Below are positions 1-64,000 of a DNA stretch of 64,000 nt, piece by piece. Below the pieces are notes generated by a model. That model saw only the letters and a list, made by a program, of their open reading frames with translations. It was not told where the DNA came from and made no database searches. The stretch is taken from assembly GCF_029964055.1 (NCBI RefSeq), contig NZ_CP124836.1, forward strand, positions 744,001 through 808,000, written 5' to 3'. The position numbers were made by a program, and so were the translations under genes. This DNA is from Arthrobacter sp. EM1 (lineage in GTDB: Bacteria > Actinomycetota > Actinomycetes > Actinomycetales > Micrococcaceae). The number at the start of each line of letters is the position of its first letter. Positions within the stretch are counted from its first letter, which is position 1.

Positions 1-467
1 GATAGCCGAAGTGTCCTCGTGGTCAGTTTGAGTCCTACGCCCAGCGCGTTGTCCTGGTCGTTCGCGGCTCCTGACACCGTTCCCGGTGTGGCGACGACGT
101 TGAGGGCGCCGTTCGCGGTGGCGAGGTTTTCACGGGCGAAGTAGGGTGTGCTGCCTGTGGCAGCCGAGGGAAGCACGGACGTAAAACCGGTCCCGGCGCC
201 GTCGGGGGTCTGCAGGCCGCCTGATATCCCCGCGAAGTCCAGGGATACGGTGTTGCCGGCCGCAGCGACCCCGTTTGGGGGCAGCGGAGAGTAAGGCGAG
301 CTGTCCCACTGTGCGGGATCGGCGGGGTACACAGCCGTCGGGGCTGCACTCGCGGTAGTCGCTGAAAGCGTCGCCGCGAGGACTGCGGTGGTGGCGATAA
401 CTGCGGTTCCTCGGTGGAGCCACCCACGGGTCCGCGGGTCCACGGCATTGACGGCTTTTCTAGACAC
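1..467 (-). CDS. Secreted surface protein, N-terminal part (cut by window start)
   Basis: Reading leftward from GTG at 467, the frame is open to the window edge (about 155 residues). A GGAAGG ribosome site lies 7 nt upstream. The N-terminus has basic residues (RTRGWLHRG), a hydrophobic stretch (TAVIATTAVLAATLSAT) and an ATASAA-like cleavage region, a clear Sec-type signal peptide. The mature part begins with a Pro/Ser/Tyr-rich segment and continues NTVSLDFAG...GTGFTSVLPS, which resembles the start of large actinobacterial secreted carbohydrate-binding proteins with concanavalin-like or malectin folds. That family guess is weak because most of the protein is outside the window. It is separated from the kinase gene by about 350 bp and reads in the same direction, so a link with the exopolysaccharide locus is plausible. 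Confidence 0.7.
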   Translation of the reverse strand, partial: MSRKAVNAVDPRTRGWLHRGTAVIATTAVLAATLSATTASAAPTAVYPADPAQWDSSPYSPLPPNGVAAAGNTVSLDFAGISGGLQTPDGAGTGFTSVLPSAATGSTPYFARENLATANGALNVVATPGTVSGAANDQDNALGVGLKLTTRTLRL

Positions 468-818
468 AGGCTGTCCTTCCCCACAAAACATTCGTTGGCC
501 GGCCGGCGCGAGGCGCGGCGGGCCATCCTAGTAATCGAGACCTCTGCAGAGCGGCTTTAGGAAGGCTGGCAGTGTGTTTTCCGGCGTCATTGACGTCACT
601 GCAGCCGATTCGTGGCCCACTTCACTTCAACAATCTCTCAGGCCTGCGGACGGCTGAACATACCCGCTGGAAAAGACACGTAAGGAGCTTTTTGAAGCAA
701 GTAGCATCACGAAGCTACCTAGGTAATACACGGTCCCCTGCAGTAAAAGGGCGCACGAAAAAGGGCCAACCGGCTAGTGCCGGTCAGCCCCTTTCAGGGG
801 GTCGGACAGGGCGCCGTC
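468..818. other. Intergenic region with the kinase terminator and upstream promoter of the secreted gene
   Basis: No credible gene. It holds the terminator of the tyrosine-kinase gene at 758-794 and, on the minus strand, a possible TAGGAT -10 box near 525-535 for the secreted-protein gene, without a convincing -35. A short GTAGC...GCTAC hairpin and a TGACGTCA-like palindrome are present, with no function assigned. Confidence 0.5.
758..794 (-). terminator. Rho-independent terminator of the tyrosine-kinase gene
   Basis: Read on the minus strand, a stem of about 15 pairs (three G-T wobbles) closes on an ACTA loop and runs into a TTTTT tract. It lies 25 bp past the kinase stop codon, the usual position. 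Confidence 0.8.
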
Positions 819-2348
819 TCAGGATGTACGGCCCGCCCTGGCTCCGCGCCGCTGGCCATCAACCAGGACTGGAATAGTGTCCTGCGGCGGTGTGCCGGGT
901 GCGGGCACGTTTACCGGCCTTGGCGCACGGGCCGCCGCGGCGGCTTCCTTGCTGCGCCGGCGTTCCTTTCGAGCGGCGGCCCTGAGCGTGCGGGGTGTTG
1001 GCCCATAGGTTCCGTAGCCGTAACGGTGGGCATCCGGCCCCTTCGACGGCATCCGGTTCAGCACTACCCCCAGCACGCCCGCATTGACCATCTGCAGGGA
1101 AGAAATTGCCTTTTTCACGTCGGCTATACGCGCTTTCCGGGCGCCGACCACAAGGAGCACACCACCCACTTCCTGCGACAGAACTGCGGCGTCGGTCACC
1201 GGGAGCAGGGGGGGAGCGTCGATAATCACAACGTCGAACCGTGCCTCCAGTTCCTGGAGGATCTCCTTCATGGCGTCCGAGCCGAGCAACTCGCTCGGGT
1301 TCGGCGGGATCTGGCCGGATGTGAGCACATGCAGCCCGTGTTCACCGTAGGGCTGCAGGAGATCATCGAGCCGGGCTTTGCCGATCAATGCGGTTGTCAG
1401 GCCAGCTGCGTGCTCCATACCGAGATAGCCGGCCAGCCGTGGACGGCGGAGGTCGGCGTCGACGACGACCACGGACTGGCCGCTCTGAGCCATGGTCATG
1501 CCCAAGTTGAGGCTGGTGCTGGTTTTGCCTTCCCCGGGCACCGATGAGGTCACGAGCACCGTCTTGGACTTATTGCTGACGTGGGTAAATTGCAGGTTGG
1601 TCCGCAATTGCCGGAATGACTCGGCCCGCGGTGAACTTCCCGCGGTTGCGGCGATGAGGGGCTTTTTGCTGGCCGTATTGTCGAAAGGAACTCCGCCAAG
1701 GACCGGCAGGTCGCTGATGCGGCGGACATCGGCTTCGCCGCGGATCTTCGTGTCCAATATCGTTCGGAGGACGGCGAGTCCGATCCCGAGGGCCAACCCG
1801 ACAATAAAGCCGATGGCGAGATTCAGGCGTGTGTTCGGTGAAGCCGGCTCGGACGGAATATCGGCTGGTGTCACCACCGTAAGCTTCAACGGCGATTTTC
1901 CGTTGTCAGCAGCCGTCTCGAGGGTATCAACGGCTTCAATCAGGCTTTGTCCTACCCCACGGGCAATTGCCGTGGCGCGTTCCGGGGATTCATCGCTGGC
2001 CGTGATGGTCAGGACAACAGTGTTCAGCTCTGCCGTGATGGCCACCTTGGAACCGAGCTCGGCGGCGCTCATGGGAAGGGCCAGGCTGTCGACCACCGGC
2101 TGCAGGACAAGCGGCGTCGCGGCGGTGATGGCGTACGACTGCACGCGCTGTTGGCTGAAGTTGTTTCCCTGCTGCAGTTCTGAAACGGACCCGGAATTCT
2201 GAATCGCCACGAACAGCTTGGTGGTGGACTTGTACACCGGTGCCATCGCCGCGGAGGCGGCACCTGCAGACAGCAAGCCTAAGGAAATGCACACCAGGAT
2301 GAGTATCCAGTTGCGGCGCAAATGCCGACCGTAATCGCCTAATTCCAA
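819..2348 (-). CDS. Polysaccharide co-polymerase / BY-type tyrosine autokinase (Wzz-Wzc like)
   Basis: 509 aa. An N-terminal Wzz region is bounded by two membrane segments (about 14-36 and 175-195). The C-terminal half is a bacterial tyrosine kinase: Walker A SSVPGEGKTSTSLNL, Walker A' VVVVDADLRRP, Walker B VVIIDAPPLLPVTDA, and a short Tyr-rich cluster RYGYGTYG that would be autophosphorylated. Such proteins set chain length and control Wzx/Wzy-dependent export by cyclic phosphorylation at the membrane. The start is TTG with a strong GAGGGGG site 5 nt upstream. It is transcribed away from the wzy-like gene and has its own terminator. Fused Wzz and kinase in one chain is common in Gram-negatives and actinobacteria, whereas Firmicutes split them. 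Confidence 0.93.
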   Translation of the reverse strand: MELGDYGRHLRRNWILILVCISLGLLSAGAASAAMAPVYKSTTKLFVAIQNSGSVSELQQGNNFSQQRVQSYAITAATPLVLQPVVDSLALPMSAAELGSKVAITAELNTVVLTITASDESPERATAIARGVGQSLIEAVDTLETAADNGKSPLKLTVVTPADIPSEPASPNTRLNLAIGFIVGLALGIGLAVLRTILDTKIRGEADVRRISDLPVLGGVPFDNTASKKPLIAATAGSSPRAESFRQLRTNLQFTHVSNKSKTVLVTSSVPGEGKTSTSLNLGMTMAQSGQSVVVVDADLRRPRLAGYLGMEHAAGLTTALIGKARLDDLLQPYGEHGLHVLTSGQIPPNPSELLGSDAMKEILQELEARFDVVIIDAPPLLPVTDAAVLSQEVGGVLLVVGARKARIADVKKAISSLQMVNAGVLGVVLNRMPSKGPDAHRYGYGTYGPTPRTLRAAARKERRRSKEAAAAARAPRPVNVPAPGTPPQDTIPVLVDGQRRGARAGRTS

Positions 2349-2679
2349 TTTTCCCCCTCAAGTCGATGATTTTTCGAGACCAGTTGTGTCTCCGCGAAGA
2401 CCTTCGGCCGCCGCCCTGAGGGGCGGTCGCGAGTGCGGCACCTGCATGTTCAGAACCTATCCGCAGGCCCAGCGAGGTGGCAATGGAATCCGGACAAAGC
2501 AGGGAGTTGGGCCAACAAACAGGTAGTGGTTTTGTCCGCTAACAAGTAGAAACCAGCCGAACTACTCATGGCTGTGCCGGCGGTCCGACGCTAGGGTCTT
2601 AACAAGTTCCGTTTCTGCTGCGAATAAGTCGGCCCGGGGGGTAGCGACACCACATGATTCCTATACTCTCGCGGTCGTC
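2349..2679. other. Divergent promoter region between kinase and wzy-like genes
   Basis: No gene seen. It must contain the promoters of both flanking genes. The kinase leader carries two small dyads: CCGCCC/GGGCGG at 2411-2426 and a GAGAC/GTCTC dyad at about 2378-2395. A TATACT -10 box lies at 2662-2667, about 12 nt before the wzy-like GTG start. No shared operator is obvious. Confidence 0.45.
2662..2667 (+). promoter_or_regulatory. Candidate -10 box of the wzy-like gene
   Basis: TATACT lies 12 nt before the GTG start and there is no Shine-Dalgarno sequence in between. This predicts an almost leaderless transcript. No good -35 was found. Confidence 0.4.
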
Positions 2680-3987
2680 GTGCTGACCCGCAGAATCACT
2701 GACGTAAGGGGTGCGGCGGCTGTTGCCGCCGCTTTCGCCGCGGTTGTCCTTTTGTCGTGGGCGGCTGTCTGGGACGTGACCGTCCTGGTGATCCCTGCCG
2801 GCCTCGCGGCCCTGGTGCTCACCCTGCGATATCCGCAGCCGGTGGCGCTGCTCCTGCTGCTCGTTGGGCCGCTGCTGACATCCACCTTCAAGCTGGGAAC
2901 GGTGAGCCTGGACAACGTGATGGTGATTGCCGGACTCGGCCTGGTCGCCATCCTTGCCCTCATCCGGCGCCAGCTGCCCTTTAACCGCTGGTCAGTGCTT
3001 CCCCTGGTTCTCGCCGCGGCCATCTTCGTGACCGGGAATCTTAACGGGTCACCGAACTGGGAGGCCTGCCTGCGGTTCATTTCGCTGGCTGCCGTGCCTT
3101 GGGTGGCGAGCGATTCTCCGCGCAGTTCAGCGGCCAACCTGCGAATCTTCCTGGGAATTATGACCGTCGGTGCCCTCACGGTGTTTTCCCAGCCACTGAT
3201 TGGGTACCCTCATCCGTTCAAGGACACCGAAAACACCGGTCTTCGGTACGGCGGACTTTTCGGCCATCCCAACTTTGCGGCCTACGCGCTCTCCCTGTCC
3301 ATCCTCTATGTGCTGTCCCAGAAGCTCAACACCTGGCGGGTCGGATATCTCCTGATGGCCGGCGGAGCCGTGCTCACGACGGGGAGCATCACGGCGACCA
3401 TGATGCTCTTCGGAGCCGCCGGCATTCTCCTGGCCCGAAACATCAAGCGGCTGATGGCCGGGCTGCTGGTCTTGAGCGTCTTTGTGGCCACCGTTGGCCA
3501 GACGCTGCTGAGCAGGCTGGACTTTGTCAGCCAGACGGCGGCCGGGCCGGCTGCGGCCTCCAACTCTGGCGCGTGGCGCTTGGGCCAGTGGCAGCGTGCG
3601 TTGCGGCTGCTCGAAGGCAACGAAGCCACCGGCATCGGCTGGGGTGAAATATCGCTGAGGATCGGAAACAATCTTGGCGCGCACAATGCCTACGTGCAGC
3701 TGGCCGTCGAGCTGGGCTGGGCGTCCCTTGTGCTCGTGCTGCTCGTTGTTGCGGCCCACCTGATCGTTTCATTCCGAAACCGTATCCAGCTGGTCGCATG
3801 GATCTACGTCCTTGCCACCTCCATCAGCGATCCGGTCCTCTTCTATCCCTCGTCGATGACCATCCTGCTGTATATCCTGGCCCAGACGGCGCAGAAGCGG
3901 CGCCCGGTGGAGGTCCCCGCCCCGGGAACCGCGCTGCCCTCCGCGCTGCAGGGCTCTGCCGGTGTTGGAGTCCCAGGCAGAAGCTGA
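2680..3987 (+). CDS. O-antigen ligase/polymerase-like membrane protein (Wzy)
   Basis: 435 aa, almost entirely hydrophobic with roughly 10-12 membrane segments. A large polar loop (about 270-330) contains SGAWRLGQWQRALRLLEG and, further on, GIGWGE and NNLGAHNAYVQLAVELGW. The pattern H-N-x-Y-x-Q/L-x-x-E-x-G is the hallmark of the Wzy/WaaL O-antigen ligase family. It would polymerise lipid-linked repeat units on the outer face of the membrane. The GTG start is chosen because no upstream in-frame start exists. Neighbours (kinase, flippase, glycosyltransferases) fit a Wzx/Wzy-type exopolysaccharide locus. Ligase versus polymerase cannot be decided from sequence, but polymerase is favoured by context. 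Confidence 0.85.
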   Translation: MLTRRITDVRGAAAVAAAFAAVVLLSWAAVWDVTVLVIPAGLAALVLTLRYPQPVALLLLLVGPLLTSTFKLGTVSLDNVMVIAGLGLVAILALIRRQLPFNRWSVLPLVLAAAIFVTGNLNGSPNWEACLRFISLAAVPWVASDSPRSSAANLRIFLGIMTVGALTVFSQPLIGYPHPFKDTENTGLRYGGLFGHPNFAAYALSLSILYVLSQKLNTWRVGYLLMAGGAVLTTGSITATMMLFGAAGILLARNIKRLMAGLLVLSVFVATVGQTLLSRLDFVSQTAAGPAAASNSGAWRLGQWQRALRLLEGNEATGIGWGEISLRIGNNLGAHNAYVQLAVELGWASLVLVLLVVAAHLIVSFRNRIQLVAWIYVLATSISDPVLFYPSSMTILLYILAQTAQKRRPVEVPAPGTALPSALQGSAGVGVPGRS

Positions 3988-4178
3988 CGGCACAACAGTG
4001 CCGCCGGAGGGCGGGCCGCGGGGAACATGGCGCCGGCTGTGATCACCGGCCCCTGGTGGTCTTCGACGGCCGACCCGGCCGCGTGGAAGCATCCGGGCAC
4101 CTGCCCAATCCGCCGGGCACCAACCTAATGGCGCAGTACAGCTGATATGTAGGTAGTCCATGTCAAGACGGCAAGGGT

Positions 4179-4215
4179 GAGCGGTCCAAGATTGGATGTC
4201 TTGGACCGCTCTTTT
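4179..4215 (+). terminator. Hairpin with T-tract inside the right end of IS 1
   Basis: Perfect 12-bp stem GAGCGGTCCAAG / CTTGGACCGCTC around a 9-nt loop, followed by TTTTG on the plus strand. It would stop transcripts coming from the wzy-like gene. If the element boundaries given here are right, it belongs to the IS and could either shield the element from incoming transcription or form a stem of a structured element RNA. Confidence 0.65.
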
Positions 4216-4438
4216 GTGTTCGTTCCCCTGCTTGGTCCGGCGGCCGGCGCGTCGTGGTCGACGGCGCTGTCAGACTGATATTCGCGGGTTGGCTACCGCA
4301 GGACGAGGTGTTCGGCTGGAGGGGTGCCGCTGGTCTAGCAATGTCGGGCGTCACCGTAATTTACCGGTTGCCCATAGGTGTATCGCGGGTCTCCTCCACG
4401 CTGCCGAGCCTCCGGACGGAGCCGGGAACGGCACACGT

Positions 4439-5545
4439 CTATTCATCCGTCCATGGCTGCTCCTGTTGGACCGCGGCCGCGAGAGACCAGCACCAGCCAG
4501 CCAGTTCCCGTGCGACAGCGACGTTGGCGATGACGCGCCGTTTGTGACGGGCTTCGAACTGGTCCCACTTGCGGTGCAGGCGGTGGTTGCCTTGATGTCC
4601 GCGGACCCGGGAGGCCTCATCGGCTGCGTCCCAGCGGGCACGCATGTCACGGCTTGCGTTGGCATATGGACGGCGGTGATGCCAAGCGGCCTCGACGAGC
4701 AGGCGGCGGGCATGGGTGTTTCCTGTTTTAGTGATGCCGCCTTGGGACCGTGAAGCACCAGAGGAATGTTCGGAGGGCACCAGGCCCAGATAGGCGCCGA
4801 TGGTGCTGCCAGTGAAGCGGGTCCAGTCACCGATCTCCACTGCCAGGCCGAAGGCGGTGAGCACCGAGATCCCGCGCAGACACATCAGCGCACGGACCAC
4901 GGGTGCATAGCGGTCGGTGGCCGCGAGGGCCGTGATCTTCGCATCCAAACGGTTCCTGCGGTCCAAGGTCAGGTCCGCGGCTTCCAGGCTAGCCTCATAG
5001 GCGGCCTGCAGGGACGGATCATCGAATCGTTGCCGGTGCAGCCAGGTGTGGTGGGCATCGGTCCAGGCATGACCGCCGGAGTAAACCAGACCGTGGCGCA
5101 ACAGGAGCTTCGAGATCCGATGCCTGGCCCTCATCAAATCCGTACGGACGTCCTCACGGGCACGCACCAGATCCCGCGCCGCTTCATCCGCACGGCCAGG
5201 AACCCGCACGGGCGTGATCTGTCCGAGCAGGGCCAACCGGGCCAGATGCTCGGCATCGCGGGCATCAGTCTTCACCCGGTCCCCGGACGGCCGCTGGAGC
5301 TTGGACGGCGCCGCGACCAGGCATTCGACCCCTGCACTGACCAGCAGCCGGGCCAACCCGAATCCGGTGGGGCCTGCCTCATAGACAACGAGAACCGGCC
5401 CCGGCAGCCCGGAAACCCACTCGACGATCCCCGCATCGTTCGCGGCAAGGCTCTGCCTCAGGATCTCGCCCGTTTCACGGTCGATCGCGCAACCCTTCAC
5501 GCTGCGCGCATGGACATCCAAACCGACGTAAGTACGCTTATTCAT
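4439..5545 (-). CDS. IS110-family transposase (DEDD recombinase)
   Basis: 368 aa from ATG at 5545, preceded by TTGGAGG about 7 nt upstream. The longer open frame to 5686 has no support. The N-terminal RuvC-like DEDD domain shows YVGLDVHA (D), VVYEAGPTGFG (E) and VKTDARDAEHLARL (D, D). The C-terminal Transposase_20 domain shows LRGISVLTAFGLAVEIGDW and LGLVPSEHSSG, with the serine region expected for the second catalytic site. IS110 enzymes are RNA-guided recombinases that excise a circle and insert without the usual target duplication. All key residues are present, so the gene looks intact. It faces away from the second IS110 element. Confidence 0.95.
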   Translation of the reverse strand: MNKRTYVGLDVHARSVKGCAIDRETGEILRQSLAANDAGIVEWVSGLPGPVLVVYEAGPTGFGLARLLVSAGVECLVAAPSKLQRPSGDRVKTDARDAEHLARLALLGQITPVRVPGRADEAARDLVRAREDVRTDLMRARHRISKLLLRHGLVYSGGHAWTDAHHTWLHRQRFDDPSLQAAYEASLEAADLTLDRRNRLDAKITALAATDRYAPVVRALMCLRGISVLTAFGLAVEIGDWTRFTGSTIGAYLGLVPSEHSSGASRSQGGITKTGNTHARRLLVEAAWHHRRPYANASRDMRARWDAADEASRVRGHQGNHRLHRKWDQFEARHKRRVIANVAVARELAGWCWSLAAAVQQEQPWTDE

Positions 5546-5802
5546 GGTTGGAACCTCCAAACGTTCAAATGTGGCTCTGCCAGTCCACACCCCCCGCACC
5601 CACGTGCGGAAGGACCCGGACCGACAACCCACGAACCTCTTTGAACCCGAGGTTCCAGTCGCTACGTCCGGGGCGCCCCACCACACTTCATATCTCTAAT
5701 AGGTAGTGACCAGCCCGAGGTTGGTTGGCAGACTGCTTTCCGGGACCGCCGGGCGTGACTCCCTTCATATCTGACCCGCACTGCAGTGTCTTATAGACGA
5801 CC

Positions 5803-5963
5803 TGTCCGCCCCTAAGGTCCCGGGAGCAGTCGGCCCACTCCGATGGCTTGATAGAAGGCTGTCCGCTCCGCCCACGATGGTGCTGCGTGACTCGTTAGAG
5901 ATTTGCCTCAGGGTGATCCACCAGCTGGTTCCGACAGATCCATCAGGACAGGGGAGCAAGCAA
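5803..5963 (+). ncRNA. Candidate bridge-RNA region of IS 2 (left non-coding end)
   Basis: IS110-family elements such as IS621 are known to make a structured bridge RNA from a non-coding end, with guides for donor and target DNA. This is the only non-coding stretch in the element long enough. It contains the 16-mer at 5851-5866 whose first half equals the right tip of the element and whose second half equals the left tip. Folding was not computed and expression is unknown, so this is a location proposal only. Confidence 0.35.
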
Positions 5964-7013
5964 ATGACCATAGTCGCAGAACAATACACACACGTCGTCG
6001 GCGTGGACACACACGCAAGAACCCACACATTCTCAGTTCTCACTTCCACCACAGGCGCGGTGATCGGGACCGACACGTTTCCGGCCAGCGGGGCAGGTAT
6101 GAGCCGGGCGGTTGAGTGGATCCGCCGCCGCACCGCGACCGGAAACGTCCTGGTCGCTGTCGAGGGGACGAGCTCTTACGGGGCAAGGCTCACGCGCCTG
6201 CTCGAGGCGGAGCGCTTCGCCGTCTGCGAGGCCAGGCCGCCCCGGCGGCAGTCCCGTCACGGCCAAGGCAAATCCGACGAGATCGACGCCGTCGCCGCCG
6301 CCCGGACCGTCCTGGGAGCGACCACCACAGAGCTGATCAGCCCGCGGGCCGAGGGATTGAGGGAAGCACTCCGGATCCTCCTTGCCGCCAGACGCTCGAT
6401 GGACACCCAGCGCACGGGCGCGCGCAACGCGCTGACCGCCCTGCTGCGGACCCTCGATCTGGGAATCGACGCACGCTCCCCACTGACCGCTGCCCAAGTC
6501 GCGACGGTCCAGGGCTGGCGGGCCAGGCAGTGCGAAGGCGCTGCCGCCACTGTCGCACGGGCCGAGGCGCGGCGGCTTGCGTCCGCCGTCATCGCCCTGG
6601 GCACGGAACTGGAGGCCAACCGGCTGGCACTGGCCGAGTATGTCCAGCTCATGGCCCCCGGAGTCCTGGACATCCGCGGGGTGGGCCCAGTGACCGCAGC
6701 GATCATCCTCGCCGCATACTCGCACCACGGCCGCGTCCGCTCGGAAGCGGCCTTCGCTGCCCTGGCCGGCGCGAGCCCCATCCCGGCGTCCTCAGGCAAC
6801 ACGCGCCGACACCGGCTCAACCGCTACGGTGACCGGCAGCTCAACCGCGCACTGGACGTCGTCGCCCGGACCAGAAGCCTCACAGACCCCGCCACCCGTG
6901 CCTACATCGAGCGACGCACCGCGGAAGGCAGGAGCCCACGGGAAATCCGCCGCTGCCTCAAGCGATTCATCGCCAGGCAGATCTTCCGCCAACTCCAGAC
7001 ACTCATCGCTTGA
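5964..7013 (+). CDS. IS110-family transposase (DEDD recombinase), second type
   Basis: 349 aa from ATG at 5964, with GGGGAG 7 nt upstream. The RuvC-like domain has VVGVDTHART (D), VLVAVEGTSSYGA (E) and GKSDEIDAVAAA (D, D). The C-terminal Transposase_20 part has IRGVGPVTAAIILAAYSH and ASPIPASSGNTRRHRLNRYG, including the expected serine. It is clearly a different lineage from the first element's transposase: residues around the motifs hardly match. It seems intact. Its 3' end lies 22 bp from the stop codon of a convergent glycosyltransferase gene, so the insertion lies at the very end of that gene. Confidence 0.95.
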   Translation: MTIVAEQYTHVVGVDTHARTHTFSVLTSTTGAVIGTDTFPASGAGMSRAVEWIRRRTATGNVLVAVEGTSSYGARLTRLLEAERFAVCEARPPRRQSRHGQGKSDEIDAVAAARTVLGATTTELISPRAEGLREALRILLAARRSMDTQRTGARNALTALLRTLDLGIDARSPLTAAQVATVQGWRARQCEGAAATVARAEARRLASAVIALGTELEANRLALAEYVQLMAPGVLDIRGVGPVTAAIILAAYSHHGRVRSEAAFAALAGASPIPASSGNTRRHRLNRYGDRQLNRALDVVARTRSLTDPATRAYIERRTAEGRSPREIRRCLKRFIARQIFRQLQTLIA

Positions 7014-7035
7014 CTTGCCACCATAGAAGGGTCGT

Positions 7036-7914
7036 CTAGACGTACATTTTCCTGCCTCCGGCAAGCTTTCGCCGGAGCACCGTGAGGAACTGCGCAGGGC
7101 TGGAGTTTACCCACATCAGGACGAAATGGTAGGCGGCGAGATGCTGGCGTTGGCCCACGTACCGCTGGGCGAGATGCACTTCCCGTTTAAGGGCACGGAG
7201 TTGGCCTGCGTTTAATTGGGAGCTGTGCTTCGAGATGTATTTCTGGATGCCTGCTGCCCGCCTCGCGCTGCGGGAGGACAAATGGTCGTCGCCCTCGGCT
7301 GTCTGAATGAACAGTTCCTCATCCACAACCGCGTAGTGCCTCCCGGATTGAAGGTACCGGACGAAAAAATCCAAGTCGTTGAAGACCGGAAGGGAATCAT
7401 CGAATCCGCCGATGTCCTCGAAGGCCGTCCGGCGGATCACAAAGTTGCTGCCCGTCACTCCCGGGTTCCATGCCAGGCAATCCCGGGCGGTAACCGGGCG
7501 TGAGCCCAGCCATGGGCGCCGCGTGCGCTCCGCCCCGATTTCTACTGCGCCGGCGACGGTGACCAGATCAACGTCCCCGAGTTCGAGCCTGGCCACGCAC
7601 TGCTCCAGGAACCCGGCCTCCCAGCGGTCATCGTCGTCGAGAAACGCCAGGTACTCCGATGAAGCGAGAACTGCCCCGGCGTTGCGTGAGGAGGAGGCGC
7701 CGGGCCGTTGTGTGCCGGAGTTATCCACATAGGTGATGTCCGGGTGGCCGGTTTGCTCCCGCGTCAGCTGGCGGGTGTCCGGGGAAGCCACGTCATCGAC
7801 GACGACGACAACGGCAGGGGTGTGGCGCTGTTCGACGATTGACGCAAGGGCCCGGGCCAGCGCGGCATCACGCCGATGCGTCGGAACGATGCAGGTGACT
7901 GAGCCTGTCGACAT
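7036..7914 (-). CDS. Glycosyltransferase family 2
   Basis: 292 aa from ATG at 7914, which has AAAGGA 6 nt upstream (ATG at 7917 is an alternative). The GT-A fold is seen in VTCIVPTHRRDAALARAL, VVVVVDDVAS, GASSSRNAGAVLASSEYLAFLDDDDRWE (nucleotide-sugar and metal-binding DDD) and GVTGSNFVIRRTAFEDIGGFDDSLPVFNDLDFFVRYL (acceptor/catalytic ND). It would add a sugar to a lipid-linked intermediate on the cytoplasmic face. Its start overlaps the upstream gene by 47 bp, implying translational coupling. The stop codon TAG falls inside the 9-bp repeat at the edge of IS 2, so the last residues (KMYV) may not be the ancestral end. Confidence 0.9.
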   Translation of the reverse strand: MSTGSVTCIVPTHRRDAALARALASIVEQRHTPAVVVVVDDVASPDTRQLTREQTGHPDITYVDNSGTQRPGASSSRNAGAVLASSEYLAFLDDDDRWEAGFLEQCVARLELGDVDLVTVAGAVEIGAERTRRPWLGSRPVTARDCLAWNPGVTGSNFVIRRTAFEDIGGFDDSLPVFNDLDFFVRYLQSGRHYAVVDEELFIQTAEGDDHLSSRSARRAAGIQKYISKHSSQLNAGQLRALKREVHLAQRYVGQRQHLAAYHFVLMWVNSSPAQFLTVLRRKLAGGRKMYV

Positions 7915-9853
7915 CATTTGTCCTTTCAAAACCGCCGCCGTCGAGGCGGGGCTGCAGTTGCGAGTAGACGAGTTCCAGCCGCGCGGCAATCGATTCGTTG
8001 GAAGTATGGGCGGCACTCCAGATGGCTGCGGCCCGGCTGCGGGCCGACTGCTGCGCCGGGGCGGTGGCCAAAAGGTCTTCGATGGCGTCCTGGAGGGATG
8101 AGGCCTGGGGTTCGCAGTAGTACACCGCCGAGGAGGCCCGCACAGAATCAAGTTCGCCGGCGTGGGAGGCCACTACAGGGACACCCAGCCGCAGGGATTC
8201 GAGCACGCTCATCGGCAGGACCTCGCGCCGGCTCGGCAGGAGCAGCGCCTCTGCGCCTCGGAGCAAGGACTGAACCTCTGCCCTGGAAACGGTGCCGTGA
8301 TAGCTTGTCTGCGGAAGCGGCTGCGAGATATCCACATCGGCGGCCGGACCGCAGACGTGCAGCCAGAGATCCGGGTGATTCCTGGCGATGCCGGGCCAGA
8401 TTTCCGCAATCAGGTCAAAGCCCTTTCGGGTGCCGACCTCGCCGGCGAAAACGAAATGCCGGGTGGCAGGACCAAAGGGCCCCGCCGCATCCAGGGAAGC
8501 AGCCGGGGCCGGCCCGCTCGGGTTAAAAACGACCTCGGTGGGGACGTCCGGGACGATGCCCGCCACAAGTTCCTTCTGCTTCGGTCCCAGGCAGATCAGC
8601 TGCGAGGCACGCGAGAGAACGGCCTTTGTCAGCCGTGGATATTTTTTGACCGAATCGCCGAAATCGGCGCCATGAAGGGAAACACACGTGGGTATCCCAA
8701 GCATCCGGGCCAGAACGATGACGGCACCTTCCCGGACGAGGCTGCCGGACTCGCTGACATGAACATGGAGGAACTGCTGGGAGTGCTTGCCCCGCATCAT
8801 CGAAAGACCCAGCTTTGCCGTCCTCAGGACGGACCCTGCCTTGGAGCCGGGCGCCCACGTGGCGTAGCTGGTCATGGTGAAGTCGCTCATGCCGAAGGTC
8901 AGGTACTCGGCGATGACAGACGCCATACCGCCTTGGGTCGTGACGTCCGGCCCGACGTGGAGGACTACCCGCTTAGGCCGTTCCGCGGTAGTGGGTGCCG
9001 GATCCTGGCGGGGCGCGTTCCAGTAGCCCAGAGCGGCGATGGCCAGGACCGCCCGGCGGACGGGTGCCTTGGGCCGGGCACGCAGCGCAAGCCCGTAGGC
9101 TGCAGAACGGAGCACGTAGGGCAGGATTCGGGTGTTATCGAGCAGATAGCGGCGCCACAGCCGCCGAGGTTCCTGGACAAGGCGGAAGAGCCATTCCAGC
9201 CCCAGGGTTTGGATCGCCGCCGGTGCCCGGCGGACTGTTCCGGCCGCGAAGTCCACGGCCGCCCCGACGCCGAGAAAGCAGCCCTGCAGCTCAGCAAACC
9301 GCGCAAGCTGGTGATAAAGCTGCTCCTGCTTGGGGGAACCGAGGCACAACGCAACAATCTTGTCCGGTTCGGCGGCAAGCCGATCCGCCAGGCCGCGCAC
9401 GTAGTCGTCGTCGGCGAGCTGCGCGGGGGAGGGGGAGTCGAGGAGGAAGAAGCGCAGGCCCGGGCGTGAAAGCGACAGCTGCGCGGCCGCGGCTTCGGCA
9501 ACACCGTCTTTGCCCCCGATAATGGCGACCGGAACCCCTTCGGTTGCTGCGCGGTCCATGGCTGACATAAAGAGGTCGGATCCGGTCAACCGGGTGGCAC
9601 CGGAGTGACCCTCGAACCTCGCCATCAGCGGCAAGGGGAACCCGTCGGGGAGGACAAGCGCCGCCCCGTCATAGAGCGACCGGAAAGCCGCGGAGCGCTG
9701 CCAGCGCAGGAAGTGGTCCGAATTGGGTGTGACCACAAGCGCCGCCCGGGGGCCGCGGGCGAGATCCACAACGGAATCAGCCGCCTCCTCAAGCGTGACA
9801 TCGTCGATGCGCAGGCCGTGCAGTACGTAGACCTTCGCTTTGTCTTGCATCAT
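7868..9853 (-). CDS. Fused WecG/TagA/CpsF glycosyltransferase and GT4 glycosyltransferase
   Basis: 661 aa from ATG at 9853, with GGGGA 5 nt upstream and an ATGA overlap with the preceding gene. Residues about 5-245 form a WecG/TagA domain (GT26): VVTPNSDHFLRWQRS, LCLGSPKQEQL, GVGAAVDFAAGTVRRAP and LEWLFRLVQEPRRLWRRYL. Residues about 285-625 form a GT-B GT4 domain: LHVGPDVTTQGGMASVI, SLHGADFGDS, FVFAGEVGTRKGFDLI and REVLPMSVLESLRLGVPVVAS. WecG/TagA enzymes usually transfer the second sugar onto a polyprenyl-linked primer; GT4 enzymes add later ones. Both domains keep their signatures, so a bifunctional enzyme making two consecutive linkages is the natural reading. I see no frame break at the join. 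Confidence 0.9.
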   Translation of the reverse strand: MMQDKAKVYVLHGLRIDDVTLEEAADSVVDLARGPRAALVVTPNSDHFLRWQRSAAFRSLYDGAALVLPDGFPLPLMARFEGHSGATRLTGSDLFMSAMDRAATEGVPVAIIGGKDGVAEAAAAQLSLSRPGLRFFLLDSPSPAQLADDDYVRGLADRLAAEPDKIVALCLGSPKQEQLYHQLARFAELQGCFLGVGAAVDFAAGTVRRAPAAIQTLGLEWLFRLVQEPRRLWRRYLLDNTRILPYVLRSAAYGLALRARPKAPVRRAVLAIAALGYWNAPRQDPAPTTAERPKRVVLHVGPDVTTQGGMASVIAEYLTFGMSDFTMTSYATWAPGSKAGSVLRTAKLGLSMMRGKHSQQFLHVHVSESGSLVREGAVIVLARMLGIPTCVSLHGADFGDSVKKYPRLTKAVLSRASQLICLGPKQKELVAGIVPDVPTEVVFNPSGPAPAASLDAAGPFGPATRHFVFAGEVGTRKGFDLIAEIWPGIARNHPDLWLHVCGPAADVDISQPLPQTSYHGTVSRAEVQSLLRGAEALLLPSRREVLPMSVLESLRLGVPVVASHAGELDSVRASSAVYYCEPQASSLQDAIEDLLATAPAQQSARSRAAAIWSAAHTSNESIAARLELVYSQLQPRLDGGGFERTNDVDRLSHLHRSDASA

Positions 9854-10743
9854 GACGGTCCCCTTTTTGCTGTTAGCTTGCCGAGTTGGTGAGCCAGATG
9901 ACGGCGCTCCGTGCCGGAGAGGTGCCCGCATCCCGCGTCCAGGAAGGACGAGAGTTCCGCGACAAGACGCGCTCCGCCGGTGCCGTGCGCTCCCTGCACC
10001 ACAGCATCGAAGAAGTCCGGACCATCCCAGCCAACGAACGCTGCAAGGGCCCGGTGCGAGGACCGGAGGGCCGGATCATCCAGCACCCGGCGCTTCCAGT
10101 CGGCCTCTTTTGTTGTCTGGGACTGATGATGGCGGTAGGCGGTGAACGGCACTGCGGTGCGGCGTAGCCGGTAGCCGGACGCCGCCAGACGCATCCAGAG
10201 TTCGTAGTCCTCGGCAGGTCCGGCGATGTACCCGGACATGCGGCGCAGTGTCTCGGTGGAGCCGTACATCGCCGAATGTCCCAGCGGGTTTCCGAGCAGG
10301 AGGAAATAGGGCATGGCTTCTGCGGTGATGCCGATCGGGATCGCAGGTTTCCAGTTGCCGATTCGCGGGCCGAAGTTCACGACGGAGGTGAACGTCACTT
10401 CGTGGTCGCTGCCTAGATGGGTACGCTGTGCCGCGAACCTGAAGGGCATGGCTAGGTCGTCGGCGTCCATCCGGCCGATGTAGGGGGTTCCGGCGCGCCA
10501 GAGCAGCGCATTAAGCGTAGCGGCCACCCCAAGGGACTTTTCGTTCCGGAAGACCGTGAGGCGAGAGTCCCTGAAACGGCCGAGGATTTCCGGCGTTCCG
10601 TCGGTGCTGCCGTCGTCGGTGACCAGCAACTGACCCTCCCGTGGCAGTGCTGCCAAGGTGGACCTGACGGCGGACTGGATGGTTTTGCTGCCGTTGCGCA
10701 CCGGCATAAGGACGGACACTGCGGGGCGGCCGTTTCGTTTCAC
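9850..10743 (-). CDS. Glycosyltransferase family 2
   Basis: 297 aa if started at GTG 10743, four bases after the stop of the flippase gene. The ribosome site there is weak, so coupling to the upstream gene is likely. GT-A motifs: VSVLMPVRNGSKTIQSAV, LLVTDDGSTDGTPEIL, NEKSLGVAATLNALLWRA, YIGRMDADDLAMP (DAD metal site) and GPAEDYELWMRLAASG (ED catalytic region). It resembles typical exopolysaccharide or teichuronic-type transferases. Sugar specificity cannot be read from sequence. It ends with an ATGA overlap into the WecG-GT4 gene, so flippase and three transferase genes form one operon transcribed leftward. Confidence 0.9.
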   Translation of the reverse strand: MKRNGRPAVSVLMPVRNGSKTIQSAVRSTLAALPREGQLLVTDDGSTDGTPEILGRFRDSRLTVFRNEKSLGVAATLNALLWRAGTPYIGRMDADDLAMPFRFAAQRTHLGSDHEVTFTSVVNFGPRIGNWKPAIPIGITAEAMPYFLLLGNPLGHSAMYGSTETLRRMSGYIAGPAEDYELWMRLAASGYRLRRTAVPFTAYRHHQSQTTKEADWKRRVLDDPALRSSHRALAAFVGWDGPDFFDAVVQGAHGTGGARLVAELSSFLDAGCGHLSGTERRHLAHQLGKLTAKRGPS

Positions 10744-10747
10744 GTCA

Positions 10748-11980
10748 TCACACCGTTCCGGAGGGGGCCAGGCGCGACTGCGACGGGACCGTGATTGGGG
10801 TGGCTTTTGCGGTTTGCAGCCGGCCGAAGAGGACCAGGGACTTCGCCGAATAGACAATGGCGACCCCTGCGGCGGCACCGGCGGGGCCCCACAGCAGTGC
10901 ACCAAGCAGGACACCGCCCAGGTTCAGGACGGCGAAGATGATGCCGTTGGTCGCGACGAATGCCTCAAGGCCCTGGCTTTGCAGCAGTCCTCCCAACGGT
11001 GGTGCCAGGGAAAGGAACGGCAGTGCCGCGACGGCAAAAGCAAAGGCCGGGGCGGCTGCGGCAAACTCGGACCCGAATAGCAGTTCAACGATTGCCGGGG
11101 ACCAGATGATGACGGGAATCAACGGCAAGCTGGCGAGGAGGGCCGCCAAGGACAACTTCTGGCCCAGTTTCTTGGCTTCAGGGAGTCCTTGCCGTGACGC
11201 GTGGGGCAGCACAACGGCGACGATGGAGCCGGAGACCAGCATCAGCGGGTTGATCAGCCGGAAGGCCGCGGAATAGAGCCCGGCAGAGGCTACGGAGCTG
11301 GCCGCCCCAACGATGGCGGAGTCCAGTGTTCGGGCCTGGGAACTCAGATTGGCCAGGAAGTACGGGATCAGGAACTTGTACATCTCCCGGGCGCTCGCGG
11401 CGCGGGCCCGGCCGGCCAGCCGCTGGTGCAGAACACGCAGCACGTGCGCGATTCCCACCACCGAGGCTGTAATCAGTCCGAGGGAATAGGCGGCAATAGT
11501 CTCAAAGCCCAGGGCGTAGAGCGAGACGAACAGGCCAAAAGAGGTTACTCGGCGCAGCACCAGCGAGATGACCAAAGGCGCTTTCGCTTTGTCCGCAATC
11601 GGAACCGTCAGCCCGACCTCAACGAATTGCTCCAGCGCAAGTGCCACCGGGACCAGGATGAACCATGGATTGAGGCCGGTCGTGGCGGCCACAGCGGTGA
11701 GGACCAGTGCCGCGAAGCTTCCGGCGGTAGCGTTTCCGATCAGGTCCATCTTTAGCCCGGTGGCCACCTCGGCGTCGCGGCCCTTGGCGCGTGCCCGGGG
11801 AATGTAGGAGGACAGCCCCCAGTCGGCGACGGTAAAAAGGACCGCACCGACGCCGGCAATCACCGCCACAATCCCGAAGTCCCGGACACCGGCCCAACGC
11901 GCGAGCAGGATAAACGTCACGGCCTGCATGCCGGTGGCAAAGACCCGTGCCGACAGCAATACCAGGAACTGGGTCTTCAT
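10748..11980 (-). CDS. Wzx-type polysaccharide flippase (MOP superfamily)
   Basis: 410 aa from ATG at 11980, with GAGGGAGG 5 nt upstream; an earlier start at 11998 has less support. Twelve or so hydrophobic segments span the chain. The N-terminal part (FLVLLSARVFATGMQAVTFILLARWAGVRDFGI) and the middle (YKFLIPYFLANLSSQARTLDSAIVG...LYSAAFRLINPLM) follow the Wzx/MATE-like pattern. It should flip undecaprenyl-linked repeat units across the membrane for Wzy. First gene of the leftward operon of four; its promoter lies in 11981-12272. Confidence 0.9.
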   Translation of the reverse strand: MKTQFLVLLSARVFATGMQAVTFILLARWAGVRDFGIVAVIAGVGAVLFTVADWGLSSYIPRARAKGRDAEVATGLKMDLIGNATAGSFAALVLTAVAATTGLNPWFILVPVALALEQFVEVGLTVPIADKAKAPLVISLVLRRVTSFGLFVSLYALGFETIAAYSLGLITASVVGIAHVLRVLHQRLAGRARAASAREMYKFLIPYFLANLSSQARTLDSAIVGAASSVASAGLYSAAFRLINPLMLVSGSIVAVVLPHASRQGLPEAKKLGQKLSLAALLASLPLIPVIIWSPAIVELLFGSEFAAAAPAFAFAVAALPFLSLAPPLGGLLQSQGLEAFVATNGIIFAVLNLGGVLLGALLWGPAGAAAGVAIVYSAKSLVLFGRLQTAKATPITVPSQSRLAPSGTV

Positions 11981-12272
11981 GCATCCTCCCTCAGCCAACG
12001 GTGCAGGTTTCCCCCATCAGCTAACAACGCCGGGTTCCCTCCGAACAGCGAGGCAGGGACTGGTCTTTGGCGGCGGCAGCACGTGGCCGGGGCCGATCCC
12101 TACTCAGCATTTTCGGGCTTTCTACCTGCACCGCCACAAACGCCTACTTGGGGCCGCCGGGGCACCTACTGGACTTCCGGATCGGCCGCCATTTGCCATT
12201 GAAGGCCCCAATCCCGGATGGATAAACTGCGGCCAAGACCGAACCACACCACCACCCTGACAAGGACCAGAC
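11981..12272. other. Divergent promoter region between flippase operon and malectin-kelch gene
   Basis: No gene seen. It contains the rightward promoter candidate at 12199-12228. The leftward promoter for the flippase operon was not resolved. Confidence 0.45.
12199..12228 (+). promoter_or_regulatory. Candidate promoter of the malectin-kelch gene
   Basis: TTGAAG at 12199-12204 and TAAACT at 12223-12228 with an 18-bp spacer, 44 bp before the ATG. Close to the sigma-70-type consensus used in actinobacteria. Confidence 0.45.
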
Positions 12273-14369
12273 ATGACCGGAAACGCATTCCAGAAACCGG
12301 CAGTGAACTCCTCCCGGTCGCCTTTGCCGGACTATCAGGTGGGCAGGCGGACCGCCGTCCTGATGGGCTTGGCGGCCTTCGGCACCGTCACTGTCGCATC
12401 CCAGCTCAAAGCCCAGGCAGCAACACCGGCAGCAATTCGCATCAACTCCGGCGGACCCGCTGTGACCACCGGCGGAGTAGTGTGGTCGGCCGATCAGTAC
12501 TTCAGCGGAGGCAAGGCGTTCACGAACCCAGCTGTCTCGTCGATTGCCGGCACAACGGATGACGTCCTGTACTTGACCGAGCGCAGCGCCACCAGCAACC
12601 TCGGATCCTTTAACTACTCCATACCGGTCCCGGCCGCCGGCAGCTACACCGTCAACCTGTATTTTGCGGAAATCTGGTTCGGAGCTCCGGGGGGCGGCCC
12701 CGGCGGTGCCGGGAAACGTGTGTTCAGCGCCAACCTTCAAGGCGGCGCCGTGGAACTGGCCAACTACGACCTGTTTGCGAGCGTGGGGGCCGTGGCGGCC
12801 GCCGCAAAGACCTTCACCGTGGACGTCAACAACTTTGTCATTGACATCGCGTTCTCCGCGGCCGCGGACCAGCCCAAAGTCTCCGCCATCGAAGTTGTCT
12901 TCCCGACAGGCACCGTCACACCCCCGCCGGCGGGCGGTGCCACCCTGCGGATCAATGCAGGGGGCCCGGCACTGGTCAGCGGTGGAGTGTCCTGGTTGGC
13001 GGACCAATACTTCACCGGCGGCAAAGCCTTCACGAATTCAGCGGCCACCGCCATCGCCGGAACCACCGATGACGTTCTGTACACCACGGAGCGCAGCGCC
13101 ACAGCAGACGGCGGAAGCTTTGGGTACGCCGTCCCGGTCACGGCGGCCGGCGCCTACACGGTCCGCCTGCATTTCGCTGAGATCTGGTTCGGGGCCGCCG
13201 GCGGCGGTCCAGGCGGAGCGGGCAAACGAATTTTCAGCGCAAACCTCGAGGGCGGCGCCGTGGAGCTGGCCAATTACGACATCTTCGCCGACGTGGGTGC
13301 CGCAAGTGCGGCCGTCAAGGAATTTACGGTCAACGTCACCAACGGAGTCCTTAACCTGGACTTCACGGCCACGGTGAACCAGCCGAAAGTATCGGCAATT
13401 GAAATCACCTATCCTGCGGGCGCACCGCTTCCGGTCCCGGCAAACACCCCGTGGCCTGCCAGTTGGGCGGCCGGAAAATCGTCCCCCGTCGCCTGTTTTG
13501 AAGCGGCCGGCCTTGCGTTGGGCGGCATAATCTACCGTTTTGGCGGCTTCGATTCGAGCTTCCGGGCCATTAGGTCCTACTCCAGCTTCAACCCGGCCAC
13601 GAACACGTGGACCACGCTGGGGAGCCTGCCCGCAGGGATGGCCGAGACCCATCTCGGCATCACGGAAGATGGCCGCTACATCTACTTCGGCGGTGGTTTT
13701 GCCGGGAACCTGGACACCACCAAGACGCCCACCCAGACGGTGAGCGACCGGGTCTACCGCTACGATCCCTCCACCAATTCCTTTGCCCTGCTTACGCGAT
13801 TGCCGGCGGGCCGCGGAGCCGGTGCGTTCGCTGCCCTCAACGGCGAGCTGCACTATATCAGCGGTAATCCCGCGGACCGCGTAACGAATGTGGGAGACCA
13901 CTTTGTCTACAACCTCACGACAACGCGGTGGACTGCTGCGGCGCCGTTGCCCAATCCGAAGGACCATATGAGCTGTGTGGTGCTCGGCGGGAAGATCTAC
14001 GTTGTGGGAGGCGAACACGGACACGACAAACTGCACCTTCAGCAGGGCGACGGACACGCCTACAACCCGGTAACCAACAGCTGGACGCAGATCTCCAGCC
14101 TGCCGATGTCCAAGAGCCACATCGAGGCGGGCACCTTCGTCGCGGACGGCAAGATCATTATGGCCGGCGGCCAAATGGACAACTTCCAACCGACGTCCCA
14201 AGTTGTGGCCTACGACCCCGTAGGCAACAACTGGTCGGTCCTGCCCTCGCTGCCGGTCGCACGGCAAGGGGCTATCGTCCAGCGGGTGGGCACAAAGGTC
14301 ATCCTGGCCGTCGGAGGCGCCCAGACCAACCAGCCACAGACGGGTGTATGGCTCGGAACAGTGCAGTAA
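12273..14369 (+). CDS. Secreted protein with two malectin domains and kelch repeats
   Basis: 698 aa, ATG with AAGGA about 6 nt upstream. The N-terminus contains twin arginines (VGRRTAVLMGLAAFGTVTVASQLKAQA), suggesting Tat or Sec export. Two near-identical malectin-like modules follow (about 50-215 and 225-385), each with IN(S/A)GGPA, ADQYF(S/T)GGKAFTN, IAGTTDDVLY, YAEIWFGA/FAEIWFGA and QPKVSAIE. From about 400 to the end there are kelch-type repeats (GGIIYRFGGFDS, RYIYFGGGFAGN, GKIYVVGGEHGH, GKIIMAGGQMDN, VILAVGGAQ) forming a beta-propeller. Malectin modules bind carbohydrates, so it may bind the exopolysaccharide or shape the cell surface. The two modules arose by internal duplication. It sits 65 bp upstream of galU in the same direction. 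Confidence 0.9.
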   Translation: MTGNAFQKPAVNSSRSPLPDYQVGRRTAVLMGLAAFGTVTVASQLKAQAATPAAIRINSGGPAVTTGGVVWSADQYFSGGKAFTNPAVSSIAGTTDDVLYLTERSATSNLGSFNYSIPVPAAGSYTVNLYFAEIWFGAPGGGPGGAGKRVFSANLQGGAVELANYDLFASVGAVAAAAKTFTVDVNNFVIDIAFSAAADQPKVSAIEVVFPTGTVTPPPAGGATLRINAGGPALVSGGVSWLADQYFTGGKAFTNSAATAIAGTTDDVLYTTERSATADGGSFGYAVPVTAAGAYTVRLHFAEIWFGAAGGGPGGAGKRIFSANLEGGAVELANYDIFADVGAASAAVKEFTVNVTNGVLNLDFTATVNQPKVSAIEITYPAGAPLPVPANTPWPASWAAGKSSPVACFEAAGLALGGIIYRFGGFDSSFRAIRSYSSFNPATNTWTTLGSLPAGMAETHLGITEDGRYIYFGGGFAGNLDTTKTPTQTVSDRVYRYDPSTNSFALLTRLPAGRGAGAFAALNGELHYISGNPADRVTNVGDHFVYNLTTTRWTAAAPLPNPKDHMSCVVLGGKIYVVGGEHGHDKLHLQQGDGHAYNPVTNSWTQISSLPMSKSHIEAGTFVADGKIIMAGGQMDNFQPTSQVVAYDPVGNNWSVLPSLPVARQGAIVQRVGTKVILAVGGAQTNQPQTGVWLGTVQ

Positions 14370-14434
14370 TCTTCGCGACCATCGCCGATCATCTCATCGG
14401 CGGGTGTAAGTCAACTTTGACCATGGGGGGAAAC

Positions 14435-15403
14435 ATGATTCGCAAGGCAGTCATTCCGGCGGCAGGGCTGGGGACCCGCTTCCTGCCGGCAACCAAGGCA
14501 GTTCCCAAGGAACTGCTGCCGGTGGTGGACAAACCGGCCGTCCAGTACGTCGTCGAAGAGGCGGTAAGGGCCGGACTCGAAGACATCCTGATGATCACAG
14601 GCCGGGACAAAGGTGCACTGGAGGATCACTTTGACCGCTCGCCGCAGCTGGAGCGCATCTTGGAATGCAAGGGTGATGTCACGAAACTGGCGGCGGTCCG
14701 GCAGGCCTCGGAGCTCGCGGACCTGCACTACCTCCGCCAGGGCGAGCCCCTGGGACTGGGCCACGCGGTGCTTATGGCCGAAAAGCACATTGATAACGAG
14801 CCGTTCGCTGTACTGCTCGGAGACGACCTGATCGACGAACGCGAGGACCTCCTGGCGCGCATGATTGAGGCGCAGGCGATCAGCGGAGGATCCGTAGTGG
14901 CCCTGATGGAAGTCGACCCGGAGCAGATTTCAGCCTATGGTAGCGCAGCGGTTGACGTTGTGCCGGGCCAGGACTATGTCCGGATCACCGGAATGGTCGA
15001 AAAGCCTGAACAGGAATGTGCACCCTCGAATCTCGCCGTGATTGGCCGCTACGTTCTGCACCCGGAGATATTTGCTGAACTGTCACGAACCAAACCGGGA
15101 CGCGGATGCGAAATCCAACTCACCGATGCCCTGCAATCATTGGCAGTGGCAGGCAGCACAGGCAACGGTGTATTCGGCGTCATCTATAACGGCCGCCGAT
15201 TCGACACCGGGGATAAATTCAGTTACATCAAAGCGGTGGTCACTATTGCTTTGGAGCGAGATGATTTCGGCCGGGAATTACGCAAATGGATGCAGGAGAT
15301 CGTCGATATCAGCGAATTTTCCGGACCGTCGTACATGAGCGGTAATTCGCCGTTCTCCAATAGTGGTGTCTTCGCCTCAAAGGAAGCCTCACCCTATGGG
15401 TAG
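14435..15403 (+). CDS. galU: UTP-glucose-1-phosphate uridylyltransferase
   Basis: 322 aa, ATG at 14435 after a GGGGGG ribosome site; ATG at 14423 is possible but lies before it. The nucleotidyltransferase signature IPAAGLGTRFLPATKAVPKE is at the N-terminus, with VVDKPAVQYVVEEA, GEPLGLGHAVLMAEKHI, LLGDDLID, GMVEKPE and GRYVLHPEIF all in family order. It makes UDP-glucose from glucose-1-phosphate, supplying this locus and the UDP-glucose dehydrogenase encoded 4 kb downstream. Its stop overlaps the start of the SGNH gene by 8 bp. Confidence 0.96.
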   Translation: MIRKAVIPAAGLGTRFLPATKAVPKELLPVVDKPAVQYVVEEAVRAGLEDILMITGRDKGALEDHFDRSPQLERILECKGDVTKLAAVRQASELADLHYLRQGEPLGLGHAVLMAEKHIDNEPFAVLLGDDLIDEREDLLARMIEAQAISGGSVVALMEVDPEQISAYGSAAVDVVPGQDYVRITGMVEKPEQECAPSNLAVIGRYVLHPEIFAELSRTKPGRGCEIQLTDALQSLAVAGSTGNGVFGVIYNGRRFDTGDKFSYIKAVVTIALERDDFGRELRKWMQEIVDISEFSGPSYMSGNSPFSNSGVFASKEASPYG

Positions 15404-16226
15404 GGGTGCCGGGATACTTCGGGTTGCGGGCCTGACGGGTCTGGTGGCCACCACCATTTTGACGACGGTCATGGTCCTCACCCCACCGGTGGCCCCGCCG
15501 CCGGCGGCTGACCTGGATCGGGCGGATGCCTACGTAGCCCAGGTCGAGTCACGAATGGCCCAGCGCGCCGAGGCTGCCCTTGATGCAGTGACAGTCAAGG
15601 TGGTTTTCCCGCCGGACCGGCCCTTGCGGGTGCTGCTGGTCGGAGATGCGATTACGCTTGGCTCCTCTGCGTCCACGGAGGGGACTCGCTACCGGTCCCT
15701 CCTCGCAGCGGGGCTGGAGTCCAAGGGGCCGGTGGAGTTAACAGTGCTTGCGTCGTCCGCGACGGGGGGGACCCTGAAAACCGATGAGCTTGCCGCGAGG
15801 CTCCCCGCCAGGAAGGCGTTCGACCTGGTTCTGGTGATGGTCGGGACTAACGAGGCTGCCAAGGCGGACCTCGCTGGATTTACCGCGGCCTACCCGGGAC
15901 TGATCTCGGCGGTACGCGCCGCTTCCCCAACGGCCGGGTTGCTCTGCCTGGGTTCGTGGGGAGACAAAAAGTCGACAGCGGAATTCGACCGGCTCGCTGA
16001 GGATGCCTGCGGCCGCAACCAAGGGCGGTTCCGGCCCCTGAACGGTCTCTTCCAGTCCGAGAAGAACCGCTGGGCTGACAAAAAGCTGCCCGACGGGCGG
16101 GCCACGGACAACTTTTTTCCAAGTGATCTTGGTCACGCCGCCATTGCGAAAACCATCCAGGCGGCACTCAGGTTTCCGGACCCCAAGGGCGCTTCCCAAT
16201 CGATGGCTGACCAGCGGGTCCATTAA
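15396..16226 (+). CDS. Membrane-anchored SGNH-fold protein lacking the nucleophile serine
   Basis: 276 aa, ATG at 15396 overlapping galU, with AAAGGAAG about 9 nt upstream. One N-terminal membrane segment (about 8-28) places the rest outside the cell. The SGNH/GDSL fold is indicated by block I LLVGDAITLGSS, block III VMVGTNEA and the C-terminal FPSDLGHAAIAKTI carrying the Asp-x-x-His pair. In block I the catalytic serine of the usual GDS is alanine (codon GCG at about 15647). SGNH proteins in such loci often remove or add acetyl groups on polysaccharides. With the Ser missing it may be inactive, a binding protein, or use one of the following serines. The call of the fold is firm, the activity is not. 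Confidence 0.8.
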   Translation: MGRGAGILRVAGLTGLVATTILTTVMVLTPPVAPPPAADLDRADAYVAQVESRMAQRAEAALDAVTVKVVFPPDRPLRVLLVGDAITLGSSASTEGTRYRSLLAAGLESKGPVELTVLASSATGGTLKTDELAARLPARKAFDLVLVMVGTNEAAKADLAGFTAAYPGLISAVRAASPTAGLLCLGSWGDKKSTAEFDRLAEDACGRNQGRFRPLNGLFQSEKNRWADKKLPDGRATDNFFPSDLGHAAIAKTIQAALRFPDPKGASQSMADQRVH

Positions 16227-16390
16227 CGCCCGGGCGGGCCGATCGGGAAAATCCCGCCGGTAAAGTACCTGCCCCGCCGCCGCCGTCGTGCGCAAAATTA
16301 AGTGACGCAGATCACCTTCCGATTGGCCGTACGGTCCGGCGCGTGTGTAACGTTCTGATCGTAAACACCCAACAATCAACATGCGGGTAG

Positions 16391-16420
16391 ACGTCGCGGG
16401 AACACAAGTTCCTGCGACGT
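16391..16420 (+). other. Strong hairpin in the leader of the next gene
   Basis: ACGTCGCGGGAAC and GTTCCTGCGACGT form a 13-pair stem (one G-T wobble) around ACAA, followed by TGTGTTGT. It lies 45 bp before the start codon. It could be an attenuator, an mRNA-stability element or the terminator of the SGNH gene. Confidence 0.55.
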
Positions 16421-16465
16421 TGTGTTGTCGGCTTGGGGGCGGACGCATTCCGCAAGAGGTCATGA

Positions 16466-17518
16466 ATGTCACACGAAACTTCACACAAGAGTACGAAAAA
16501 CAACCTGAACGGCGTTCGGTCCGCCGTCTTCTCACGTAGTTCGTTCCTCAAAGGTCTCGCGGCATCTGCCGTAGCCGCCGCAGGTATGGGAGCCACCTCA
16601 GGTTCGGCGATGGCAGCCACGGCAGGTGCTCAAGCCGCCGCAACTGCCGGATCACGAAGCGTCTTTCGTCACCCCTTCAGCTCCACGTCATTCTGGAACA
16701 CCGCACTGGGTTCCGCTGCCGTCTTTGAAAGCCCGTCAGCGGCCAAGACCAGCAGCCTGATGTCCGGCGGCTGCTACATCAACTGCGAGCAGTGGTCCAT
16801 TCCCGTCGTCAACGCAACAACCAGCGATCCGACAGCGTCCGTGTCAACCAGCCCGACCTGGACGTGGAACTACCGTGTTCCCTCGAACGCCCAGGTAGCC
16901 ATCGGCACTGACGGCCACTCGGTCATCACGCAGCCCGATGCCGCCACCGCCTACGAGAACTGGACAATGAAGCAGGTCTCCGCTACCGCTTGGAAGTCCG
17001 GTTTCCAGGTCAAGACGGACCTCAAGGGCGACGGCGGCACCAACGGGGTCCGGGCAGCAGGAGTCAGCGCACTCGGGGGCCTGATCCGGGCCCACGAGAT
17101 CCAGGAACTGCGGATTCCGCACGCCTTGGCCATCGCGATTCCGCGTTCCAAGCTCAAGCTGGGTCCGGTCTGGCCGGCCAAACGCCAGGACGGCAACGCC
17201 AGCTCAACGTACAGCGGTCCGATCCCGATGGGTACCCTGTTCGGTATTCCCGGAAACGTCAATGTGGCCGCCCTTCCCCTCAGCCCGGAGGGCCGTGCGC
17301 TGGCCGAAGCCCTGCAGAACTTTGGGGCCTACGTCGTTGACGCGGCAGGTGGGACCGTGCTTTACGCCGAGCCCGCGGCGGCCGGCGCCGCCTTCAACCG
17401 CATGCGCAACGACTTTGCGGCCATCCGGCAGTACCTGCGTGTTGTGTCGAACAATTCGGCCACCGCTGTCGGCGGCGGCGGAACCCCCCGGGTACCGCAG
17501 GCTGCCCAGCTGCTCTAG
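16466..17518 (+). CDS. Secreted protein of unknown family
   Basis: 350 aa. The N-terminus SRSSFLKGLAASAVAAAGMG followed by Ala-rich ATSGSAMAATAG is a signal sequence that looks like a degenerate Tat leader (one Arg of the pair replaced). The mature part opens with RHPFSSTSFWNTALG; a similar S-x-WN motif opens some actinobacterial exported proteins I recall only as hypothetical. Later parts include WTWNYRVPSNAQVAIGTDGHS, GVSALGGLIRAHEIQ and GTLFGIPGNVN. I do not recognise catalytic residues. It follows the SGNH gene by 240 bp, with a hairpin in its leader, and is followed by a strong terminator, so it is probably its own unit. A surface role with the exopolysaccharide is only suggested by location. 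Confidence 0.8.
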   Translation: MSHETSHKSTKNNLNGVRSAVFSRSSFLKGLAASAVAAAGMGATSGSAMAATAGAQAAATAGSRSVFRHPFSSTSFWNTALGSAAVFESPSAAKTSSLMSGGCYINCEQWSIPVVNATTSDPTASVSTSPTWTWNYRVPSNAQVAIGTDGHSVITQPDAATAYENWTMKQVSATAWKSGFQVKTDLKGDGGTNGVRAAGVSALGGLIRAHEIQELRIPHALAIAIPRSKLKLGPVWPAKRQDGNASSTYSGPIPMGTLFGIPGNVNVAALPLSPEGRALAEALQNFGAYVVDAAGGTVLYAEPAAAGAAFNRMRNDFAAIRQYLRVVSNNSATAVGGGGTPRVPQAAQLL

Positions 17519-17597
17519 CCAGGATCGCCGGCGCTGATCGTCCGCTGCACGGCCCGGTTCCCGGGACGGGGCAGCGCCGGTCTGTCCATTGTGATCA

Positions 17598-17635
17598 CAC
17601 GGAAGGGGACTGCCTGTCGGCGGTCCCCTTCCGTG
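17598..17635 (+). terminator. Strong hairpin terminator
   Basis: Perfect 13-bp stem CACGGAAGGGGAC / GTCCCCTTCCGTG with a 12-nt loop, 80 bp after the secreted-protein stop. There is no T-run, as often seen in high-GC actinobacteria. Confidence 0.7.
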
Positions 17636-17679
17636 CGATGATGGGCGTTGGCCCACTCGACCCGACCGGAGGAGGCAAG

Positions 17680-18993
17680 GTGTTACCTGTACCGATGTCA
17701 CGGACCCAGGCGCGCCGGCTGCCCGCGCTCAACGACGACGAAGTGCTGCGCATCCGCAACGATTTCCCCATCCTCTCCCGCTCCGTTGGCGGGCGTCCGC
17801 TGGTGTATCTCGACTCCGGGGCGACATCCCAGAATCCGGTAAGCGTTATCGACGCCGAACGGGAATTCTACGAACAGCGCAACGCCGCAGTCCACCGCGG
17901 CGCCCACCAATTGGCCGTCGAAGCGACGGAGTCCTTTGAAGATTCACGGGAAACGCTGGCAGCCTTCGTGGGTGCGGCGGCCGCGGAAATCATCTGGACG
18001 GCCAACGCCACCGAAGGGCTGAACCTGCTCAGCTACTCCTTCCTCAACGCCTCCCTGCCGGGTGCGCCCAGCGAGGCGGCCCGGTTCGCGTTGGGCGCCG
18101 GTGACGAGATTGTGGTCACGGAAATGGAGCATCACGCGAACCTCATTCCGTGGCAGCAACTTGCCGCACGCACGGGCGCGGTCCTGCGGTTCATTCCGGT
18201 TGACGACGCGGGACACCTGGATATGGCCGCCGCAGCCGGAATCATCAATCCTGCTACCCGGCTGCTCGCCTTCAGCCACGCCTCCAACGTCCTTGGCACG
18301 ATCAACCCGGTCAAAGACCTGGTGGCACTTGCCCGGGCCGCCGGTGCGCTGACTGTCCTGGACGCCTGCCAGTCGGCGCCGCATCTGCCCTTGGACATCA
18401 AGGATCTCGACGTCGATTTCGCGGTTTTGTCCGGTCACAAGATGCTCGGGCCAACCGGAATCGGTGTGCTTTACGGCCGGGCAGAACTGCTCAACGCCCT
18501 TCCGCCGTTCCTTACCGGCGGCTCCATGATCACTACCGTCTCGATGGAGCGGGCCAGCTTCCTGCCTTCCCCGCAGCGCTTCGAAGCAGGAACGCAGAAG
18601 ATCTCCCAGGCGATCGCGCTCGCCGCCGCAGCCAACTACCTTACTGAGACCGGGTTGGAGCGCATCCATGCGTGGGAGTCCCTGCTCGGGCAGCGCCTGG
18701 TGGAGGGCTTGACCGGCATCCCCGGGGTGCGGGTGCTTGGTCCGGCTCCGGGCGTGGATCGGATAGGCCTCGCGTCCTTCGACGTCGAAGGCGTCCACGC
18801 CCACGACGTTGGGCAGTTCCTCGACAGCCGCGGCATCGCGGTGCGGGTGGGCCACCATTGTGCGCAGCCCCTGCACCGCCGTTTGGGCGTAACAGCCACG
18901 ACCCGGGCCAGTACTTACCTGTACAACACCACCTCGGAAGTGGATTTTTTGCTCGCCGCCGTCAGTGAAGTCCGCGCCTATTTCGGCGCATAA
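17680..18993 (+). CDS. sufS: Cysteine desulfurase, SufS type
   Basis: 437 aa from GTG at 17680, chosen because GGAGGAGG lies 4 nt upstream; ATG at 17695 is too far from it. Class V PLP enzyme: VYLDSGATSQNPVSVID, VHRGAHQLAVEATESFEDSRE, EMEHHANLIPWQ, LLAFSHASNVLG, LDACQSAPHLPLDI, LSGHKMLGPTGIGVLYG (PLP lysine near 253) and VRVGHHCAQPLHRRLGV (active-site Cys near 391). It takes sulfur from cysteine as a persulfide for Fe-S assembly. sufU follows 12 bp later. No sufBCD genes are present here, so this pair is separate from any main suf operon. Confidence 0.95.
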   Translation: MLPVPMSRTQARRLPALNDDEVLRIRNDFPILSRSVGGRPLVYLDSGATSQNPVSVIDAEREFYEQRNAAVHRGAHQLAVEATESFEDSRETLAAFVGAAAAEIIWTANATEGLNLLSYSFLNASLPGAPSEAARFALGAGDEIVVTEMEHHANLIPWQQLAARTGAVLRFIPVDDAGHLDMAAAAGIINPATRLLAFSHASNVLGTINPVKDLVALARAAGALTVLDACQSAPHLPLDIKDLDVDFAVLSGHKMLGPTGIGVLYGRAELLNALPPFLTGGSMITTVSMERASFLPSPQRFEAGTQKISQAIALAAAANYLTETGLERIHAWESLLGQRLVEGLTGIPGVRVLGPAPGVDRIGLASFDVEGVHAHDVGQFLDSRGIAVRVGHHCAQPLHRRLGVTATTRASTYLYNTTSEVDFLLAAVSEVRAYFGA

Positions 18994-19005
18994 AGGAAGA
19001 GTCCC

Positions 19006-19461
19006 ATGAGCCTTGAACAGCTCTACCAACAAATCATTCTCGAGCACGCGAAACTTCGTCACGGCAGCGGCCTCGGCTCGGCTGCGCTCCCGCCGGGGTC
19101 AACGTCGGGCCAGTCGCACCAACTCAACCCGGTGTGCGGGGACGAAATCACCGTGCGCCTGGCCCTTTCCCACGGCAAGGTAGAACAACTGCGCTGGGAC
19201 GGCGCGGGCTGCTCCATTTCCATGGCTTCAGCCTCGGTGCTCACCGATCTTGCCGAAGGGATGGAAATCGAAGCATTCCGGGAGATGATCGGCAGTTTCC
19301 GGGACGTGCTCCGCTCGCGCGGAAAGCTCGCCGCTGATCCGGAAATTCTTGGCGACGCGGCGGCCTTTGAAGGAGTCTCCAAATATGCTGCGCGGGTCAA
19401 ATGCGCGATGCTCTCCTGGGTTGCCGCGGAGGAGTCCCTGGCCCGGGCGCTGCCTGACTGA
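19006..19461 (+). CDS. sufU: SufU-type Fe-S scaffold / sulfurtransferase
   Basis: 151 aa, ATG at 19006 with GGAAGAG upstream. The three conserved zinc/sulfur cysteines are seen in LNPVCGDEITV, WDGAGCSISMASASVL and ARVKCAMLSW. SufU accepts persulfide sulfur from SufS by ligand swapping at zinc. It is coupled to sufS and ends only 5 bp from the convergent UDP-glucose dehydrogenase gene, leaving no room for a separate terminator. Confidence 0.95.
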   Translation: MSLEQLYQQIILEHAKLRHGSGLGSAALPPGSTSGQSHQLNPVCGDEITVRLALSHGKVEQLRWDGAGCSISMASASVLTDLAEGMEIEAFREMIGSFRDVLRSRGKLAADPEILGDAAAFEGVSKYAARVKCAMLSWVAAEESLARALPD

Positions 19462-19466
19462 AGCGC

Positions 19467-20780
19467 CTAAGGGCGGCCCATTCCGCGGTACGTCCACCCG
19501 GCAGCGCGCCATTTGGCAGGGTCCAGGACGTTCCGCCCGTCGAGTATCCGGCGCGAGGCGACCAGTGCGCCGGTCGTGTGCGGGTCCAGGTCCCGGTATT
19601 CCTTCCATTCAGTGAGCAGCAGCACTGCGTCGGCATGCTGGAGGGTGGATTCAAGATCAGACTCCATTTGCAGTTCCGGGAACCGCTTGGCGGCATTCGA
19701 CAACGCCTGGGGATCGGTCACGGTCACCACTGCGCCCTGGAGTTGCAGCTGCGCGGCGGCGCTCAGCGCCGGAGAATCCCGGACATCATCACTCTCCGGC
19801 TTGAACGCGGCACCGAGCACTGCGATGCGCTGGCCCATCAGGGTGCCGCCGCAAAGTTCGCGGGTGACTTCCACAACGCGGGTTCGGCGCCGCATGTTGA
19901 TGGCGTCCACTTCGCGCAGAAACGTCAAGGCCTGGTCCGCCCCGAGTTCGCCGGCCCTGGCCATAAAAGCCCTGATGTCCTTTGGCAGGCAGCCTCCGCC
20001 GAAGCCGATGCCGGCGTTCAGGAACTTCCGGCCGATCCGGTCATCCAGGCCGATGGCATCGGCCAGCCGGGTAACATCGGCCCCGGCGGCCTCACACACC
20101 TCGGCCATGGCGTTGATAAATGAAATCTTGGTTGCCAGGAACGAGTTGGCGGCCGTCTTGACCAGCTCAGCCGTGGCAAAATCCGTTATCAGCCTCGGTG
20201 TTCCGGTGGAGAGCGCCGTCTCGTAGACGTGATCCAGCACCCTGACGGCGGGGTGGTCTTCGTTGCCGTCCTCGACGCCGTAGACGAAGCGGTCCGGGCT
20301 CAGGGTATCTGATACGGCGTGGCCCTCACGGAGGAACTCCGGGTTCCACGCGAGATGTGCGTCCTTTTCCGCATCCTTGATGATTTCCGCCAGACGGGCA
20401 GCGGTCCCGACCGGGACGGTGGACTTCCCGGCCACCACATCGCCGGGGCTCAGCTGGCCCGCGAGCGAATGTACGGCAGCATCGACGAACTTAAGGTCCG
20501 CGGCGTTCTCACCGCGCTTTTGTGGCGTTCCGACGCAGATGAAGTGCACCTCGCAGCCGCGTGCCTCTTGTATATCCGTGGTGAACCGCAAGCGGCCCGA
20601 CTGGGCAAGATCAACAAGGAGATCATCGAGTACCGGCTCATAAAACGGTGCCTTGCCTGCGGCCAGTGCGGAGATCTTTTTCTCGTCGAGATCGATTCCC
20701 ACAACATCGTGCCCGAGCTTGGCCATACAGGCGGCATGGACGGCTCCCAGATAGCCGCAGCCGATAACGGAAATTCGCAT
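19467..20780 (-). CDS. ugd: UDP-glucose 6-dehydrogenase
   Basis: 437 aa from ATG at 20780, with AAAGGGA 8 nt upstream. NAD-binding ISVIGCGYLGAVHAACMAK at the N-terminus, FICVGTP, KSTVPVGT, EFLREGHAV, TAELVKTAANSFLATKISF, and the catalytic cysteine in IGFGGGCLPKDIRAF. The C-terminal domain has LGAAFKPESDDVRDSP. It oxidises UDP-glucose (made by GalU) to UDP-glucuronate, pointing to an acidic exopolysaccharide. It is transcribed leftward against sufU. Confidence 0.96.
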   Translation of the reverse strand: MRISVIGCGYLGAVHAACMAKLGHDVVGIDLDEKKISALAAGKAPFYEPVLDDLLVDLAQSGRLRFTTDIQEARGCEVHFICVGTPQKRGENAADLKFVDAAVHSLAGQLSPGDVVAGKSTVPVGTAARLAEIIKDAEKDAHLAWNPEFLREGHAVSDTLSPDRFVYGVEDGNEDHPAVRVLDHVYETALSTGTPRLITDFATAELVKTAANSFLATKISFINAMAEVCEAAGADVTRLADAIGLDDRIGRKFLNAGIGFGGGCLPKDIRAFMARAGELGADQALTFLREVDAINMRRRTRVVEVTRELCGGTLMGQRIAVLGAAFKPESDDVRDSPALSAAAQLQLQGAVVTVTDPQALSNAAKRFPELQMESDLESTLQHADAVLLLTEWKEYRDLDPHTTGALVASRRILDGRNVLDPAKWRAAGWTYRGMGRP

Positions 20781-20956
20781 TTGCAGATCCCTTTCATGGA
20801 GCAACGGAATTTACTCAGTTTTCCACAAAATTTGCCATTTCGAGACGTCACAGCCAACATTTCTTGACCTGTTCCCTAGCATTTAGGCGATTGTTGGAAA
20901 ACCTTGGCTCCACGGTAATTCGCCGGCGTCCGGAAAGGGCGGGTTGCGGCCTCGGG

Positions 20957-21436
20957 TCAGGGGGCGGAGCGGTCCGGGCGAGCGCTGCCCCGATCGCGCC
21001 GCAGGGAAGGCAGACGGCGCGCGCCGGGACCGATTTTGTGCCAGAGCAGGTAGCTAAGGGCGCCGCCAAGGACTCCTCCGGCGGTGTTGGCGATGACATC
21101 GGAGAATGTCGGGAACCTGGCGGGCAGGAAGAGGAACTGGCCGAGTTCGATGGCCCCCGAGGTGATCAATGCGGCGGGCGCGGCGACCCACCAGCAACTG
21201 CGTCCGAGGATCCATACCAGCAGCACTCCGAGCGGGACAAACAGCAGGATGTTGGCAACGCTCTCGGCAAGGTCGTAGTTGATCCACTGCGGCGCTCCCC
21301 AGCTGTGGAGCTTACGCAATACCCGCGCGAGGAGGCCCGCGGCCGGGGCATCGACCGGGGAGGGCCAGAATGCGATCAGGGCCAACACGGCGAGATACGC
21401 GAACAGTTCCCGCTTGGCCAGCCGCTTGGATGGCAT
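20957..21436 (-). CDS. VanZ-family membrane protein
   Basis: 159 aa from ATG at 21436, with AAGGGA 7 nt upstream. Four membrane segments. The VanZ pattern is clear: DLAESVANILLFVPLGVLLVW, SGAIELGQFLFLPARFPTFSDVIANTAGGVLGG. VanZ proteins give mild teicoplanin resistance in enterococci, but most bacterial members have unknown envelope roles. The C-terminal tail is Arg-rich. It lies upstream of ugd in the same direction, about 175 bp apart. Confidence 0.85.
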   Translation of the reverse strand: MPSKRLAKRELFAYLAVLALIAFWPSPVDAPAAGLLARVLRKLHSWGAPQWINYDLAESVANILLFVPLGVLLVWILGRSCWWVAAPAALITSGAIELGQFLFLPARFPTFSDVIANTAGGVLGGALSYLLWHKIGPGARRLPSLRRDRGSARPDRSAP

Positions 21437-21601
21437 CGGCAATTCCCTTCGAGACCGAATCGATTCACAAAAAGTATGCCGCGTCCCACTGGGTCGCGTT
21501 GGCTGCGACGGTGCGCACAGCAGGTGGAACCTTACTCTAGTCCTGAGCAGGCCGCGGCGGAATGTGCCGCCGTGTATGCCGGACCGGATCGGGCCTTGCG
21601 C

Positions 21602-21823
21602 TCAGCCCAGCAGGCCGGCGATCCCGATGGCCGCCGTCGACGCGCCGAAGAGCAGCGAGATACTGACCAGGGCCACGTGCACGGTCAGGAACCGGGTGGC
21701 TTTGCCGTTGCCGTCGTGGGCCCGCGGGTCCTTAAGGACCCGGCGCAGGAAGGGCGGCCAGACCACAAGGGACCAGATGCCGGCGACGAGCAGGACGACG
21801 GCGGGAAACCCCGTCAGCGCCAT
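21602..21823 (-). CDS. SCO4848-family small membrane protein
   Basis: 73 aa with two hydrophobic helices. The motif WPPFLRRVLKDPRA followed by FLTVHVALVSISLLFG...IGIAGLLG matches the actinobacterial SCO4848 family, whose function is unknown. It is separated by 3 bp from the DUF2505 gene upstream and likely co-transcribed with it. Confidence 0.8.
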   Translation of the reverse strand: MALTGFPAVVLLVAGIWSLVVWPPFLRRVLKDPRAHDGNGKATRFLTVHVALVSISLLFGASTAAIGIAGLLG

Positions 21824-21826
21824 CGG

Positions 21827-22324
21827 CTAGTGGCTTTCGAGCCAGGCCCGGGCCTGGGTGGACTGGATATTAAGAGCTTTGCCCACCATCGGCTCGGCCG
21901 CCTCGGCGATCTTGCCGCCCAGGAACGGGACCGAGGACGTGACTGTTCCGTCCAGCTCGATCCGGGTGCCGCCGCCGTCGGCGACGAGCCGCTGGACGGC
22001 CTTAACGTCCAACGGCGCGCCGGAGACTTTCAAGGTGATGTTGCTCAACCGGGACCCATCGGCCGCGGGGGCGTCCCAGGCCTCCAGCTGCGTCACCTTC
22101 AAGGTTTCGCCAACGAACTTCCGGGCAATATCCGGCATCCGGGTGGTCGGGATGGTCCGGACCGTAGTGGTGCTGAAGGCGCCGGCGGTGTCACCGTCCA
22201 CGGTGAACGACTCAAGGGTGCCGCCGACAAGTTCACTTGTGTGGCGCAGGAAGTCCTGGTTCACGAACACAGCTGTGACGCTCTCGACGCTGTGCGGAAG
22301 GGTAGTGGATGCGCTCAATGCCAT
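21827..22324 (-). CDS. DUF2505-family protein (START-like fold)
   Basis: 165 aa. The N-terminus (ALSASTTLPHSVESVTAVFVNQDFLRHTSELVGG) and the pattern PDIARKFVGETLKV...EAWDAP, then VPFLGGKIAEAAEPMVGKALNIQ are characteristic of DUF2505, common in actinobacteria. A lipid- or ligand-binding cavity protein is likely by fold. No catalytic residues known. Operon with the SCO4848 gene. Confidence 0.85.
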   Translation of the reverse strand: MALSASTTLPHSVESVTAVFVNQDFLRHTSELVGGTLESFTVDGDTAGAFSTTTVRTIPTTRMPDIARKFVGETLKVTQLEAWDAPAADGSRLSNITLKVSGAPLDVKAVQRLVADGGGTRIELDGTVTSSVPFLGGKIAEAAEPMVGKALNIQSTQARAWLESH

Positions 22325-22372
22325 TGGGGGTCCTCCATTGGGGTGGAACTCGTCGTTTGGGCTCCAAACATC

Positions 22373-23908
22373 CTACGCGGTGTGACTTGCCGGCTTCGAT
22401 TCCTCATCCTGGAGAGCCTTTGCCGCGGCCGTGATGTTTCGCGACATGGCAGGAAAGATCAGGCTGTGGAACGGCAGTACCGCGAGCCAGTACAGCCGCC
22501 CGCTGAGACCTTTCGGGAAGAAGATCGCCCGCTGCCGGTAACGGCTCCCGGTTCCCTCCTGCTCCACCGAGAGCTCCAGCCAGGCACGTCCCGGGACTTT
22601 CATTTCCGCCCGGAGCCGCAGGAGGCTGCCGCGTTCAACCCGCTCGGCCCGCCACCAGTCAACCGCTTCGCCTTCGGCCAGCAGGTGGGGGTGCCGGCGC
22701 CCGCGGCTGAGCCCGGCGCCGCCGGTGACGCTGTCGATCCAGCCCCGGACACTCCAGGCCAAGGGCATGGAGTACCAGCCGTTTTTACCGCCGATGCCCT
22801 CGATGATGGTCCAGACATGCTGTGGGGCCACGTCGCTGCTGAAGGTGCGGTCATCAAGGTACACACGGTGGCCGGCCCAATCAGGGTCACTGGGCAGCGG
22901 GTCCGCGTCGGCCCCGGCGTTGGACCACACGGTGGTCACCTGGCCGTCGCGCTCCCGTCCCAACGCCAGCGACACGGCTGAGCGGAAGTCGGTTAGTCCG
23001 CCGTCGGGCTGCGGGATGACGGCGTCGATGTCGTGTTCCCGGGAGACTGCGTCGTGTTGCAGCGATTCCACCAGCGGCAGCGACATCGACAACGGAATGG
23101 GTGTGGTCAACGCTACCCACATGCCGGCGAGCTTGGGCGCGGGAACCGGCAACGCCAGGACAAACCGCTTGGGCAGACCGGCTTCGGCGGCGTATTCCTG
23201 CATCATGCCCGCGTAGCTGAGGACCTGCCGGCAACCGATGTCGAAGGTCCGGTTGACCGGGCCCTTGAGCGAAGCCGCCCCGAGCAGGTAGTGCAGCACG
23301 TCGCGTACGGCGATCGCTTCGATTTTGTTGCGCACCCAGCTCGGGGCGGGCATCACCGGAAGCGCCTCGGACAGGTGGCGGATCATCTCGAAGGACGCCG
23401 AACCGGAGCCGATCACAACGCCTGCCTGAAAAACGACGGCGTCAACCGGACTGTCGAGGAAAACCTGGCCTACCGCCTCGCGGGACCTCATGTGGGTGGA
23501 CAGCTCGACGTCGGAAGGGTGCAGGCCGCCGAGGTAGACGATCCGGTCCACGCCGGCCTCGACCGCGGCCTGCGCAGCGGTCCGGGCCATCGCTTTTTCT
23601 TTGGCTTCGAAACCCGCACCGCCGGCCATTGAGTGCACGAGGTAATAGAACACGTCGACGCCCTCCAGCGCAGCGCGCAGCGCAGCGCCGTCGTCAAGAC
23701 TGCTTTGGATGACCTCGACGTCGGCCAGCCACGGCACGCCGGCGATTTTGGCCGGGGTCCGGACCAGGACCTTCACCCTGTGACCGGCTTCCAGCAGCCG
23801 GGGGACCAGCCGGCCGCCGATATAGCCGGTCGCACCGGTGACCAGCACCGTCTTCGCAGCGGTGATTGGCGCGGGTGTCTTCTGCTGGTTTTCGGGCATG
23901 CCGGTCAT
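22373..23908 (-). CDS. NAD(P)-dependent oxidoreductase with C-terminal DUF2867
   Basis: 511 aa, ATG at 23908 with AAGGAG 5 nt upstream. Residues about 20-310 are an NmrA/atypical SDR domain: VLVTGATGYIGGRLVPRLL, VDVFYYLVHSMAGG, IVYLGGLHP, FQAGVVIGSGSASFEM. Residues about 345-500 are DUF2867: YSMPLAWSVRGWIDSVTGG and GSRYRQRAIFFPKGLSGRLYWLAVLPFH. This fusion is widespread in bacteria without assigned substrate. It is transcribed divergently from mfd. Confidence 0.9.
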   Translation of the reverse strand: MTGMPENQQKTPAPITAAKTVLVTGATGYIGGRLVPRLLEAGHRVKVLVRTPAKIAGVPWLADVEVIQSSLDDGAALRAALEGVDVFYYLVHSMAGGAGFEAKEKAMARTAAQAAVEAGVDRIVYLGGLHPSDVELSTHMRSREAVGQVFLDSPVDAVVFQAGVVIGSGSASFEMIRHLSEALPVMPAPSWVRNKIEAIAVRDVLHYLLGAASLKGPVNRTFDIGCRQVLSYAGMMQEYAAEAGLPKRFVLALPVPAPKLAGMWVALTTPIPLSMSLPLVESLQHDAVSREHDIDAVIPQPDGGLTDFRSAVSLALGRERDGQVTTVWSNAGADADPLPSDPDWAGHRVYLDDRTFSSDVAPQHVWTIIEGIGGKNGWYSMPLAWSVRGWIDSVTGGAGLSRGRRHPHLLAEGEAVDWWRAERVERGSLLRLRAEMKVPGRAWLELSVEQEGTGSRYRQRAIFFPKGLSGRLYWLAVLPFHSLIFPAMSRNITAAAKALQDEESKPASHTA

Positions 23909-24064
23909 GCTGACTCCTTCTCGTCACTAAGCCATTCGGAGCGCCAGGCCGTTTGGACGGCCCGGTATTCAGCCAGCCTAGTCCGGGAGCCGGCACCGCT
24001 CTGTCCGGGCTGCCGCGACGGCTCGGTGCGGCGTGGTGTCCGGGCTGCGCGGTAGGCTGGAGGT

Positions 24065-24090
24065 ACCCGGAATTCTCGCGAATTTCGGGT
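24065..24090. promoter_or_regulatory. Dyad in the mfd leader / divergent region
   Basis: ACCCGGAATTC and GAATTTCGGGT are 11-base arms (one G-T) around TCGC, followed by ATTTGTGTT on the plus strand, 45 bp before the mfd start. It could be an operator shared by the divergent genes or an intrinsic terminator/attenuator ahead of mfd. Confidence 0.45.
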
Positions 24091-24134
24091 ATTTGTGTTG
24101 CCTGCACCCCGTGATCCCTTCAGGAGCAACAGCT

Positions 24135-27100
24135 ATGAGCCTCAACGGCCCCACTCTCACCGGTCTGCGCCGTGTCCTTGCCGAAGACCGGAACTACGCC
24201 CGCGTCCGCGCCGAAGCCGCCCGCGGTTTCGCGGACCGCAGCGAGGACTACCAGATCAGTGCCCCCGCCGGCCTGCGTTCCGCCCTGCTCGCGGAAATGG
24301 CTGACGGACTGGCCGCGGCCGGGACCAGCACCGAAACCCCGGCGGCCGGCAGCACCGATGGCAGCGGCCCCGAGCCCGTCGTCCTGGCCATCACCGCGAC
24401 GGGCCGTGAAGCCGAGGACCTGACCGAGGCGCTGCGTGCCTTCCTCCCTGCCGACGCCGTCGCAGAGTTCCCCAGCTGGGAAACCCTCCCGCACGAACGG
24501 CTCTCGCCGCGCTCGGATACTGTGGGCCGGCGCCTGTCGGTACTGCGCCGGCTGGCACATCCCGAATCAACCACGGCCGGCAGGCTGCGCGTGGTAGTGG
24601 CCCCGGTCCGCGCCGTGGTCCAGCCAATCGTGGCAGGCTTGGGCGAACTGGCCCCTGTCACCCTGAAGGTCGGACAGGAGGTCCCTTTCAGCGACGTCGT
24701 CCGGAACCTGGCCGACGCCGCCTACGCCCGGGTGGACATGGTGACCCGCCGCGGTGAGTTCGCCGTCCGCGGCGGGATGCTTGACGTTTTCCCGCCCACC
24801 GAGGACCATCCCATCCGGGTGGAGTTCTTCGGCGACGAAGTAGACCAAATGCGTTGGTTTGCCGTCGCCGACCAGCGCTCGCTCACCGGGCCCGGGGTGC
24901 ACCACCCCACCGAACTGCACGCCCCGCCGTGCCGCGAGATTCTGATCACCCCCGCCGTGATGTCCCGCGCCGCGACACTGAAATCGCAGCTCCCCGCCGC
25001 CGCTGACATGCTGGAAAAAATCGCCGGCGGCATCGCCGTCGAGGGTATGGAGTCCCTGGCCCCGGTGCTCGTGGACGCCATGGTGCCGTTCTTGGACCAG
25101 TTCCCGGCCGGTTCCATGGCGGTGGTGATCGAGCCCGAGAAGGTCAGGACCCGCGCCCATGACCTTGCAGCCACCAATGAGGAATTCCTTGAGGCAGCAT
25201 GGTCCACCGCATCCGACGGCGGGACCGCGCCGCTCGATTTGAGCGCCGCGGCGTCCGAGGCGCTGCACTCGGCCAGTTTCCGCTCGCTCACGGAAACCCG
25301 TACCGCTGCCCTGGCACACGAGGTGTCCTGGTGGTCGATCACCTCGCTGGCCACCGACGAGGAATTGCTGCCCGACGTCGACGTGCTGAACCTGCACGCC
25401 CGCGAACCCCGCGGCTACCAGGGCGACGTCGCCGAAATGATGGACTTCATCGGCTCCCGGGTGCGCGGGCAGTGGCGGATCGTTGTGGTCACGGAAGGCC
25501 CCGGCCCTGCCCAGCGGCTCGCGGAACTCTTCCACGACCACAACATTCCCTGCGCCCGGGTCGACGCCCTGGACGAGGACCCCCAGGCAGGGCTGATCGA
25601 GGTGACAACGGCCGCCGTCGGACGCGGTTTTGTCCTGGACCCGCTCAAGGTTGCGCTGCTGACCGAGGCCGACCTGCTGGGCCGGACGTCCGCGGGGTCC
25701 ACCAAGGACATGCGCCGGATGCCGTCCAAGCGGCGGAACGCCGTCGATCCGCTGCAGTTGGTGGCCGGTGACTCCGTAGTCCACGAACAACACGGCATCG
25801 GCCGGTTCGTGGAGCTGATCCAGCGCAAGGTGGCCGGCGGCGGCGACGGGGTGCGCGAGTACCTGGTGCTCGAATACGCGCCGTCCAAGCGCGGCGCCCC
25901 GGGCGACCGGCTTTTTGTCCCCACTGACCAGCTTGACCAGGTCACCCGCTACGTCGGCGGGGACACCCCGGCGCTGAGCAAGATGGGCGGCGCTGACTGG
26001 GCAAGCACCAAATCCAAGGCGCGCAAGGCGGTCAAGGAGATCGCCGGCGAGCTGATCCGGCTCTACTCGGCCCGGATGGCCTCCCGCGGGTACGCCTTCG
26101 GCGCGGACACCCCGTGGCAGCGCGAACTTGAGGAAGCGTTCCCGTATGTGGAGACCCCGGACCAGCTGACCACCATCAACGAGGTCAAGGCCGACATGGA
26201 GCGGGAGATCCCGATGGACCGGCTGATCTCCGGTGATGTTGGCTACGGCAAGACCGAGATAGCGGTGCGGGCGGCGTTTAAGGCCGTCCAGGACGGCAAG
26301 CAGGTGGCCGTACTGGTGCCGACGACGCTGCTTGCCCAGCAGCACTATGAAACGTTTACCGAGCGGTTCTCCGGCTTCCCGCTGGTGGTCAGGCCGCTGT
26401 CCCGTTTCCAGAGCGGCAAGGAAGCGAAGGAAACAGCCGAGGGCGTTAAGGTCGGTTCCGTGGACGTGGTGATCGGGACCCACCGGCTGCTCTCCAAGGA
26501 CTTCGCGTTTAAGGACCTGGGCCTCGTGATCGTGGACGAGGAGCAGCGCTTCGGCGTCGAACACAAGGAGGCGCTCAAAAAGATGCGCACCAACGTGGAC
26601 GTCCTGGCCATGAGCGCCACCCCGATTCCCCGGACCCTGGAGATGTCGTTGACGGGAATCCGCGAGACCTCGACGCTGGCCACCCCGCCGGAGGAACGCC
26701 ACCCGGTCCTGACGTATGTCGGCCCGTACACGGACAAGCAGACGTCCGCAGCGATCCGCCGCGAGCTGATGCGCGAAGGCCAGGTGTTCCTGGTGCACAA
26801 CCGGGTCTCCAGCATCGACCGCACCGCGGCGAAGATCCGCGAGCTTGTCCCGGAAGCCCGGGTGGAGGTGGCGCACGGGCAGATGTCCGAGAGCCGGCTT
26901 GAACAGATCATCGTGGACTTCTGGGAAAAACGCTTCGACGTGCTGGTCTGCACCACCATCATCGAGACCGGCCTGGACATCTCCAACGCCAACACGCTGA
27001 TCGTGGACGGGGCGGACAAGTACGGGCTCTCGCAGCTGCACCAGCTGCGCGGACGGGTGGGCCGCGGCCGGGAACGGGCCTACGCATACTTCCTGTATCC

Positions 27101-27818
27101 CGTGGAAAAGCCGCTGGGCGAGGTGGCGCTGGAACGGCTCAAGGCCGTTGCCGCCCACAACGAGCTTGGCGCCGGCATGCAGCTGGCCATGAAGGACCTT
27201 GAGATCCGCGGGGCCGGCAACCTCCTGGGCGGGGAACAGTCCGGCCATATCCAGGGCGTTGGCTTCGACCTCTATATCCGCCTGGTCGGCGAGGCAGTCG
27301 CGGAATACCGCGGCGAGGCCGAGGAGAAAGCCGCGGAAATGAAGATCGAGCTGCCGGTCAATGCGCACCTGCCGCACGACTACGTGCCGGGCGAACGGCT
27401 GCGCCTCGAGGCATACCGGAAGCTCGCCGGGGCGATTACCTACGCGGCGATAGATGAGGTGCTCGCCGAGCTGGTGGACCGCTACGGCGAATTGCCGCTG
27501 CCGGCGACGAACCTGATCGACGTTGCCCGCTTCCGGGTGGGGGCCCGCGAGGCCGGGCTGTCCGACGTGGCCCTGCAGGGCAATTTCATCAAGTTCTCCC
27601 CGGCTCAGCTGCCGGAGTCCAAACTCATGCGGCTCACCCGGATGTACCCCGGAGCACAGTCCAAGCCGGCCCTGGACGCGGTGCTCATCCCGAAGCCGAA
27701 GACCGCCCGGATCGGCGGCCGGGACCTGCAGGACGCCGAGATCCTCGAATGGGCCAACGGCGTCATCCGCAACATCTTCTCCGACGCACCACTATCTGCC
27801 GCGCCGGCGGTGACGTAG
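24135..27818 (+). CDS. mfd: Transcription-repair coupling factor
   Basis: 1227 aa, ATG at 24135 with CAGGAG 8 nt upstream. The UvrB-like N-terminal part has EFPSWETLPHERLSPRSDTVG; the RNA-polymerase-interacting domain (about 545-615) has VVHEQHGIGRFVEL and YAPSKRGAPGDRLFVPTDQLDQVTRYVGG; the translocase has Walker A SGDVGYGKTEIAV (about 700), DEEQRFGVEHKE (about 800), SATPIPRTLEMS, RVGRGRERAYAYFLY and a C-terminal D7 domain. Mfd removes stalled RNA polymerase and recruits UvrA. Full length for the family. A metal-dependent hydrolase-like membrane gene follows within 6 bp. Confidence 0.98.
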   Translation: MSLNGPTLTGLRRVLAEDRNYARVRAEAARGFADRSEDYQISAPAGLRSALLAEMADGLAAAGTSTETPAAGSTDGSGPEPVVLAITATGREAEDLTEALRAFLPADAVAEFPSWETLPHERLSPRSDTVGRRLSVLRRLAHPESTTAGRLRVVVAPVRAVVQPIVAGLGELAPVTLKVGQEVPFSDVVRNLADAAYARVDMVTRRGEFAVRGGMLDVFPPTEDHPIRVEFFGDEVDQMRWFAVADQRSLTGPGVHHPTELHAPPCREILITPAVMSRAATLKSQLPAAADMLEKIAGGIAVEGMESLAPVLVDAMVPFLDQFPAGSMAVVIEPEKVRTRAHDLAATNEEFLEAAWSTASDGGTAPLDLSAAASEALHSASFRSLTETRTAALAHEVSWWSITSLATDEELLPDVDVLNLHAREPRGYQGDVAEMMDFIGSRVRGQWRIVVVTEGPGPAQRLAELFHDHNIPCARVDALDEDPQAGLIEVTTAAVGRGFVLDPLKVALLTEADLLGRTSAGSTKDMRRMPSKRRNAVDPLQLVAGDSVVHEQHGIGRFVELIQRKVAGGGDGVREYLVLEYAPSKRGAPGDRLFVPTDQLDQVTRYVGGDTPALSKMGGADWASTKSKARKAVKEIAGELIRLYSARMASRGYAFGADTPWQRELEEAFPYVETPDQLTTINEVKADMEREIPMDRLISGDVGYGKTEIAVRAAFKAVQDGKQVAVLVPTTLLAQQHYETFTERFSGFPLVVRPLSRFQSGKEAKETAEGVKVGSVDVVIGTHRLLSKDFAFKDLGLVIVDEEQRFGVEHKEALKKMRTNVDVLAMSATPIPRTLEMSLTGIRETSTLATPPEERHPVLTYVGPYTDKQTSAAIRRELMREGQVFLVHNRVSSIDRTAAKIRELVPEARVEVAHGQMSESRLEQIIVDFWEKRFDVLVCTTIIETGLDISNANTLIVDGADKYGLSQLHQLRGRVGRGRERAYAYFLYPVEKPLGEVALERLKAVAAHNELGAGMQLAMKDLEIRGAGNLLGGEQSGHIQGVGFDLYIRLVGEAVAEYRGEAEEKAAEMKIELPVNAHLPHDYVPGERLRLEAYRKLAGAITYAAIDEVLAELVDRYGELPLPATNLIDVARFRVGAREAGLSDVALQGNFIKFSPAQLPESKLMRLTRMYPGAQSKPALDAVLIPKPKTARIGGRDLQDAEILEWANGVIRNIFSDAPLSAAPAVT

Positions 27819-27824
27819 CCGGTG

Positions 27825-28655
27825 ATGGGAGGACACCACGCCGCGTCGGGAGCCGCGGCGTGGGTTGCCGTTGCGTCAACTGGCCCCTACGCGATGGGCT
27901 GGTATCCGCTGGATGCTACCGGGATCCTTATCGGCGGGATGGCGACGGCGGGAACAGCGCTTGTCTGCGACTGGGACCACCGCTCCAGCACTGTGGCGCA
28001 CTCGCTGCCGCCGCTGTCGAACATAATCGCGGTCGGCATCGAGAACGTCTCCGGCGGGCACCGCCAGGGCACCCATTCGCTGCTCGGTGCGGCGTTTTTT
28101 GTACTGATCGCGGCGCTGGCCGGGCAACTCCAGCTTCAGACGGACTGGGGCCTGCTATCGGTGGGCGCCGGACTGCTGTGTATGTTTATGATCAATATCG
28201 CCGCGAAGGCGCTGAAGCTCTTCCCGAAGTACGGTTGGATCAGCAACTGGGTCTTCGCCCTCACGATGGCCGGGCTGGTGACTTGGTTCGCGCCGCACCA
28301 GTGGGGCTGGCTCCCGGTCTCGATGCTGACCGGCGTGCTGGTGCACATTGTCGGGGACATGATCACCACCGGGGGAGTGCCGCTGCTCTGGCCGATAGTG
28401 GTCAAACCGCCGAAGTTCCTGCGCAAACTGCCGCTGCTCAAGAACGTCTGGAGGGCCAACGGCGCGTTCTCCATCCCGCTGCTGGGCCGCGCCGGTTCAC
28501 GCCGCGAATGGTTCATCCTGATCCCGGTCAGCGCCTATGCCATGATCGGGATGTTCGGCGCCGCGCTGGCCCTGGCCAGGGAGCACTGGCCCGCCGCGGC
28601 CGCGCTGGGCACCGGGCTCACCGAGAGCCTGATCGGGCTGCTTGCCGGGGCCTGA
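27825..28655 (+). CDS. DUF457 (YdjM-like) membrane-bound metal-dependent hydrolase
   Basis: 276 aa. GTG at 27822 and ATG at 27825 are adjacent; neither has a clear ribosome site, so translation is probably coupled to mfd, which stops at 27818. Family hallmarks are an N-terminal HH (GGHHAASG), CDWDHRSSTVAHSLPPLS, a GGHRQGTHSLLGA segment and VHIVGDMITTGGVPLLWPI, the spaced His/Asp residues of the YdjM family, with about six membrane helices. Physiological substrate unknown. It ends at a strong terminator. Confidence 0.85.
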   Translation: MGGHHAASGAAAWVAVASTGPYAMGWYPLDATGILIGGMATAGTALVCDWDHRSSTVAHSLPPLSNIIAVGIENVSGGHRQGTHSLLGAAFFVLIAALAGQLQLQTDWGLLSVGAGLLCMFMINIAAKALKLFPKYGWISNWVFALTMAGLVTWFAPHQWGWLPVSMLTGVLVHIVGDMITTGGVPLLWPIVVKPPKFLRKLPLLKNVWRANGAFSIPLLGRAGSRREWFILIPVSAYAMIGMFGAALALAREHWPAAAALGTGLTESLIGLLAGA

Positions 28656-28671
28656 CGGACACCTGGTTAAA

Positions 28672-28705
28672 CGGCTGAAGCCCCGGAGATCCGGGGCTTC
28701 AGCCG
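28672..28705. terminator. Bidirectional hairpin terminator
   Basis: Perfect 15-bp stem CGGCTGAAGCCCCGG / CCGGGGCTTCAGCCG with an AGAT loop between convergent genes. The minus-strand reading is followed by TTTAAC. Confidence 0.8.
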
Positions 28706-28723
28706 TAAAAGTCCGGTGCTGCG

Positions 28724-28957
28724 TTAGTTTTCGCCGGCGGAGTCCGAGCGGCCAAGAATCGTCTGCGGGATCCAGAACGCCGCGGCGAACAGGACCAGGC
28801 AGGCGGCCATCGGCCACGGGTTGCCCAGCGTCAGGAAGTTCAGCGAGTACAGGGAACCGCCAAAGAGGACCATCATCAGGACAAACAAAATGATGGTGGA
28901 ACCGAGGCTGTTCTCGTTCTGCGGCGTCTGCTGGGTCTTGGCGGTATTGCTGGACAT
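28724..28957 (-). CDS. Small membrane protein, function unknown
   Basis: 77 aa from ATG at 28957, with GAGGAGG about 9 nt upstream. A polar Gln/Asn-rich N-terminus is followed by two membrane helices (STIILFVLMMVLFGGSLYSL and PMAACLVLFAAAFWIPQTIL). I do not recognise a family. It lies 57 bp downstream of deoC in the same direction, so probably co-transcribed. Confidence 0.75.
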   Translation of the reverse strand: MSSNTAKTQQTPQNENSLGSTIILFVLMMVLFGGSLYSLNFLTLGNPWPMAACLVLFAAAFWIPQTILGRSDSAGEN

Positions 28958-29014
28958 TCGTTCGTTCCTCCTCGGCCCCGTAGGGCTCAAAACTGTGGCG
29001 GCTGCCGGAGCGGA

Positions 29015-29698
29015 TCAGTACGCGGACGAACCCTGTTCACCGTTGACGATCGCGATTCCGGAGCTGGCGCCAATACGTGTTGCACCTGCAGCAATCATAG
29101 CCCGTGCATCGGCGAGCGAACGCACCCCGCCCGAGGCCTTGACTCCGAGGTCAGGGCCCACCGCGCGGCGCATCAGCGCGACGTCCGCAACGGTGGCGCC
29201 GCCACCGTTGAAGCCGGTGGAGGTCTTCACAAAATCGGCGCCGGCCTCGACGGCCGCTTCGCAGGCGAGCACCTTCTGGGCGTCGTCAAGCAGGGCGGTT
29301 TCGATGATGACCTTCAGGATCGCGCCGCCGTCATGCACTGCGGTGGCCACGGCCCGGATGTCATCGGCCAGGGCGCCCTTGTCGTTGGCCCGGGCCGCGG
29401 CAATGTTGATCACCATGTCGACTTCTTCGGCACCGTCCAGCACGGCGCCGCGGGCCTCAAAGGCCTTGACGTCGCTGGGGGTGGCACCGAGGGGGAAGCC
29501 GACGACTGAGCACGTGAGCACGTCTGTTCCCTTTAAGGCCTTTTTGACCGTCTTGACCCAGACCGGGTTGACGCACACAGACTTGAACCGATACTCGGCG
29601 GCCTCGGCACAGACCGAGAGGATCTCAGCTTCGCTGGCCTCCGGCTTGAGCAGGGTGTGGTCGATGTAGGAGGCAATGTTCGCGGCTTCGTCGCTCAT
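29015..29698 (-). CDS. deoC: Deoxyribose-phosphate aldolase
   Basis: 227 aa from ATG at 29698, with GGAAAGGGA upstream. DeoC motifs in order: [67 protein letters not shown] (Schiff-base region), [11 protein letters not shown] and VKASGGVRS (second Lys). It splits deoxyribose-5-phosphate to acetaldehyde and glyceraldehyde-3-phosphate. It shares the nucleoside-salvage theme with the phosphosugar mutase and purine-nucleoside phosphorylase within 5 kb. Confidence 0.96.
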
Positions 29699-29865
29699 GG
29701 TGGTCCCTTTCCTGGCGGGCCTGGGACTGGGATTTAGCCCCTGAGTTGTCCCTTCGGGGGCCTTGTGGGCCTGCAGACACCGCATTCTTCGTCGCTTCTC
29801 AGGTGTCCATCTTGCCACAACAGGACCGTCGCCCGCGGGCGTCCGCCCAGCCGGCCGGCAATGGT

Positions 29866-30726
29866 TCAGGCGGCCTCCGAGAGGAACTCCGGCAGGCCGT
29901 CCTGAAGCAGTTGCGAGGCGCACACGGAAGCGGCGGAGGAAGCGGCCACCAGCAGCCCCAAGCGCACGCCGTCGAACACTGCGGCGTCCCCGATGGCCCA
30001 GATTCCAGGCACGGACGTGCGGAAGTCGCGGCCGATGACGATGCCGCCGTGCCGTGCTGTGGTGAGCCCGGCACTGACCGCGAGGGCGTCACGGGCAATC
30101 GGTTCCTCGGCCAGAACCACCAGGTCCGCGGCCATCACGGAGCCGTCCTCGAACACAAGACCGCCGGCGGGGGGTGTGGAACCGGCAAGGTTGGGTACCA
30201 CGGAGGCCGGACGCCGCGTGGTGCGGATGGGGCGGATACCACGGGCGCGCAACACAGCCTCGGCCTGACCCGCGGCGGTCCCGGTGCCAACCAGGATCCC
30301 CAGGGGCCTGCGGCCCAGGACGCGGGTGATATCCCTGACGGCCTCGCCCAGCCGGGCCGCGTCATCGATGGTGGCGTAGTTCAGGCACCGGCCCTCACCT
30401 GGGAGCGGGGCGCCGACGGGCGAGGACCCGGTCGCGATCACCAGGTGGTCGTAGTTGAATTCCAGGCCATCCGAGGTCGTGACGCAGCGGCTGTCCGGGT
30501 CGATGTAGCTCGCCGGCTGGCCAAGCCGCACGGAAACCTGCGGGAGGGCCGCGAGTTCCAGCAACTGCCCGGAAGCATCATCTCGATTGCTCAGCACTGT
30601 AATCCCGCCGGCGAACGGGGTCCGTGTGAGCTGGCGGACCAGGGCCTGCGCGGCGGGGCCGGCGCCGGCAATAACGATCCGGGGCCGGGCAGCTGACGGA
30701 GCAGGAACGGGGGAACTGGCGGACAT
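29866..30726 (-). CDS. FAD/NAD(P)-dependent oxidoreductase, NirB-N-terminal-like
   Basis: 286 aa from ATG at 30726 with GAAAGGGC upstream. FAD-binding [32 protein letters not shown], a NAD-binding [22 protein letters not shown] and the C-terminal [19 protein letters not shown]. Short for the class (normally about 400 aa). The spacing and the [14 protein letters not shown] segment recall the N-terminal FAD module of NirB-type nitrite reductases. It lies just before the remnants of hemD-like and nirD genes, so it may be a companion of the lost nitrite reductase. It has no Fe-S or siroheme domain. Whether it still works is unclear. Confidence 0.75.
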
Positions 30727-30875
30727 GGTGAGGCCCTTTCGATGGCGGCCGGTGGTGTGGCCGGAGTCCTTGATGGTCCCCAGCCTAGGCGGGCGATCTT
30801 TCCGGGGTGTTTCACCGGTGTTGCCGGATTTTGGGGTTCCGTTTCCCAATGTTTACCAGCCGGTAATGGCGTGCG

Positions 30876-31379
30876 TCACACGCCGATCCGGTAGCCGCGC
30901 TTCACCACGGTTTCCACCAGCCGGCCATCGGGCAGGGCGGAGCGCAGTCTGCTGACGGTCATGTCCAGGGCGTGCACGGAACCGTGGAGTCCCAACAGCT
31001 CGGAGAGTGACTCGCGGGACAGCACAGCGCCGCCGGCGCCCAGCAGCGCCCGCAGCAGCAGCAGCTGGGCCGGAGTCAGCTCGACCGGACCACCATCGAT
31101 CCGCAGGGAGCGGCCGCGGAGTTCCACCCGGCCCGAGACGGTATCCAGGCGGCGGACGTGGTTGAGGGCAAGGTGCTCCACCACGAGCCGGATCAGGGCG
31201 CCCAGCCGGAACCGGTCCGGGACCAGCGGCTGCAGCCCGGCATCGATCAGCGGCTGCGCCGTAATGGGACCGACCACTGCGGTGGCGACAGTGGTCTTCA
31301 GGCTCGCCACGAGTTCCCTGTAAACGCCCATCTCGTGCGCCGTGCTCCACATGGCATCCACGGCCTGGGGCGAGGCGGC
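30876..31379 (-). pseudogene. Uroporphyrinogen-III synthase-like/winged-helix protein, 3' part only
   Basis: Reading leftward from about 31379, SPQAVDAMWSTAHEMGVY, TTVATAVVGPITAQPLIDAGL and PDRFRLGALIRLVVEHL match the second lobe of HemD-like proteins. VELTPAQLLLLRALL...DMTVSRLRSALPDGRLVETVVKRGYRIGV is the C-terminal winged helix of the two-domain actinobacterial form. The first lobe, about half of a normal protein, is missing. Upstream, the frame runs antisense through nirD sequence and has no homology. Such proteins usually adjoin nirBD and may regulate it. The open frame to 31535 is thus not a real start. Confidence 0.8.
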
Positions 31380-31641
31380 GCTGATTGCCGGGCACCAGGT
31401 GGCATTGTTCCGCACGGCAACCGGCGAGGTGTTTGCGGTCGGCCACGAGGACCCAGCCACCGGGGCGCACGTGATGGCCCGCGGGATAACCGGCTCCCGC
31501 GGGATGCGCCACACGCTCGCTTCACCGCTGCACAAGGAGGTCTATGACCTCGCAACGGGGGAGTGCCTGGGCAAGCCGGGCCTTCGGCTCCCGACCTTCG
31601 GTACCCGGATTGTGGGCGGGTGCATTGAGGTCGAGCTGTAG
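31375..31641 (+). pseudogene. nirD: Nitrite reductase small subunit NirD, 3' part only
   Basis: AALIAGHQVALFRTATGEVF, VGHEDPATGAHVMARGITG, LASPLHKEVYDLATGECL and GLRLPTFGTRIVGGCIEVEL follow the Rieske-like NirD family to its C-terminus. The first 20 or so residues of a normal NirD (the W-x-x-VC stretch and its lead-in) are absent: upstream of about 31375 the sequence abruptly becomes the antisense of the hemD-like remnant. No nirB lies before it. The gene is a fragment and its only ATG (31342) lies in foreign sequence. Confidence 0.8.
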
Positions 31642-31650
31642 CCCCGGAGG

Positions 31651-33396
31651 CTACAACCCGAGCGCCTCGCGGACATCTGCCAGCACGCCGTCAAGCGCGG
31701 CGCGTGCCTCGTGCCGCGCTGCGGGCAGCTCGGCGGCCGATCCGACGTTGCGGATGACCTCCAGGTAGCACTTGAGCTTCGGCTCTGTGCCGCTGGGGCG
31801 GATGATGATGCGGCTGAGGTCCTTCGTCAGGTACAGCAGGCCGTCGGTGGGCGGCAGCTGATCGCTGCCGTCCGCGAGGTCCGTGATGGATTCGACTGCG
31901 GAGCCGCCAAAGGACTCCGGCGGGCTGACGCGCAGCCGGTTCATCATGGCGTCCAGCAGGCCCAGGTCTGCGACCCGGATGCTGAGCTGGTCGCTCGCAT
32001 GGAGCCCGTGCACCAGGTAAAGCTCGTCGAGGGTGTCGAAGATGGTTTTGCCCTGCGCCTTGGCCGCGGCCGCGAATTCCGCGATCAGTACCGCCGCCGA
32101 GATCCCGTCTTTGTCCCGGACCAGGTCGGGGGCGACGCAGTAACCCAGCGCCTCTTCGTAGCCATACAGCAGGCCGGGAACGCGGGCGATCCACTTGAAG
32201 CCGGTGAGGGTTTCCTCGTGGGCGTAGCCTGACGCAGCCGCGATCCGTGCCAGCAGCCGCGAGGACACGATCGAATTAGCGAAAACACCTGCCGTGGTTT
32301 CGGTGCTGCCGGCGGCTGCCAGCCGGGCCACGATGTGCGCGCCGAGCAGCGCGCCGACCTCGTCGCCGCGCAGCATCCGCCAGGATCCGGTATCGGGGTC
32401 CTTGGCAGCAACCGCTGCGCGGTCCGCGTCGGGGTCGTTGGCGATCACGATGTCCGCATCCTCCCGGGCCGCGGTCTCGAGGGCCAGGTCCAGGGCGCCG
32501 GGCTCTTCGGGGTTGGGGAAGTTCACGGTGGGGAAGTCCGGGTCCGGCTCGGCCTGTTCGCTCACCACCGTAACGTTGGCAAAACCGGCCGCGTGCAGCA
32601 CCGCGACGGCGGTTTTGCCGCCCACCCCGTGCATCGGGGTCAGGACGATGTTGAGGTCGCGGGCCGGAAAGTCCGCCGGCATGGCCAGTGCCGCGGCGGC
32701 GGCCTCGTAGCTGGCAACGATGGACGGATCCAGCACGGTCCATCCCGCCGTGGCGAGGGCGACGCCGGACAGCCCGCTGACCGCATCGATTTTGGCTGCG
32801 ATCAGGGCGTCGTAGGGCGCCACGATCTGCGCGCCGCGGCCGCTCTCCTCGACGGCGTGCCGGCCGAGGTACACCTTGTAACCGTTGTCCTGCGGCGGGT
32901 TGTGGCTGGCGGTCACCATCACACCGCCGTCGCACTCCAGCGCCCGGACCGCGTAGGCGAGCAGCGGGGTGGGCAGGGCTGACGGCATCAGGAAGGTGTT
33001 AATGCCGGCAGCGACGAGGATTGCGGCGGTTTCTTCCGCGAAGACATCCGAGTTGTGCCGTGCGTCGTAGCCGACGACGGCGCGTGGCCGGGTGCCGGGG
33101 GCGGCGTGGGCGACCGTGCCGGTCAGGAAGGCCGCGAAGCCTGCTGCGGCGCGGCGGACCACCATGCGGTTCATCCGGTTCGGGCCGGGCCCGAGGGCCG
33201 CGCGTAGGCCGGCGGTGCCGAACTGCAAGGTTCCGCTGAAACTGTCCGCGAGCTCCTGGCGGGCCGACGCGGCGCCGTCGTCGGCGAGGCGGATCAGTTC
33301 GGTCAGGGTGGCGGCGGTGGCGGGATCAGGGTCCTGGGTGGCCCAAGCCCGGGCGTCGCTCAGCAGTCGGGCGAGTTCGGCATCAGAAGACGTCAT
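31651..33396 (-). CDS. Phosphoglucomutase/phosphomannomutase family enzyme
   Basis: 581 aa from ATG at 33396. Family motifs: LQFGTAGLRAALGPGPNRMN, the phosphoserine loop VTASHNPPQDNGYKVYLG, the metal site VIANDPDADRAAVA, the sugar-binding GYEEALGYCV and phosphate loop RPSGTEPKLKCYLEV. Length and layout fit the PgcA/phosphopentomutase-like clade. Since deoC and purine-nucleoside phosphorylase are nearby, a phosphopentomutase role in nucleoside salvage is possible; glucose-1-phosphate for GalU is the other option. No ribosome site; TAGTTT ends 7 nt before the ATG, suggesting a leaderless mRNA. Confidence 0.93.
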   Translation of the reverse strand: MTSSDAELARLLSDARAWATQDPDPATAATLTELIRLADDGAASARQELADSFSGTLQFGTAGLRAALGPGPNRMNRMVVRRAAAGFAAFLTGTVAHAAPGTRPRAVVGYDARHNSDVFAEETAAILVAAGINTFLMPSALPTPLLAYAVRALECDGGVMVTASHNPPQDNGYKVYLGRHAVEESGRGAQIVAPYDALIAAKIDAVSGLSGVALATAGWTVLDPSIVASYEAAAAALAMPADFPARDLNIVLTPMHGVGGKTAVAVLHAAGFANVTVVSEQAEPDPDFPTVNFPNPEEPGALDLALETAAREDADIVIANDPDADRAAVAAKDPDTGSWRMLRGDEVGALLGAHIVARLAAAGSTETTAGVFANSIVSSRLLARIAAASGYAHEETLTGFKWIARVPGLLYGYEEALGYCVAPDLVRDKDGISAAVLIAEFAAAAKAQGKTIFDTLDELYLVHGLHASDQLSIRVADLGLLDAMMNRLRVSPPESFGGSAVESITDLADGSDQLPPTDGLLYLTKDLSRIIIRPSGTEPKLKCYLEVIRNVGSAAELPAARHEARAALDGVLADVREALGL

Positions 33397-33403
33397 AGCA
33401 ACC

Positions 33404-33409
33404 AAACTA
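33404..33409 (-). promoter_or_regulatory. -10 box, leaderless promoter of the phosphosugar mutase gene
   Basis: TAGTTT on the minus strand, 7 nt before the ATG. No -35 found. Confidence 0.4.
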
Positions 33410-33488
33410 GCCGCATTAGCGGCGGATGCCTTCCCGACAAGCGAGAGTCCCCTGAAAGATCGATCACAACCGGCTGGTGCTCCGGGCC

Positions 33489-33518
33489 TTGACAGCTATT
33501 TTTCCGGACACGTAGCGT
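33489..33518 (+). promoter_or_regulatory. Consensus promoter giving a leaderless Rrf2 mRNA
   Basis: TTGACA at 33489-33494 and TAGCGT at 33513-33518 with an 18-bp spacer. The ATG begins 7 nt after the -10 box, so transcription should start at or next to the start codon. There is no Shine-Dalgarno site. Confidence 0.75.
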
Positions 33519-33525
33519 CTGGAAC

Positions 33526-34008
33526 ATGAAGATGGGCCGGGGGGTGGAATGGGCCGTTCACAGCTGCGTTAACATGGCTTGGACACCGGCCGGCGAGGCG
33601 GTTAACAGTGCCCGGTTGGCGGAGTATTACAGCCTTCCGGGTGCGTATCTGAACAAGCAGCTCCAGGCGCTGGTCCGGGCCGGTATCCTTGTTTCCGTTT
33701 CCGGCCCGCGTGGCGGGTTCCACCTGGCGCGCAGGCCGGAAAACGTTACAGTCCTCGATATCGTGCTTGCCCTGGAAGGTGCCGGTCCGGTGTTCCGTTG
33801 CGAAGGCATCATGGCAAGCGTCCCGGATGCCGACATGGAGCGCAACGTTGTCCGGACCTGCCTGATCTCCCAGACCATGCGCCAGGCCGAACTCGCCTGG
33901 CGGCAGGCCCTGGCGCGGCAGACCATAGCCGGGATAGCGGACTCGATGGATCGGCGTTTCCCGCAGGACAGGCGGAAGGCGCTGCGCTACCTTGCCGTGG
34001 GGAGCTGA
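33526..34008 (+). CDS. Rrf2-family transcriptional regulator
   Basis: 160 aa. Winged-helix N-terminus GVEWAVHSCVNMAW, SARLAEYYSLPGAYLNKQLQALVRAGILVSVSGPRGGFHLAR and TVLDIVLALEG is the standard Rrf2 pattern. Two cysteines (FRCEGIM and VRTCLIS) stand roughly where Fe-S-binding members carry theirs, though the usual third cysteine is not evident. Rrf2 proteins sense redox, NO or Fe-S status. Its stop is 4 bp from the convergent purine-nucleoside phosphorylase gene. NsrR-like control of nitrite genes would fit the remains of a nitrite locus 2 kb away, but this is a guess. Confidence 0.9.
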   Translation: MKMGRGVEWAVHSCVNMAWTPAGEAVNSARLAEYYSLPGAYLNKQLQALVRAGILVSVSGPRGGFHLARRPENVTVLDIVLALEGAGPVFRCEGIMASVPDADMERNVVRTCLISQTMRQAELAWRQALARQTIAGIADSMDRRFPQDRRKALRYLAVGS

Positions 34009-34012
34009 GCCC

Positions 34013-34837
34013 TTAGAGCTTGGCGATGATCTCGGCGAGCAGTTTGGAGATCCGTGGTCCGGCTGCCTGTCCCGCTTCGAGGACTTCCCCGTGGCTCAGG
34101 GGCAACGGGCTGATGCCGGCGGCGAGATTGGTGACGAGCGAAATGCCGAACACCTCCATGCCCGCATGCCGGCCGGCGATGGCTTCCAGGGCGGTGGACA
34201 TGCCCACCAGGTCCGCGCCGATCCGCTTGGCGTACTGCACTTCGGCCGGGGTTTCGTAGTGCGGGCCGGTGAACTGGGCATAGATGCCTTCGTCCAGCGT
34301 GGGGTCGACTTCGCGGGCCAGGCCACGGATCCGTGCGGAGTACAGGTCGGTGAGGTCCACGAACGTGGCCCCTTCGAGCGGTGAGGTGGCTGTGAGGTTG
34401 ATGTGGTCGCTGATCAGCACGGGAGTGCCGGGCGTCCAGTCCTCGTTGAGGCCGCCGCAGCCGTTGGTCAGGACGAGGGTTTTGCAGCCGGCCGCGGCGG
34501 CGGTGCGCACCCCGTGGACGACGGCGCGGACGCCCTTGCCCTCGTAGTAGTGGGTGCGTGCGCCCAGGACCAGCGCGCGTTTGCCCTCCGTGGTCAGCAC
34601 GGAGCGGATGGTGCCAACGTGGCCCACCACCGAGGGGGAGGAGAAGCCGGGGACTTCGTCGGCGGAGAGTGTCGCCGTGGTTTCGCCGATCAGTTCCGCG
34701 GCGTCGCCCCAACCCGAACCGAGCACCAGCGCGACGTCGTGGGCGTCGACGCCCGTCTCCTCGGCGATGTAGTCGGCGGCGGCGCGGGCGGCGTCGAAGG
34801 GGTCTGTGTTCAGGAATTCTGTTGTACTCACCCTCAT
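34013..34837 (-). CDS. Purine-nucleoside phosphorylase
   Basis: 274 aa, ATG at 34837 preceded by AGGATAACTT. Trimeric PNP motifs: LVLGSGWGDAAELIG, PSVVGHVGTIRSVL, GARTHYYEGKG, VLTNGCGGLNEDWTPGTPVLISDHIN, GPHYETPAEVQYAKRIGADLVGMSTALEAIAGRHAGMEV and VTNLAAGIS. It releases ribose-1-phosphate or deoxyribose-1-phosphate from purine nucleosides. Together with deoC and the mutase this suggests local nucleoside salvage. Confidence 0.96.
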   Translation of the reverse strand: MRVSTTEFLNTDPFDAARAAADYIAEETGVDAHDVALVLGSGWGDAAELIGETTATLSADEVPGFSSPSVVGHVGTIRSVLTTEGKRALVLGARTHYYEGKGVRAVVHGVRTAAAAGCKTLVLTNGCGGLNEDWTPGTPVLISDHINLTATSPLEGATFVDLTDLYSARIRGLAREVDPTLDEGIYAQFTGPHYETPAEVQYAKRIGADLVGMSTALEAIAGRHAGMEVFGISLVTNLAAGISPLPLSHGEVLEAGQAAGPRISKLLAEIIAKL

Positions 34838-34948
34838 AAGTTATCCTGCCGGCCGGGTACTGCCCAGCGCCGCGCGCTGTGTTGTGGGCTGTTCTGGGCG
34901 GGCGGGATTCTTGGTGGTGACGGTCCGGATGGTGGACAATGGCTGATT

Positions 34949-36364
34949 GTGACTACGCATCCCGATTTCAGCTCACCCCGTATCGCAATCCTGGGCGGAG
35001 GGCCCGGCGGCTACGAAGCAGCCATGGTTGCAGCGTCCCTGGGCGCACAGGTGACCATCATTGAACGTGCGGGGCTCGGCGGCTCAGCGGTGCTCACCGA
35101 CGTTGTTCCGTCCAAGACCCTGATTGCGACGGCGGACCTGATGACCCGGGTCGGCGAGGCCGGTGAGCTCGGCGTCAAGTTCGACGTCGACGGCGGAGAC
35201 TGCACCCCGACGATGCGCGCGGACCTCAAACACATCAATGACCGCTTGCTGCGGCTGGCCCGGCAGCAGTCCACCGATATCCAGCGCGGCCTGGAAAACC
35301 AGGGCGTCCGGATCATGCTGGGATCCGGCAAAATGCTGGACAACCACACCATCGAGGTTCTCACCGTCGACGGCACCGAGACCATCGAAGCGGACGCGAT
35401 CCTGCTCGCCGTCGGGGCACACCCCAGGGAGTTGCCCACCGCCCGGCCGGACGGCGAGCGGATCCTGAATTGGGCGCAGATTTACAACATGGATGAGCTG
35501 CCCGAGGACCTGATTGTGGTGGGCTCCGGTGTCACCGGCGCCGAGTTCGCCTCCGCCTACAACGGGCTCGGGTCCAAAGTCACCCTGATTTCCAGCCGCG
35601 ACCGGGTGCTGCCCGGCTCGGACACCGATGCCGCCGAGGTGCTGGAAGGCGTCTTCGAACGCCGCGGCGTCAAGGTCCTCTCCCAGGTCCGCGCAGAGTC
35701 CGTCGAGCGCACCGCGGACGGCGTTATCGTCACCCTCGGAGACGGCTCCCAGGTCACCGGCAGCCACTGCCTGGTCGCCGTCGGCTCCATCCCGAACACC
35801 GCAGGGATCGGCCTCGAGGAGGCGGGCGTCGCGCTCACCGGGAGCGGGCACATCAAGGTAGACGGCGTCTCCCGCACCACAGCGCCGAACATTTACGCCG
35901 CCGGCGACTGCACCGGTGTGCTGGCGCTCGCGTCCGTCGCCGCGATGCAGGGCCGGATTGCTATCGCGCACTTCCTGGGCGACAGTGTGGCCCCGCTCAA
36001 GCTGCACCAGGTGGCCTCCAACATCTTCACCTCGCCCGAGATCGCCAACGTGGGTGTGTCCGAGGCCGAGATTGAATCGGGCAAATACCAGGCCGACGTC
36101 GTGAAGCTCTCGCTGCGCAGCAACGCGCGCGCCAAGATGCGCAACCACCGGGACGGTTTTATCAAAATCTTCGCGCGCAAGGGTTCCGGCACCGTCATCG
36201 GCGGTGTTGTGGTGGGTCCGAACGCTTCCGAGCTGATTTTTGCGATCTCCCTCGCGGTCACCCAGAAAATGCACGTCGACGACGTCGCCAGCACCTTCAC
36301 CGTCTACCCGTCGCTGAGCGGGTCGATCTCCGAAGCCGCCCGGCGCCTGCACGTCCACATGTAG
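34949..36364 (+). CDS. lpdA: NAD(P)H-quinone reductase, flavoprotein disulfide reductase family (LpdA-like)
   Basis: 471 aa from GTG at 34949 (long upstream extension rejected: it is antisense to the PNP gene). FAD-binding IAILGGGPGGYEAAMVAASLG, NAD-binding LIVVGSGVTGAEFASAYNGLGS, NIYAAGDCTG and a C-terminal dimer domain with VYPSLSGSISEAARRLH. The redox disulfide of true lipoamide dehydrogenases is replaced by GLGGSAVLTDVVPSK, with no cysteines. Such members, e.g. the mycobacterial LpdA (Rv3303c), are NAD(P)H:quinone reductases. Confidence 0.92.
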   Translation: MTTHPDFSSPRIAILGGGPGGYEAAMVAASLGAQVTIIERAGLGGSAVLTDVVPSKTLIATADLMTRVGEAGELGVKFDVDGGDCTPTMRADLKHINDRLLRLARQQSTDIQRGLENQGVRIMLGSGKMLDNHTIEVLTVDGTETIEADAILLAVGAHPRELPTARPDGERILNWAQIYNMDELPEDLIVVGSGVTGAEFASAYNGLGSKVTLISSRDRVLPGSDTDAAEVLEGVFERRGVKVLSQVRAESVERTADGVIVTLGDGSQVTGSHCLVAVGSIPNTAGIGLEEAGVALTGSGHIKVDGVSRTTAPNIYAAGDCTGVLALASVAAMQGRIAIAHFLGDSVAPLKLHQVASNIFTSPEIANVGVSEAEIESGKYQADVVKLSLRSNARAKMRNHRDGFIKIFARKGSGTVIGGVVVGPNASELIFAISLAVTQKMHVDDVASTFTVYPSLSGSISEAARRLHVHM

Positions 36365-36375
36365 TCTGCGGCGGC

Positions 36376-37068
36376 TCAGGAGCAGGCGTAAGGCGGGACC
36401 GTGTCCCCGGCACCGAAAGGCTGGAACCAGTGCTCGAAGCCCAGTTGGTCGGCGTCGTCCTCCAGGACGGCGAGGCCCTCTGAGTACAGCGCTGCACTGT
36501 CCGCGTCCGCCAGCAGGACTTCATCAACCTGTGCCCGCCAGTCGGCCGGGAGGTCGAGTTCGTAGATATCCTCGGTGATCTCCGCCTGGTCGAGCAGGCA
36601 GCGGACGGCGAGTTCGGCGGCAAGGCACCCGGGTGCGGTCCAGCCACGGACCAGTGAGGCTGTTACGTCGGCGGCGACGACGATGAACTTCTGGGTGAAC
36701 TTAGCGTCGTAGCTGGACGCAAACTGTGGCGGCAGCGAGGACAGCACGGAGGTCCCGGCGATTTCGGACGCCGTGACGGACTGCAGCTGGCTCAGGTTAC
36801 CCAGGTCGCGGAAGAGCTGGTCGATCAGGATGCTGGAGGAATTCCACAAGAGACCGGCGAGAAGTCGGGCCTGTTGCACTTGTTGCCCGCGGTCCTCTGG
36901 CCCGAGGGCTACCATTTCAGCCAAGTCTTCCGGGTCAAACTGGAGCCGCTGTTCCGGCGTCATGTCCGCCGGATGTGGGTCCAGGCCCAGCAATTCCAGG
37001 CTCAGCCCGGTCAGCTTGTCGGCGTCGGTCAGGAGTTCTTCGGTGATGTCGTCGTCGTCGGCGCTCAT
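36376..37068 (-). CDS. Hypothetical acidic protein
   Basis: 230 aa from ATG at 37068. Strongly acidic N-terminus (SADDDDITEELLTDADK), then PADMTPEQRLQFDPEDLAEMVALGPEDRG, a helical middle with ILIDQLFRDLGNLSQLQSVTASEIAG and a C-terminus rich in Asp/Glu. No membrane segment and no motif that I recognise. The TAGCAT box 7 nt before the ATG and the lack of a ribosome site suggest a leaderless mRNA. It is convergent with lpdA, 11 bp apart, and divergent from the DUF3761 gene. Confidence 0.7.
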   Translation of the reverse strand: MSADDDDITEELLTDADKLTGLSLELLGLDPHPADMTPEQRLQFDPEDLAEMVALGPEDRGQQVQQARLLAGLLWNSSSILIDQLFRDLGNLSQLQSVTASEIAGTSVLSSLPPQFASSYDAKFTQKFIVVAADVTASLVRGWTAPGCLAAELAVRCLLDQAEITEDIYELDLPADWRAQVDEVLLADADSAALYSEGLAVLEDDADQLGFEHWFQPFGAGDTVPPYACS

Positions 37069-37075
37069 GGCCCCG

Positions 37076-37081
37076 ATGCTA
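37076..37081 (-). promoter_or_regulatory. -10 box, leaderless promoter of the acidic hypothetical gene
   Basis: TAGCAT on the minus strand ends 7 nt before the ATG. No good -35. Confidence 0.4.
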
Positions 37082-37279
37082 CCGGGCTTCCGGCCGATGC
37101 CCGATTCCCGTGACGCGGAAGCCGATAACGGGCCGCGGCTGGCCTGATGCCGTCTGGACCCGGAACGAGGGCCGCTGACTGCCGGCGAACCGAACCCGAG
37201 GCCAGCGTTGAAGCCCTTCGGCATGCTGCTAATGTGACGGCGTCTCAATCGCATCATTCTTAATTTCCCGGGGGAAAAT

Positions 37280-38128
37280 ATGCTCGATTTTTCAAAAGCT
37301 TCGCCGCGCACGAAGTTCGGTTGGCGCCCGACGGTCCTGTTTTGGGTCGTTGCGGTCGTTGTGTTCCTTCTGGCCCTCCTATTCGCCGCTGCAGGAGGCT
37401 TTGGTGCCGTCCTGATCCTCCTGGGCCTCATTGCCGTGGTGACCGGACTCTACGCGCTGTTGTTCAAGCGGCGATCGTGGGTAGGCATTCCGCACCGCAA
37501 GAGCGCACTGCTGGTTGCCGGCTCGGGAATTGCCCTTTTCATCGTCGGTGGCATTGTTGGCGGAGCGACGGCTTCGTCGACGGGCAACCAAAGCAGGTCT
37601 TCACTGGTTTCTCCGCAAGCATCCGCGAACGCGACGCCGACGCCGACGCCGACAGCCACGAATCCGGCGAAGTCGGCCTGCCTGACGGTCAACGAGACTA
37701 AAAGCTACAACGGCGATGTCTTTGTTTGCACGATGGGCGCGGATCAGCGTCTGGTGTGGTTGTCGGAAGCGGAGTCAAAGAAGATCGTTGCAAAGGCTGC
37801 CGCCGATAAGTTGGCAGCGGAGAAGGCTGCTGCGGACCAGTTGGCAGCGGAGAAGGCTGCTGCAGACAAGGCAGCGGCGGAGAAGGCTGCTGCAGACAAG
37901 GCAGCGGCTGACAAAGTTGCTGCCGACAAGGCAGCGGCGGATAAGGCTGCGGCAGACGCTGCCGCCCGACGGGCCCCCGCTCCCGCTCCTGCGGCTCCTC
38001 CGGTGGTCCCTGCAGTCCCCGCGGTACCCGCTCCGGTCGGGGGCACGATCATCTGCAAGGACGGTTACATCTGGCCCAGCGCCACGCGGCAGGGAGCATG
38101 CAGCAGGCACGGTGGCATCAGGAACTAA
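37280..38128 (+). CDS. Membrane protein with Ala/Lys coiled-coil repeat and C-terminal DUF3761
   Basis: 282 aa, ATG at 37280 after GGGGGA. Three hydrophobic segments in the first 95 residues, then a Thr/Pro linker (TPTPTPTATNPAK) and a two-cysteine segment (ACLTVNETKSYNGDVFVCTMG). From about 168 to 232 there are repeats of AAADKAAAEK type, which should form a long charged helix. The end, GGTIICKDGYIWPSATRQGACSRHGGIRN, is the DUF3761 motif (CKDG...GACS-HGG). The DNA of the repeats is itself repetitive (about 37785-37970), so copy number may vary. Probably an envelope-anchored protein with an exposed small domain; function unknown. Confidence 0.8.
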   Translation: MLDFSKASPRTKFGWRPTVLFWVVAVVVFLLALLFAAAGGFGAVLILLGLIAVVTGLYALLFKRRSWVGIPHRKSALLVAGSGIALFIVGGIVGGATASSTGNQSRSSLVSPQASANATPTPTPTATNPAKSACLTVNETKSYNGDVFVCTMGADQRLVWLSEAESKKIVAKAAADKLAAEKAAADQLAAEKAAADKAAAEKAAADKAAADKVAADKAAADKAAADAAARRAPAPAPAAPPVVPAVPAVPAPVGGTIICKDGYIWPSATRQGACSRHGGIRN

Positions 38129-38161
38129 ACCACAGCTGAAGTGCTGGACGGCATTCTGAAT

Positions 38162-38197
38162 GAGAATGCCGGGGGTCTTTAGGCGCCCGGCATTCTC
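38162..38197. terminator. Hairpin terminator between DUF3761 gene and narK remnant
   Basis: Perfect 12-bp stem GAGAATGCCGGG / CCCGGCATTCTC with a 12-nt loop, 34 bp after the DUF3761 stop. Confidence 0.65.
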
Positions 38198-38210
38198 GTC
38201 TCCAAGTCAA

Positions 38211-38612
38211 CTAGGCCAGGAGTGTGGTGGCGGTTGGGACGGCGAGCTGTGCGACGGCGGCGCCGAGGTTTCCGCCGCCGGCGTTTAGCCCCAGCGCCCA
38301 GCCCTTTTCGTGGGCCGGATGGAAGAAGGTGATATTGGCTATCGAGCTGGCGAAGTTGCCCCCCGCCGAAGCCGGCCAGCGCTGCCACGAAGAGCATGGT
38401 GCCGAAGGGGGTCTCCGGGTTGGAGACGCACAGGGCCAGGCCAGTTGAGGGGATGAGCAGCAGCAGGGCCGGGCCGATGGTCCAGTTGCGGCCGCCGAAG
38501 CGCGGACCATAAGGCATAGGGATCCCGGGGGTGGCGCCGACCAGGCTCGGCATGGAAATGAGCCAGATGATTTCCGAGGTGGTGAAGGTGAAGCCGGCCG
38601 CCGGCAGTAAGG
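38211..38612 (-). pseudogene. narK: NarK-type nitrate/nitrite transporter fragment with a frameshift
   Basis: Reading leftward from about 38612, LPAAGFTFTTSEIIWLISMPSL, GPRFGGRNWTIGPALLLLIP and NPETPFGTMLFVAALAGFGGG match the early membrane part of the NarK/NasA nitrate-nitrite transporter family. The frame then shifts by one base in a run of six C (38359-38364 on the plus strand), after which NFASSIANITFFHPAHEKG and ALGLNAGGGNLGAAVAQL continue the same family. It stops at 38211. Only about 130 of some 450 residues remain; both ends are missing. The frameshift alone could be a sequencing error, but the truncations make it a relic. Confidence 0.8.
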
Positions 38613-38861
38613 TAAGCCGCGTTTCCGGGAGCCTCGCCGTTTGTTAACGTGCTGTGACGTTTGGCTATCGGCGCGTTTGTAACGGTGTTAGGGGTGGCGT
38701 GGGGCGTAGTGTGATGAGCACCACGTGAGACGAATCCCGGTGTCCAAATAGTGGAACACTTGTCCATTGGATGGACTGTTGGAACTATCATGTAATCCTA
38801 CTTATCCCCATCCGGGCGGTCTCAATCATCACCGGTCCGGTCTTTATGAAAGCGCTACTAC

Positions 38862-40274
38862 ATGTCATCCACTGCCACTTCCGCAGAGCAGGGGTCCGCC
38901 AAGCCGGTGAACTCGCGCGGCCGCGTTATCGTCGCCAGCCTGATCGGGACCACCGTCGAGTTCTACGACTTCTACGTGTACGCCACCGCCGCCGTGCTCG
39001 TGTTCCCCAAACTGTTCTTCCCCGGTCAAAACGAGACCACCCAGCTGTTGAGCTCCTTCGCTGTCTTCGGCGTCGCGTTCGTTGCCCGGCCGCTCGGGTC
39101 CGTGATCTTTGGCCACTTCGGTGACAAGTTTGGCCGCAAGGGCACCCTGGTCGCCTCGCTGCTGACCATGGGTATCGCCACCTTCCTGATCGGCTGCCTG
39201 CCAACGGCGACCGTTCCCGGCTGGACCTTCTGGGCGCCTGCCCTGCTGGTTGTTATGCGCTTCGCCCAGGGGCTGGCCCTCGGCGGGGAATGGAGCGGCG
39301 CGGCGCTGCTGGCGACCGAGAACGCGCCGGTGAACAAGCGTGCCATCTACGGCACGTTCCCGCAGCTGGGTGCCCCGATCGGCTTTATCATCGCTAACGT
39401 GATCTTCCTGGTGTTCAGCTACACCCTGACGCCGGCCGCCTTCGAGGCGTGGGGCTGGCGCGTGCCGTTCCTGCTCAGCGCCGTGATGGTGATCATCGGC
39501 CTTTACGTCCGGCTCAAACTGATCGAAACCCCGGCGTTCACCAAGGTCCTGGAATCCAAAGAAGTTGCCAAGCTGCCGCTGGCCCGGGTCTTTAAGTCGA
39601 GCTGGCGCCAGCTGATTCTCGGGACGTTTATTATGCTCGCCACCTACGTGTTGTTCTACCTGATGACCACCTACACCTTGACCTACGGCACCCGCGCCTC
39701 CAGCCTTGAAACCGCCAAGGCCGCAGCCGAGAAGGCCGGCAAGCCGATGACGGAGGCCGCTGCAGCAGCGTTCGTCCCCGGCCTGGGCTACACCCGCAAC
39801 GACTTCCTGTGGATGCTGATTGCCGGCGTCGTATTCTTCGGCATCTTCACACTGGTTTCCGGGCCGCTGGCCGAAAAGTACGGCCGCCGCAAGATGCTTA
39901 TCGTCGTCACCGCCGGCATCTTCGTTTTCGGCCTGCTTTTTGTCCCGCTGTTCAGTGCCGGCTTCGTGGGCACCATGGCGCTGCTGATCATCGGCTTTTC
40001 GCTGATGGGGTTGACCTTCGGGCCGATGGGTGCGCTGCTGCCGGAGCTGTTCCCGACGAACGTGCGGTACACGGGCTCCGCCATCAGCTACAACTTCTCC
40101 AGCATCCTCGGTGCCGCGGTGGCCCCGTTCATCGCTGTCTGGTTGTGGGAATTGGCGAAGGGCAGCCCAGTGCTGGTCGGCATCTACCTTGCCGCCATGT
40201 CCGTGCTGACGCTGATCGCACTCTTCGTCAGCAAGGAAACCCGCGACCTGGAGTACACCAACAACGTCTCCTAA
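38862..40274 (+). CDS. MFS transporter, metabolite:H+ symporter (MHS) type
   Basis: 470 aa with 12 predicted membrane helices. VASLIGTTVEFYDFYVYATAAVLVFPKLFFP at the start and IFGHFGDKFGRKGTLVASLL (loop 2-3 motif), GLALGGEWSGAALLATENAP and GPLAEKYGRRKMLIV are the signature of the MHS subfamily, which takes up organic acids, betaines or similar solutes. Substrate cannot be assigned. The ribosome site is weak. It ends before a very strong terminator. Confidence 0.93.
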   Translation: MSSTATSAEQGSAKPVNSRGRVIVASLIGTTVEFYDFYVYATAAVLVFPKLFFPGQNETTQLLSSFAVFGVAFVARPLGSVIFGHFGDKFGRKGTLVASLLTMGIATFLIGCLPTATVPGWTFWAPALLVVMRFAQGLALGGEWSGAALLATENAPVNKRAIYGTFPQLGAPIGFIIANVIFLVFSYTLTPAAFEAWGWRVPFLLSAVMVIIGLYVRLKLIETPAFTKVLESKEVAKLPLARVFKSSWRQLILGTFIMLATYVLFYLMTTYTLTYGTRASSLETAKAAAEKAGKPMTEAAAAAFVPGLGYTRNDFLWMLIAGVVFFGIFTLVSGPLAEKYGRRKMLIVVTAGIFVFGLLFVPLFSAGFVGTMALLIIGFSLMGLTFGPMGALLPELFPTNVRYTGSAISYNFSSILGAAVAPFIAVWLWELAKGSPVLVGIYLAAMSVLTLIALFVSKETRDLEYTNNVS

Positions 40275-40315
40275 TCCTCGATCCCAGGCCCGCTCCCTGG
40301 CCTGGTAGGGAGCGG

Positions 40316-40352
40316 AAATGCCCGGCGTGTTCACCGAACACGCCGGGCATTT
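40316..40352. terminator. Bidirectional terminator, 17-bp perfect stem
   Basis: AAATGCCCGGCGTGTTC and its exact reverse complement flank a 3-nt loop (ACC), with A and T tracts on either side so it can act both ways. Confidence 0.85.
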
Positions 40353-40362
40353 CGGTGTCGCG

Positions 40363-40531
40363 GCGCTCCCGCAGGTCCGGTCGGGAAGGGCCCGGCGCTC
40401 CCGCAGGTCCGGTCGGGAAGGGGCCGACGCTCCCGCAGGTCCGGTCGGGAAGGGGCCGACGCTCCCGCAGGTCGATTCCGAGGATGCGGGAGGGTTGTTC
40501 GGATGGCGGCAGGATCTGCGGGAGGGTTGTT
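40363..40531. repeat. 32-bp tandem repeat array
   Basis: GCTCCCGCAGGTCCGG-type units start at 40365, 40397, 40429 and 40461, exactly 32 bp apart. GCGGGAGGGTTGTT at 40486 and 40518 continues the same 32-bp step in a diverged form, partly as reverse complement. The units are contiguous with no unique spacers. It fills the space between the MHS terminator and the amidotransferase gene. Confidence 0.8.
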
Positions 40532-40540
40532 AGGGGCAGG

Positions 40541-41272
40541 CTAGCGGGAGTAGCGCTCCACGAAGTTTCGCAGGATCTGCATCGGTTCCGTGACGGTGGA
40601 CCGCCTGACCTCCGCCAGCAGCGTTTCGGCCGAATCCGGCGGGAAGTACCCGGCATGGCGGTAGATATCGATCCGGGTCGCCAACCCGTCAACATCGAGC
40701 TCGGGGTGGAACTGGGTGGCGTACAGGTTGGTTTTAATCCGGAACATGTGCACCGGGCAGGCGGCGGAGCTGGCCAGAAGCACCGCGTGGGGAGGAAGGA
40801 GGGTGCAGGCTTCCTTGTGGCCGGTGAAGGCCGTGAAGCTCTCCGGCAGACCCCGCAGCAGGGGATCCACCAGGCCTTCCGCACTCAGCTTGATGCTCAC
40901 ACCGGCCAGCCCCTCGCCGTAAGTGCGGTCAATCACGGCGCCCTGGTGCCGGCCGAGCGTACCCACGCCGTAACAGGCACCGAGGAACGGGAAATCCAAA
41001 GGCACGATCCGGTCGAGCAGGGCCGCGAGTTCACGCTCCACCCGGTGCTGGACGTCGCTTTTTTGCCCGGCAGGATCACTGGAGGTGAACGGACTCCCTC
41101 CTACGATCACCCCCGAGTAATCGGACAGGTCCAGTGGGGGCAGCGGCGCGGCTTCCATCCGAATGCGCGTCAGCTGCGCGGGTTCGAGGCCGCCGTAGCG
41201 CAGGTAGGCTTCGTATTCATCCTCGGCGGCGGCGTCCTCGGCCCGGGACGCGAGGAGCAGGAAAGGTTTCAC
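40541..41272 (-). CDS. Class I glutamine amidotransferase-like protein
   Basis: 243 aa from GTG at 41272 (VKPFLLLASRAEDAAAEDEY resembles the usual start of this group; GTG at 41287 is possible). The GATase fold shows YSGVIVGGSPFTSSDP, the catalytic cysteine in FPFLGACYGVGTLGRHQG, and the His-Glu pair in LYATQFHPELD. No synthase domain is fused, so it is a stand-alone member as in GMP-synthase-like or gamma-glutamyl-peptide hydrolase groups. The nitrogen acceptor is unknown. Confidence 0.85.
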   Translation of the reverse strand: MKPFLLLASRAEDAAAEDEYEAYLRYGGLEPAQLTRIRMEAAPLPPLDLSDYSGVIVGGSPFTSSDPAGQKSDVQHRVERELAALLDRIVPLDFPFLGACYGVGTLGRHQGAVIDRTYGEGLAGVSIKLSAEGLVDPLLRGLPESFTAFTGHKEACTLLPPHAVLLASSAACPVHMFRIKTNLYATQFHPELDVDGLATRIDIYRHAGYFPPDSAETLLAEVRRSTVTEPMQILRNFVERYSR

Positions 41273-41350
41273 AGACCAAGTCTGCACGGGCGGAAGAGCG
41301 CTGCGCCAGAGGCGCGCCTGCGTCCTGCCCGTGCAGCAGTGGCCGGGAAG

Positions 41351-43198
<1,848 letters not shown>

Positions 43199-43322
43199 GG
43201 CGTCTCCTTCTTTCCTTCAGGGAGCCTAGCGCGGTTTTGTGGGTTCCGCCGATATTACTTGCGGATTCCGCGGGTAAAGCCCCTTGCCTTTGTAGGGTTG
43301 CTACAAGTGCGTGCGAATTAGC

Positions 43323-44000
43323 TCACTCGGCCCGGAGGAGGGCGGGATCGGCGGCACCGCTGGTCCACAATTCGGTGATGCCTACTTTCGCCTGTCCCAG
43401 CAGCCCGCGGAGGGTGGAAATGGACAGCCCGACGACGGCGTGCGGGTCCCCGTCGACCTTGCGGATGAACGCCCCGCCGTAGCCGTCGATCGTGAAGGAG
43501 CCGGCGCACTGCAGCGGCTCCCCGGTGGCGATGTAGGTGTCGATTTCCTCGGGGGTCATCTCCATAAAGTGGACTTCGGCGGAGGTGACGTGCCCGAGGG
43601 TGGCGCCGGAGCCGGCGGCCCGGGACTCGTCGGTGCCCTCGGTGTCCCGGCAGTCAACGAGCCAGTGCCCGGTGTGCAGGACGCCTTTGCCGCCGCTCAT
43701 CCGGAGCATCCGCTCCCTGGCGACGTCGGCCGTGTAGGGCTTGCCGTGCGCCTCGCCGTCGAACTCAAACACGGAATCGCAGCCGATCACCAGCGCGCCG
43801 TCGGCTTCGGGCAGGGAGGCGACGGCCTCGGCCTTGGCGCGGGCGAGCAGCAGCGCGGTATCGTGCGGGTCCGTGACGCCGTAGCGGGCCTGGACGGCAT
43901 CCTCGTCGACGTCCGAGACGAGGATCTCGTGCCGGATTCCGGCGTCGGTGAGCAGCTTGGTTCGGGCGGGGGACTGGGAGGCAAGAATGAGGCGGGTCAC
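43323..44000 (-). CDS. maf: Maf-family nucleotide pyrophosphatase
   Basis: 225 aa from GTG at 44000 with TGGAGC upstream. LILASQSPARTKLLTDAG at the start, SDVDEDAV, ALVIGCDSVFEFDGEAHGKP, LHTGHWLVDC and CAGSFTIDGYGGAFIRKVDGDPHAVVGLSISTL follow the Maf family. These enzymes hydrolyse non-canonical nucleoside triphosphates to monophosphates. It is followed 125 bp later by the carboxylase alpha gene on the same strand. Confidence 0.95.
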   Translation of the reverse strand: MTRLILASQSPARTKLLTDAGIRHEILVSDVDEDAVQARYGVTDPHDTALLLARAKAEAVASLPEADGALVIGCDSVFEFDGEAHGKPYTADVARERMLRMSGGKGVLHTGHWLVDCRDTEGTDESRAAGSGATLGHVTSAEVHFMEMTPEEIDTYIATGEPLQCAGSFTIDGYGGAFIRKVDGDPHAVVGLSISTLRGLLGQAKVGITELWTSGAADPALLRAE

Positions 44001-44368
44001 CGCTCCAGCCTAGTTCGTTGTGCCGGTAGTCGAGGTGACCTAATGTCCGAGGCCACTGGGAAAGTTCGTTCATAAAGGGGAATCAAGGACCGGAAGGGAA
44101 CCTTCGCTGCGTGCTGGCGATGTCCGGCCGCGCGCTTCAGGAGATTAGTTTGCCCGAGAGCAGTACACGGCGGATCGAACTGAATTGGCGGGTGGCGGAG
44201 CTGGCCTTCGAAGCGGTTGGCCGGCTTCTATAGGCGTTCAATAATGTCGTAGCCCTGCGGAACACTTGACCTATGGACGGTTATGGGTCGACCGCGGCGG
44301 TTCCGGCAGCAATGGGGTGCACCTGCGCCTTTGGCTGCGGGAAGAAGCCGGGAACGGAAGAGGCAGCC

Positions 44369-45856
44369 ATGGCTTTCGGGAGCGACGTGCCTGTGCCGGA
44401 CGCTGCCTGGCTAATTGCTGAAATCCGGTCCCTGGAGGACCAAAAGTCCGCCCTGGCCGCCCGTCAGGCCCGGCTGTCCGTCGCTTTCGATCTGCTCCAG
44501 CGCCGCGAACAGTCGGACGCCGGGATGCCGGCCGCGGAGCTCGGTGCCGGGGTCGGGGCGCAGATCGCCCTCGCCCGCCGCGAATCACCCGCCAAAGGCA
44601 GCCGGCTTTTAGGGTTGGCGAAGGCCCTGGTCACCGAAATGCCCCACACCTTGGCCGCGCTGGAGGCGGGGCAGCTCAACGAATGGCGCGCCACCCTCCT
44701 CGTGCGTGAAACCGCGTGCCTGTGCGCCGACGGCCGCTGCGCCGTGGATGAGGAACTGGCGCCGGACACCGGAACCTTCGACGGCGCCGGAGACCGTGCG
44801 CTCGTCGCCGCGGCCCGCACCGCGGCCTACCGGCGCGACCCCCGCTCCGTCACCGGCCGTGCCAGCCACGCCGCCGCCGAACGCCACGTTAGCCTCCGCC
44901 CGGCCCCGGACACCATGTGTTATCTGACCGCCCTGCTCCCTGTCACCGAGGGCGTGGCTGTCCACGCAGCCCTGAGCAGGAATGCAGACAGCCTTCGCGC
45001 CGGCGGGGACCCCCGGACCCGTGGCCAGCTCATGGCGGATGCCCTTGTGGAGCGCACCACTGGAACCCCAGGGGGTATCAGCGGCATCGAGATCCAACTC
45101 GTGATGACCGACCGCACCCTCTTCCAGGCCGACAGCGAACCCGCCCGCCTCCCCGGCTACGGCATCGTCCCCGCCGGCTGGGCCCGCGAAGTTCTTGCCA
45201 ACCCGGGTAACGGCGAAAACACGGCCTTGAACGTTTGGCTCCGCCGGCTCTTCACCGCGCCCGGCCCGGGCGAGCTGACAGCGGTGGAGTCGAAGGCCCG
45301 GCTCTTCCCGCCCGGGCTGCGTCGCTTCCTCACCATCCGGGACCAGACCTGCCGCACACCGTACTGCGACGCCCCGATCCGGCACGCCGACCACATCATC
45401 CCCTGGCACCAGAACGGCACCACCAGACACAGCAACGGCGCCGGGCTCTGTGAAGCCTGCAACCACACCAAAGAAACCCCCGGCTGGAGCTCACGGCCAC
45501 GCCCTGGACCACTGCCGGGCCAACGGCACATCCTTGAAGTCACCACCCCCACCGGCCACAGCTATCACTCCACCGCTCCTCCGTTACCGGGGGCAGGTGC
45601 AGAAGCAGGCGCGGGGACAAGCGCGGGTGCAGGTGCAGAAGCAGGCGCGGGGACAAGCGCGGGTGCAGGTATGGAAGCAAGCGCAGGAGCAAGCGCAGAA
45701 GCAAGCGCGGGAAAAGGTGCAGACCCGCCGCAGCCGGACCCAGCGGTGGCCAGCCACCGCGACCGCCGCGACCGCCGCCGCGAACGCCGCGAACGCCGCG
45801 AACGGGCCAGGACGCTCCTTCGTGCCCGGGCGAAGAGCCGCCAAGGGGCCCAATGA
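44369..45856 (+). CDS. DUF222 / HNH endonuclease-domain protein (13E12-repeat family)
   Basis: 495 aa from ATG at 44369, chosen for GGAAGAGG 5 nt upstream; ATG at 44273 adds 32 residues without family similarity. The DUF222 helical region spans about 10-285. The HNH domain follows: [40 protein letters not shown] and NHTKETPGW, with zinc cysteines and the H-N-H residues. After it is a low-complexity Gly/Ala tail with 36-bp DNA repeats and an Arg-rich end ([17 protein letters not shown]). Many copies of this family occur in actinobacterial genomes and may be mobile or selfish; activity is unproven. Confidence 0.88.
45593..45672 (+). repeat. 36-bp tandem repeat inside the HNH gene
   Basis: A GCAGGTGCAGAAGCAGGCGC-type unit repeats with a 36-bp period (starts at 45593 and 45629), encoding [12 protein letters not shown] twice. 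The period keeps the frame, so copy changes are tolerated. Confidence 0.7.
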
Positions 45857-45895
45857 GTAACCGGTAAGGCCGCCGTCGAACGTGCCCACAACAGA

Positions 45896-45928
45896 GCCGC
45901 CCGCCGATCAGAGTGATCAGCGGGCGGC
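45896..45928. terminator. Hairpin terminator between convergent genes
   Basis: GCCGCCCGC / GCGGGCGGC, then a C-A mismatch and GATCA / TGATC, closing on GAG. It separates the HNH and MMPL genes, followed by CAGTTTGG. Confidence 0.7.
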
Positions 45929-45958
45929 CAGTTTGGTGCTTGGGGGCAGCCGGTGGAG

Positions 45959-48499
45959 CTACCGGGCAGCGGTTCCGGCGCTTTCCGCGACTGGATCCCC
46001 GGCGTCGGCATTGGGCTTGCGCAGCTTGGCACCTTCGACGTCCACATCCGGCAGGATCCGGTCCAGCCAGCGGGGCAGCCACCAGGCCTTTTCGCCGAGC
46101 AGGTACATCACGGCCGGAACGATCGTCATCCGGACCACAAAGGCGTCAATCAGCACGCCAAAGGCCATCGCAAAGCCGAGCGGCCGGACCATGTTCAGGT
46201 GCGAGAAGATAAAGCCCGAGAAAACACTGACCATAATGATCGCGGCGGCGGTAACCACCGCAGCGGCATGGCTGAAGCCGGAGCGGACCGCATGTTTGGC
46301 CGATTCGCCGTGCATATAGGACTCGCGCATGCCGGAGGCGATGAACACCTGGTAGTCCATCGCCAGGCCGAACAGCACACCGATCAGGATGATGGGCAGG
46401 AAGCTCAGCACTGCACCGGGGTTCTCGACGCCAAAGACAGCCCCGAGCCAGCCCCACTGATAGACCGCGACGACGGCTCCGAAGGCGGCGGCCAGCGAGA
46501 GCAGGAAACCGCCGGTCGCCAGCAGCGGAACCCAAATGGAGCGGAACACCAGCAGGAGCAGGACCAGCGAGAGGCCCACCACAATCATCAGGTAGGGCGG
46601 CAGCGCGTCACCGAGCTTGGTGGACACATCGACGTTGCCGGCGGTCTGGCCGGTGAGGCCGATGCTGACGCCGGTGGAGTCCTTGATCTGGCCCTTCTCG
46701 GCGCGGAGTTCGGAGACCACCCGGACGGTGCTGGCGCTGGCGGGGCCTTCCTTCGGAATGACCTGGAACACGGCGGTCCGGCGGTCCTCGCTCAGGGCCA
46801 GCGGCACGGCTGCGCTGACATTGTCGGTTCCGCGCAGGATGTCCGCGACGTCGAACTGCTTGGCCTGGGCCTCGGCTACGCTGAGTCCCGCCGGGAAGTC
46901 ACCCACCACAATGATCGGGCCGGTCATGCCCTCACCGAAGCTTCGTTTGGTGACGTCATAGGCCTTGAATGCCTGCGAGGCGACCGGCTCGGAGCTGGCG
47001 TCCGGCAGGGCGAGCCGGAGCTGGCTGGCCGGCAGCGCCACAACCCCGAGCAGGACCACTCCGGCGAGCAGGGCCAGCCACGGGTGGTTGGTTACCACAC
47101 CGCCCCAGCCGTGGCTGCTGCGGTACTCGTCCTTGGCACGGTCATCGGTTTCGTGGCCGGGCGCGGCATTGTGCTTTTCCGCCTTGGCCCAGGCCCGTTT
47201 AGAGATCAGTTTTCGGCCCACCAGGGAGAGGACGGCCGGCGTCAGTGTCAGGGCAACGACGACGGCGACGGCCACCGTCGCCGCGGCCGAGAGGCCCATC
47301 ACGGCGAGGAACGGAAGACCCGGGACCACCAGGGCTGCGAGGGCGATGATCACGGTGAGGCCGGCGAAGAGCACGGCGTTGCCGGAGGTGCCGGTTGCCA
47401 GCGCCACTGACTCCTCGGGGTCCATGCCCGCGAGCATTTGGCCGCGGTGCCGATTGACGATGAACAGGGAGTAGTCGATCCCGACCGCAAGGCCAAGCAT
47501 CAGTGCCAGCATCGGCGAGATGGAGCTCATGTCCATAGTGCCGCTGAGGGCAAAGGTGCCGCCCACTCCGACGGCGACGCCGACAATTGCCATCAGCAGT
47601 GGAAGTCCGGCGGCGATCAGGGTCCCGAGCATAATGATCAGCACCAGGGCGGCTACGGCGATGCCGAGAATTTCGGCGGTGCCAAAGAGCTCAGAGATGT
47701 CTTCGCTGATTTCCTTGCTGGGCAGCGCAGTGACGTTGGCGGCGGAAACCTCCTTGGCGATGTCCTGGACTTCCTGGCGGACCTCTGGCTTGAGCCCGTT
47801 GATTGAGGTCTTGAACTGGACCTGTGCAATCGCGGCCTTGCCGTCCTCGGAGACGAAACGGAGGCCCTTCGAGGCTTCCATCTGGCGTGCTCCCAGGGCC
47901 AGCTTGGCTTCGCCTGCCTGGAGGTCCTTGGTGCCGGCGTCCAGCTTTGCCTGACCGTCGGCGAGGGCCGCCTTCTGCTGGCCGAGCTGTGCCTCGATCG
48001 CGGCGGGCGCCATACCGGCCGCCGTCATTTGCTGCTCGGCCGCGTCCAGCTTGGCTTTTCCTGCCGCGAGTTCTGCGGCGGACTGCTCCAGCCGGGCTTT
48101 CCCGGCGGCGGACTGCTCCTGGCCTGCTGCCAGATCCGTGCCCGCCTTATCCAGCTGCGCCTGGGTGGCGAACGGATCAACCGTTCCCTGAACGTCGGGG
48201 AGCGTCTTGAGCTTGGCCAGCGCAGCCGTGACGGCTTCCTTTCCGGCCTGGCTGAACTGGGCATCGTTCGCTTCGAAAACCACACTCGCGGAGCCGCCGG
48301 AGGATGCGGGGAGCTCATTTTTGAGCTTGTCCGCCATCTGCTGGGTCTCGGTTCCCGGGATCTGGAAGTTGTTGGACAAGGTGCCGTGGAAAGCGGCTGC
48401 CGCGCCGCCGACCGCCACCAACACCGCGAGCCATACGGAGATGACAAGCCAGCGGTGCCGGTAGGAGAACTTGCCGAGGCGGTAGAGCAAAAGTGCCAT
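45959..48499 (-). CDS. MMPL/RND-family exporter
   Basis: 846 aa from ATG at 48499, separated by one base from the stop of the TetR gene, with no ribosome site, so translation is coupled. An N-terminal helix (RWLVISVWLAVLVAVGGAAAAF) is followed by a periplasm-side loop that contains a long coiled coil (about 110-220, repeated AAGKAKLDAAE-type heptads). Two MMPL bundles follow, with GLAVGIDYSLFIVNRHRGQM in the first and GLAMDYQVFIASGMRESY in the second, the conserved Asp-Tyr proton-relay motifs. It likely exports lipids or antimicrobials; substrate unknown. Its regulator directly precedes it. Confidence 0.93.
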   Translation of the reverse strand: MALLLYRLGKFSYRHRWLVISVWLAVLVAVGGAAAAFHGTLSNNFQIPGTETQQMADKLKNELPASSGGSASVVFEANDAQFSQAGKEAVTAALAKLKTLPDVQGTVDPFATQAQLDKAGTDLAAGQEQSAAGKARLEQSAAELAAGKAKLDAAEQQMTAAGMAPAAIEAQLGQQKAALADGQAKLDAGTKDLQAGEAKLALGARQMEASKGLRFVSEDGKAAIAQVQFKTSINGLKPEVRQEVQDIAKEVSAANVTALPSKEISEDISELFGTAEILGIAVAALVLIIMLGTLIAAGLPLLMAIVGVAVGVGGTFALSGTMDMSSISPMLALMLGLAVGIDYSLFIVNRHRGQMLAGMDPEESVALATGTSGNAVLFAGLTVIIALAALVVPGLPFLAVMGLSAAATVAVAVVVALTLTPAVLSLVGRKLISKRAWAKAEKHNAAPGHETDDRAKDEYRSSHGWGGVVTNHPWLALLAGVVLLGVVALPASQLRLALPDASSEPVASQAFKAYDVTKRSFGEGMTGPIIVVGDFPAGLSVAEAQAKQFDVADILRGTDNVSAAVPLALSEDRRTAVFQVIPKEGPASASTVRVVSELRAEKGQIKDSTGVSIGLTGQTAGNVDVSTKLGDALPPYLMIVVGLSLVLLLLVFRSIWVPLLATGGFLLSLAAAFGAVVAVYQWGWLGAVFGVENPGAVLSFLPIILIGVLFGLAMDYQVFIASGMRESYMHGESAKHAVRSGFSHAAAVVTAAAIIMVSVFSGFIFSHLNMVRPLGFAMAFGVLIDAFVVRMTIVPAVMYLLGEKAWWLPRWLDRILPDVDVEGAKLRKPNADAGDPVAESAGTAAR

Positions 48500-48500
48500 G

Positions 48501-49235
48501 TCAGAGCCGATCTGCGAAAAGGGTGGAGTTGGAGTTGGCGGCCGGAGTGCCGGCCTGAAGGGTCCCGGGGCGGGCAAATCCGGAGCCGAGCAGGCTCATG
48601 GAATCGATCAGGAGCTGCCGGAGGACGGATAGGGACTCCGGTGTGAGTGATCCGCCGCACCGGGCGAACCAGACATCCATGGCGGCTTTGCCACAGGAGA
48701 TTACTGAGCCGGCCAGTGCCCGGAGGTACAGCTCATCGAGTTCGACGCCGCCGCCACTGACACGCTCGCGGGCTGCGGTGATGATCTGGCCCGTGCAGTG
48801 GTCCCAGGCTTCCAGCTCGGAGCGGCTCAGCAGCGGATAGGCCTGGCCGAGGCTGTACAGCTCGGCCAACGGGGCCACCGTCATCGGATCGGCCAGTTCC
48901 GCCAGCGCGGCACGGGCGGAGTCCAGGAAGGGTTCTCCGGCCGGGCGCAGCCGGAACTGCTGAAGGGCCTTGTCCAGGAAGCCGAAGGTGACCGCGGCGA
49001 TGGCGGCTTCGGTGCTGCCGAAATAGTTAAAGAACGTGCGGCGCGAGATTCCGGCAGCATCAGCGATGTCCTCGACCGTGAAGTTGCCCGGACCATTGGA
49101 TCGGAGCAAGGCCAGCGCTGAGTCGATGATGGCCTGGCGGGTGGCGGCCTTGTTCAGCTCACGGCGCGACGGCGCCTCGGGCAGGGTCTCGGCCGCAGGA
49201 GGTACCGCGGCTCGGGAGGGCAGGGATGGATGCAC
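48501..49235 (-). CDS. TetR/AcrR-family repressor
   Basis: 244 aa from GTG at 49235. HTH region: AATRQAIIDSALALLRSNGPGNFTVEDIADAAGISRRTFFNYFGSTEAAI, the classic TetR N-terminus. The C-terminal ligand domain is of the usual length. It is co-transcribed with the MMPL gene. A perfect palindrome with 8-bp arms covers its -10 box and its own start codon, which makes it a textbook self-repressor that also controls the exporter. No ribosome site; the mRNA should be leaderless. Confidence 0.93.
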   Translation of the reverse strand: MHPSLPSRAAVPPAAETLPEAPSRRELNKAATRQAIIDSALALLRSNGPGNFTVEDIADAAGISRRTFFNYFGSTEAAIAAVTFGFLDKALQQFRLRPAGEPFLDSARAALAELADPMTVAPLAELYSLGQAYPLLSRSELEAWDHCTGQIITAARERVSGGGVELDELYLRALAGSVISCGKAAMDVWFARCGGSLTPESLSVLRQLLIDSMSLLGSGFARPGTLQAGTPAANSNSTLFADRL

Positions 49236-49271
49236 GTATTTACACTACGTGCATGTTTGCACTCAGGGCAA
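49231..49271 (-). promoter_or_regulatory. TetR operator overlapping a leaderless promoter
   Basis: TGCACGTA (49231-49238) and TACGTGCA (49246-49253) are perfect 8-bp arms 7 bp apart. On the minus strand TTGCCC (49271-49266), an 18-bp spacer and TAGTGT (49247-49242) form the promoter, and the GTG start is 6 nt after it. A further pair GTGCA/TGCAC (49250-49263) overlaps, possibly a second half-site set. Confidence 0.7.
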
Positions 49272-49655
49272 ATTTCTGTCCGCGGCAGCTTGGCTCAGGA
49301 AGGCCGACTGGCCGGTGGCCCCCGGTTCGCCGGCCGGGATCGGCACGATGAATACCGCTGTACCGTAGGCGCAGACCTCGGTCCACGTGGTCCCCAGCTG
49401 GGAGTTGTCGAAACGCAAGGCAACTATGGCGTTGGCCCCGCGTTGTTCCGCCTCTGTGACCATCCGCGCCATCACCTGCTGCCTGCTCTCGTAGAGCATG
49501 CGCGTCATTTCGGGCAGTTCCCCGCCGCCAAGGGAACGGAAGCCGGCCATCACCTGGCCGCCGATATCCCGGGCGCGGACGGTAAGGCCCATGACCTCGC
49601 CGAATACTGCGTCAATCCGGTGGCCGGGGATGTCATTGGAGGTCACGATCAGCAT
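49263..49655 (-). CDS. YbjQ-family (DUF74) protein
   Basis: 130 aa, ATG at 49655. MLIVTSNDIPGHRIDAVFGEVMGLTVRA, FRSLGGGELPEMTRMLYESRQQVMARMVTEAEQRGANAIVALRFDNSQLG and EVCAYGTAVFIVP match the YbjQ family, a pentameric fold sometimes called heavy-metal-binding, function unknown. The TAGGCT box 6 nt before the ATG suggests a leaderless mRNA. Its stop codon overlaps the -35 region of the tetR promoter, so transcription of the two is probably linked. Confidence 0.9.
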   Translation of the reverse strand: MLIVTSNDIPGHRIDAVFGEVMGLTVRARDIGGQVMAGFRSLGGGELPEMTRMLYESRQQVMARMVTEAEQRGANAIVALRFDNSQLGTTWTEVCAYGTAVFIVPIPAGEPGATGQSAFLSQAAADRNLP

Positions 49656-49661
49656 GCACCG

Positions 49662-49667
49662 AGCCTA
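49662..49667 (-). promoter_or_regulatory. -10 box, leaderless promoter of the ybjQ-like gene
   Basis: TAGGCT on the minus strand, 6 nt before the ATG. Confidence 0.4.
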
Positions 49668-49868
49668 CCGACTCCGGAGCTCCCCGGACCGGAACCGCAG
49701 CGCGGAAACCGGCCAAAGTTCCGGCAGGCGGCGACCGCCTGGCTTCACAGGAAGATGAAAGGTTCCGGACAGCTTCTGCCGAAGTGCCCGGCGGAGACTG
49801 GAACTACGTCTTGGAAGAGACAATCACCAATGGCAGCGGGCACGAAGCTGCAGAACAGGAGACAGCGC

Positions 49869-50444
49869 ATGTCACGAACGAAGAGAATGACACTCGCGAT
49901 TTCGGCCGGGGCCCTGGCCCTCGGAGCCGGGCTTGGGGTCACCGGGATGGCCTCAGCCGCCACCACGCCGACCCCCAGCCCCAGCTCCAGCGCTTCGACA
50001 GAGGCAACGCCGGGCGCCACCGAGGGTGGGGGCATGCGGGGCGGACACGGACACGGTGGTGGCGATCGCGGCGCAGCCCAGGCTGCCGAACTCGCTGCCA
50101 AGCTCGGCGTGGACGAGGCCAAGGTAACGGAGGCCCTGAAGGCGTTCCGCGAAGCCAATAAGCCGGCCACACCGCCGGCCGAAGGCACCAAGCCGGACCG
50201 GGCCACCAGGGAGGCGGCACTGGCGAAGTCACTCGCTGCCTCCCTCGGAATCGATGAATCCAAGGTCACCACGGCGCTGGAGGAGCTGCGCACCGCTGCA
50301 CAGGCCGACCGGGCTGCGGTATTAAAGACCCGTCTGGACAAGGCCGTCACCGATGGCACCCTGACCCAGGCCGAGGCGGACGCCGTGGCAAAGGCAGTGG
50401 CAGCGGGAGTTATCGGCGGGGGCGAAGGCCGGGGCGGACACTAG
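49869..50444 (+). CDS. Secreted helical-repeat protein, function unknown
   Basis: 191 aa from ATG at 49869 with AGGAGA 6 nt upstream. Signal peptide: RTKRMTLAISAGALALGAGLGVTGMASAA. A Thr/Ser/Pro linker and a Gly/His-rich patch (MRGGHGHGGGD) could bind metal. Then two similar helical units, AAELAAKLGVDEAKVTEALKAF and AKSLAASLGIDESKVTTALEEL, and a third LDKAVTDGTLTQAEADAVAKAV, followed by a GEGRGGH tail. The LGxDExKVTxAL unit is found repeatedly in actinobacterial exported proteins that I know only as hypothetical. Possible metal or peptidoglycan binding is a guess. Confidence 0.75.
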   Translation: MSRTKRMTLAISAGALALGAGLGVTGMASAATTPTPSPSSSASTEATPGATEGGGMRGGHGHGGGDRGAAQAAELAAKLGVDEAKVTEALKAFREANKPATPPAEGTKPDRATREAALAKSLAASLGIDESKVTTALEELRTAAQADRAAVLKTRLDKAVTDGTLTQAEADAVAKAVAAGVIGGGEGRGGH

Positions 50445-50485
50445 GATCCTGCGTCGCCGCCGTCCCTGAGCCGGCAACACCAATG

Positions 50486-50518
50486 AAGTCCCCGGGAACC
50501 TCCCGGGGACTTCCTTTG
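50486..50518 (+). terminator. Hairpin terminator
   Basis: AAGTCCCCGGGA / TCCCGGGGACTT, a perfect 12-bp stem with an ACC loop, then CCTTTGGTT. Lies between convergent genes. Confidence 0.8.
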
Positions 50519-50536
50519 GTTCTGCCCGGGGCCGGG

Positions 50537-51985
50537 TTATCCCTTGGCGGCGGCCAGCTCGCGGCCATCCGGGGACGCTGCGGGAGCGGCTGCGGCGGAA
50601 GGGTCGACGGCGCCGGCGGCGGTTTCGTCGTCGTCCGCGAACGGGTCACCGTTGCGCGGTGCGTTGTAGAGCGACTCGTCGAGGATGCCCTGGCGCTTGG
50701 CCACGATGGTGGGGATCAAAGCCTGCCCGGCCACGTTGACCGCAGTGCGGCCCATGTCCAGGATCGGGTCGATCGCCAGCAGGAGTCCGACGCCGGCCAG
50801 CGGCAGTCCCAGTGTGGAGAGCGTCAGGGTCAGCATAACGACGGCGCCGGTGGTTCCGGCGGTTGCGGCGGAGCCCAGCACGGAGACGAGGGCAATCAGC
50901 AGGTACTGGGTGAAGTCCAGCTGGATGCCGAAGAACTGGGCCACGAAGATCGCCGAGACGGCCGGGTAGATTGCGGCGCAGCCGTCCATCTTGGTGGTGG
51001 CGCCAAGCGGCACGGCGAAGGAGGCATAGGCGCGGGGTACGCCCAGGCTGCGTTCGGTCACGCGCTGGGTCAGCGGCAGGGTACCCACGGATGAGCGGGA
51101 GACGAAGGCCAGCTGCACGGCGGGCCAGACGCCGGAGTAGTACTGCTTGACGGACAGGCCGTGGCTGCGGATGAGGACCGGGTAGACCACAAACAGCACC
51201 AGGGCCAGGCCCACGTAGATGGCGAAGGTGAACTTGCCCAGCGAACCGATGGTGTCCCAGCCGTAGATCGCCACGGCGTTGCCGATCAGGCCGACGGTGC
51301 CGAGCGGGGCGACCCGGATGATCCACCAGAGGACCTTCTGGATCACGGCCAGGGCTGCGGCGTTGAGGTTCAGGAACGGCTCGGCGGCCTTGCCCACCTT
51401 CAGGGCTGCGATGCCAACGGCGACCGCGATCACCAGGATCTGCAGGACGTTGAAGCTCACCGAAGTGGTGGCGACGCCGTCGGCCACGGTAGTGCTGGCG
51501 CCGAGGCCCAGGAAGTTCTTCGGGAACAGGCCGACCAGGAAGGCCCACCAGTCGCCGGACTTGCCGTTGTACTTGGCCTCCTGGGTGATGCCGGTATTGG
51601 CGCCGGGCTGCAGGAACACCCCCAGGCCGATGCCGATCAGCACGGCGATCAAGGCGGTGATGGCGAACCAGAGCAGTGTGTTCCAGGCCAGCCGGGCGGC
51701 GTTGGAGACGGCACGCAGGTTGGAGATGGAGCTCACGACTGCCGTGAAGATAAGGGGCACTACGGCGGTCTGCAGCAGCGAGACGTAGCTCGAGCCGATG
51801 GTCTGCAGGGTTGCGCCGAGGGCATTGGGGTTCGCCTTGGTGCTGCCCGTGTACTTGGCCAGCAGGCCGAGACCCAGGCCTACGATCAGGGCGGCGATGA
51901 TCTGGAAGCCGAACGAGCCGGCCCACTTGGGCAGCTGGAAGCCGGTCTTTCCGGCGGATGCGGGGGTGCTTGTCTGAGTGCTCAC
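50537..51985 (-). CDS. Dicarboxylate/amino-acid:cation symporter (DAACS family)
   Basis: 482 aa from GTG at 51985. Eight membrane helices and two re-entrant loops are expected: SSYVSLLQTAVVPLIFTAVVSSI, the loop SRSSVGTLPLTQRVTE (usually SSSS-x-x-TLP), MDGCAAIYPAVSAIFVAQ and DPILDMGRTAVNVAGQALIPTIVAK match GltP/DctA transporters for glutamate, aspartate or C4-dicarboxylates. The C-terminus is a low-complexity Ala/Asp tail. The transcript appears leaderless: TAGCGT lies 6 nt before the GTG. Confidence 0.95.
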   Translation of the reverse strand: MSTQTSTPASAGKTGFQLPKWAGSFGFQIIAALIVGLGLGLLAKYTGSTKANPNALGATLQTIGSSYVSLLQTAVVPLIFTAVVSSISNLRAVSNAARLAWNTLLWFAITALIAVLIGIGLGVFLQPGANTGITQEAKYNGKSGDWWAFLVGLFPKNFLGLGASTTVADGVATTSVSFNVLQILVIAVAVGIAALKVGKAAEPFLNLNAAALAVIQKVLWWIIRVAPLGTVGLIGNAVAIYGWDTIGSLGKFTFAIYVGLALVLFVVYPVLIRSHGLSVKQYYSGVWPAVQLAFVSRSSVGTLPLTQRVTERSLGVPRAYASFAVPLGATTKMDGCAAIYPAVSAIFVAQFFGIQLDFTQYLLIALVSVLGSAATAGTTGAVVMLTLTLSTLGLPLAGVGLLLAIDPILDMGRTAVNVAGQALIPTIVAKRQGILDESLYNAPRNGDPFADDDETAAGAVDPSAAAAPAASPDGRELAAAKG

Positions 51986-51991
51986 TGGAAC

Positions 51992-51997
51992 ACGCTA
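51992..51997 (-). promoter_or_regulatory. -10 box, leaderless promoter of the symporter gene
   Basis: TAGCGT on the minus strand, 6 nt before the GTG start. The same hexamer is used by the Rrf2 gene. Confidence 0.5.
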
Positions 51998-52194
51998 GGA
52001 CTGCGGCACTTAGCACGGCGAACGAACGTTGAGAAATGTTACGCGGGGGGTTTTCGGTCCCGGCCACGGAATCACGGGATTTCCGCCGGAAGACTACCCG
52101 TTTGTGAAGTTATTCCCCGGTCGAATGTGGCGATTGTCTCGTGAAGCAGGGATAGGAGGATGGCCGATCTCCGGGACGGAGGGTCGTTGCGGGC

Positions 52195-53904
52195 CTATCC
52201 CAGCAGCGCCCGCTTCAGGGTGTCCAGTCCGACGGAGCCCAGGTTGAGCGCCTTGGTGTGGAAGGCCTTCAGGTCAAAGCCCGGCCGGGATTCGAGCTCG
52301 GCGCGGATCTGCTCCCACAGCCGCTGGCCCACCTTGTACGACGGCGCCTGGCCCGGCCAACCGAGGTAGCGGGTGAATTCGAAGCTCAGCTGGCCTTCGC
52401 TGATGGCGAGGTTCTGCTGGAGGAAGCCGTACCCTTGCTCCGGAGTCCAGGTGCCCGACCCCCAACGCTCGGGCACCTCCAGCTCCAGGTGGACACCAAT
52501 GTCGAACACCACGCGGGCGGCACGCATGCGCTGCATGTCCAGCATGCCCATGTGGTCACCAGGGTCCGTAAGGTAGCCCAACTCCTGCATCAGCTTCTCG
52601 GCGTAGAGCGCCCAGCCTTCACCGTGACCGGAGGTCCAGCAGACGTTCCGGCGCCACTTGTTCAGCAGCTCCCGGCGGTAGGTTGCGGTCGCCACCTGCA
52701 GGTGGTGGCCGGGGACGCCCTCGTGGTAGACCGTGGTGGTCTCGGCCCAGGTGGTGAAGGTGTCCTCACCCGGCGGGACGGACCACCACATCCGGCCCGG
52801 ACGGCTGAAGTCGTCCGAGGGTCCGGTGTAGTAGATGCCGCCTTCATCAGTCGGGGCAATCTTGCACTCCAGGGTCTTCATCACCTCCGGGATGTCGAAG
52901 TGCACTCCCGCGAGGTCGGCCACGGCCTTGTCGGAAAGCTCCTGCATCCAGGCCTGCAGGGCATCGGTGCCCTTAAGCTGCCGGGCGGGGTCGTTGTTGA
53001 GGATCTCCTTGGCTTCCCCGATCGTGGCGCCGGGACGGATCTGCCCGGCCACATGCTCCTGTTCGGCGATCAGCCGGTCGAGCTCCTGCACACCCCAGGC
53101 GTAGGTTTCCTCGAGGTCCACGGTGGCGCCCAGGAACGCGCGGGAGGCCAGCGCGTAGCGCTCACGGCCCACTGCGTCCTTCGCCGGGGCAACGGGCAGC
53201 AACTCGGACTCGAGGAAGCCGGCCAGCCGGGAGTAGGCGACGCGCGCGGCGGCAGCCCCGGCGTCGAGCTTGGACTGCACGTCCTCGGGCAGCGGGCCCG
53301 CCGTGGTCTTGGCGTTGGCGGCCAGCCTGGCGAAGAAACCGTCCTCTGCGGCGTGCTTGGTGGTCTGCTCGATCACAATCTCCACCTGGCGGGCGGCGGC
53401 GACCTTGCCGCCCTCCTTGGCGGCGCGCAGCGACACTATGTAGCCGTCCAGCGCGTCGGGAACGTTGGTCGCGCGGCCGGCAATGTGGTCCCACTGCGCG
53501 GCGGTGTCCGTCGGCATCAGGTCGAAGATTGCGCGGATCTCCTGCGCCGGGGAAGCGATGTTGTTCAGCTCCGCCAGGCCCCAGCCGGAGTCGTGGATTT
53601 CCAGCTGCAGGCCCAGGCGCTCGCGCATGGCATCGAGGGTGACGGCGTCGACGTCGTCCGCCGGTTCCAGGCCGTCCAGCGCCGTTAGGGCCTCGCGCGC
53701 GGCAGCGGCGAAACCCTCGTGCCCGGCGGGGGAGTAATCCTGGTATTCCGTCTCGTGGCCCGGAAGGCCAAGCTCGGTGGCGAAGCTCGGGTTGAGCCGG
53801 ATCAGGGTCTCCGTAAAAGCGTCGGCGACGGCGTCGATGGCGGTGTGCGCCCGCCCGGGACCCGGGTTGTTGGCAGCTGTGGTGTCAGGGGTTTCTATAC
53901 TCAC
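52195..53904 (-). CDS. DUF885 metallopeptidase-like protein
   Basis: 569 aa from GTG at 53904; the 26-residue extension to 53982 is unsupported. The zinc motif VYHEGVPGHHLQVATA (HExxxGHH) and CWTSGHGEGWALYAEKLMQELG define the DUF885 family of large cytosolic peptidase-like proteins. GGIYYTGPSDDFSRPGRMWW is another conserved stretch. Activity has rarely been shown. TAGTGT lies 7 nt before the GTG and no ribosome site exists: leaderless. Confidence 0.92.
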   Translation of the reverse strand: MSIETPDTTAANNPGPGRAHTAIDAVADAFTETLIRLNPSFATELGLPGHETEYQDYSPAGHEGFAAAAREALTALDGLEPADDVDAVTLDAMRERLGLQLEIHDSGWGLAELNNIASPAQEIRAIFDLMPTDTAAQWDHIAGRATNVPDALDGYIVSLRAAKEGGKVAAARQVEIVIEQTTKHAAEDGFFARLAANAKTTAGPLPEDVQSKLDAGAAAARVAYSRLAGFLESELLPVAPAKDAVGRERYALASRAFLGATVDLEETYAWGVQELDRLIAEQEHVAGQIRPGATIGEAKEILNNDPARQLKGTDALQAWMQELSDKAVADLAGVHFDIPEVMKTLECKIAPTDEGGIYYTGPSDDFSRPGRMWWSVPPGEDTFTTWAETTTVYHEGVPGHHLQVATATYRRELLNKWRRNVCWTSGHGEGWALYAEKLMQELGYLTDPGDHMGMLDMQRMRAARVVFDIGVHLELEVPERWGSGTWTPEQGYGFLQQNLAISEGQLSFEFTRYLGWPGQAPSYKVGQRLWEQIRAELESRPGFDLKAFHTKALNLGSVGLDTLKRALLG

Positions 53905-53911
53905 CCGACAG

Positions 53912-53917
53912 ACACTA
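53912..53917 (-). promoter_or_regulatory. -10 box, leaderless promoter of the DUF885 gene
   Basis: TAGTGT on the minus strand, 7 nt before the GTG start; TTTCAT lies 17 bp further upstream. Confidence 0.5.
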
Positions 53918-53997
53918 GCCGGGCCCGGGCCGTTATGAAAGGGTTGCTGCACTTTCCCCGGTGGCTGACGGCCGGAACCCAACCTGGGGAGGGAGGC

Positions 53998-54234
53998 TCA
54001 GCCCCGGCTGCGCTTCCACGAGCCAGGCCCGGGCCCGGGTGCCAGCTGCAGCTGCTGCCGGCGGATCCAGTGCCGGGCGCTTGGCTTGTCCGTGCCGGCC
54101 GGCTCGCTGCTGCCCAGGGAAAGCACCACTGCTGTCAGGGCCGCGAGTTCCTCGGGTGTCGGCTCGCCCTTGACCACGGCGAGCAGTGGGTGCTCCGCCG
54201 GCTGCGCATCCCCGGGCTCGAATGCCGACGTCAC
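53998..54234 (-). CDS. Acyl-CoA carboxylase epsilon subunit
   Basis: 78 aa, too short to be read reliably from frame length alone. Its GTG start overlaps the beta-subunit stop (GTGA). [20 protein letters not shown] followed by a Ser/Ala-rich linker and [26 protein letters not shown] matches the small epsilon subunits that bind between alpha and beta subunits in actinobacterial carboxylases and raise activity. The VVKG-x-PT-x-EE-x-AAL motif is diagnostic. Confidence 0.85.
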
Positions 54235-55814
54235 AGCGGGATGTTCCCGTGCTTCTTCGCAGGCAGGCTGGCGCGCTTGTCCCGCAGGGCACGGAGGCCC
54301 TTGATGATCTGCACCCTCGTCTCGGACGGGGCGATCACTGCGTCCACATAGCCGAGCTGGGCTGCCTGGTAGGGGTTGAGCAGCTCCTCTTCGTACTGCC
54401 GGATGACCTCGGCACGCTTGGCTTCGACGTCGCCGCCGGCTTCCGCGACTGCGGCGAGTTCGCGGCGGTACAGGATGTTGACGGCGCCCTGGGCGCCCAT
54501 CACACCGATCTGCGCGGTCGGCCACGCCAGGTTGAGGTCGGCGCCGAGCTTTTTGGAGCCCATCACGATGTACGCTCCGCCGTAGGCCTTGCGGGTGATG
54601 ACCGTCAGCTTCGGCACTGTCGCTTCGGCGTAGGCGTAGAGCAGCTTGGCGCCGCGGCGGATGATGCCCTGGAATTCCTGGTCCTTGCCGGGCAGGAAGC
54701 CTGGCACGTCCACGAGCGTAATGATCGGAATGTTGAACGCGTCGCAATGCCGGACAAAGCGGGCAGCCTTCTCCGAGGCCGCGATGTCCAGCGTGCCCGC
54801 GAACTGCATGGGCTGGTTGGCCACAATGCCCACGGTGTGGCCTTCGACCCGGCCGTAGCCGATGATGACGTTCGGTGCGTACAGCGACTGCATCTCCAGG
54901 AAGTGTGCGTCGTCCACGATCTGCTCAATGACCTTGCGAATGTCGTACGGCTGATTGGCCGAGTCCGGGATCAGCGCGTCCAGGGCGAAGTCTTCGTCGT
55001 CGAGTTCCAGCTCTTGGGAATGCTCCAGCACCGGGGCCTCGGCGAGGTTGTTGGAGGGCAGGAAGTCCAGGAGTTCGCGGACGAACTCGACCGCGTCGGC
55101 CTCATCGGAGGCCAGATAGGTGGACGTTCCCGTGTTGGTGTTGTGCTGGCGGGCGCCGCCCAGGGTTTCCATGTCCACGTCTTCGCCAGTGACCGTCTTG
55201 ATCACGTCCGGGCCGGTGATGAACATGTGGGAGGTCTTGTCCACCATCACCACGAAGTCGGTCAGGGCGGGGGAGTAGGCCGCGCCGCCGGCGGAGGGGC
55301 CCATGATGAGGGAAATCTGGGGGACAACGCCGGAGGCATGGACGTTGTTTCGGAAGATGTCCGCGAACATCGCCAGCGAGGCAACGCCCTCCTGGATCCG
55401 TGCTCCGCCGCCGTCGAGGATGCCAACAACAGGGCAGCCGTTGCGCAGCGCGAATTCCTGGACCTTAACGATCTTCTCGCCGTTGACCTGGCTCAGGGAG
55501 CCGCCGTAGACGGAGAAGTCCTGGCTGTACACGGCTACGGGCCGGCCGTCCACCGTGCCGTAGCCGGAAACCAGGCCATCGCCGAGCGGCTTCTTCTTCT
55601 CCATGCCGAAGGCCGTGGAGCGGTGCACGGCCAGGGCATCAAACTCGACGAAGGAGCCGGCGTCGAGCAGCAGGTCGATCCGCTCGCGGCCGGTGTTTTT
55701 GCCGCGGGCGTGCTGCTTCTCGATCGCTTCCGGGCCGGAGGGCTGAACAGCTCGGGCCTGGCGGTCGCGGAAATCGGCAATCTTTCCCGCGGTCGTGGTC
55801 AGATCGTGGCTCAT
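54231..55814 (-). CDS. Acyl-CoA carboxylase beta subunit (carboxyltransferase)
   Basis: 527 aa, ATG at 55814 with GGAGA 7 nt upstream. Carboxyltransferase halves: [73 protein letters not shown] in the N-domain; [59 protein letters not shown] in the C-domain. The strictly conserved glycine pairs are present. It is most like the propionyl/acetyl-CoA beta subunit AccD5 group. Translationally coupled to the epsilon gene; BirA is encoded 1.3 kb away on the other strand. Confidence 0.96.
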
Positions 55815-56106
55815 CAAGTGTCTCCGGCTCTGTAGCTGATGTTCTGCTGAATCGTGGTGGTATTCATGGTGCGCGGTGCGGTGGCCCCGTCCGTGTGGCG
55901 CTTTAGCTGGTCTCCACAAAAACCGGTCCTTGTTGGCAAGTCTAGTGACGCTATTGGCCCAGGCCGCTGTAGAAAACCTACAATAATCGCCCCGACTCTC
56001 ACCGGCACCACCACCCCGGCCGGCCCGGAAATTGTCCGGACCGGAGCATCGCCGGGCGCCGCATCAGTGTTACTGGTCGGTAACATGAGTCGGCTAGAGT
56101 GTCCTT
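55815..56106. other. Divergent control region between carboxylase and SDR genes
   Basis: No gene seen. Contains two short dyads, TGTAG/CTACA at 55968-55982 and GTTAC/GTAAC at 56069-56084, and the SDR -10 box at 56095-56100. The carboxylase promoter was not resolved. Confidence 0.5.
56069..56100 (+). promoter_or_regulatory. SDR promoter with candidate operator
   Basis: GTTACTGGTCGGTAAC (56069-56084), arms GTTAC/GTAAC, overlaps the -35 position; TAGAGT at 56095-56100 ends 6 nt before the ATG, so the mRNA should be leaderless. The TTAC-N6-GTAA form is typical of TetR-type operators for lipid genes. Confidence 0.5.
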
Positions 56107-56997
56107 ATGACTTCGAGCACTGATGCTTCGGGCGCCGCCGCAGGGCCCTACCAGGCCGCCGGTTCCCTCCAGGGCCGCACCATCCTCATCTCCGGGGGAA
56201 GCCGCGGCATCGGGCTGGCCATCGCTACCCGCGCCGCGCGCGACGGCGCCAACATCGTGCTGATGGCCAAGACCGGCCAGCCGCACGCCAAGCTGGAGGG
56301 AACTGTCTACTCCGCCGCCGAACAGATCGAGGCGGCAGGCGGGCAGGCGCTGCCGCTGGTCGGTGACGTGCGCAACGACGCGGATGTTGCCGGCGCCGTC
56401 GCAGCCGCCGTCGAACGCTTCGGCGGGATCGACATAGTCATCAACAACGCCTCCGCCATCGATCTTTCCAAGACCGACAAAGTCGACATGAAGCGCTACG
56501 ACCTGATGCACGACATTAACGTCCGCGGCACCTTCCTGCTCTCCAAGCTCGCCCTGCCGGCGTTGCGCGAATCCGACGCCGGCCAGATCCTGACGCTCTC
56601 CCCGCCGCTGAACCTGGACCCCAAGTGGGCCGGCCTGCACCTGGCCTACACAATGGCGAAGTACGGCATGAGCCTGACCACCCTGGGCCTCGCCGAGGAG
56701 CTGAAGATCGACGGAATCAACGTGAACTCGCTCTGGCCCTGCACCCTGATCAACACCGCCGCAATCCGCAATATGCCGGGCGGCGAAAAGATCGTCCAGG
56801 GTGCCCGCGGCCCCGAAATCATGGCGGACGCCGCCCATGCGGTGTTGACCAGCAGCAATGCGATTCCGGAATCCGGCAGCTGGAGCGGGAACTTCTACAC
56901 CGACGAGCAGGTCCTGGCCGCCGCCGGGGTCACCGACTTCACCGGCTACAGCCTTGGCGCACCGGAAGACCGGCTCATTCCTGACATCTTCCTCTGA
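56107..56997 (+). CDS. Short-chain dehydrogenase/reductase (HSDL2-like)
   Basis: 296 aa. Rossmann motif ILISGGSRGIGLAIATRAA, VIVINNASAI is seen as DIVINNASAIDLS, and the catalytic tract is HLAYTMAKYGMSLTTLGLAEEL with Y-x-x-x-K. Asp-to-Thr variation, DVRNDADVAGAV and FLLSKLALPAL are as in the family. Members resembling human HSDL2 occur widely in actinobacteria with lipid or steroid-like substrates. It is divergent from the carboxylase beta gene, and the shared control region suggests a fatty-acid or branched-chain role. Confidence 0.92.
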   Translation: MTSSTDASGAAAGPYQAAGSLQGRTILISGGSRGIGLAIATRAARDGANIVLMAKTGQPHAKLEGTVYSAAEQIEAAGGQALPLVGDVRNDADVAGAVAAAVERFGGIDIVINNASAIDLSKTDKVDMKRYDLMHDINVRGTFLLSKLALPALRESDAGQILTLSPPLNLDPKWAGLHLAYTMAKYGMSLTTLGLAEELKIDGINVNSLWPCTLINTAAIRNMPGGEKIVQGARGPEIMADAAHAVLTSSNAIPESGSWSGNFYTDEQVLAAAGVTDFTGYSLGAPEDRLIPDIFL

Positions 56998-57057
56998 GTT
57001 CACTGTGGTTTCGGTGCCGCCGGCGGAGCGGGAAGCGCCACCCCGGCGCTGACTCGG

Positions 57058-57063
57058 TAGGAT
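57058..57063 (+). promoter_or_regulatory. -10 box, leaderless promoter of birA
   Basis: TAGGAT, 7 nt before the ATG; no ribosome site in between. Confidence 0.5.
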
Positions 57064-57070
57064 TCAAAGC

Positions 57071-58000
57071 ATGGAAGCCGCGCAGGAAGCCCCGGACCGT
57101 CCGCCCTTTGACCTCAACGCCCTCAGCGATCAGGCGTTCCTCGCCGCGGCCGGGATACCGCAGCTGACGGTGGTCGACTCGACCGGTTCCACCAACGCGG
57201 ACCTGCTCCGCGGTGTCACCGAAGACCCCCGCTCGTACCCGGATCTCACAGTGCTCACCGCCGAATACCAGAGCGCCGCCCGCGGCCGCCTTGACCGGCG
57301 CTGGGAGGCCCCTGCCGGAAGCTCAATCTCCGTCTCGGTGGTGCTGCGCCCGGTCAATGCCGGGGGAAGGCCGCTGCCTACCCAGAGTTACTCCTGGCTT
57401 TCGCTGCTGGCGGCCCTCGCCCTGCGTGAGGCACTGCTGGAAACGGCCGGAATTCCCGCGGAACTCAAATGGCCCAACGACGTACTGGTCCGTGGCCGGA
57501 AGATTGCCGGCATCCTGGCCCAGCTGGGCCCCAGGGACGGCGGCGCCGTGCCGCCCGTGGTGCTGGGGACGGGGCTGAACGTTACCCTCACCCAGGCCGA
57601 ACTCCCGGTGCCTACCGCCACGTCCGTCCTGCTGGAGCACCCGACCACAGTGGATCGGACCGAACTGCTGAAGAGCTACCTGTCCCGGTTCGCCACCCTT
57701 TACCGCAGTTTCTGCAACGCCGACGGCGATCCCGCCGCGGGGCTGGCAGGGGGTCCCGCACTGCACAAGCGGGTCGAGCATGTGCTGACGACGCTGGGTA
57801 AGCAGGTCCGCGCGCAGCTCCCGGGGGACCATGAAATCATCGGCCACGCCACCCGCCTGGATGACTACGGCTCCCTGCTGGTGGTGGACGCCGGCGGGCA
57901 CGAGCACGTGGTGACTGCCGGTGACGTTGTGCACCTGCGGCCCTGGTCGCCGCCAGGCGAGGGAACCAACCCCGGAAGTGCCCCAAGCGGTTATGCGTAA
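57071..58000 (+). CDS. birA: Biotin-[acetyl-CoA-carboxylase] ligase
   Basis: 309 aa. VVDSTGSTNADLLRG, AARGRLDRRWEAPAGSSISVSVVLRP (biotinyl-AMP loop, GRG-x-x-RR-W), LKWPNDVLVRGRKIAGIL and VLGTGLNV follow the ligase family, with a C-terminal SH3-like domain. No N-terminal HTH, so a class I enzyme without repressor function. It biotinylates the alpha subunit encoded at 41-43 kb. Its stop overlaps the next start by 8 bp. Confidence 0.95.
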   Translation: MEAAQEAPDRPPFDLNALSDQAFLAAAGIPQLTVVDSTGSTNADLLRGVTEDPRSYPDLTVLTAEYQSAARGRLDRRWEAPAGSSISVSVVLRPVNAGGRPLPTQSYSWLSLLAALALREALLETAGIPAELKWPNDVLVRGRKIAGILAQLGPRDGGAVPPVVLGTGLNVTLTQAELPVPTATSVLLEHPTTVDRTELLKSYLSRFATLYRSFCNADGDPAAGLAGGPALHKRVEHVLTTLGKQVRAQLPGDHEIIGHATRLDDYGSLLVVDAGGHEHVVTAGDVVHLRPWSPPGEGTNPGSAPSGYA

Positions 58001-58598
58001 AGAGCTGCTCCCGGGCGAACAGGTCATTGTGATCACCCGGCCGCAGCCGCGGACCCTGCTGTGGCCGGCGTTGGCGTTTATCCTTGTTCCTGCCCTCGCG
58101 GCCTTTGCCAGCGCCTGGATAGTCAAGGGCGGCCCGGCCAAGCTCGCCCCGGTCCTCGCAAATGAGGCGGCAAACGCGACGCCCTGGCTGATCGGGAGCT
58201 GTGTGGTTCTCGCCGCCTCGGTGCTGCTGGGCTATTGCCTGCCCCGGACCATAACCTGGCAGACCACAAAGTACATCCTGACCAGCCAGCGCCTGATTGC
58301 CCGGTACGGCATGCTCAGGCGGCGGGATCAGCAGGTTTTCCTGGCCGCAGTCCGTAATGTGGTGATCCACCAGTCGTTGCTCCAACGCGTATTGCGCTCC
58401 GGGAATATATCCTTGGAAGCCGGGCACCCCGCGGGCATGGTGGTTCCCGACGTCCCGGAAGTCGCGACGTTCCGAAATTTCATCCTCGACGCCATTAATG
58501 AACTCCCGCGGGAGGTTCCAGGCGCCGTGGATCTGATGCACAACCCCGATCCGGTCTGGCCGGGGGAGACGAGAGAAGGTGGAAGAAATGAGCGCTGA
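57993..58598 (+). CDS. PH-domain (YdbT-like) membrane protein
   Basis: 201 aa, ATG at 57993 overlapping birA. Two membrane helices (LLWPALAFILVPALAAFASAWIV and WLIGSCVVLAASVLLGYCL), then TTKYILTSQRLIARYGMLRRRDQQVFLAAVRNVVIHQSLLQRVLRSGNISLEA, the bacterial PH_2 domain. Role unknown; members are common beside birA in Micrococcaceae-like genomes. It overlaps the following cyclase gene, forming a three-gene operon with birA. Confidence 0.9.
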   Translation: MRKELLPGEQVIVITRPQPRTLLWPALAFILVPALAAFASAWIVKGGPAKLAPVLANEAANATPWLIGSCVVLAASVLLGYCLPRTITWQTTKYILTSQRLIARYGMLRRRDQQVFLAAVRNVVIHQSLLQRVLRSGNISLEAGHPAGMVVPDVPEVATFRNFILDAINELPREVPGAVDLMHNPDPVWPGETREGGRNER

Positions 58599-59712
58599 GA
58601 ACGTTCCCCCGGAGCAGCCCCGGGCTGAACCAGCAGAACCGGACGCCATCGCCCCTCCCACCGGGACCATGTCCGCCGAACGCATCGCGTTGAAAGCCCT
58701 GGAGCAGCGGCTGCTCGGCGGGGAACGCAAGCTCCGCCGCCGTGAAGTCGCCGCCGGCGCGGGCCTCTCGCTGCTTTCCGCCCGCAAACTCTGGCGTGCC
58801 CTGGGTTTTCCCAACATCGGCGACGAGGACGTCGCCTTTACCGAACGTGACCAGGCCGCGCTGAACACCATCGTGGATTTGGTCCGCGCCGGCAAACTCA
58901 CCGAGGAAGCCGCGATTTCCGTCACCCGCGCCATCGGCCAGATGACGGACCGGATGGTTGTCTGGCAGGTCGAGGCGCTGGTGGAGGACATGGTTGACCA
59001 GCAGGGCGTCTCAGACCCTGTCGCCCGCAAAAACATGGTCAGCCAACTGCCTTCGCTCGTGGACGCGCTCGAGGAGATGCTGGTTTACTCCTGGCGCCGC
59101 CAGCTCAACGCCGGCGTCCAGCGCCTGGCTGTCCGCGCCGAGGCCGGGCTGGCTTCCAGTGAGGAAGGCCGCGAAGGTGACGAGGATGACGCCCCGCTTC
59201 CGCTGGCCAGGGCGGTCGGCTTCGCGGACCTGGTCTCGTACACGAGCCTGTCGCGCCGGATGAACGAAAAGACCCTTGCCCAGCTGGTGCAGCGTTTCGA
59301 GAACAAGTGCGCCGAGATTATTTCGGTGGGCGGCGGCCGCCTCGTCAAGACGGTGGGCGATGAAGTCCTCTACATTGCCGAAACACCCGCAGCCGGCGCC
59401 GAGATCTCCCTCGCCCTGTGCCAGGCCTTCACCGACGATGAGATCCTGCCGCAGGCCCGGGTGGCGATGGTGTGGGGCCGGATCCTGTCCCGGCTCGGCG
59501 ACATCTACGGACCCACGGTGAACCTGGCGGCCCGGCTCACCGCGCTGGCGGACCCGGGCACTGTGCTCGTTGACTCGATGACCGCGGCCGCGCTGGAACA
59601 GGACGACCGCTTCGTCCTTCAGCCGCGGCCGGCCGAAGACGTCCGCGGCTTCGGCGAAATCCACCCGGTCCAGTTGCAGCGCGGCAGTGGCCGCGGACTG
59701 GTCCTGGACTAA
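58588..59712 (+). CDS. Class III adenylate/guanylate cyclase with N-terminal regulatory domain
   Basis: 374 aa from ATG at 58588, with GGTGG upstream. The N-terminal helical part (about 30-180: SAERIALKALEQRLLGGERKLRRREVAAGAGLSLLSARKLWRALGFP is the start) matches the regulatory domain of Rv1264-like cyclases. The catalytic domain (about 205-370) has the first metal Asp in AVGFADLVSYTSLSRRM, VKTVGDEVLYIAETP with the substrate Lys and second metal Asp, and YGPTVNLAARLTALADPG with the transition-state Asn and Arg. All catalytic residues are kept, so it should make cAMP. Last gene of the birA operon. Confidence 0.92.
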   Translation: MSAENVPPEQPRAEPAEPDAIAPPTGTMSAERIALKALEQRLLGGERKLRRREVAAGAGLSLLSARKLWRALGFPNIGDEDVAFTERDQAALNTIVDLVRAGKLTEEAAISVTRAIGQMTDRMVVWQVEALVEDMVDQQGVSDPVARKNMVSQLPSLVDALEEMLVYSWRRQLNAGVQRLAVRAEAGLASSEEGREGDEDDAPLPLARAVGFADLVSYTSLSRRMNEKTLAQLVQRFENKCAEIISVGGGRLVKTVGDEVLYIAETPAAGAEISLALCQAFTDDEILPQARVAMVWGRILSRLGDIYGPTVNLAARLTALADPGTVLVDSMTAAALEQDDRFVLQPRPAEDVRGFGEIHPVQLQRGSGRGLVLD

Positions 59713-59871
59713 AGCAGCCGCCGGGCTGCGCCGATGCCGTCCCGTCCGGCCGTGAACCGGCAGGTGTTTCTCTAATCGATGGTTGATATGGAATAGTCGA
59801 CGCTATCTGGCAACCACACGCGCAATGCGCCCTGTGCCGTGGCCGGGACTTTCTGGGGGACATAAGCACAC

Positions 59872-62800
59872 ATGAAGACCTTCCTTGACGCCTTGCGGCC
59901 AAAAACCCGCCGGCCGGATGCCGCACGCCCGCTGACCGGCCCCTTCGCCGCCCCCCGGCGCCGGGTTATGGCCGGCACCGGCCTCGCTGTTGCCTCCGCC
60001 GTCCTGATTACCGGGGCCATCATTTATCCGGGGTTTAAGACCGCTGAGGTTCAGTTGAACGATGGCGGGGTGTGGGTGGTGTCGAAGTCGAAGAATGCGG
60101 TGGGTCGGTTGAATTATCCGTCCCGGGTTTTGGATGGTGCGGTGACGCCGGCGAGTTCGACTTTTGATGTGTTGCAGGATGCCGGGACTGTGTTTGTTGA
60201 TGATAGTGCGGGTTCGACGTTGAATCAGGTGTCGGCGGCGCAGATGCGGTTGGGTGGGGATAAGAAGTTGCCGGGTTCGGCGGCGGTGAGTTTTGGTTCG
60301 GCGGTTATTGCGGTGACGGATCCGGCGAAGGGTACGGTGTGGGCGCTCTCGCCCTCGACGGTGAATGGTTTTGATGCTGAGGAGTCCGAGCCGGTGCTGG
60401 CTGGTTCGGCCGGGACGGTCTCTGCGGTGGGTTCCGATGACCGGATTTACAGTGCGGATCCGAAGACCGGTCAGGTGACGGTGACCTCGGTGGATGCTGA
60501 GGGCAAGGTGGAGCACTCGAGCGTCAGCGTCTGGGACGGGCTCAAGGGTGCTGGGGACCTGCAACTGAGCGTGGTGGGGGATGCGCCGGTGGTCCTGGAT
60601 GCGGGGCGGGGAAAGTTGTTCCTGCCGGGCGGGCGTGAGTTGGCGTTGGAGCAGGCTCGGGATGCGAAGTTGCAGCTTTCGGGTCCGGCTGCGGACTCGG
60701 TCGCCGTTGCCACGCCGAAGGCGTTGTTGAAACAGCCGCTGGACGGGTCGACGGCGAAGACTGTCAGCTTTGGCGGGCAGGGTGTGCCGGCGGCGCCGGT
60801 GCAGCTTGCGGGGTGCATTCATGCGGCGTGGTCGGGGGCGAATAAGTATGTCCGTGAGTGTGTTAATGATGCTGATGACAAGAGCGTGGATGTGCCGAAG
60901 GCGAGTGCTTCGCCGTCGTATGTGTTCCGGGTGAACCGGGATTTGGTGGTCCTGAACGATGTGAACTCGGGCAATGTGTGGCTGGTGAACCAGAACATGC
61001 AGCTGGTCAACAACTGGGACGACGTCATCCCGCCGCAGCAGACTTCCGACGACGCCGACAAAGACTCCGCCGACGAAGTCCAGCAGACAGTGCTCCCGGA
61101 CCGCACCAAACCCAACAGTGCCCCCGCGGCCAAACCGGACAGCTTTGGGGTGCGTGCCGGCAAGACCACCATCCTCCCGGTACTGGATAACGATTCCGAC
61201 CCCGACGGCGACATCCTCACCGTCCGGGCGCCGGATCCGATCAGATCCGGGCTCCTGGCCCCGATCTACGGATCGACCGGATTCCAGGTCAGCGTGCCGG
61301 CAGACCGGACCGGCTCGGAAACGTTCAAATACACGGCAGACGATGGCCGCGGGCTCTCCGCCGCGGCCGACGTTACACTCACAGTCATCCCCGCCGGGGA
61401 GAATTCCGCCCCGCGGCAGAAAACCAACCGCAACACTGCCCTGGTGGTCCAGTCCGGCAAAATCGTCAGCCAGAACATCCTCCCCGACTGGATCGACCCC
61501 GACGGCGATGACCTCTACGTCGTCAGCGCCACCAGCAGCGACCCCCGGGACCAGGTCAAGGCCCGTCCGGACGGCCTGCTGAGCTTCCAGGACGCCGGTG
61601 CTGAGCCGGGACGCAAGACCGTCACCGTGACGGTCTCCGACGGCCGGTCCAGTACCGAAGGGAAGATCACCGTCGACGTCCGTGCGGCCGGCGCCCTCCC
61701 GCCGATCGCCAACGCGGACCACGTGGTCGCCGTCGCCGGTGTGGACACCCTGATTGCTCCGCTGAAAAACGACTCGGACCCCCAGGGCGGCGCGCTCCGC
61801 CTCGCCCAGGTCAGCCCGGACGGCAACTCGACGGCCACGATGGGGGCGGACCAGCAGACCTTTACCTTCAACTCCACCGCCCAGTCCGCCCACTACGTCA
61901 CCTACCTCGTGACCAACGGCCCGGCGAGTGCCCAGCAGCTGGTCCGCGTCGATGTGGTCCCCGGCGGCGGGGACGGCACCCCCGTGGCCGTCCGCGACAC
62001 CGCCCTGCTGCCCAGCGGCGGCAGCGTCCTGGTGGATGTGCTCGGCAACGACTCCGATCCCTCGGGCGGTGTGCTGGTGGTGCAATCCGTGACCGCGGCA
62101 GACGGCCTGCCCGTGAACGTTGCCGTGCTGGACCACTCCGTTGTCCGGATCACCGACATCCGCGCGCAGGGCCAGCTCAACATCACTTACACCATCTCCA
62201 ACGGCAAATCCTCCGCCAGCGGGGAGATCGCCGTACTGGTGGTCCCGGCCCCGACCAAGCTCCAGGCCCCGCAGGCGAAACCGGACGAAGCGACCGTGCG
62301 GGCCGGGGACGTCGTGACCATCCCGGTCCTGGCGAACGACACCGACCCCAACGGTGGAAAACTCACCCTGGAACCGGTGCTCGCGCAACAACCGGATGCC
62401 GCGGACGGCCGCATCTTCACCGCCGGTAACTCCCTGCGCTTCATTGCCGGTGAAGTTCCGAAGACCGTCTACGCGATCTACAAGGTCACCAACGCCTCCG
62501 GGCAGTCGGACTCCCAGCAGGTCACCATCCGGGTCCGGGGCCGCGACGACGAGCGGAACACCCGCCCCGAGCCGAAGAACCTCACGGCCCGCGTGGTGGC
62601 AGGGATGACCGTCCGGATCCCCGTGCCGCTAGACGGTGTTGATGCCGACGGCGACTCCGTCCAGCTGACCGGCGTGGAGAAGGCCCCCGCCATGGGAACA
62701 GCCTTGGTCAAGGACGGCTACCTCGAATTCACCGCGGCCGGCAAGGCGGCCGGAACAGACACCTTCAGCTACCGCGTCCGGGACCGGATCGGCGCCGAAA

Positions 62801-64000
62801 ACACCGGCACGGTCATCATCGGCATCGCGCCGCAGGAGGCAAACAACCAGAAGCCCATCGCCGTCGATGACGGGGTGGACGTCAGGCCCGGCCGCAAGAT
62901 CGCCGTCGAGGCCCTCCAGAACGATTCGGACCCGGACGGGGACCCGATCAGCCTGGTCGGCAACGGCTTTGAGGCCCGCGGCGAACTCGCGGTCGAGGCG
63001 GCCGAGGGTGGCAAGGTGCTCCTTACAGCCCCCGGCGCCGCCAGCAACGAGAGCGTCAGCTACAAGATCCAGGACGACAAAAAAGCTCAGGGCAGCGCCG
63101 TCATCCGGGTCCGGGTCAGCCCGGACGCCGCCCTGAAACTGCCCATCGCGAGGGACGACGTGGTGACCCCCGCCGAAACACTTGGCAAGGCCGCCGTCGA
63201 CGTCCCCGTCCTGAAGAACGACTCGGATCCCGACGGCGTCGGGTCCGACCTTAGGATCAGCCTGCCCGACGGCAACCCGAACGCCCGGGTGGGCGACGGC
63301 AGTGTCCGGGTGGCCCTCGCGCCGACGGACCAGCTGGTCCCCTACACAGTTACCGACGTCGACGGCCAAAGCGCGACGGCGGTCATTTGGGTCCCCGGCC
63401 AGGGCGAAGAGCACCCCACGCTGGCCAAAACCGACGTCGTCGAAGTGATGGCCGGCAAGCAAATCGACCTGGACCTGAACGACTACGTCCGGGTCCGGGA
63501 GGGCCGCACGCCCCGGATCACCCAGCTGGACAACGTCCGTGTGCAGGGCGCTGACCCGCAGAACGTCGTGGCAGGCAACGGCAGCGCGCTGCGCTACGCC
63601 GCGCTCAAGGACTATGTGGGCCCCGGCTCCGTCACCTTCGAAGTCACCGACGGCACCGGACCGGACGATCCGCAGGGCCTCAAATCCACCCTCAGTATCA
63701 TCACCACTGTGATTCCCGATCCGAACGCGAACCACCAGCCGAGCTTCAGCGGAGCCACCCTGGAGGTGCCCAAGGCTGAGTCCGCGAGCCTGGAGCTGGG
63801 CAACCTGGCCAAGGACGTTGACTCCGGGGACCAGGAGAAGCTCACGTTCGAACTCGACGGCACCCTGCCCGAAGGCTTCAAGGCATCCATGGATGGCGGG
63901 ACCCTGAAGGTCACCGCAGACTCCGCCAAGGCCGCCGGCTGGAAGGGCAGCATCCCGGTCAAGGTCACCGATGGCCGCTCCGAGCCGGTCAAGGCAAGCA
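59872..64000 (+). CDS. Giant Ig-like-repeat surface protein, 5' part (runs off window)
   Basis: Open from ATG at 59872 to the window end (more than 1370 residues). GGGGGA lies 11 nt upstream. A membrane segment (about 32-55, VMAGTGLAVASAVLITGAIIYPGF) anchors it. Residues about 57-370 look like a beta-propeller (VFVDDSAGSTLNQV, IAVTDPAKGTVWAL, VVLNDVNSGNVWLVN). From about 410 on there are tandem Ig/cadherin-like modules of some 90-100 residues, each opened by NDSDPDGD-type calcium-like motifs (61192, 61771, 62048, 62338, 62923, 63220). Similar proteins in Micrococcaceae precede MoxR-DUF58-transglutaminase genes. The codon usage of the propeller section differs sharply from the rest. Confidence 0.85.
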   Translation, partial: MKTFLDALRPKTRRPDAARPLTGPFAAPRRRVMAGTGLAVASAVLITGAIIYPGFKTAEVQLNDGGVWVVSKSKNAVGRLNYPSRVLDGAVTPASSTFDVLQDAGTVFVDDSAGSTLNQVSAAQMRLGGDKKLPGSAAVSFGSAVIAVTDPAKGTVWALSPSTVNGFDAEESEPVLAGSAGTVSAVGSDDRIYSADPKTGQVTVTSVDAEGKVEHSSVSVWDGLKGAGDLQLSVVGDAPVVLDAGRGKLFLPGGRELALEQARDAKLQLSGPAADSVAVATPKALLKQPLDGSTAKTVSFGGQGVPAAPVQLAGCIHAAWSGANKYVRECVNDADDKSVDVPKASASPSYVFRVNRDLVVLNDVNSGNVWLVNQNMQLVNNWDDVIPPQQTSDDADKDSADEVQQTVLPDRTKPNSAPAAKPDSFGVRAGKTTILPVLDNDSDPDGDILTVRAPDPIRSGLLAPIYGSTGFQVSVPADRTGSETFKYTADDGRGLSAAADVTLTVIPAGENSAPRQKTNRNTALVVQSGKIVSQNILPDWIDPDGDDLYVVSATSSDPRDQVKARPDGLLSFQDAGAEPGRKTVTVTVSDGRSSTEGKITVDVRAAGALPPIANADHVVAVAGVDTLIAPLKNDSDPQGGALRLAQVSPDGNSTATMGADQQTFTFNSTAQSAHYVTYLVTNGPASAQQLVRVDVVPGGGDGTPVAVRDTALLPSGGSVLVDVLGNDSDPSGGVLVVQSVTAADGLPVNVAVLDHSVVRITDIRAQGQLNITYTISNGKSSASGEIAVLVVPAPTKLQAPQAKPDEATVRAGDVVTIPVLANDTDPNGGKLTLEPVLAQQPDAADGRIFTAGNSLRFIAGEVPKTVYAIYKVTNASGQSDSQQVTIRVRGRDDERNTRPEPKNLTARVVAGMTVRIPVPLDGVDADGDSVQLTGVEKAPAMGTALVKDGYLEFTAAGKAAGTDTFSYRVRDRIGAENTGTVIIGIAPQEANNQKPIAVDDGVDVRPGRKIAVEALQNDSDPDGDPISLVGNGFEARGELAVEAAEGGKVLLTAPGAASNESVSYKIQDDKKAQGSAVIRVRVSPDAALKLPIARDDVVTPAETLGKAAVDVPVLKNDSDPDGVGSDLRISLPDGNPNARVGDGSVRVALAPTDQLVPYTVTDVDGQSATAVIWVPGQGEEHPTLAKTDVVEVMAGKQIDLDLNDYVRVREGRTPRITQLDNVRVQGADPQNVVAGNGSALRYAALKDYVGPGSVTFEVTDGTGPDDPQGLKSTLSIITTVIPDPNANHQPSFSGATLEVPKAESASLELGNLAKDVDSGDQEKLTFELDGTLPEGFKASMDGGTLKVTADSAKAAGWKGSIPVKVTDGRSEPVKAS

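Follow-up and report, generated by a model that had tools for sequence, protein, structure and literature searches.

A junction at positions 31361-31364 of the 64,000-nucleotide stretch of Arthrobacter sp. EM1 DNA analysed here (the window; G000:C1:744001-808000, from a single-contig genome of 3.89 Mb that is 99.94% complete) almost certainly marks where one lineage of this Arthrobacter species lost 4,818 bp in a single deletion. The scar provides a nearly base-resolved example of the loss of a nutrient pathway in a soil actinobacterium: one step would have taken the reductase together with a cofactor enzyme of the siroheme pathway and the greater part of the likely regulator, and the two gene stumps left at the junction would both be dead. 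Features of the region are as follows (window positions):

29866..30849, minus strand: left flank, an intact FAD-dependent oxidoreductase of 327 aa that shares 98.8% identity with G031
30876..31364, minus strand: remnant of a putative NnaR-type regulator (HemD-like plus winged helix); codons 237-398 of 398, 5' part missing
31361..31364, no strand: deletion junction, the CGGC common to both break ends; 4,818 bp absent relative to G031, from base-by-base comparison with L091
31342-31641, plus strand: hybrid nirD ORF of 99 aa that begins in the regulator antisense
31363..31641, plus strand: nirD remnant, codons 34-125 of 125 relative to G031; start codon and ribosome-binding site gone
31651..33405, minus strand: right flank, an intact gene of the phosphomannomutase/phosphoglucomutase family; its 584-aa product shares 97.6% identity with G031

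Mapping of the junction and content of the deleted segment

The reference for mapping was Arthrobacter sp. H16F315 (G031, NZ_JAMXSS010000002.1; locus sequence L091), which keeps the whole locus and is the one genome on which the same-species comparison rests. Window positions 27790-31372 align with L091 20000-16415 at 98.6% identity (a flank of ~3.6 kb) and positions 31361-37206 with L091 11607-5761 at 97.8% identity (~5.8 kb); both sides are collinear with this intact relative and are interrupted solely by the missing segment, L091 11604-16421. Since these long flanks find their counterparts in G031 4.8 kb apart, the junction cannot be put down to chance. Base by base, the window agrees with the regulator side as far as 31364 and with the nirD side beginning at 31361, and the exact break is ambiguous by 4 bp owing to the direct repeat CGGC common to both ends; when the L091 flanks are joined in silico they reproduce the window junction at 79 of 80 bases (one mismatch). 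A switch from HemD-like antisense to NirD sense had been read from the window in a preliminary description, and it is present, but slightly to the left of the claimed 31375-31380. The one deletion between the two genes that was proposed there explains the junction to within these 4 bases, once the locus is aligned with a relative keeping nirB and nirD, here G031.

Following the CGGC, the break ends also share GGGGCG after a one-base gap. Among random break pairs in the same DNA, 2.8% share a run of at least 4 bp, and no longer repeat was seen when the break sites were searched in relatives. The shared repeat suggests that short-homology recombination, through slippage or end-joining, sealed the break, although a 4-bp repeat alone is no proof of a joining mechanism.

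The missing segment carried codons 1-33 of the 125 codons of nirD together with the nirB-nirD intergenic region, all of nirB, the whole gene of a uroporphyrinogen-III C-methyltransferase of the siroheme pathway (SUMT; 347 aa, TIGR01469 252 bits, cut-off 185), and codons 1-236 of the 398-codon HemD-like gene. It had been supposed that all of nirB, the first nirD codons and half of hemD were removed; the first two losses are as supposed, but 59% of the HemD-like gene is gone and the disappearance of SUMT was unforeseen. The absence of nirB, claimed from the window, extends to the complete chromosome, where the best TIGR02374 match (E=5e-44, as compared with E=1e-227 in G031) falls under the family cut-off, and relocation of nirB elsewhere was rejected on the same result. 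A second SUMT is likewise absent genome-wide, one SUMT remaining. In G031 itself, nirB has a one-base frameshift (L091 12563) and the deoC frame is split (L091 17863-18773), either of which may be a sequencing error or early decay.

The two gene remnants and their ancestral order

To the right of the junction the sense strand corresponds to NirD, the small subunit of assimilatory nitrite reductase, from position 15 to 104 of TIGR02378 (Rieske_2 14-104). Lacking the first 14 positions, it scores 64.3 bits relative to the TIGR02378 cut-off of 74.65, and the genome holds no NirB; the 5'-less window nirD is a predicted pseudogene of this family. The stump is probably dead because its start, ribosome-binding site and divergent promoter region were lost. 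Both genes were described as 5'-less, and so they are; no complete nirD or hemD frame was found by alignment, and the possibility of naturally short genes was rejected, for the nirD ATG in the relatives examined lies well upstream, 33 codons before the beginning of the window copy.

On the left, the antisense strand matches positions 203-372 of the 381 of the HemD-like/winged-helix family NCBIfam NF005568, with Pfam matches to HEM4 (170-230 of 231) and Trans_reg_C, and its open frame runs on into the nirD antisense to 31535, forming a 219-aa hybrid ORF. The intact G031 gene combines a HEM4 domain (54-294) with an OmpR-type winged helix (328-396), and thus has the NnaR architecture, in which a HemD domain is joined to a DNA-binding domain of the OmpR type; the window copy is a remnant of such a gene. 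Because of this architecture, and of a separate hemC-hemD-hemB cluster in the window's genome, the HemD-like gene is best interpreted as a putative NnaR-type regulator of nitrate/nitrite assimilation, a function in Arthrobacter that we infer by analogy. NnaR, an orphan regulator, is reported to have an inactive HemD domain in Streptomyces; it reportedly governs nitrate/nitrite genes in both Streptomyces and mycobacteria, and mycobacteria require it to grow on nitrate and nitrite (PMC6277429, PMC11162112). The original label of a HemD-like/winged-helix protein was apt, but heme-type hemD is a different gene, intact between hemC and hemB at G000:C1:2508572-2509333; the stump, with its winged helix, does not belong to the heme pathway, and a loss of heme synthesis through it was rejected. 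Loss of most of the HemD-like domain, and of the gene's place behind nirB and SUMT, makes it likely that this stump too is dead. The stumps should accordingly not be annotated "nitrite reductase small subunit" and "uroporphyrinogen-III synthase".

The intact order, HemD-like(-) SUMT(-) nirB(-) nirD(+) PGM(-), is found in 77 of 80 named relatives and is the ancestral state; the remaining three are short contigs cut by their ends, each showing the part that it holds, and only in the window are SUMT and nirB missing from between the two stumps. A hemD-like gene had been expected near nirBD in relatives, and the genes are indeed neighbours in the genus, but HemD-like, SUMT and nirB lie on one strand and nirD on the other. 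There is therefore no nirBD operon, and the loss passes through the nirB-nirD intergenic region.

A 28-mer spanning the junction (up to 3 mismatches) occurs in this genome alone among 206 of the genus; a junction common to other species was rejected (0 of the 205 other genomes). A nirD match above the family cut-off was found in 197 of the 206. Eight low scorers besides the window's genome were checked individually: nirD and the regulator are both missing from G018, G024 and G163, nirD is missing from G178 and G190, where regulator matches persist, G091 has a frameshifted nirD (G091:C1:1376125-1376398) that decayed separately, and the assemblies of the last two are incomplete. The gene loss in the window is recent, lineage-specific and strain-variable within one species, and is of a familiar and common kind, nirD loss being recurrent in the genus. 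A search of open-access papers turned up no description of such a loss in Arthrobacter.

Losses elsewhere in the nitrate pathway

Genes of G031 at ~5.6-10.5 kb from nirD encode a nitrate reductase of the NasC type, a NasB-like flavoprotein and a NarK-type transporter. From the window nasB, nasC and most of narK are gone through further deletions ~6 kb from the junction, which left the following:

37207..38213, plus strand: segment in place of G031 nasB, nasC and most of narK (L091 1246-5760), carrying ORF 37280-38128
38214..38608, minus strand: remnant of the narK-type nitrate/nitrite transporter, from alignment with L091 849-1245 and tblastn; 286 bp of the 5' part deleted, a one-base insertion (frameshift), 3' part missing

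The protein of the narK scrap is 65% identical to G031 NarK as compared with 93-96% for the NarK of four other species, which indicates that the scrap has decayed. Transporter and nitrate reductase were thus lost near the one-step loss at the nir locus, and the nitrate pathway was taken out by at least three lesions, the nir junction among them. No NasC- or NirB-class match remains in the window's genome; with nasB, nasC and most of narK also missing, neither an assimilatory nitrate reductase nor NirB is left. The strain would be unable to use nitrate as sole nitrogen source, and probably nitrite as well, although the latter is less certain because a siroheme enzyme of the NirA/sulfite-reductase type remains. 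This homologue and the remaining SUMT lie ~9-10 kb apart; given both, sulfate assimilation need not suffer, and a loss of siroheme for sulfite reduction was judged unsupported.

ORF 37280-38128 (plus strand) encodes a 282-aa product that has hydrophobic stretches at its N-terminus and a repeat rich in Ala and Lys, KAAADKAAA; it is absent from the corresponding place in G031, and G047 has a counterpart of 67% identity near nasB. Between this ORF and the narK scrap is a strong inverted repeat (GAGAATGCCGGG...CCCGGCATTCTC, 38150-38200) that is terminator-like by eye. Over 38214-41000, identity to G031 drops from ~98% to 90-94%, as if at a recombination boundary or through faster change.

Alternative explanations and known systems

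That reads were misjoined between two short similar stretches, making the junction an assembly artefact, is extremely unlikely: the break ends do have a short GC-rich stretch in common, but 4 bp are much too short to mislead an assembler, the genome is a nearly complete single contig, nirB, nasC and the second SUMT are absent from all of it, and independent lesions lie nearby in the same pathway, one of them with point-mutation decay. It has practically no probability that the short state is ancestral and that G031 acquired nirB, SUMT and regulator by transfer. Nothing beyond the presence/absence difference between the two same-species genomes speaks for such a transfer, while the full order is conserved at the same place across the genus, the window stumps match the middle of intact genes, and the phylogeny of nirB and SUMT is consistent with vertical descent.

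A greater, though still very small, likelihood attaches to the short genes being functional, with a 99-aa NirD-like protein and a winged-helix regulator still made and used. Both frames are open, and the pN/pS is 0.12 in the nirD stump (1 nonsynonymous and 3 synonymous changes) and 0.25 in the regulator stump (3 and 5), values to be set beside 0.15-0.40 in intact neighbours. However, these counts of 4 and 8 changes are tiny, and the changes mostly older than the recent deletion; their fewness fits a recent event and says nothing on continued use. Furthermore, no promoter-like site was found in 30700-31800, no ribosome-binding site is visible ahead of the hybrid nirD starts, and NirD has no NirB partner. 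It is similarly improbable that the deletion created a sensorless regulator, the leftover winged helix still being produced and occupying its former sites without the HemD-like sensor part. A single deletion that left two dead stumps is the preferred reading, and a pair of same-species genomes, one keeping the pathway and the other lacking it, would offer a convenient natural comparison of the cost and benefit of nitrate use.

The closest counterpart is the intact nnaR-type/SUMT/nirB/nirD locus of Arthrobacter and Pseudarthrobacter (e.g. H16F315), which has the same flanks at the same place and is 97-99% identical to the remnants, the window being short of 4,818 bp (5' nirD, nirB, SUMT and 5' regulator). 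Unlike other nirD losses in the genus, the scar is fresh enough to be mapped within 4 bases against a same-species genome. The intact G031 gene resembles NnaR (Streptomyces coelicolor SCO2958, Mycobacterium smegmatis MSMEG_0432, M. abscessus MAB_3520c; PMC6277429, PMC11162112) in its N-terminal HemD domain, C-terminal OmpR-type winged helix and location beside nir genes, whereas the window stump has only its winged helix and the last part of the HemD domain left.
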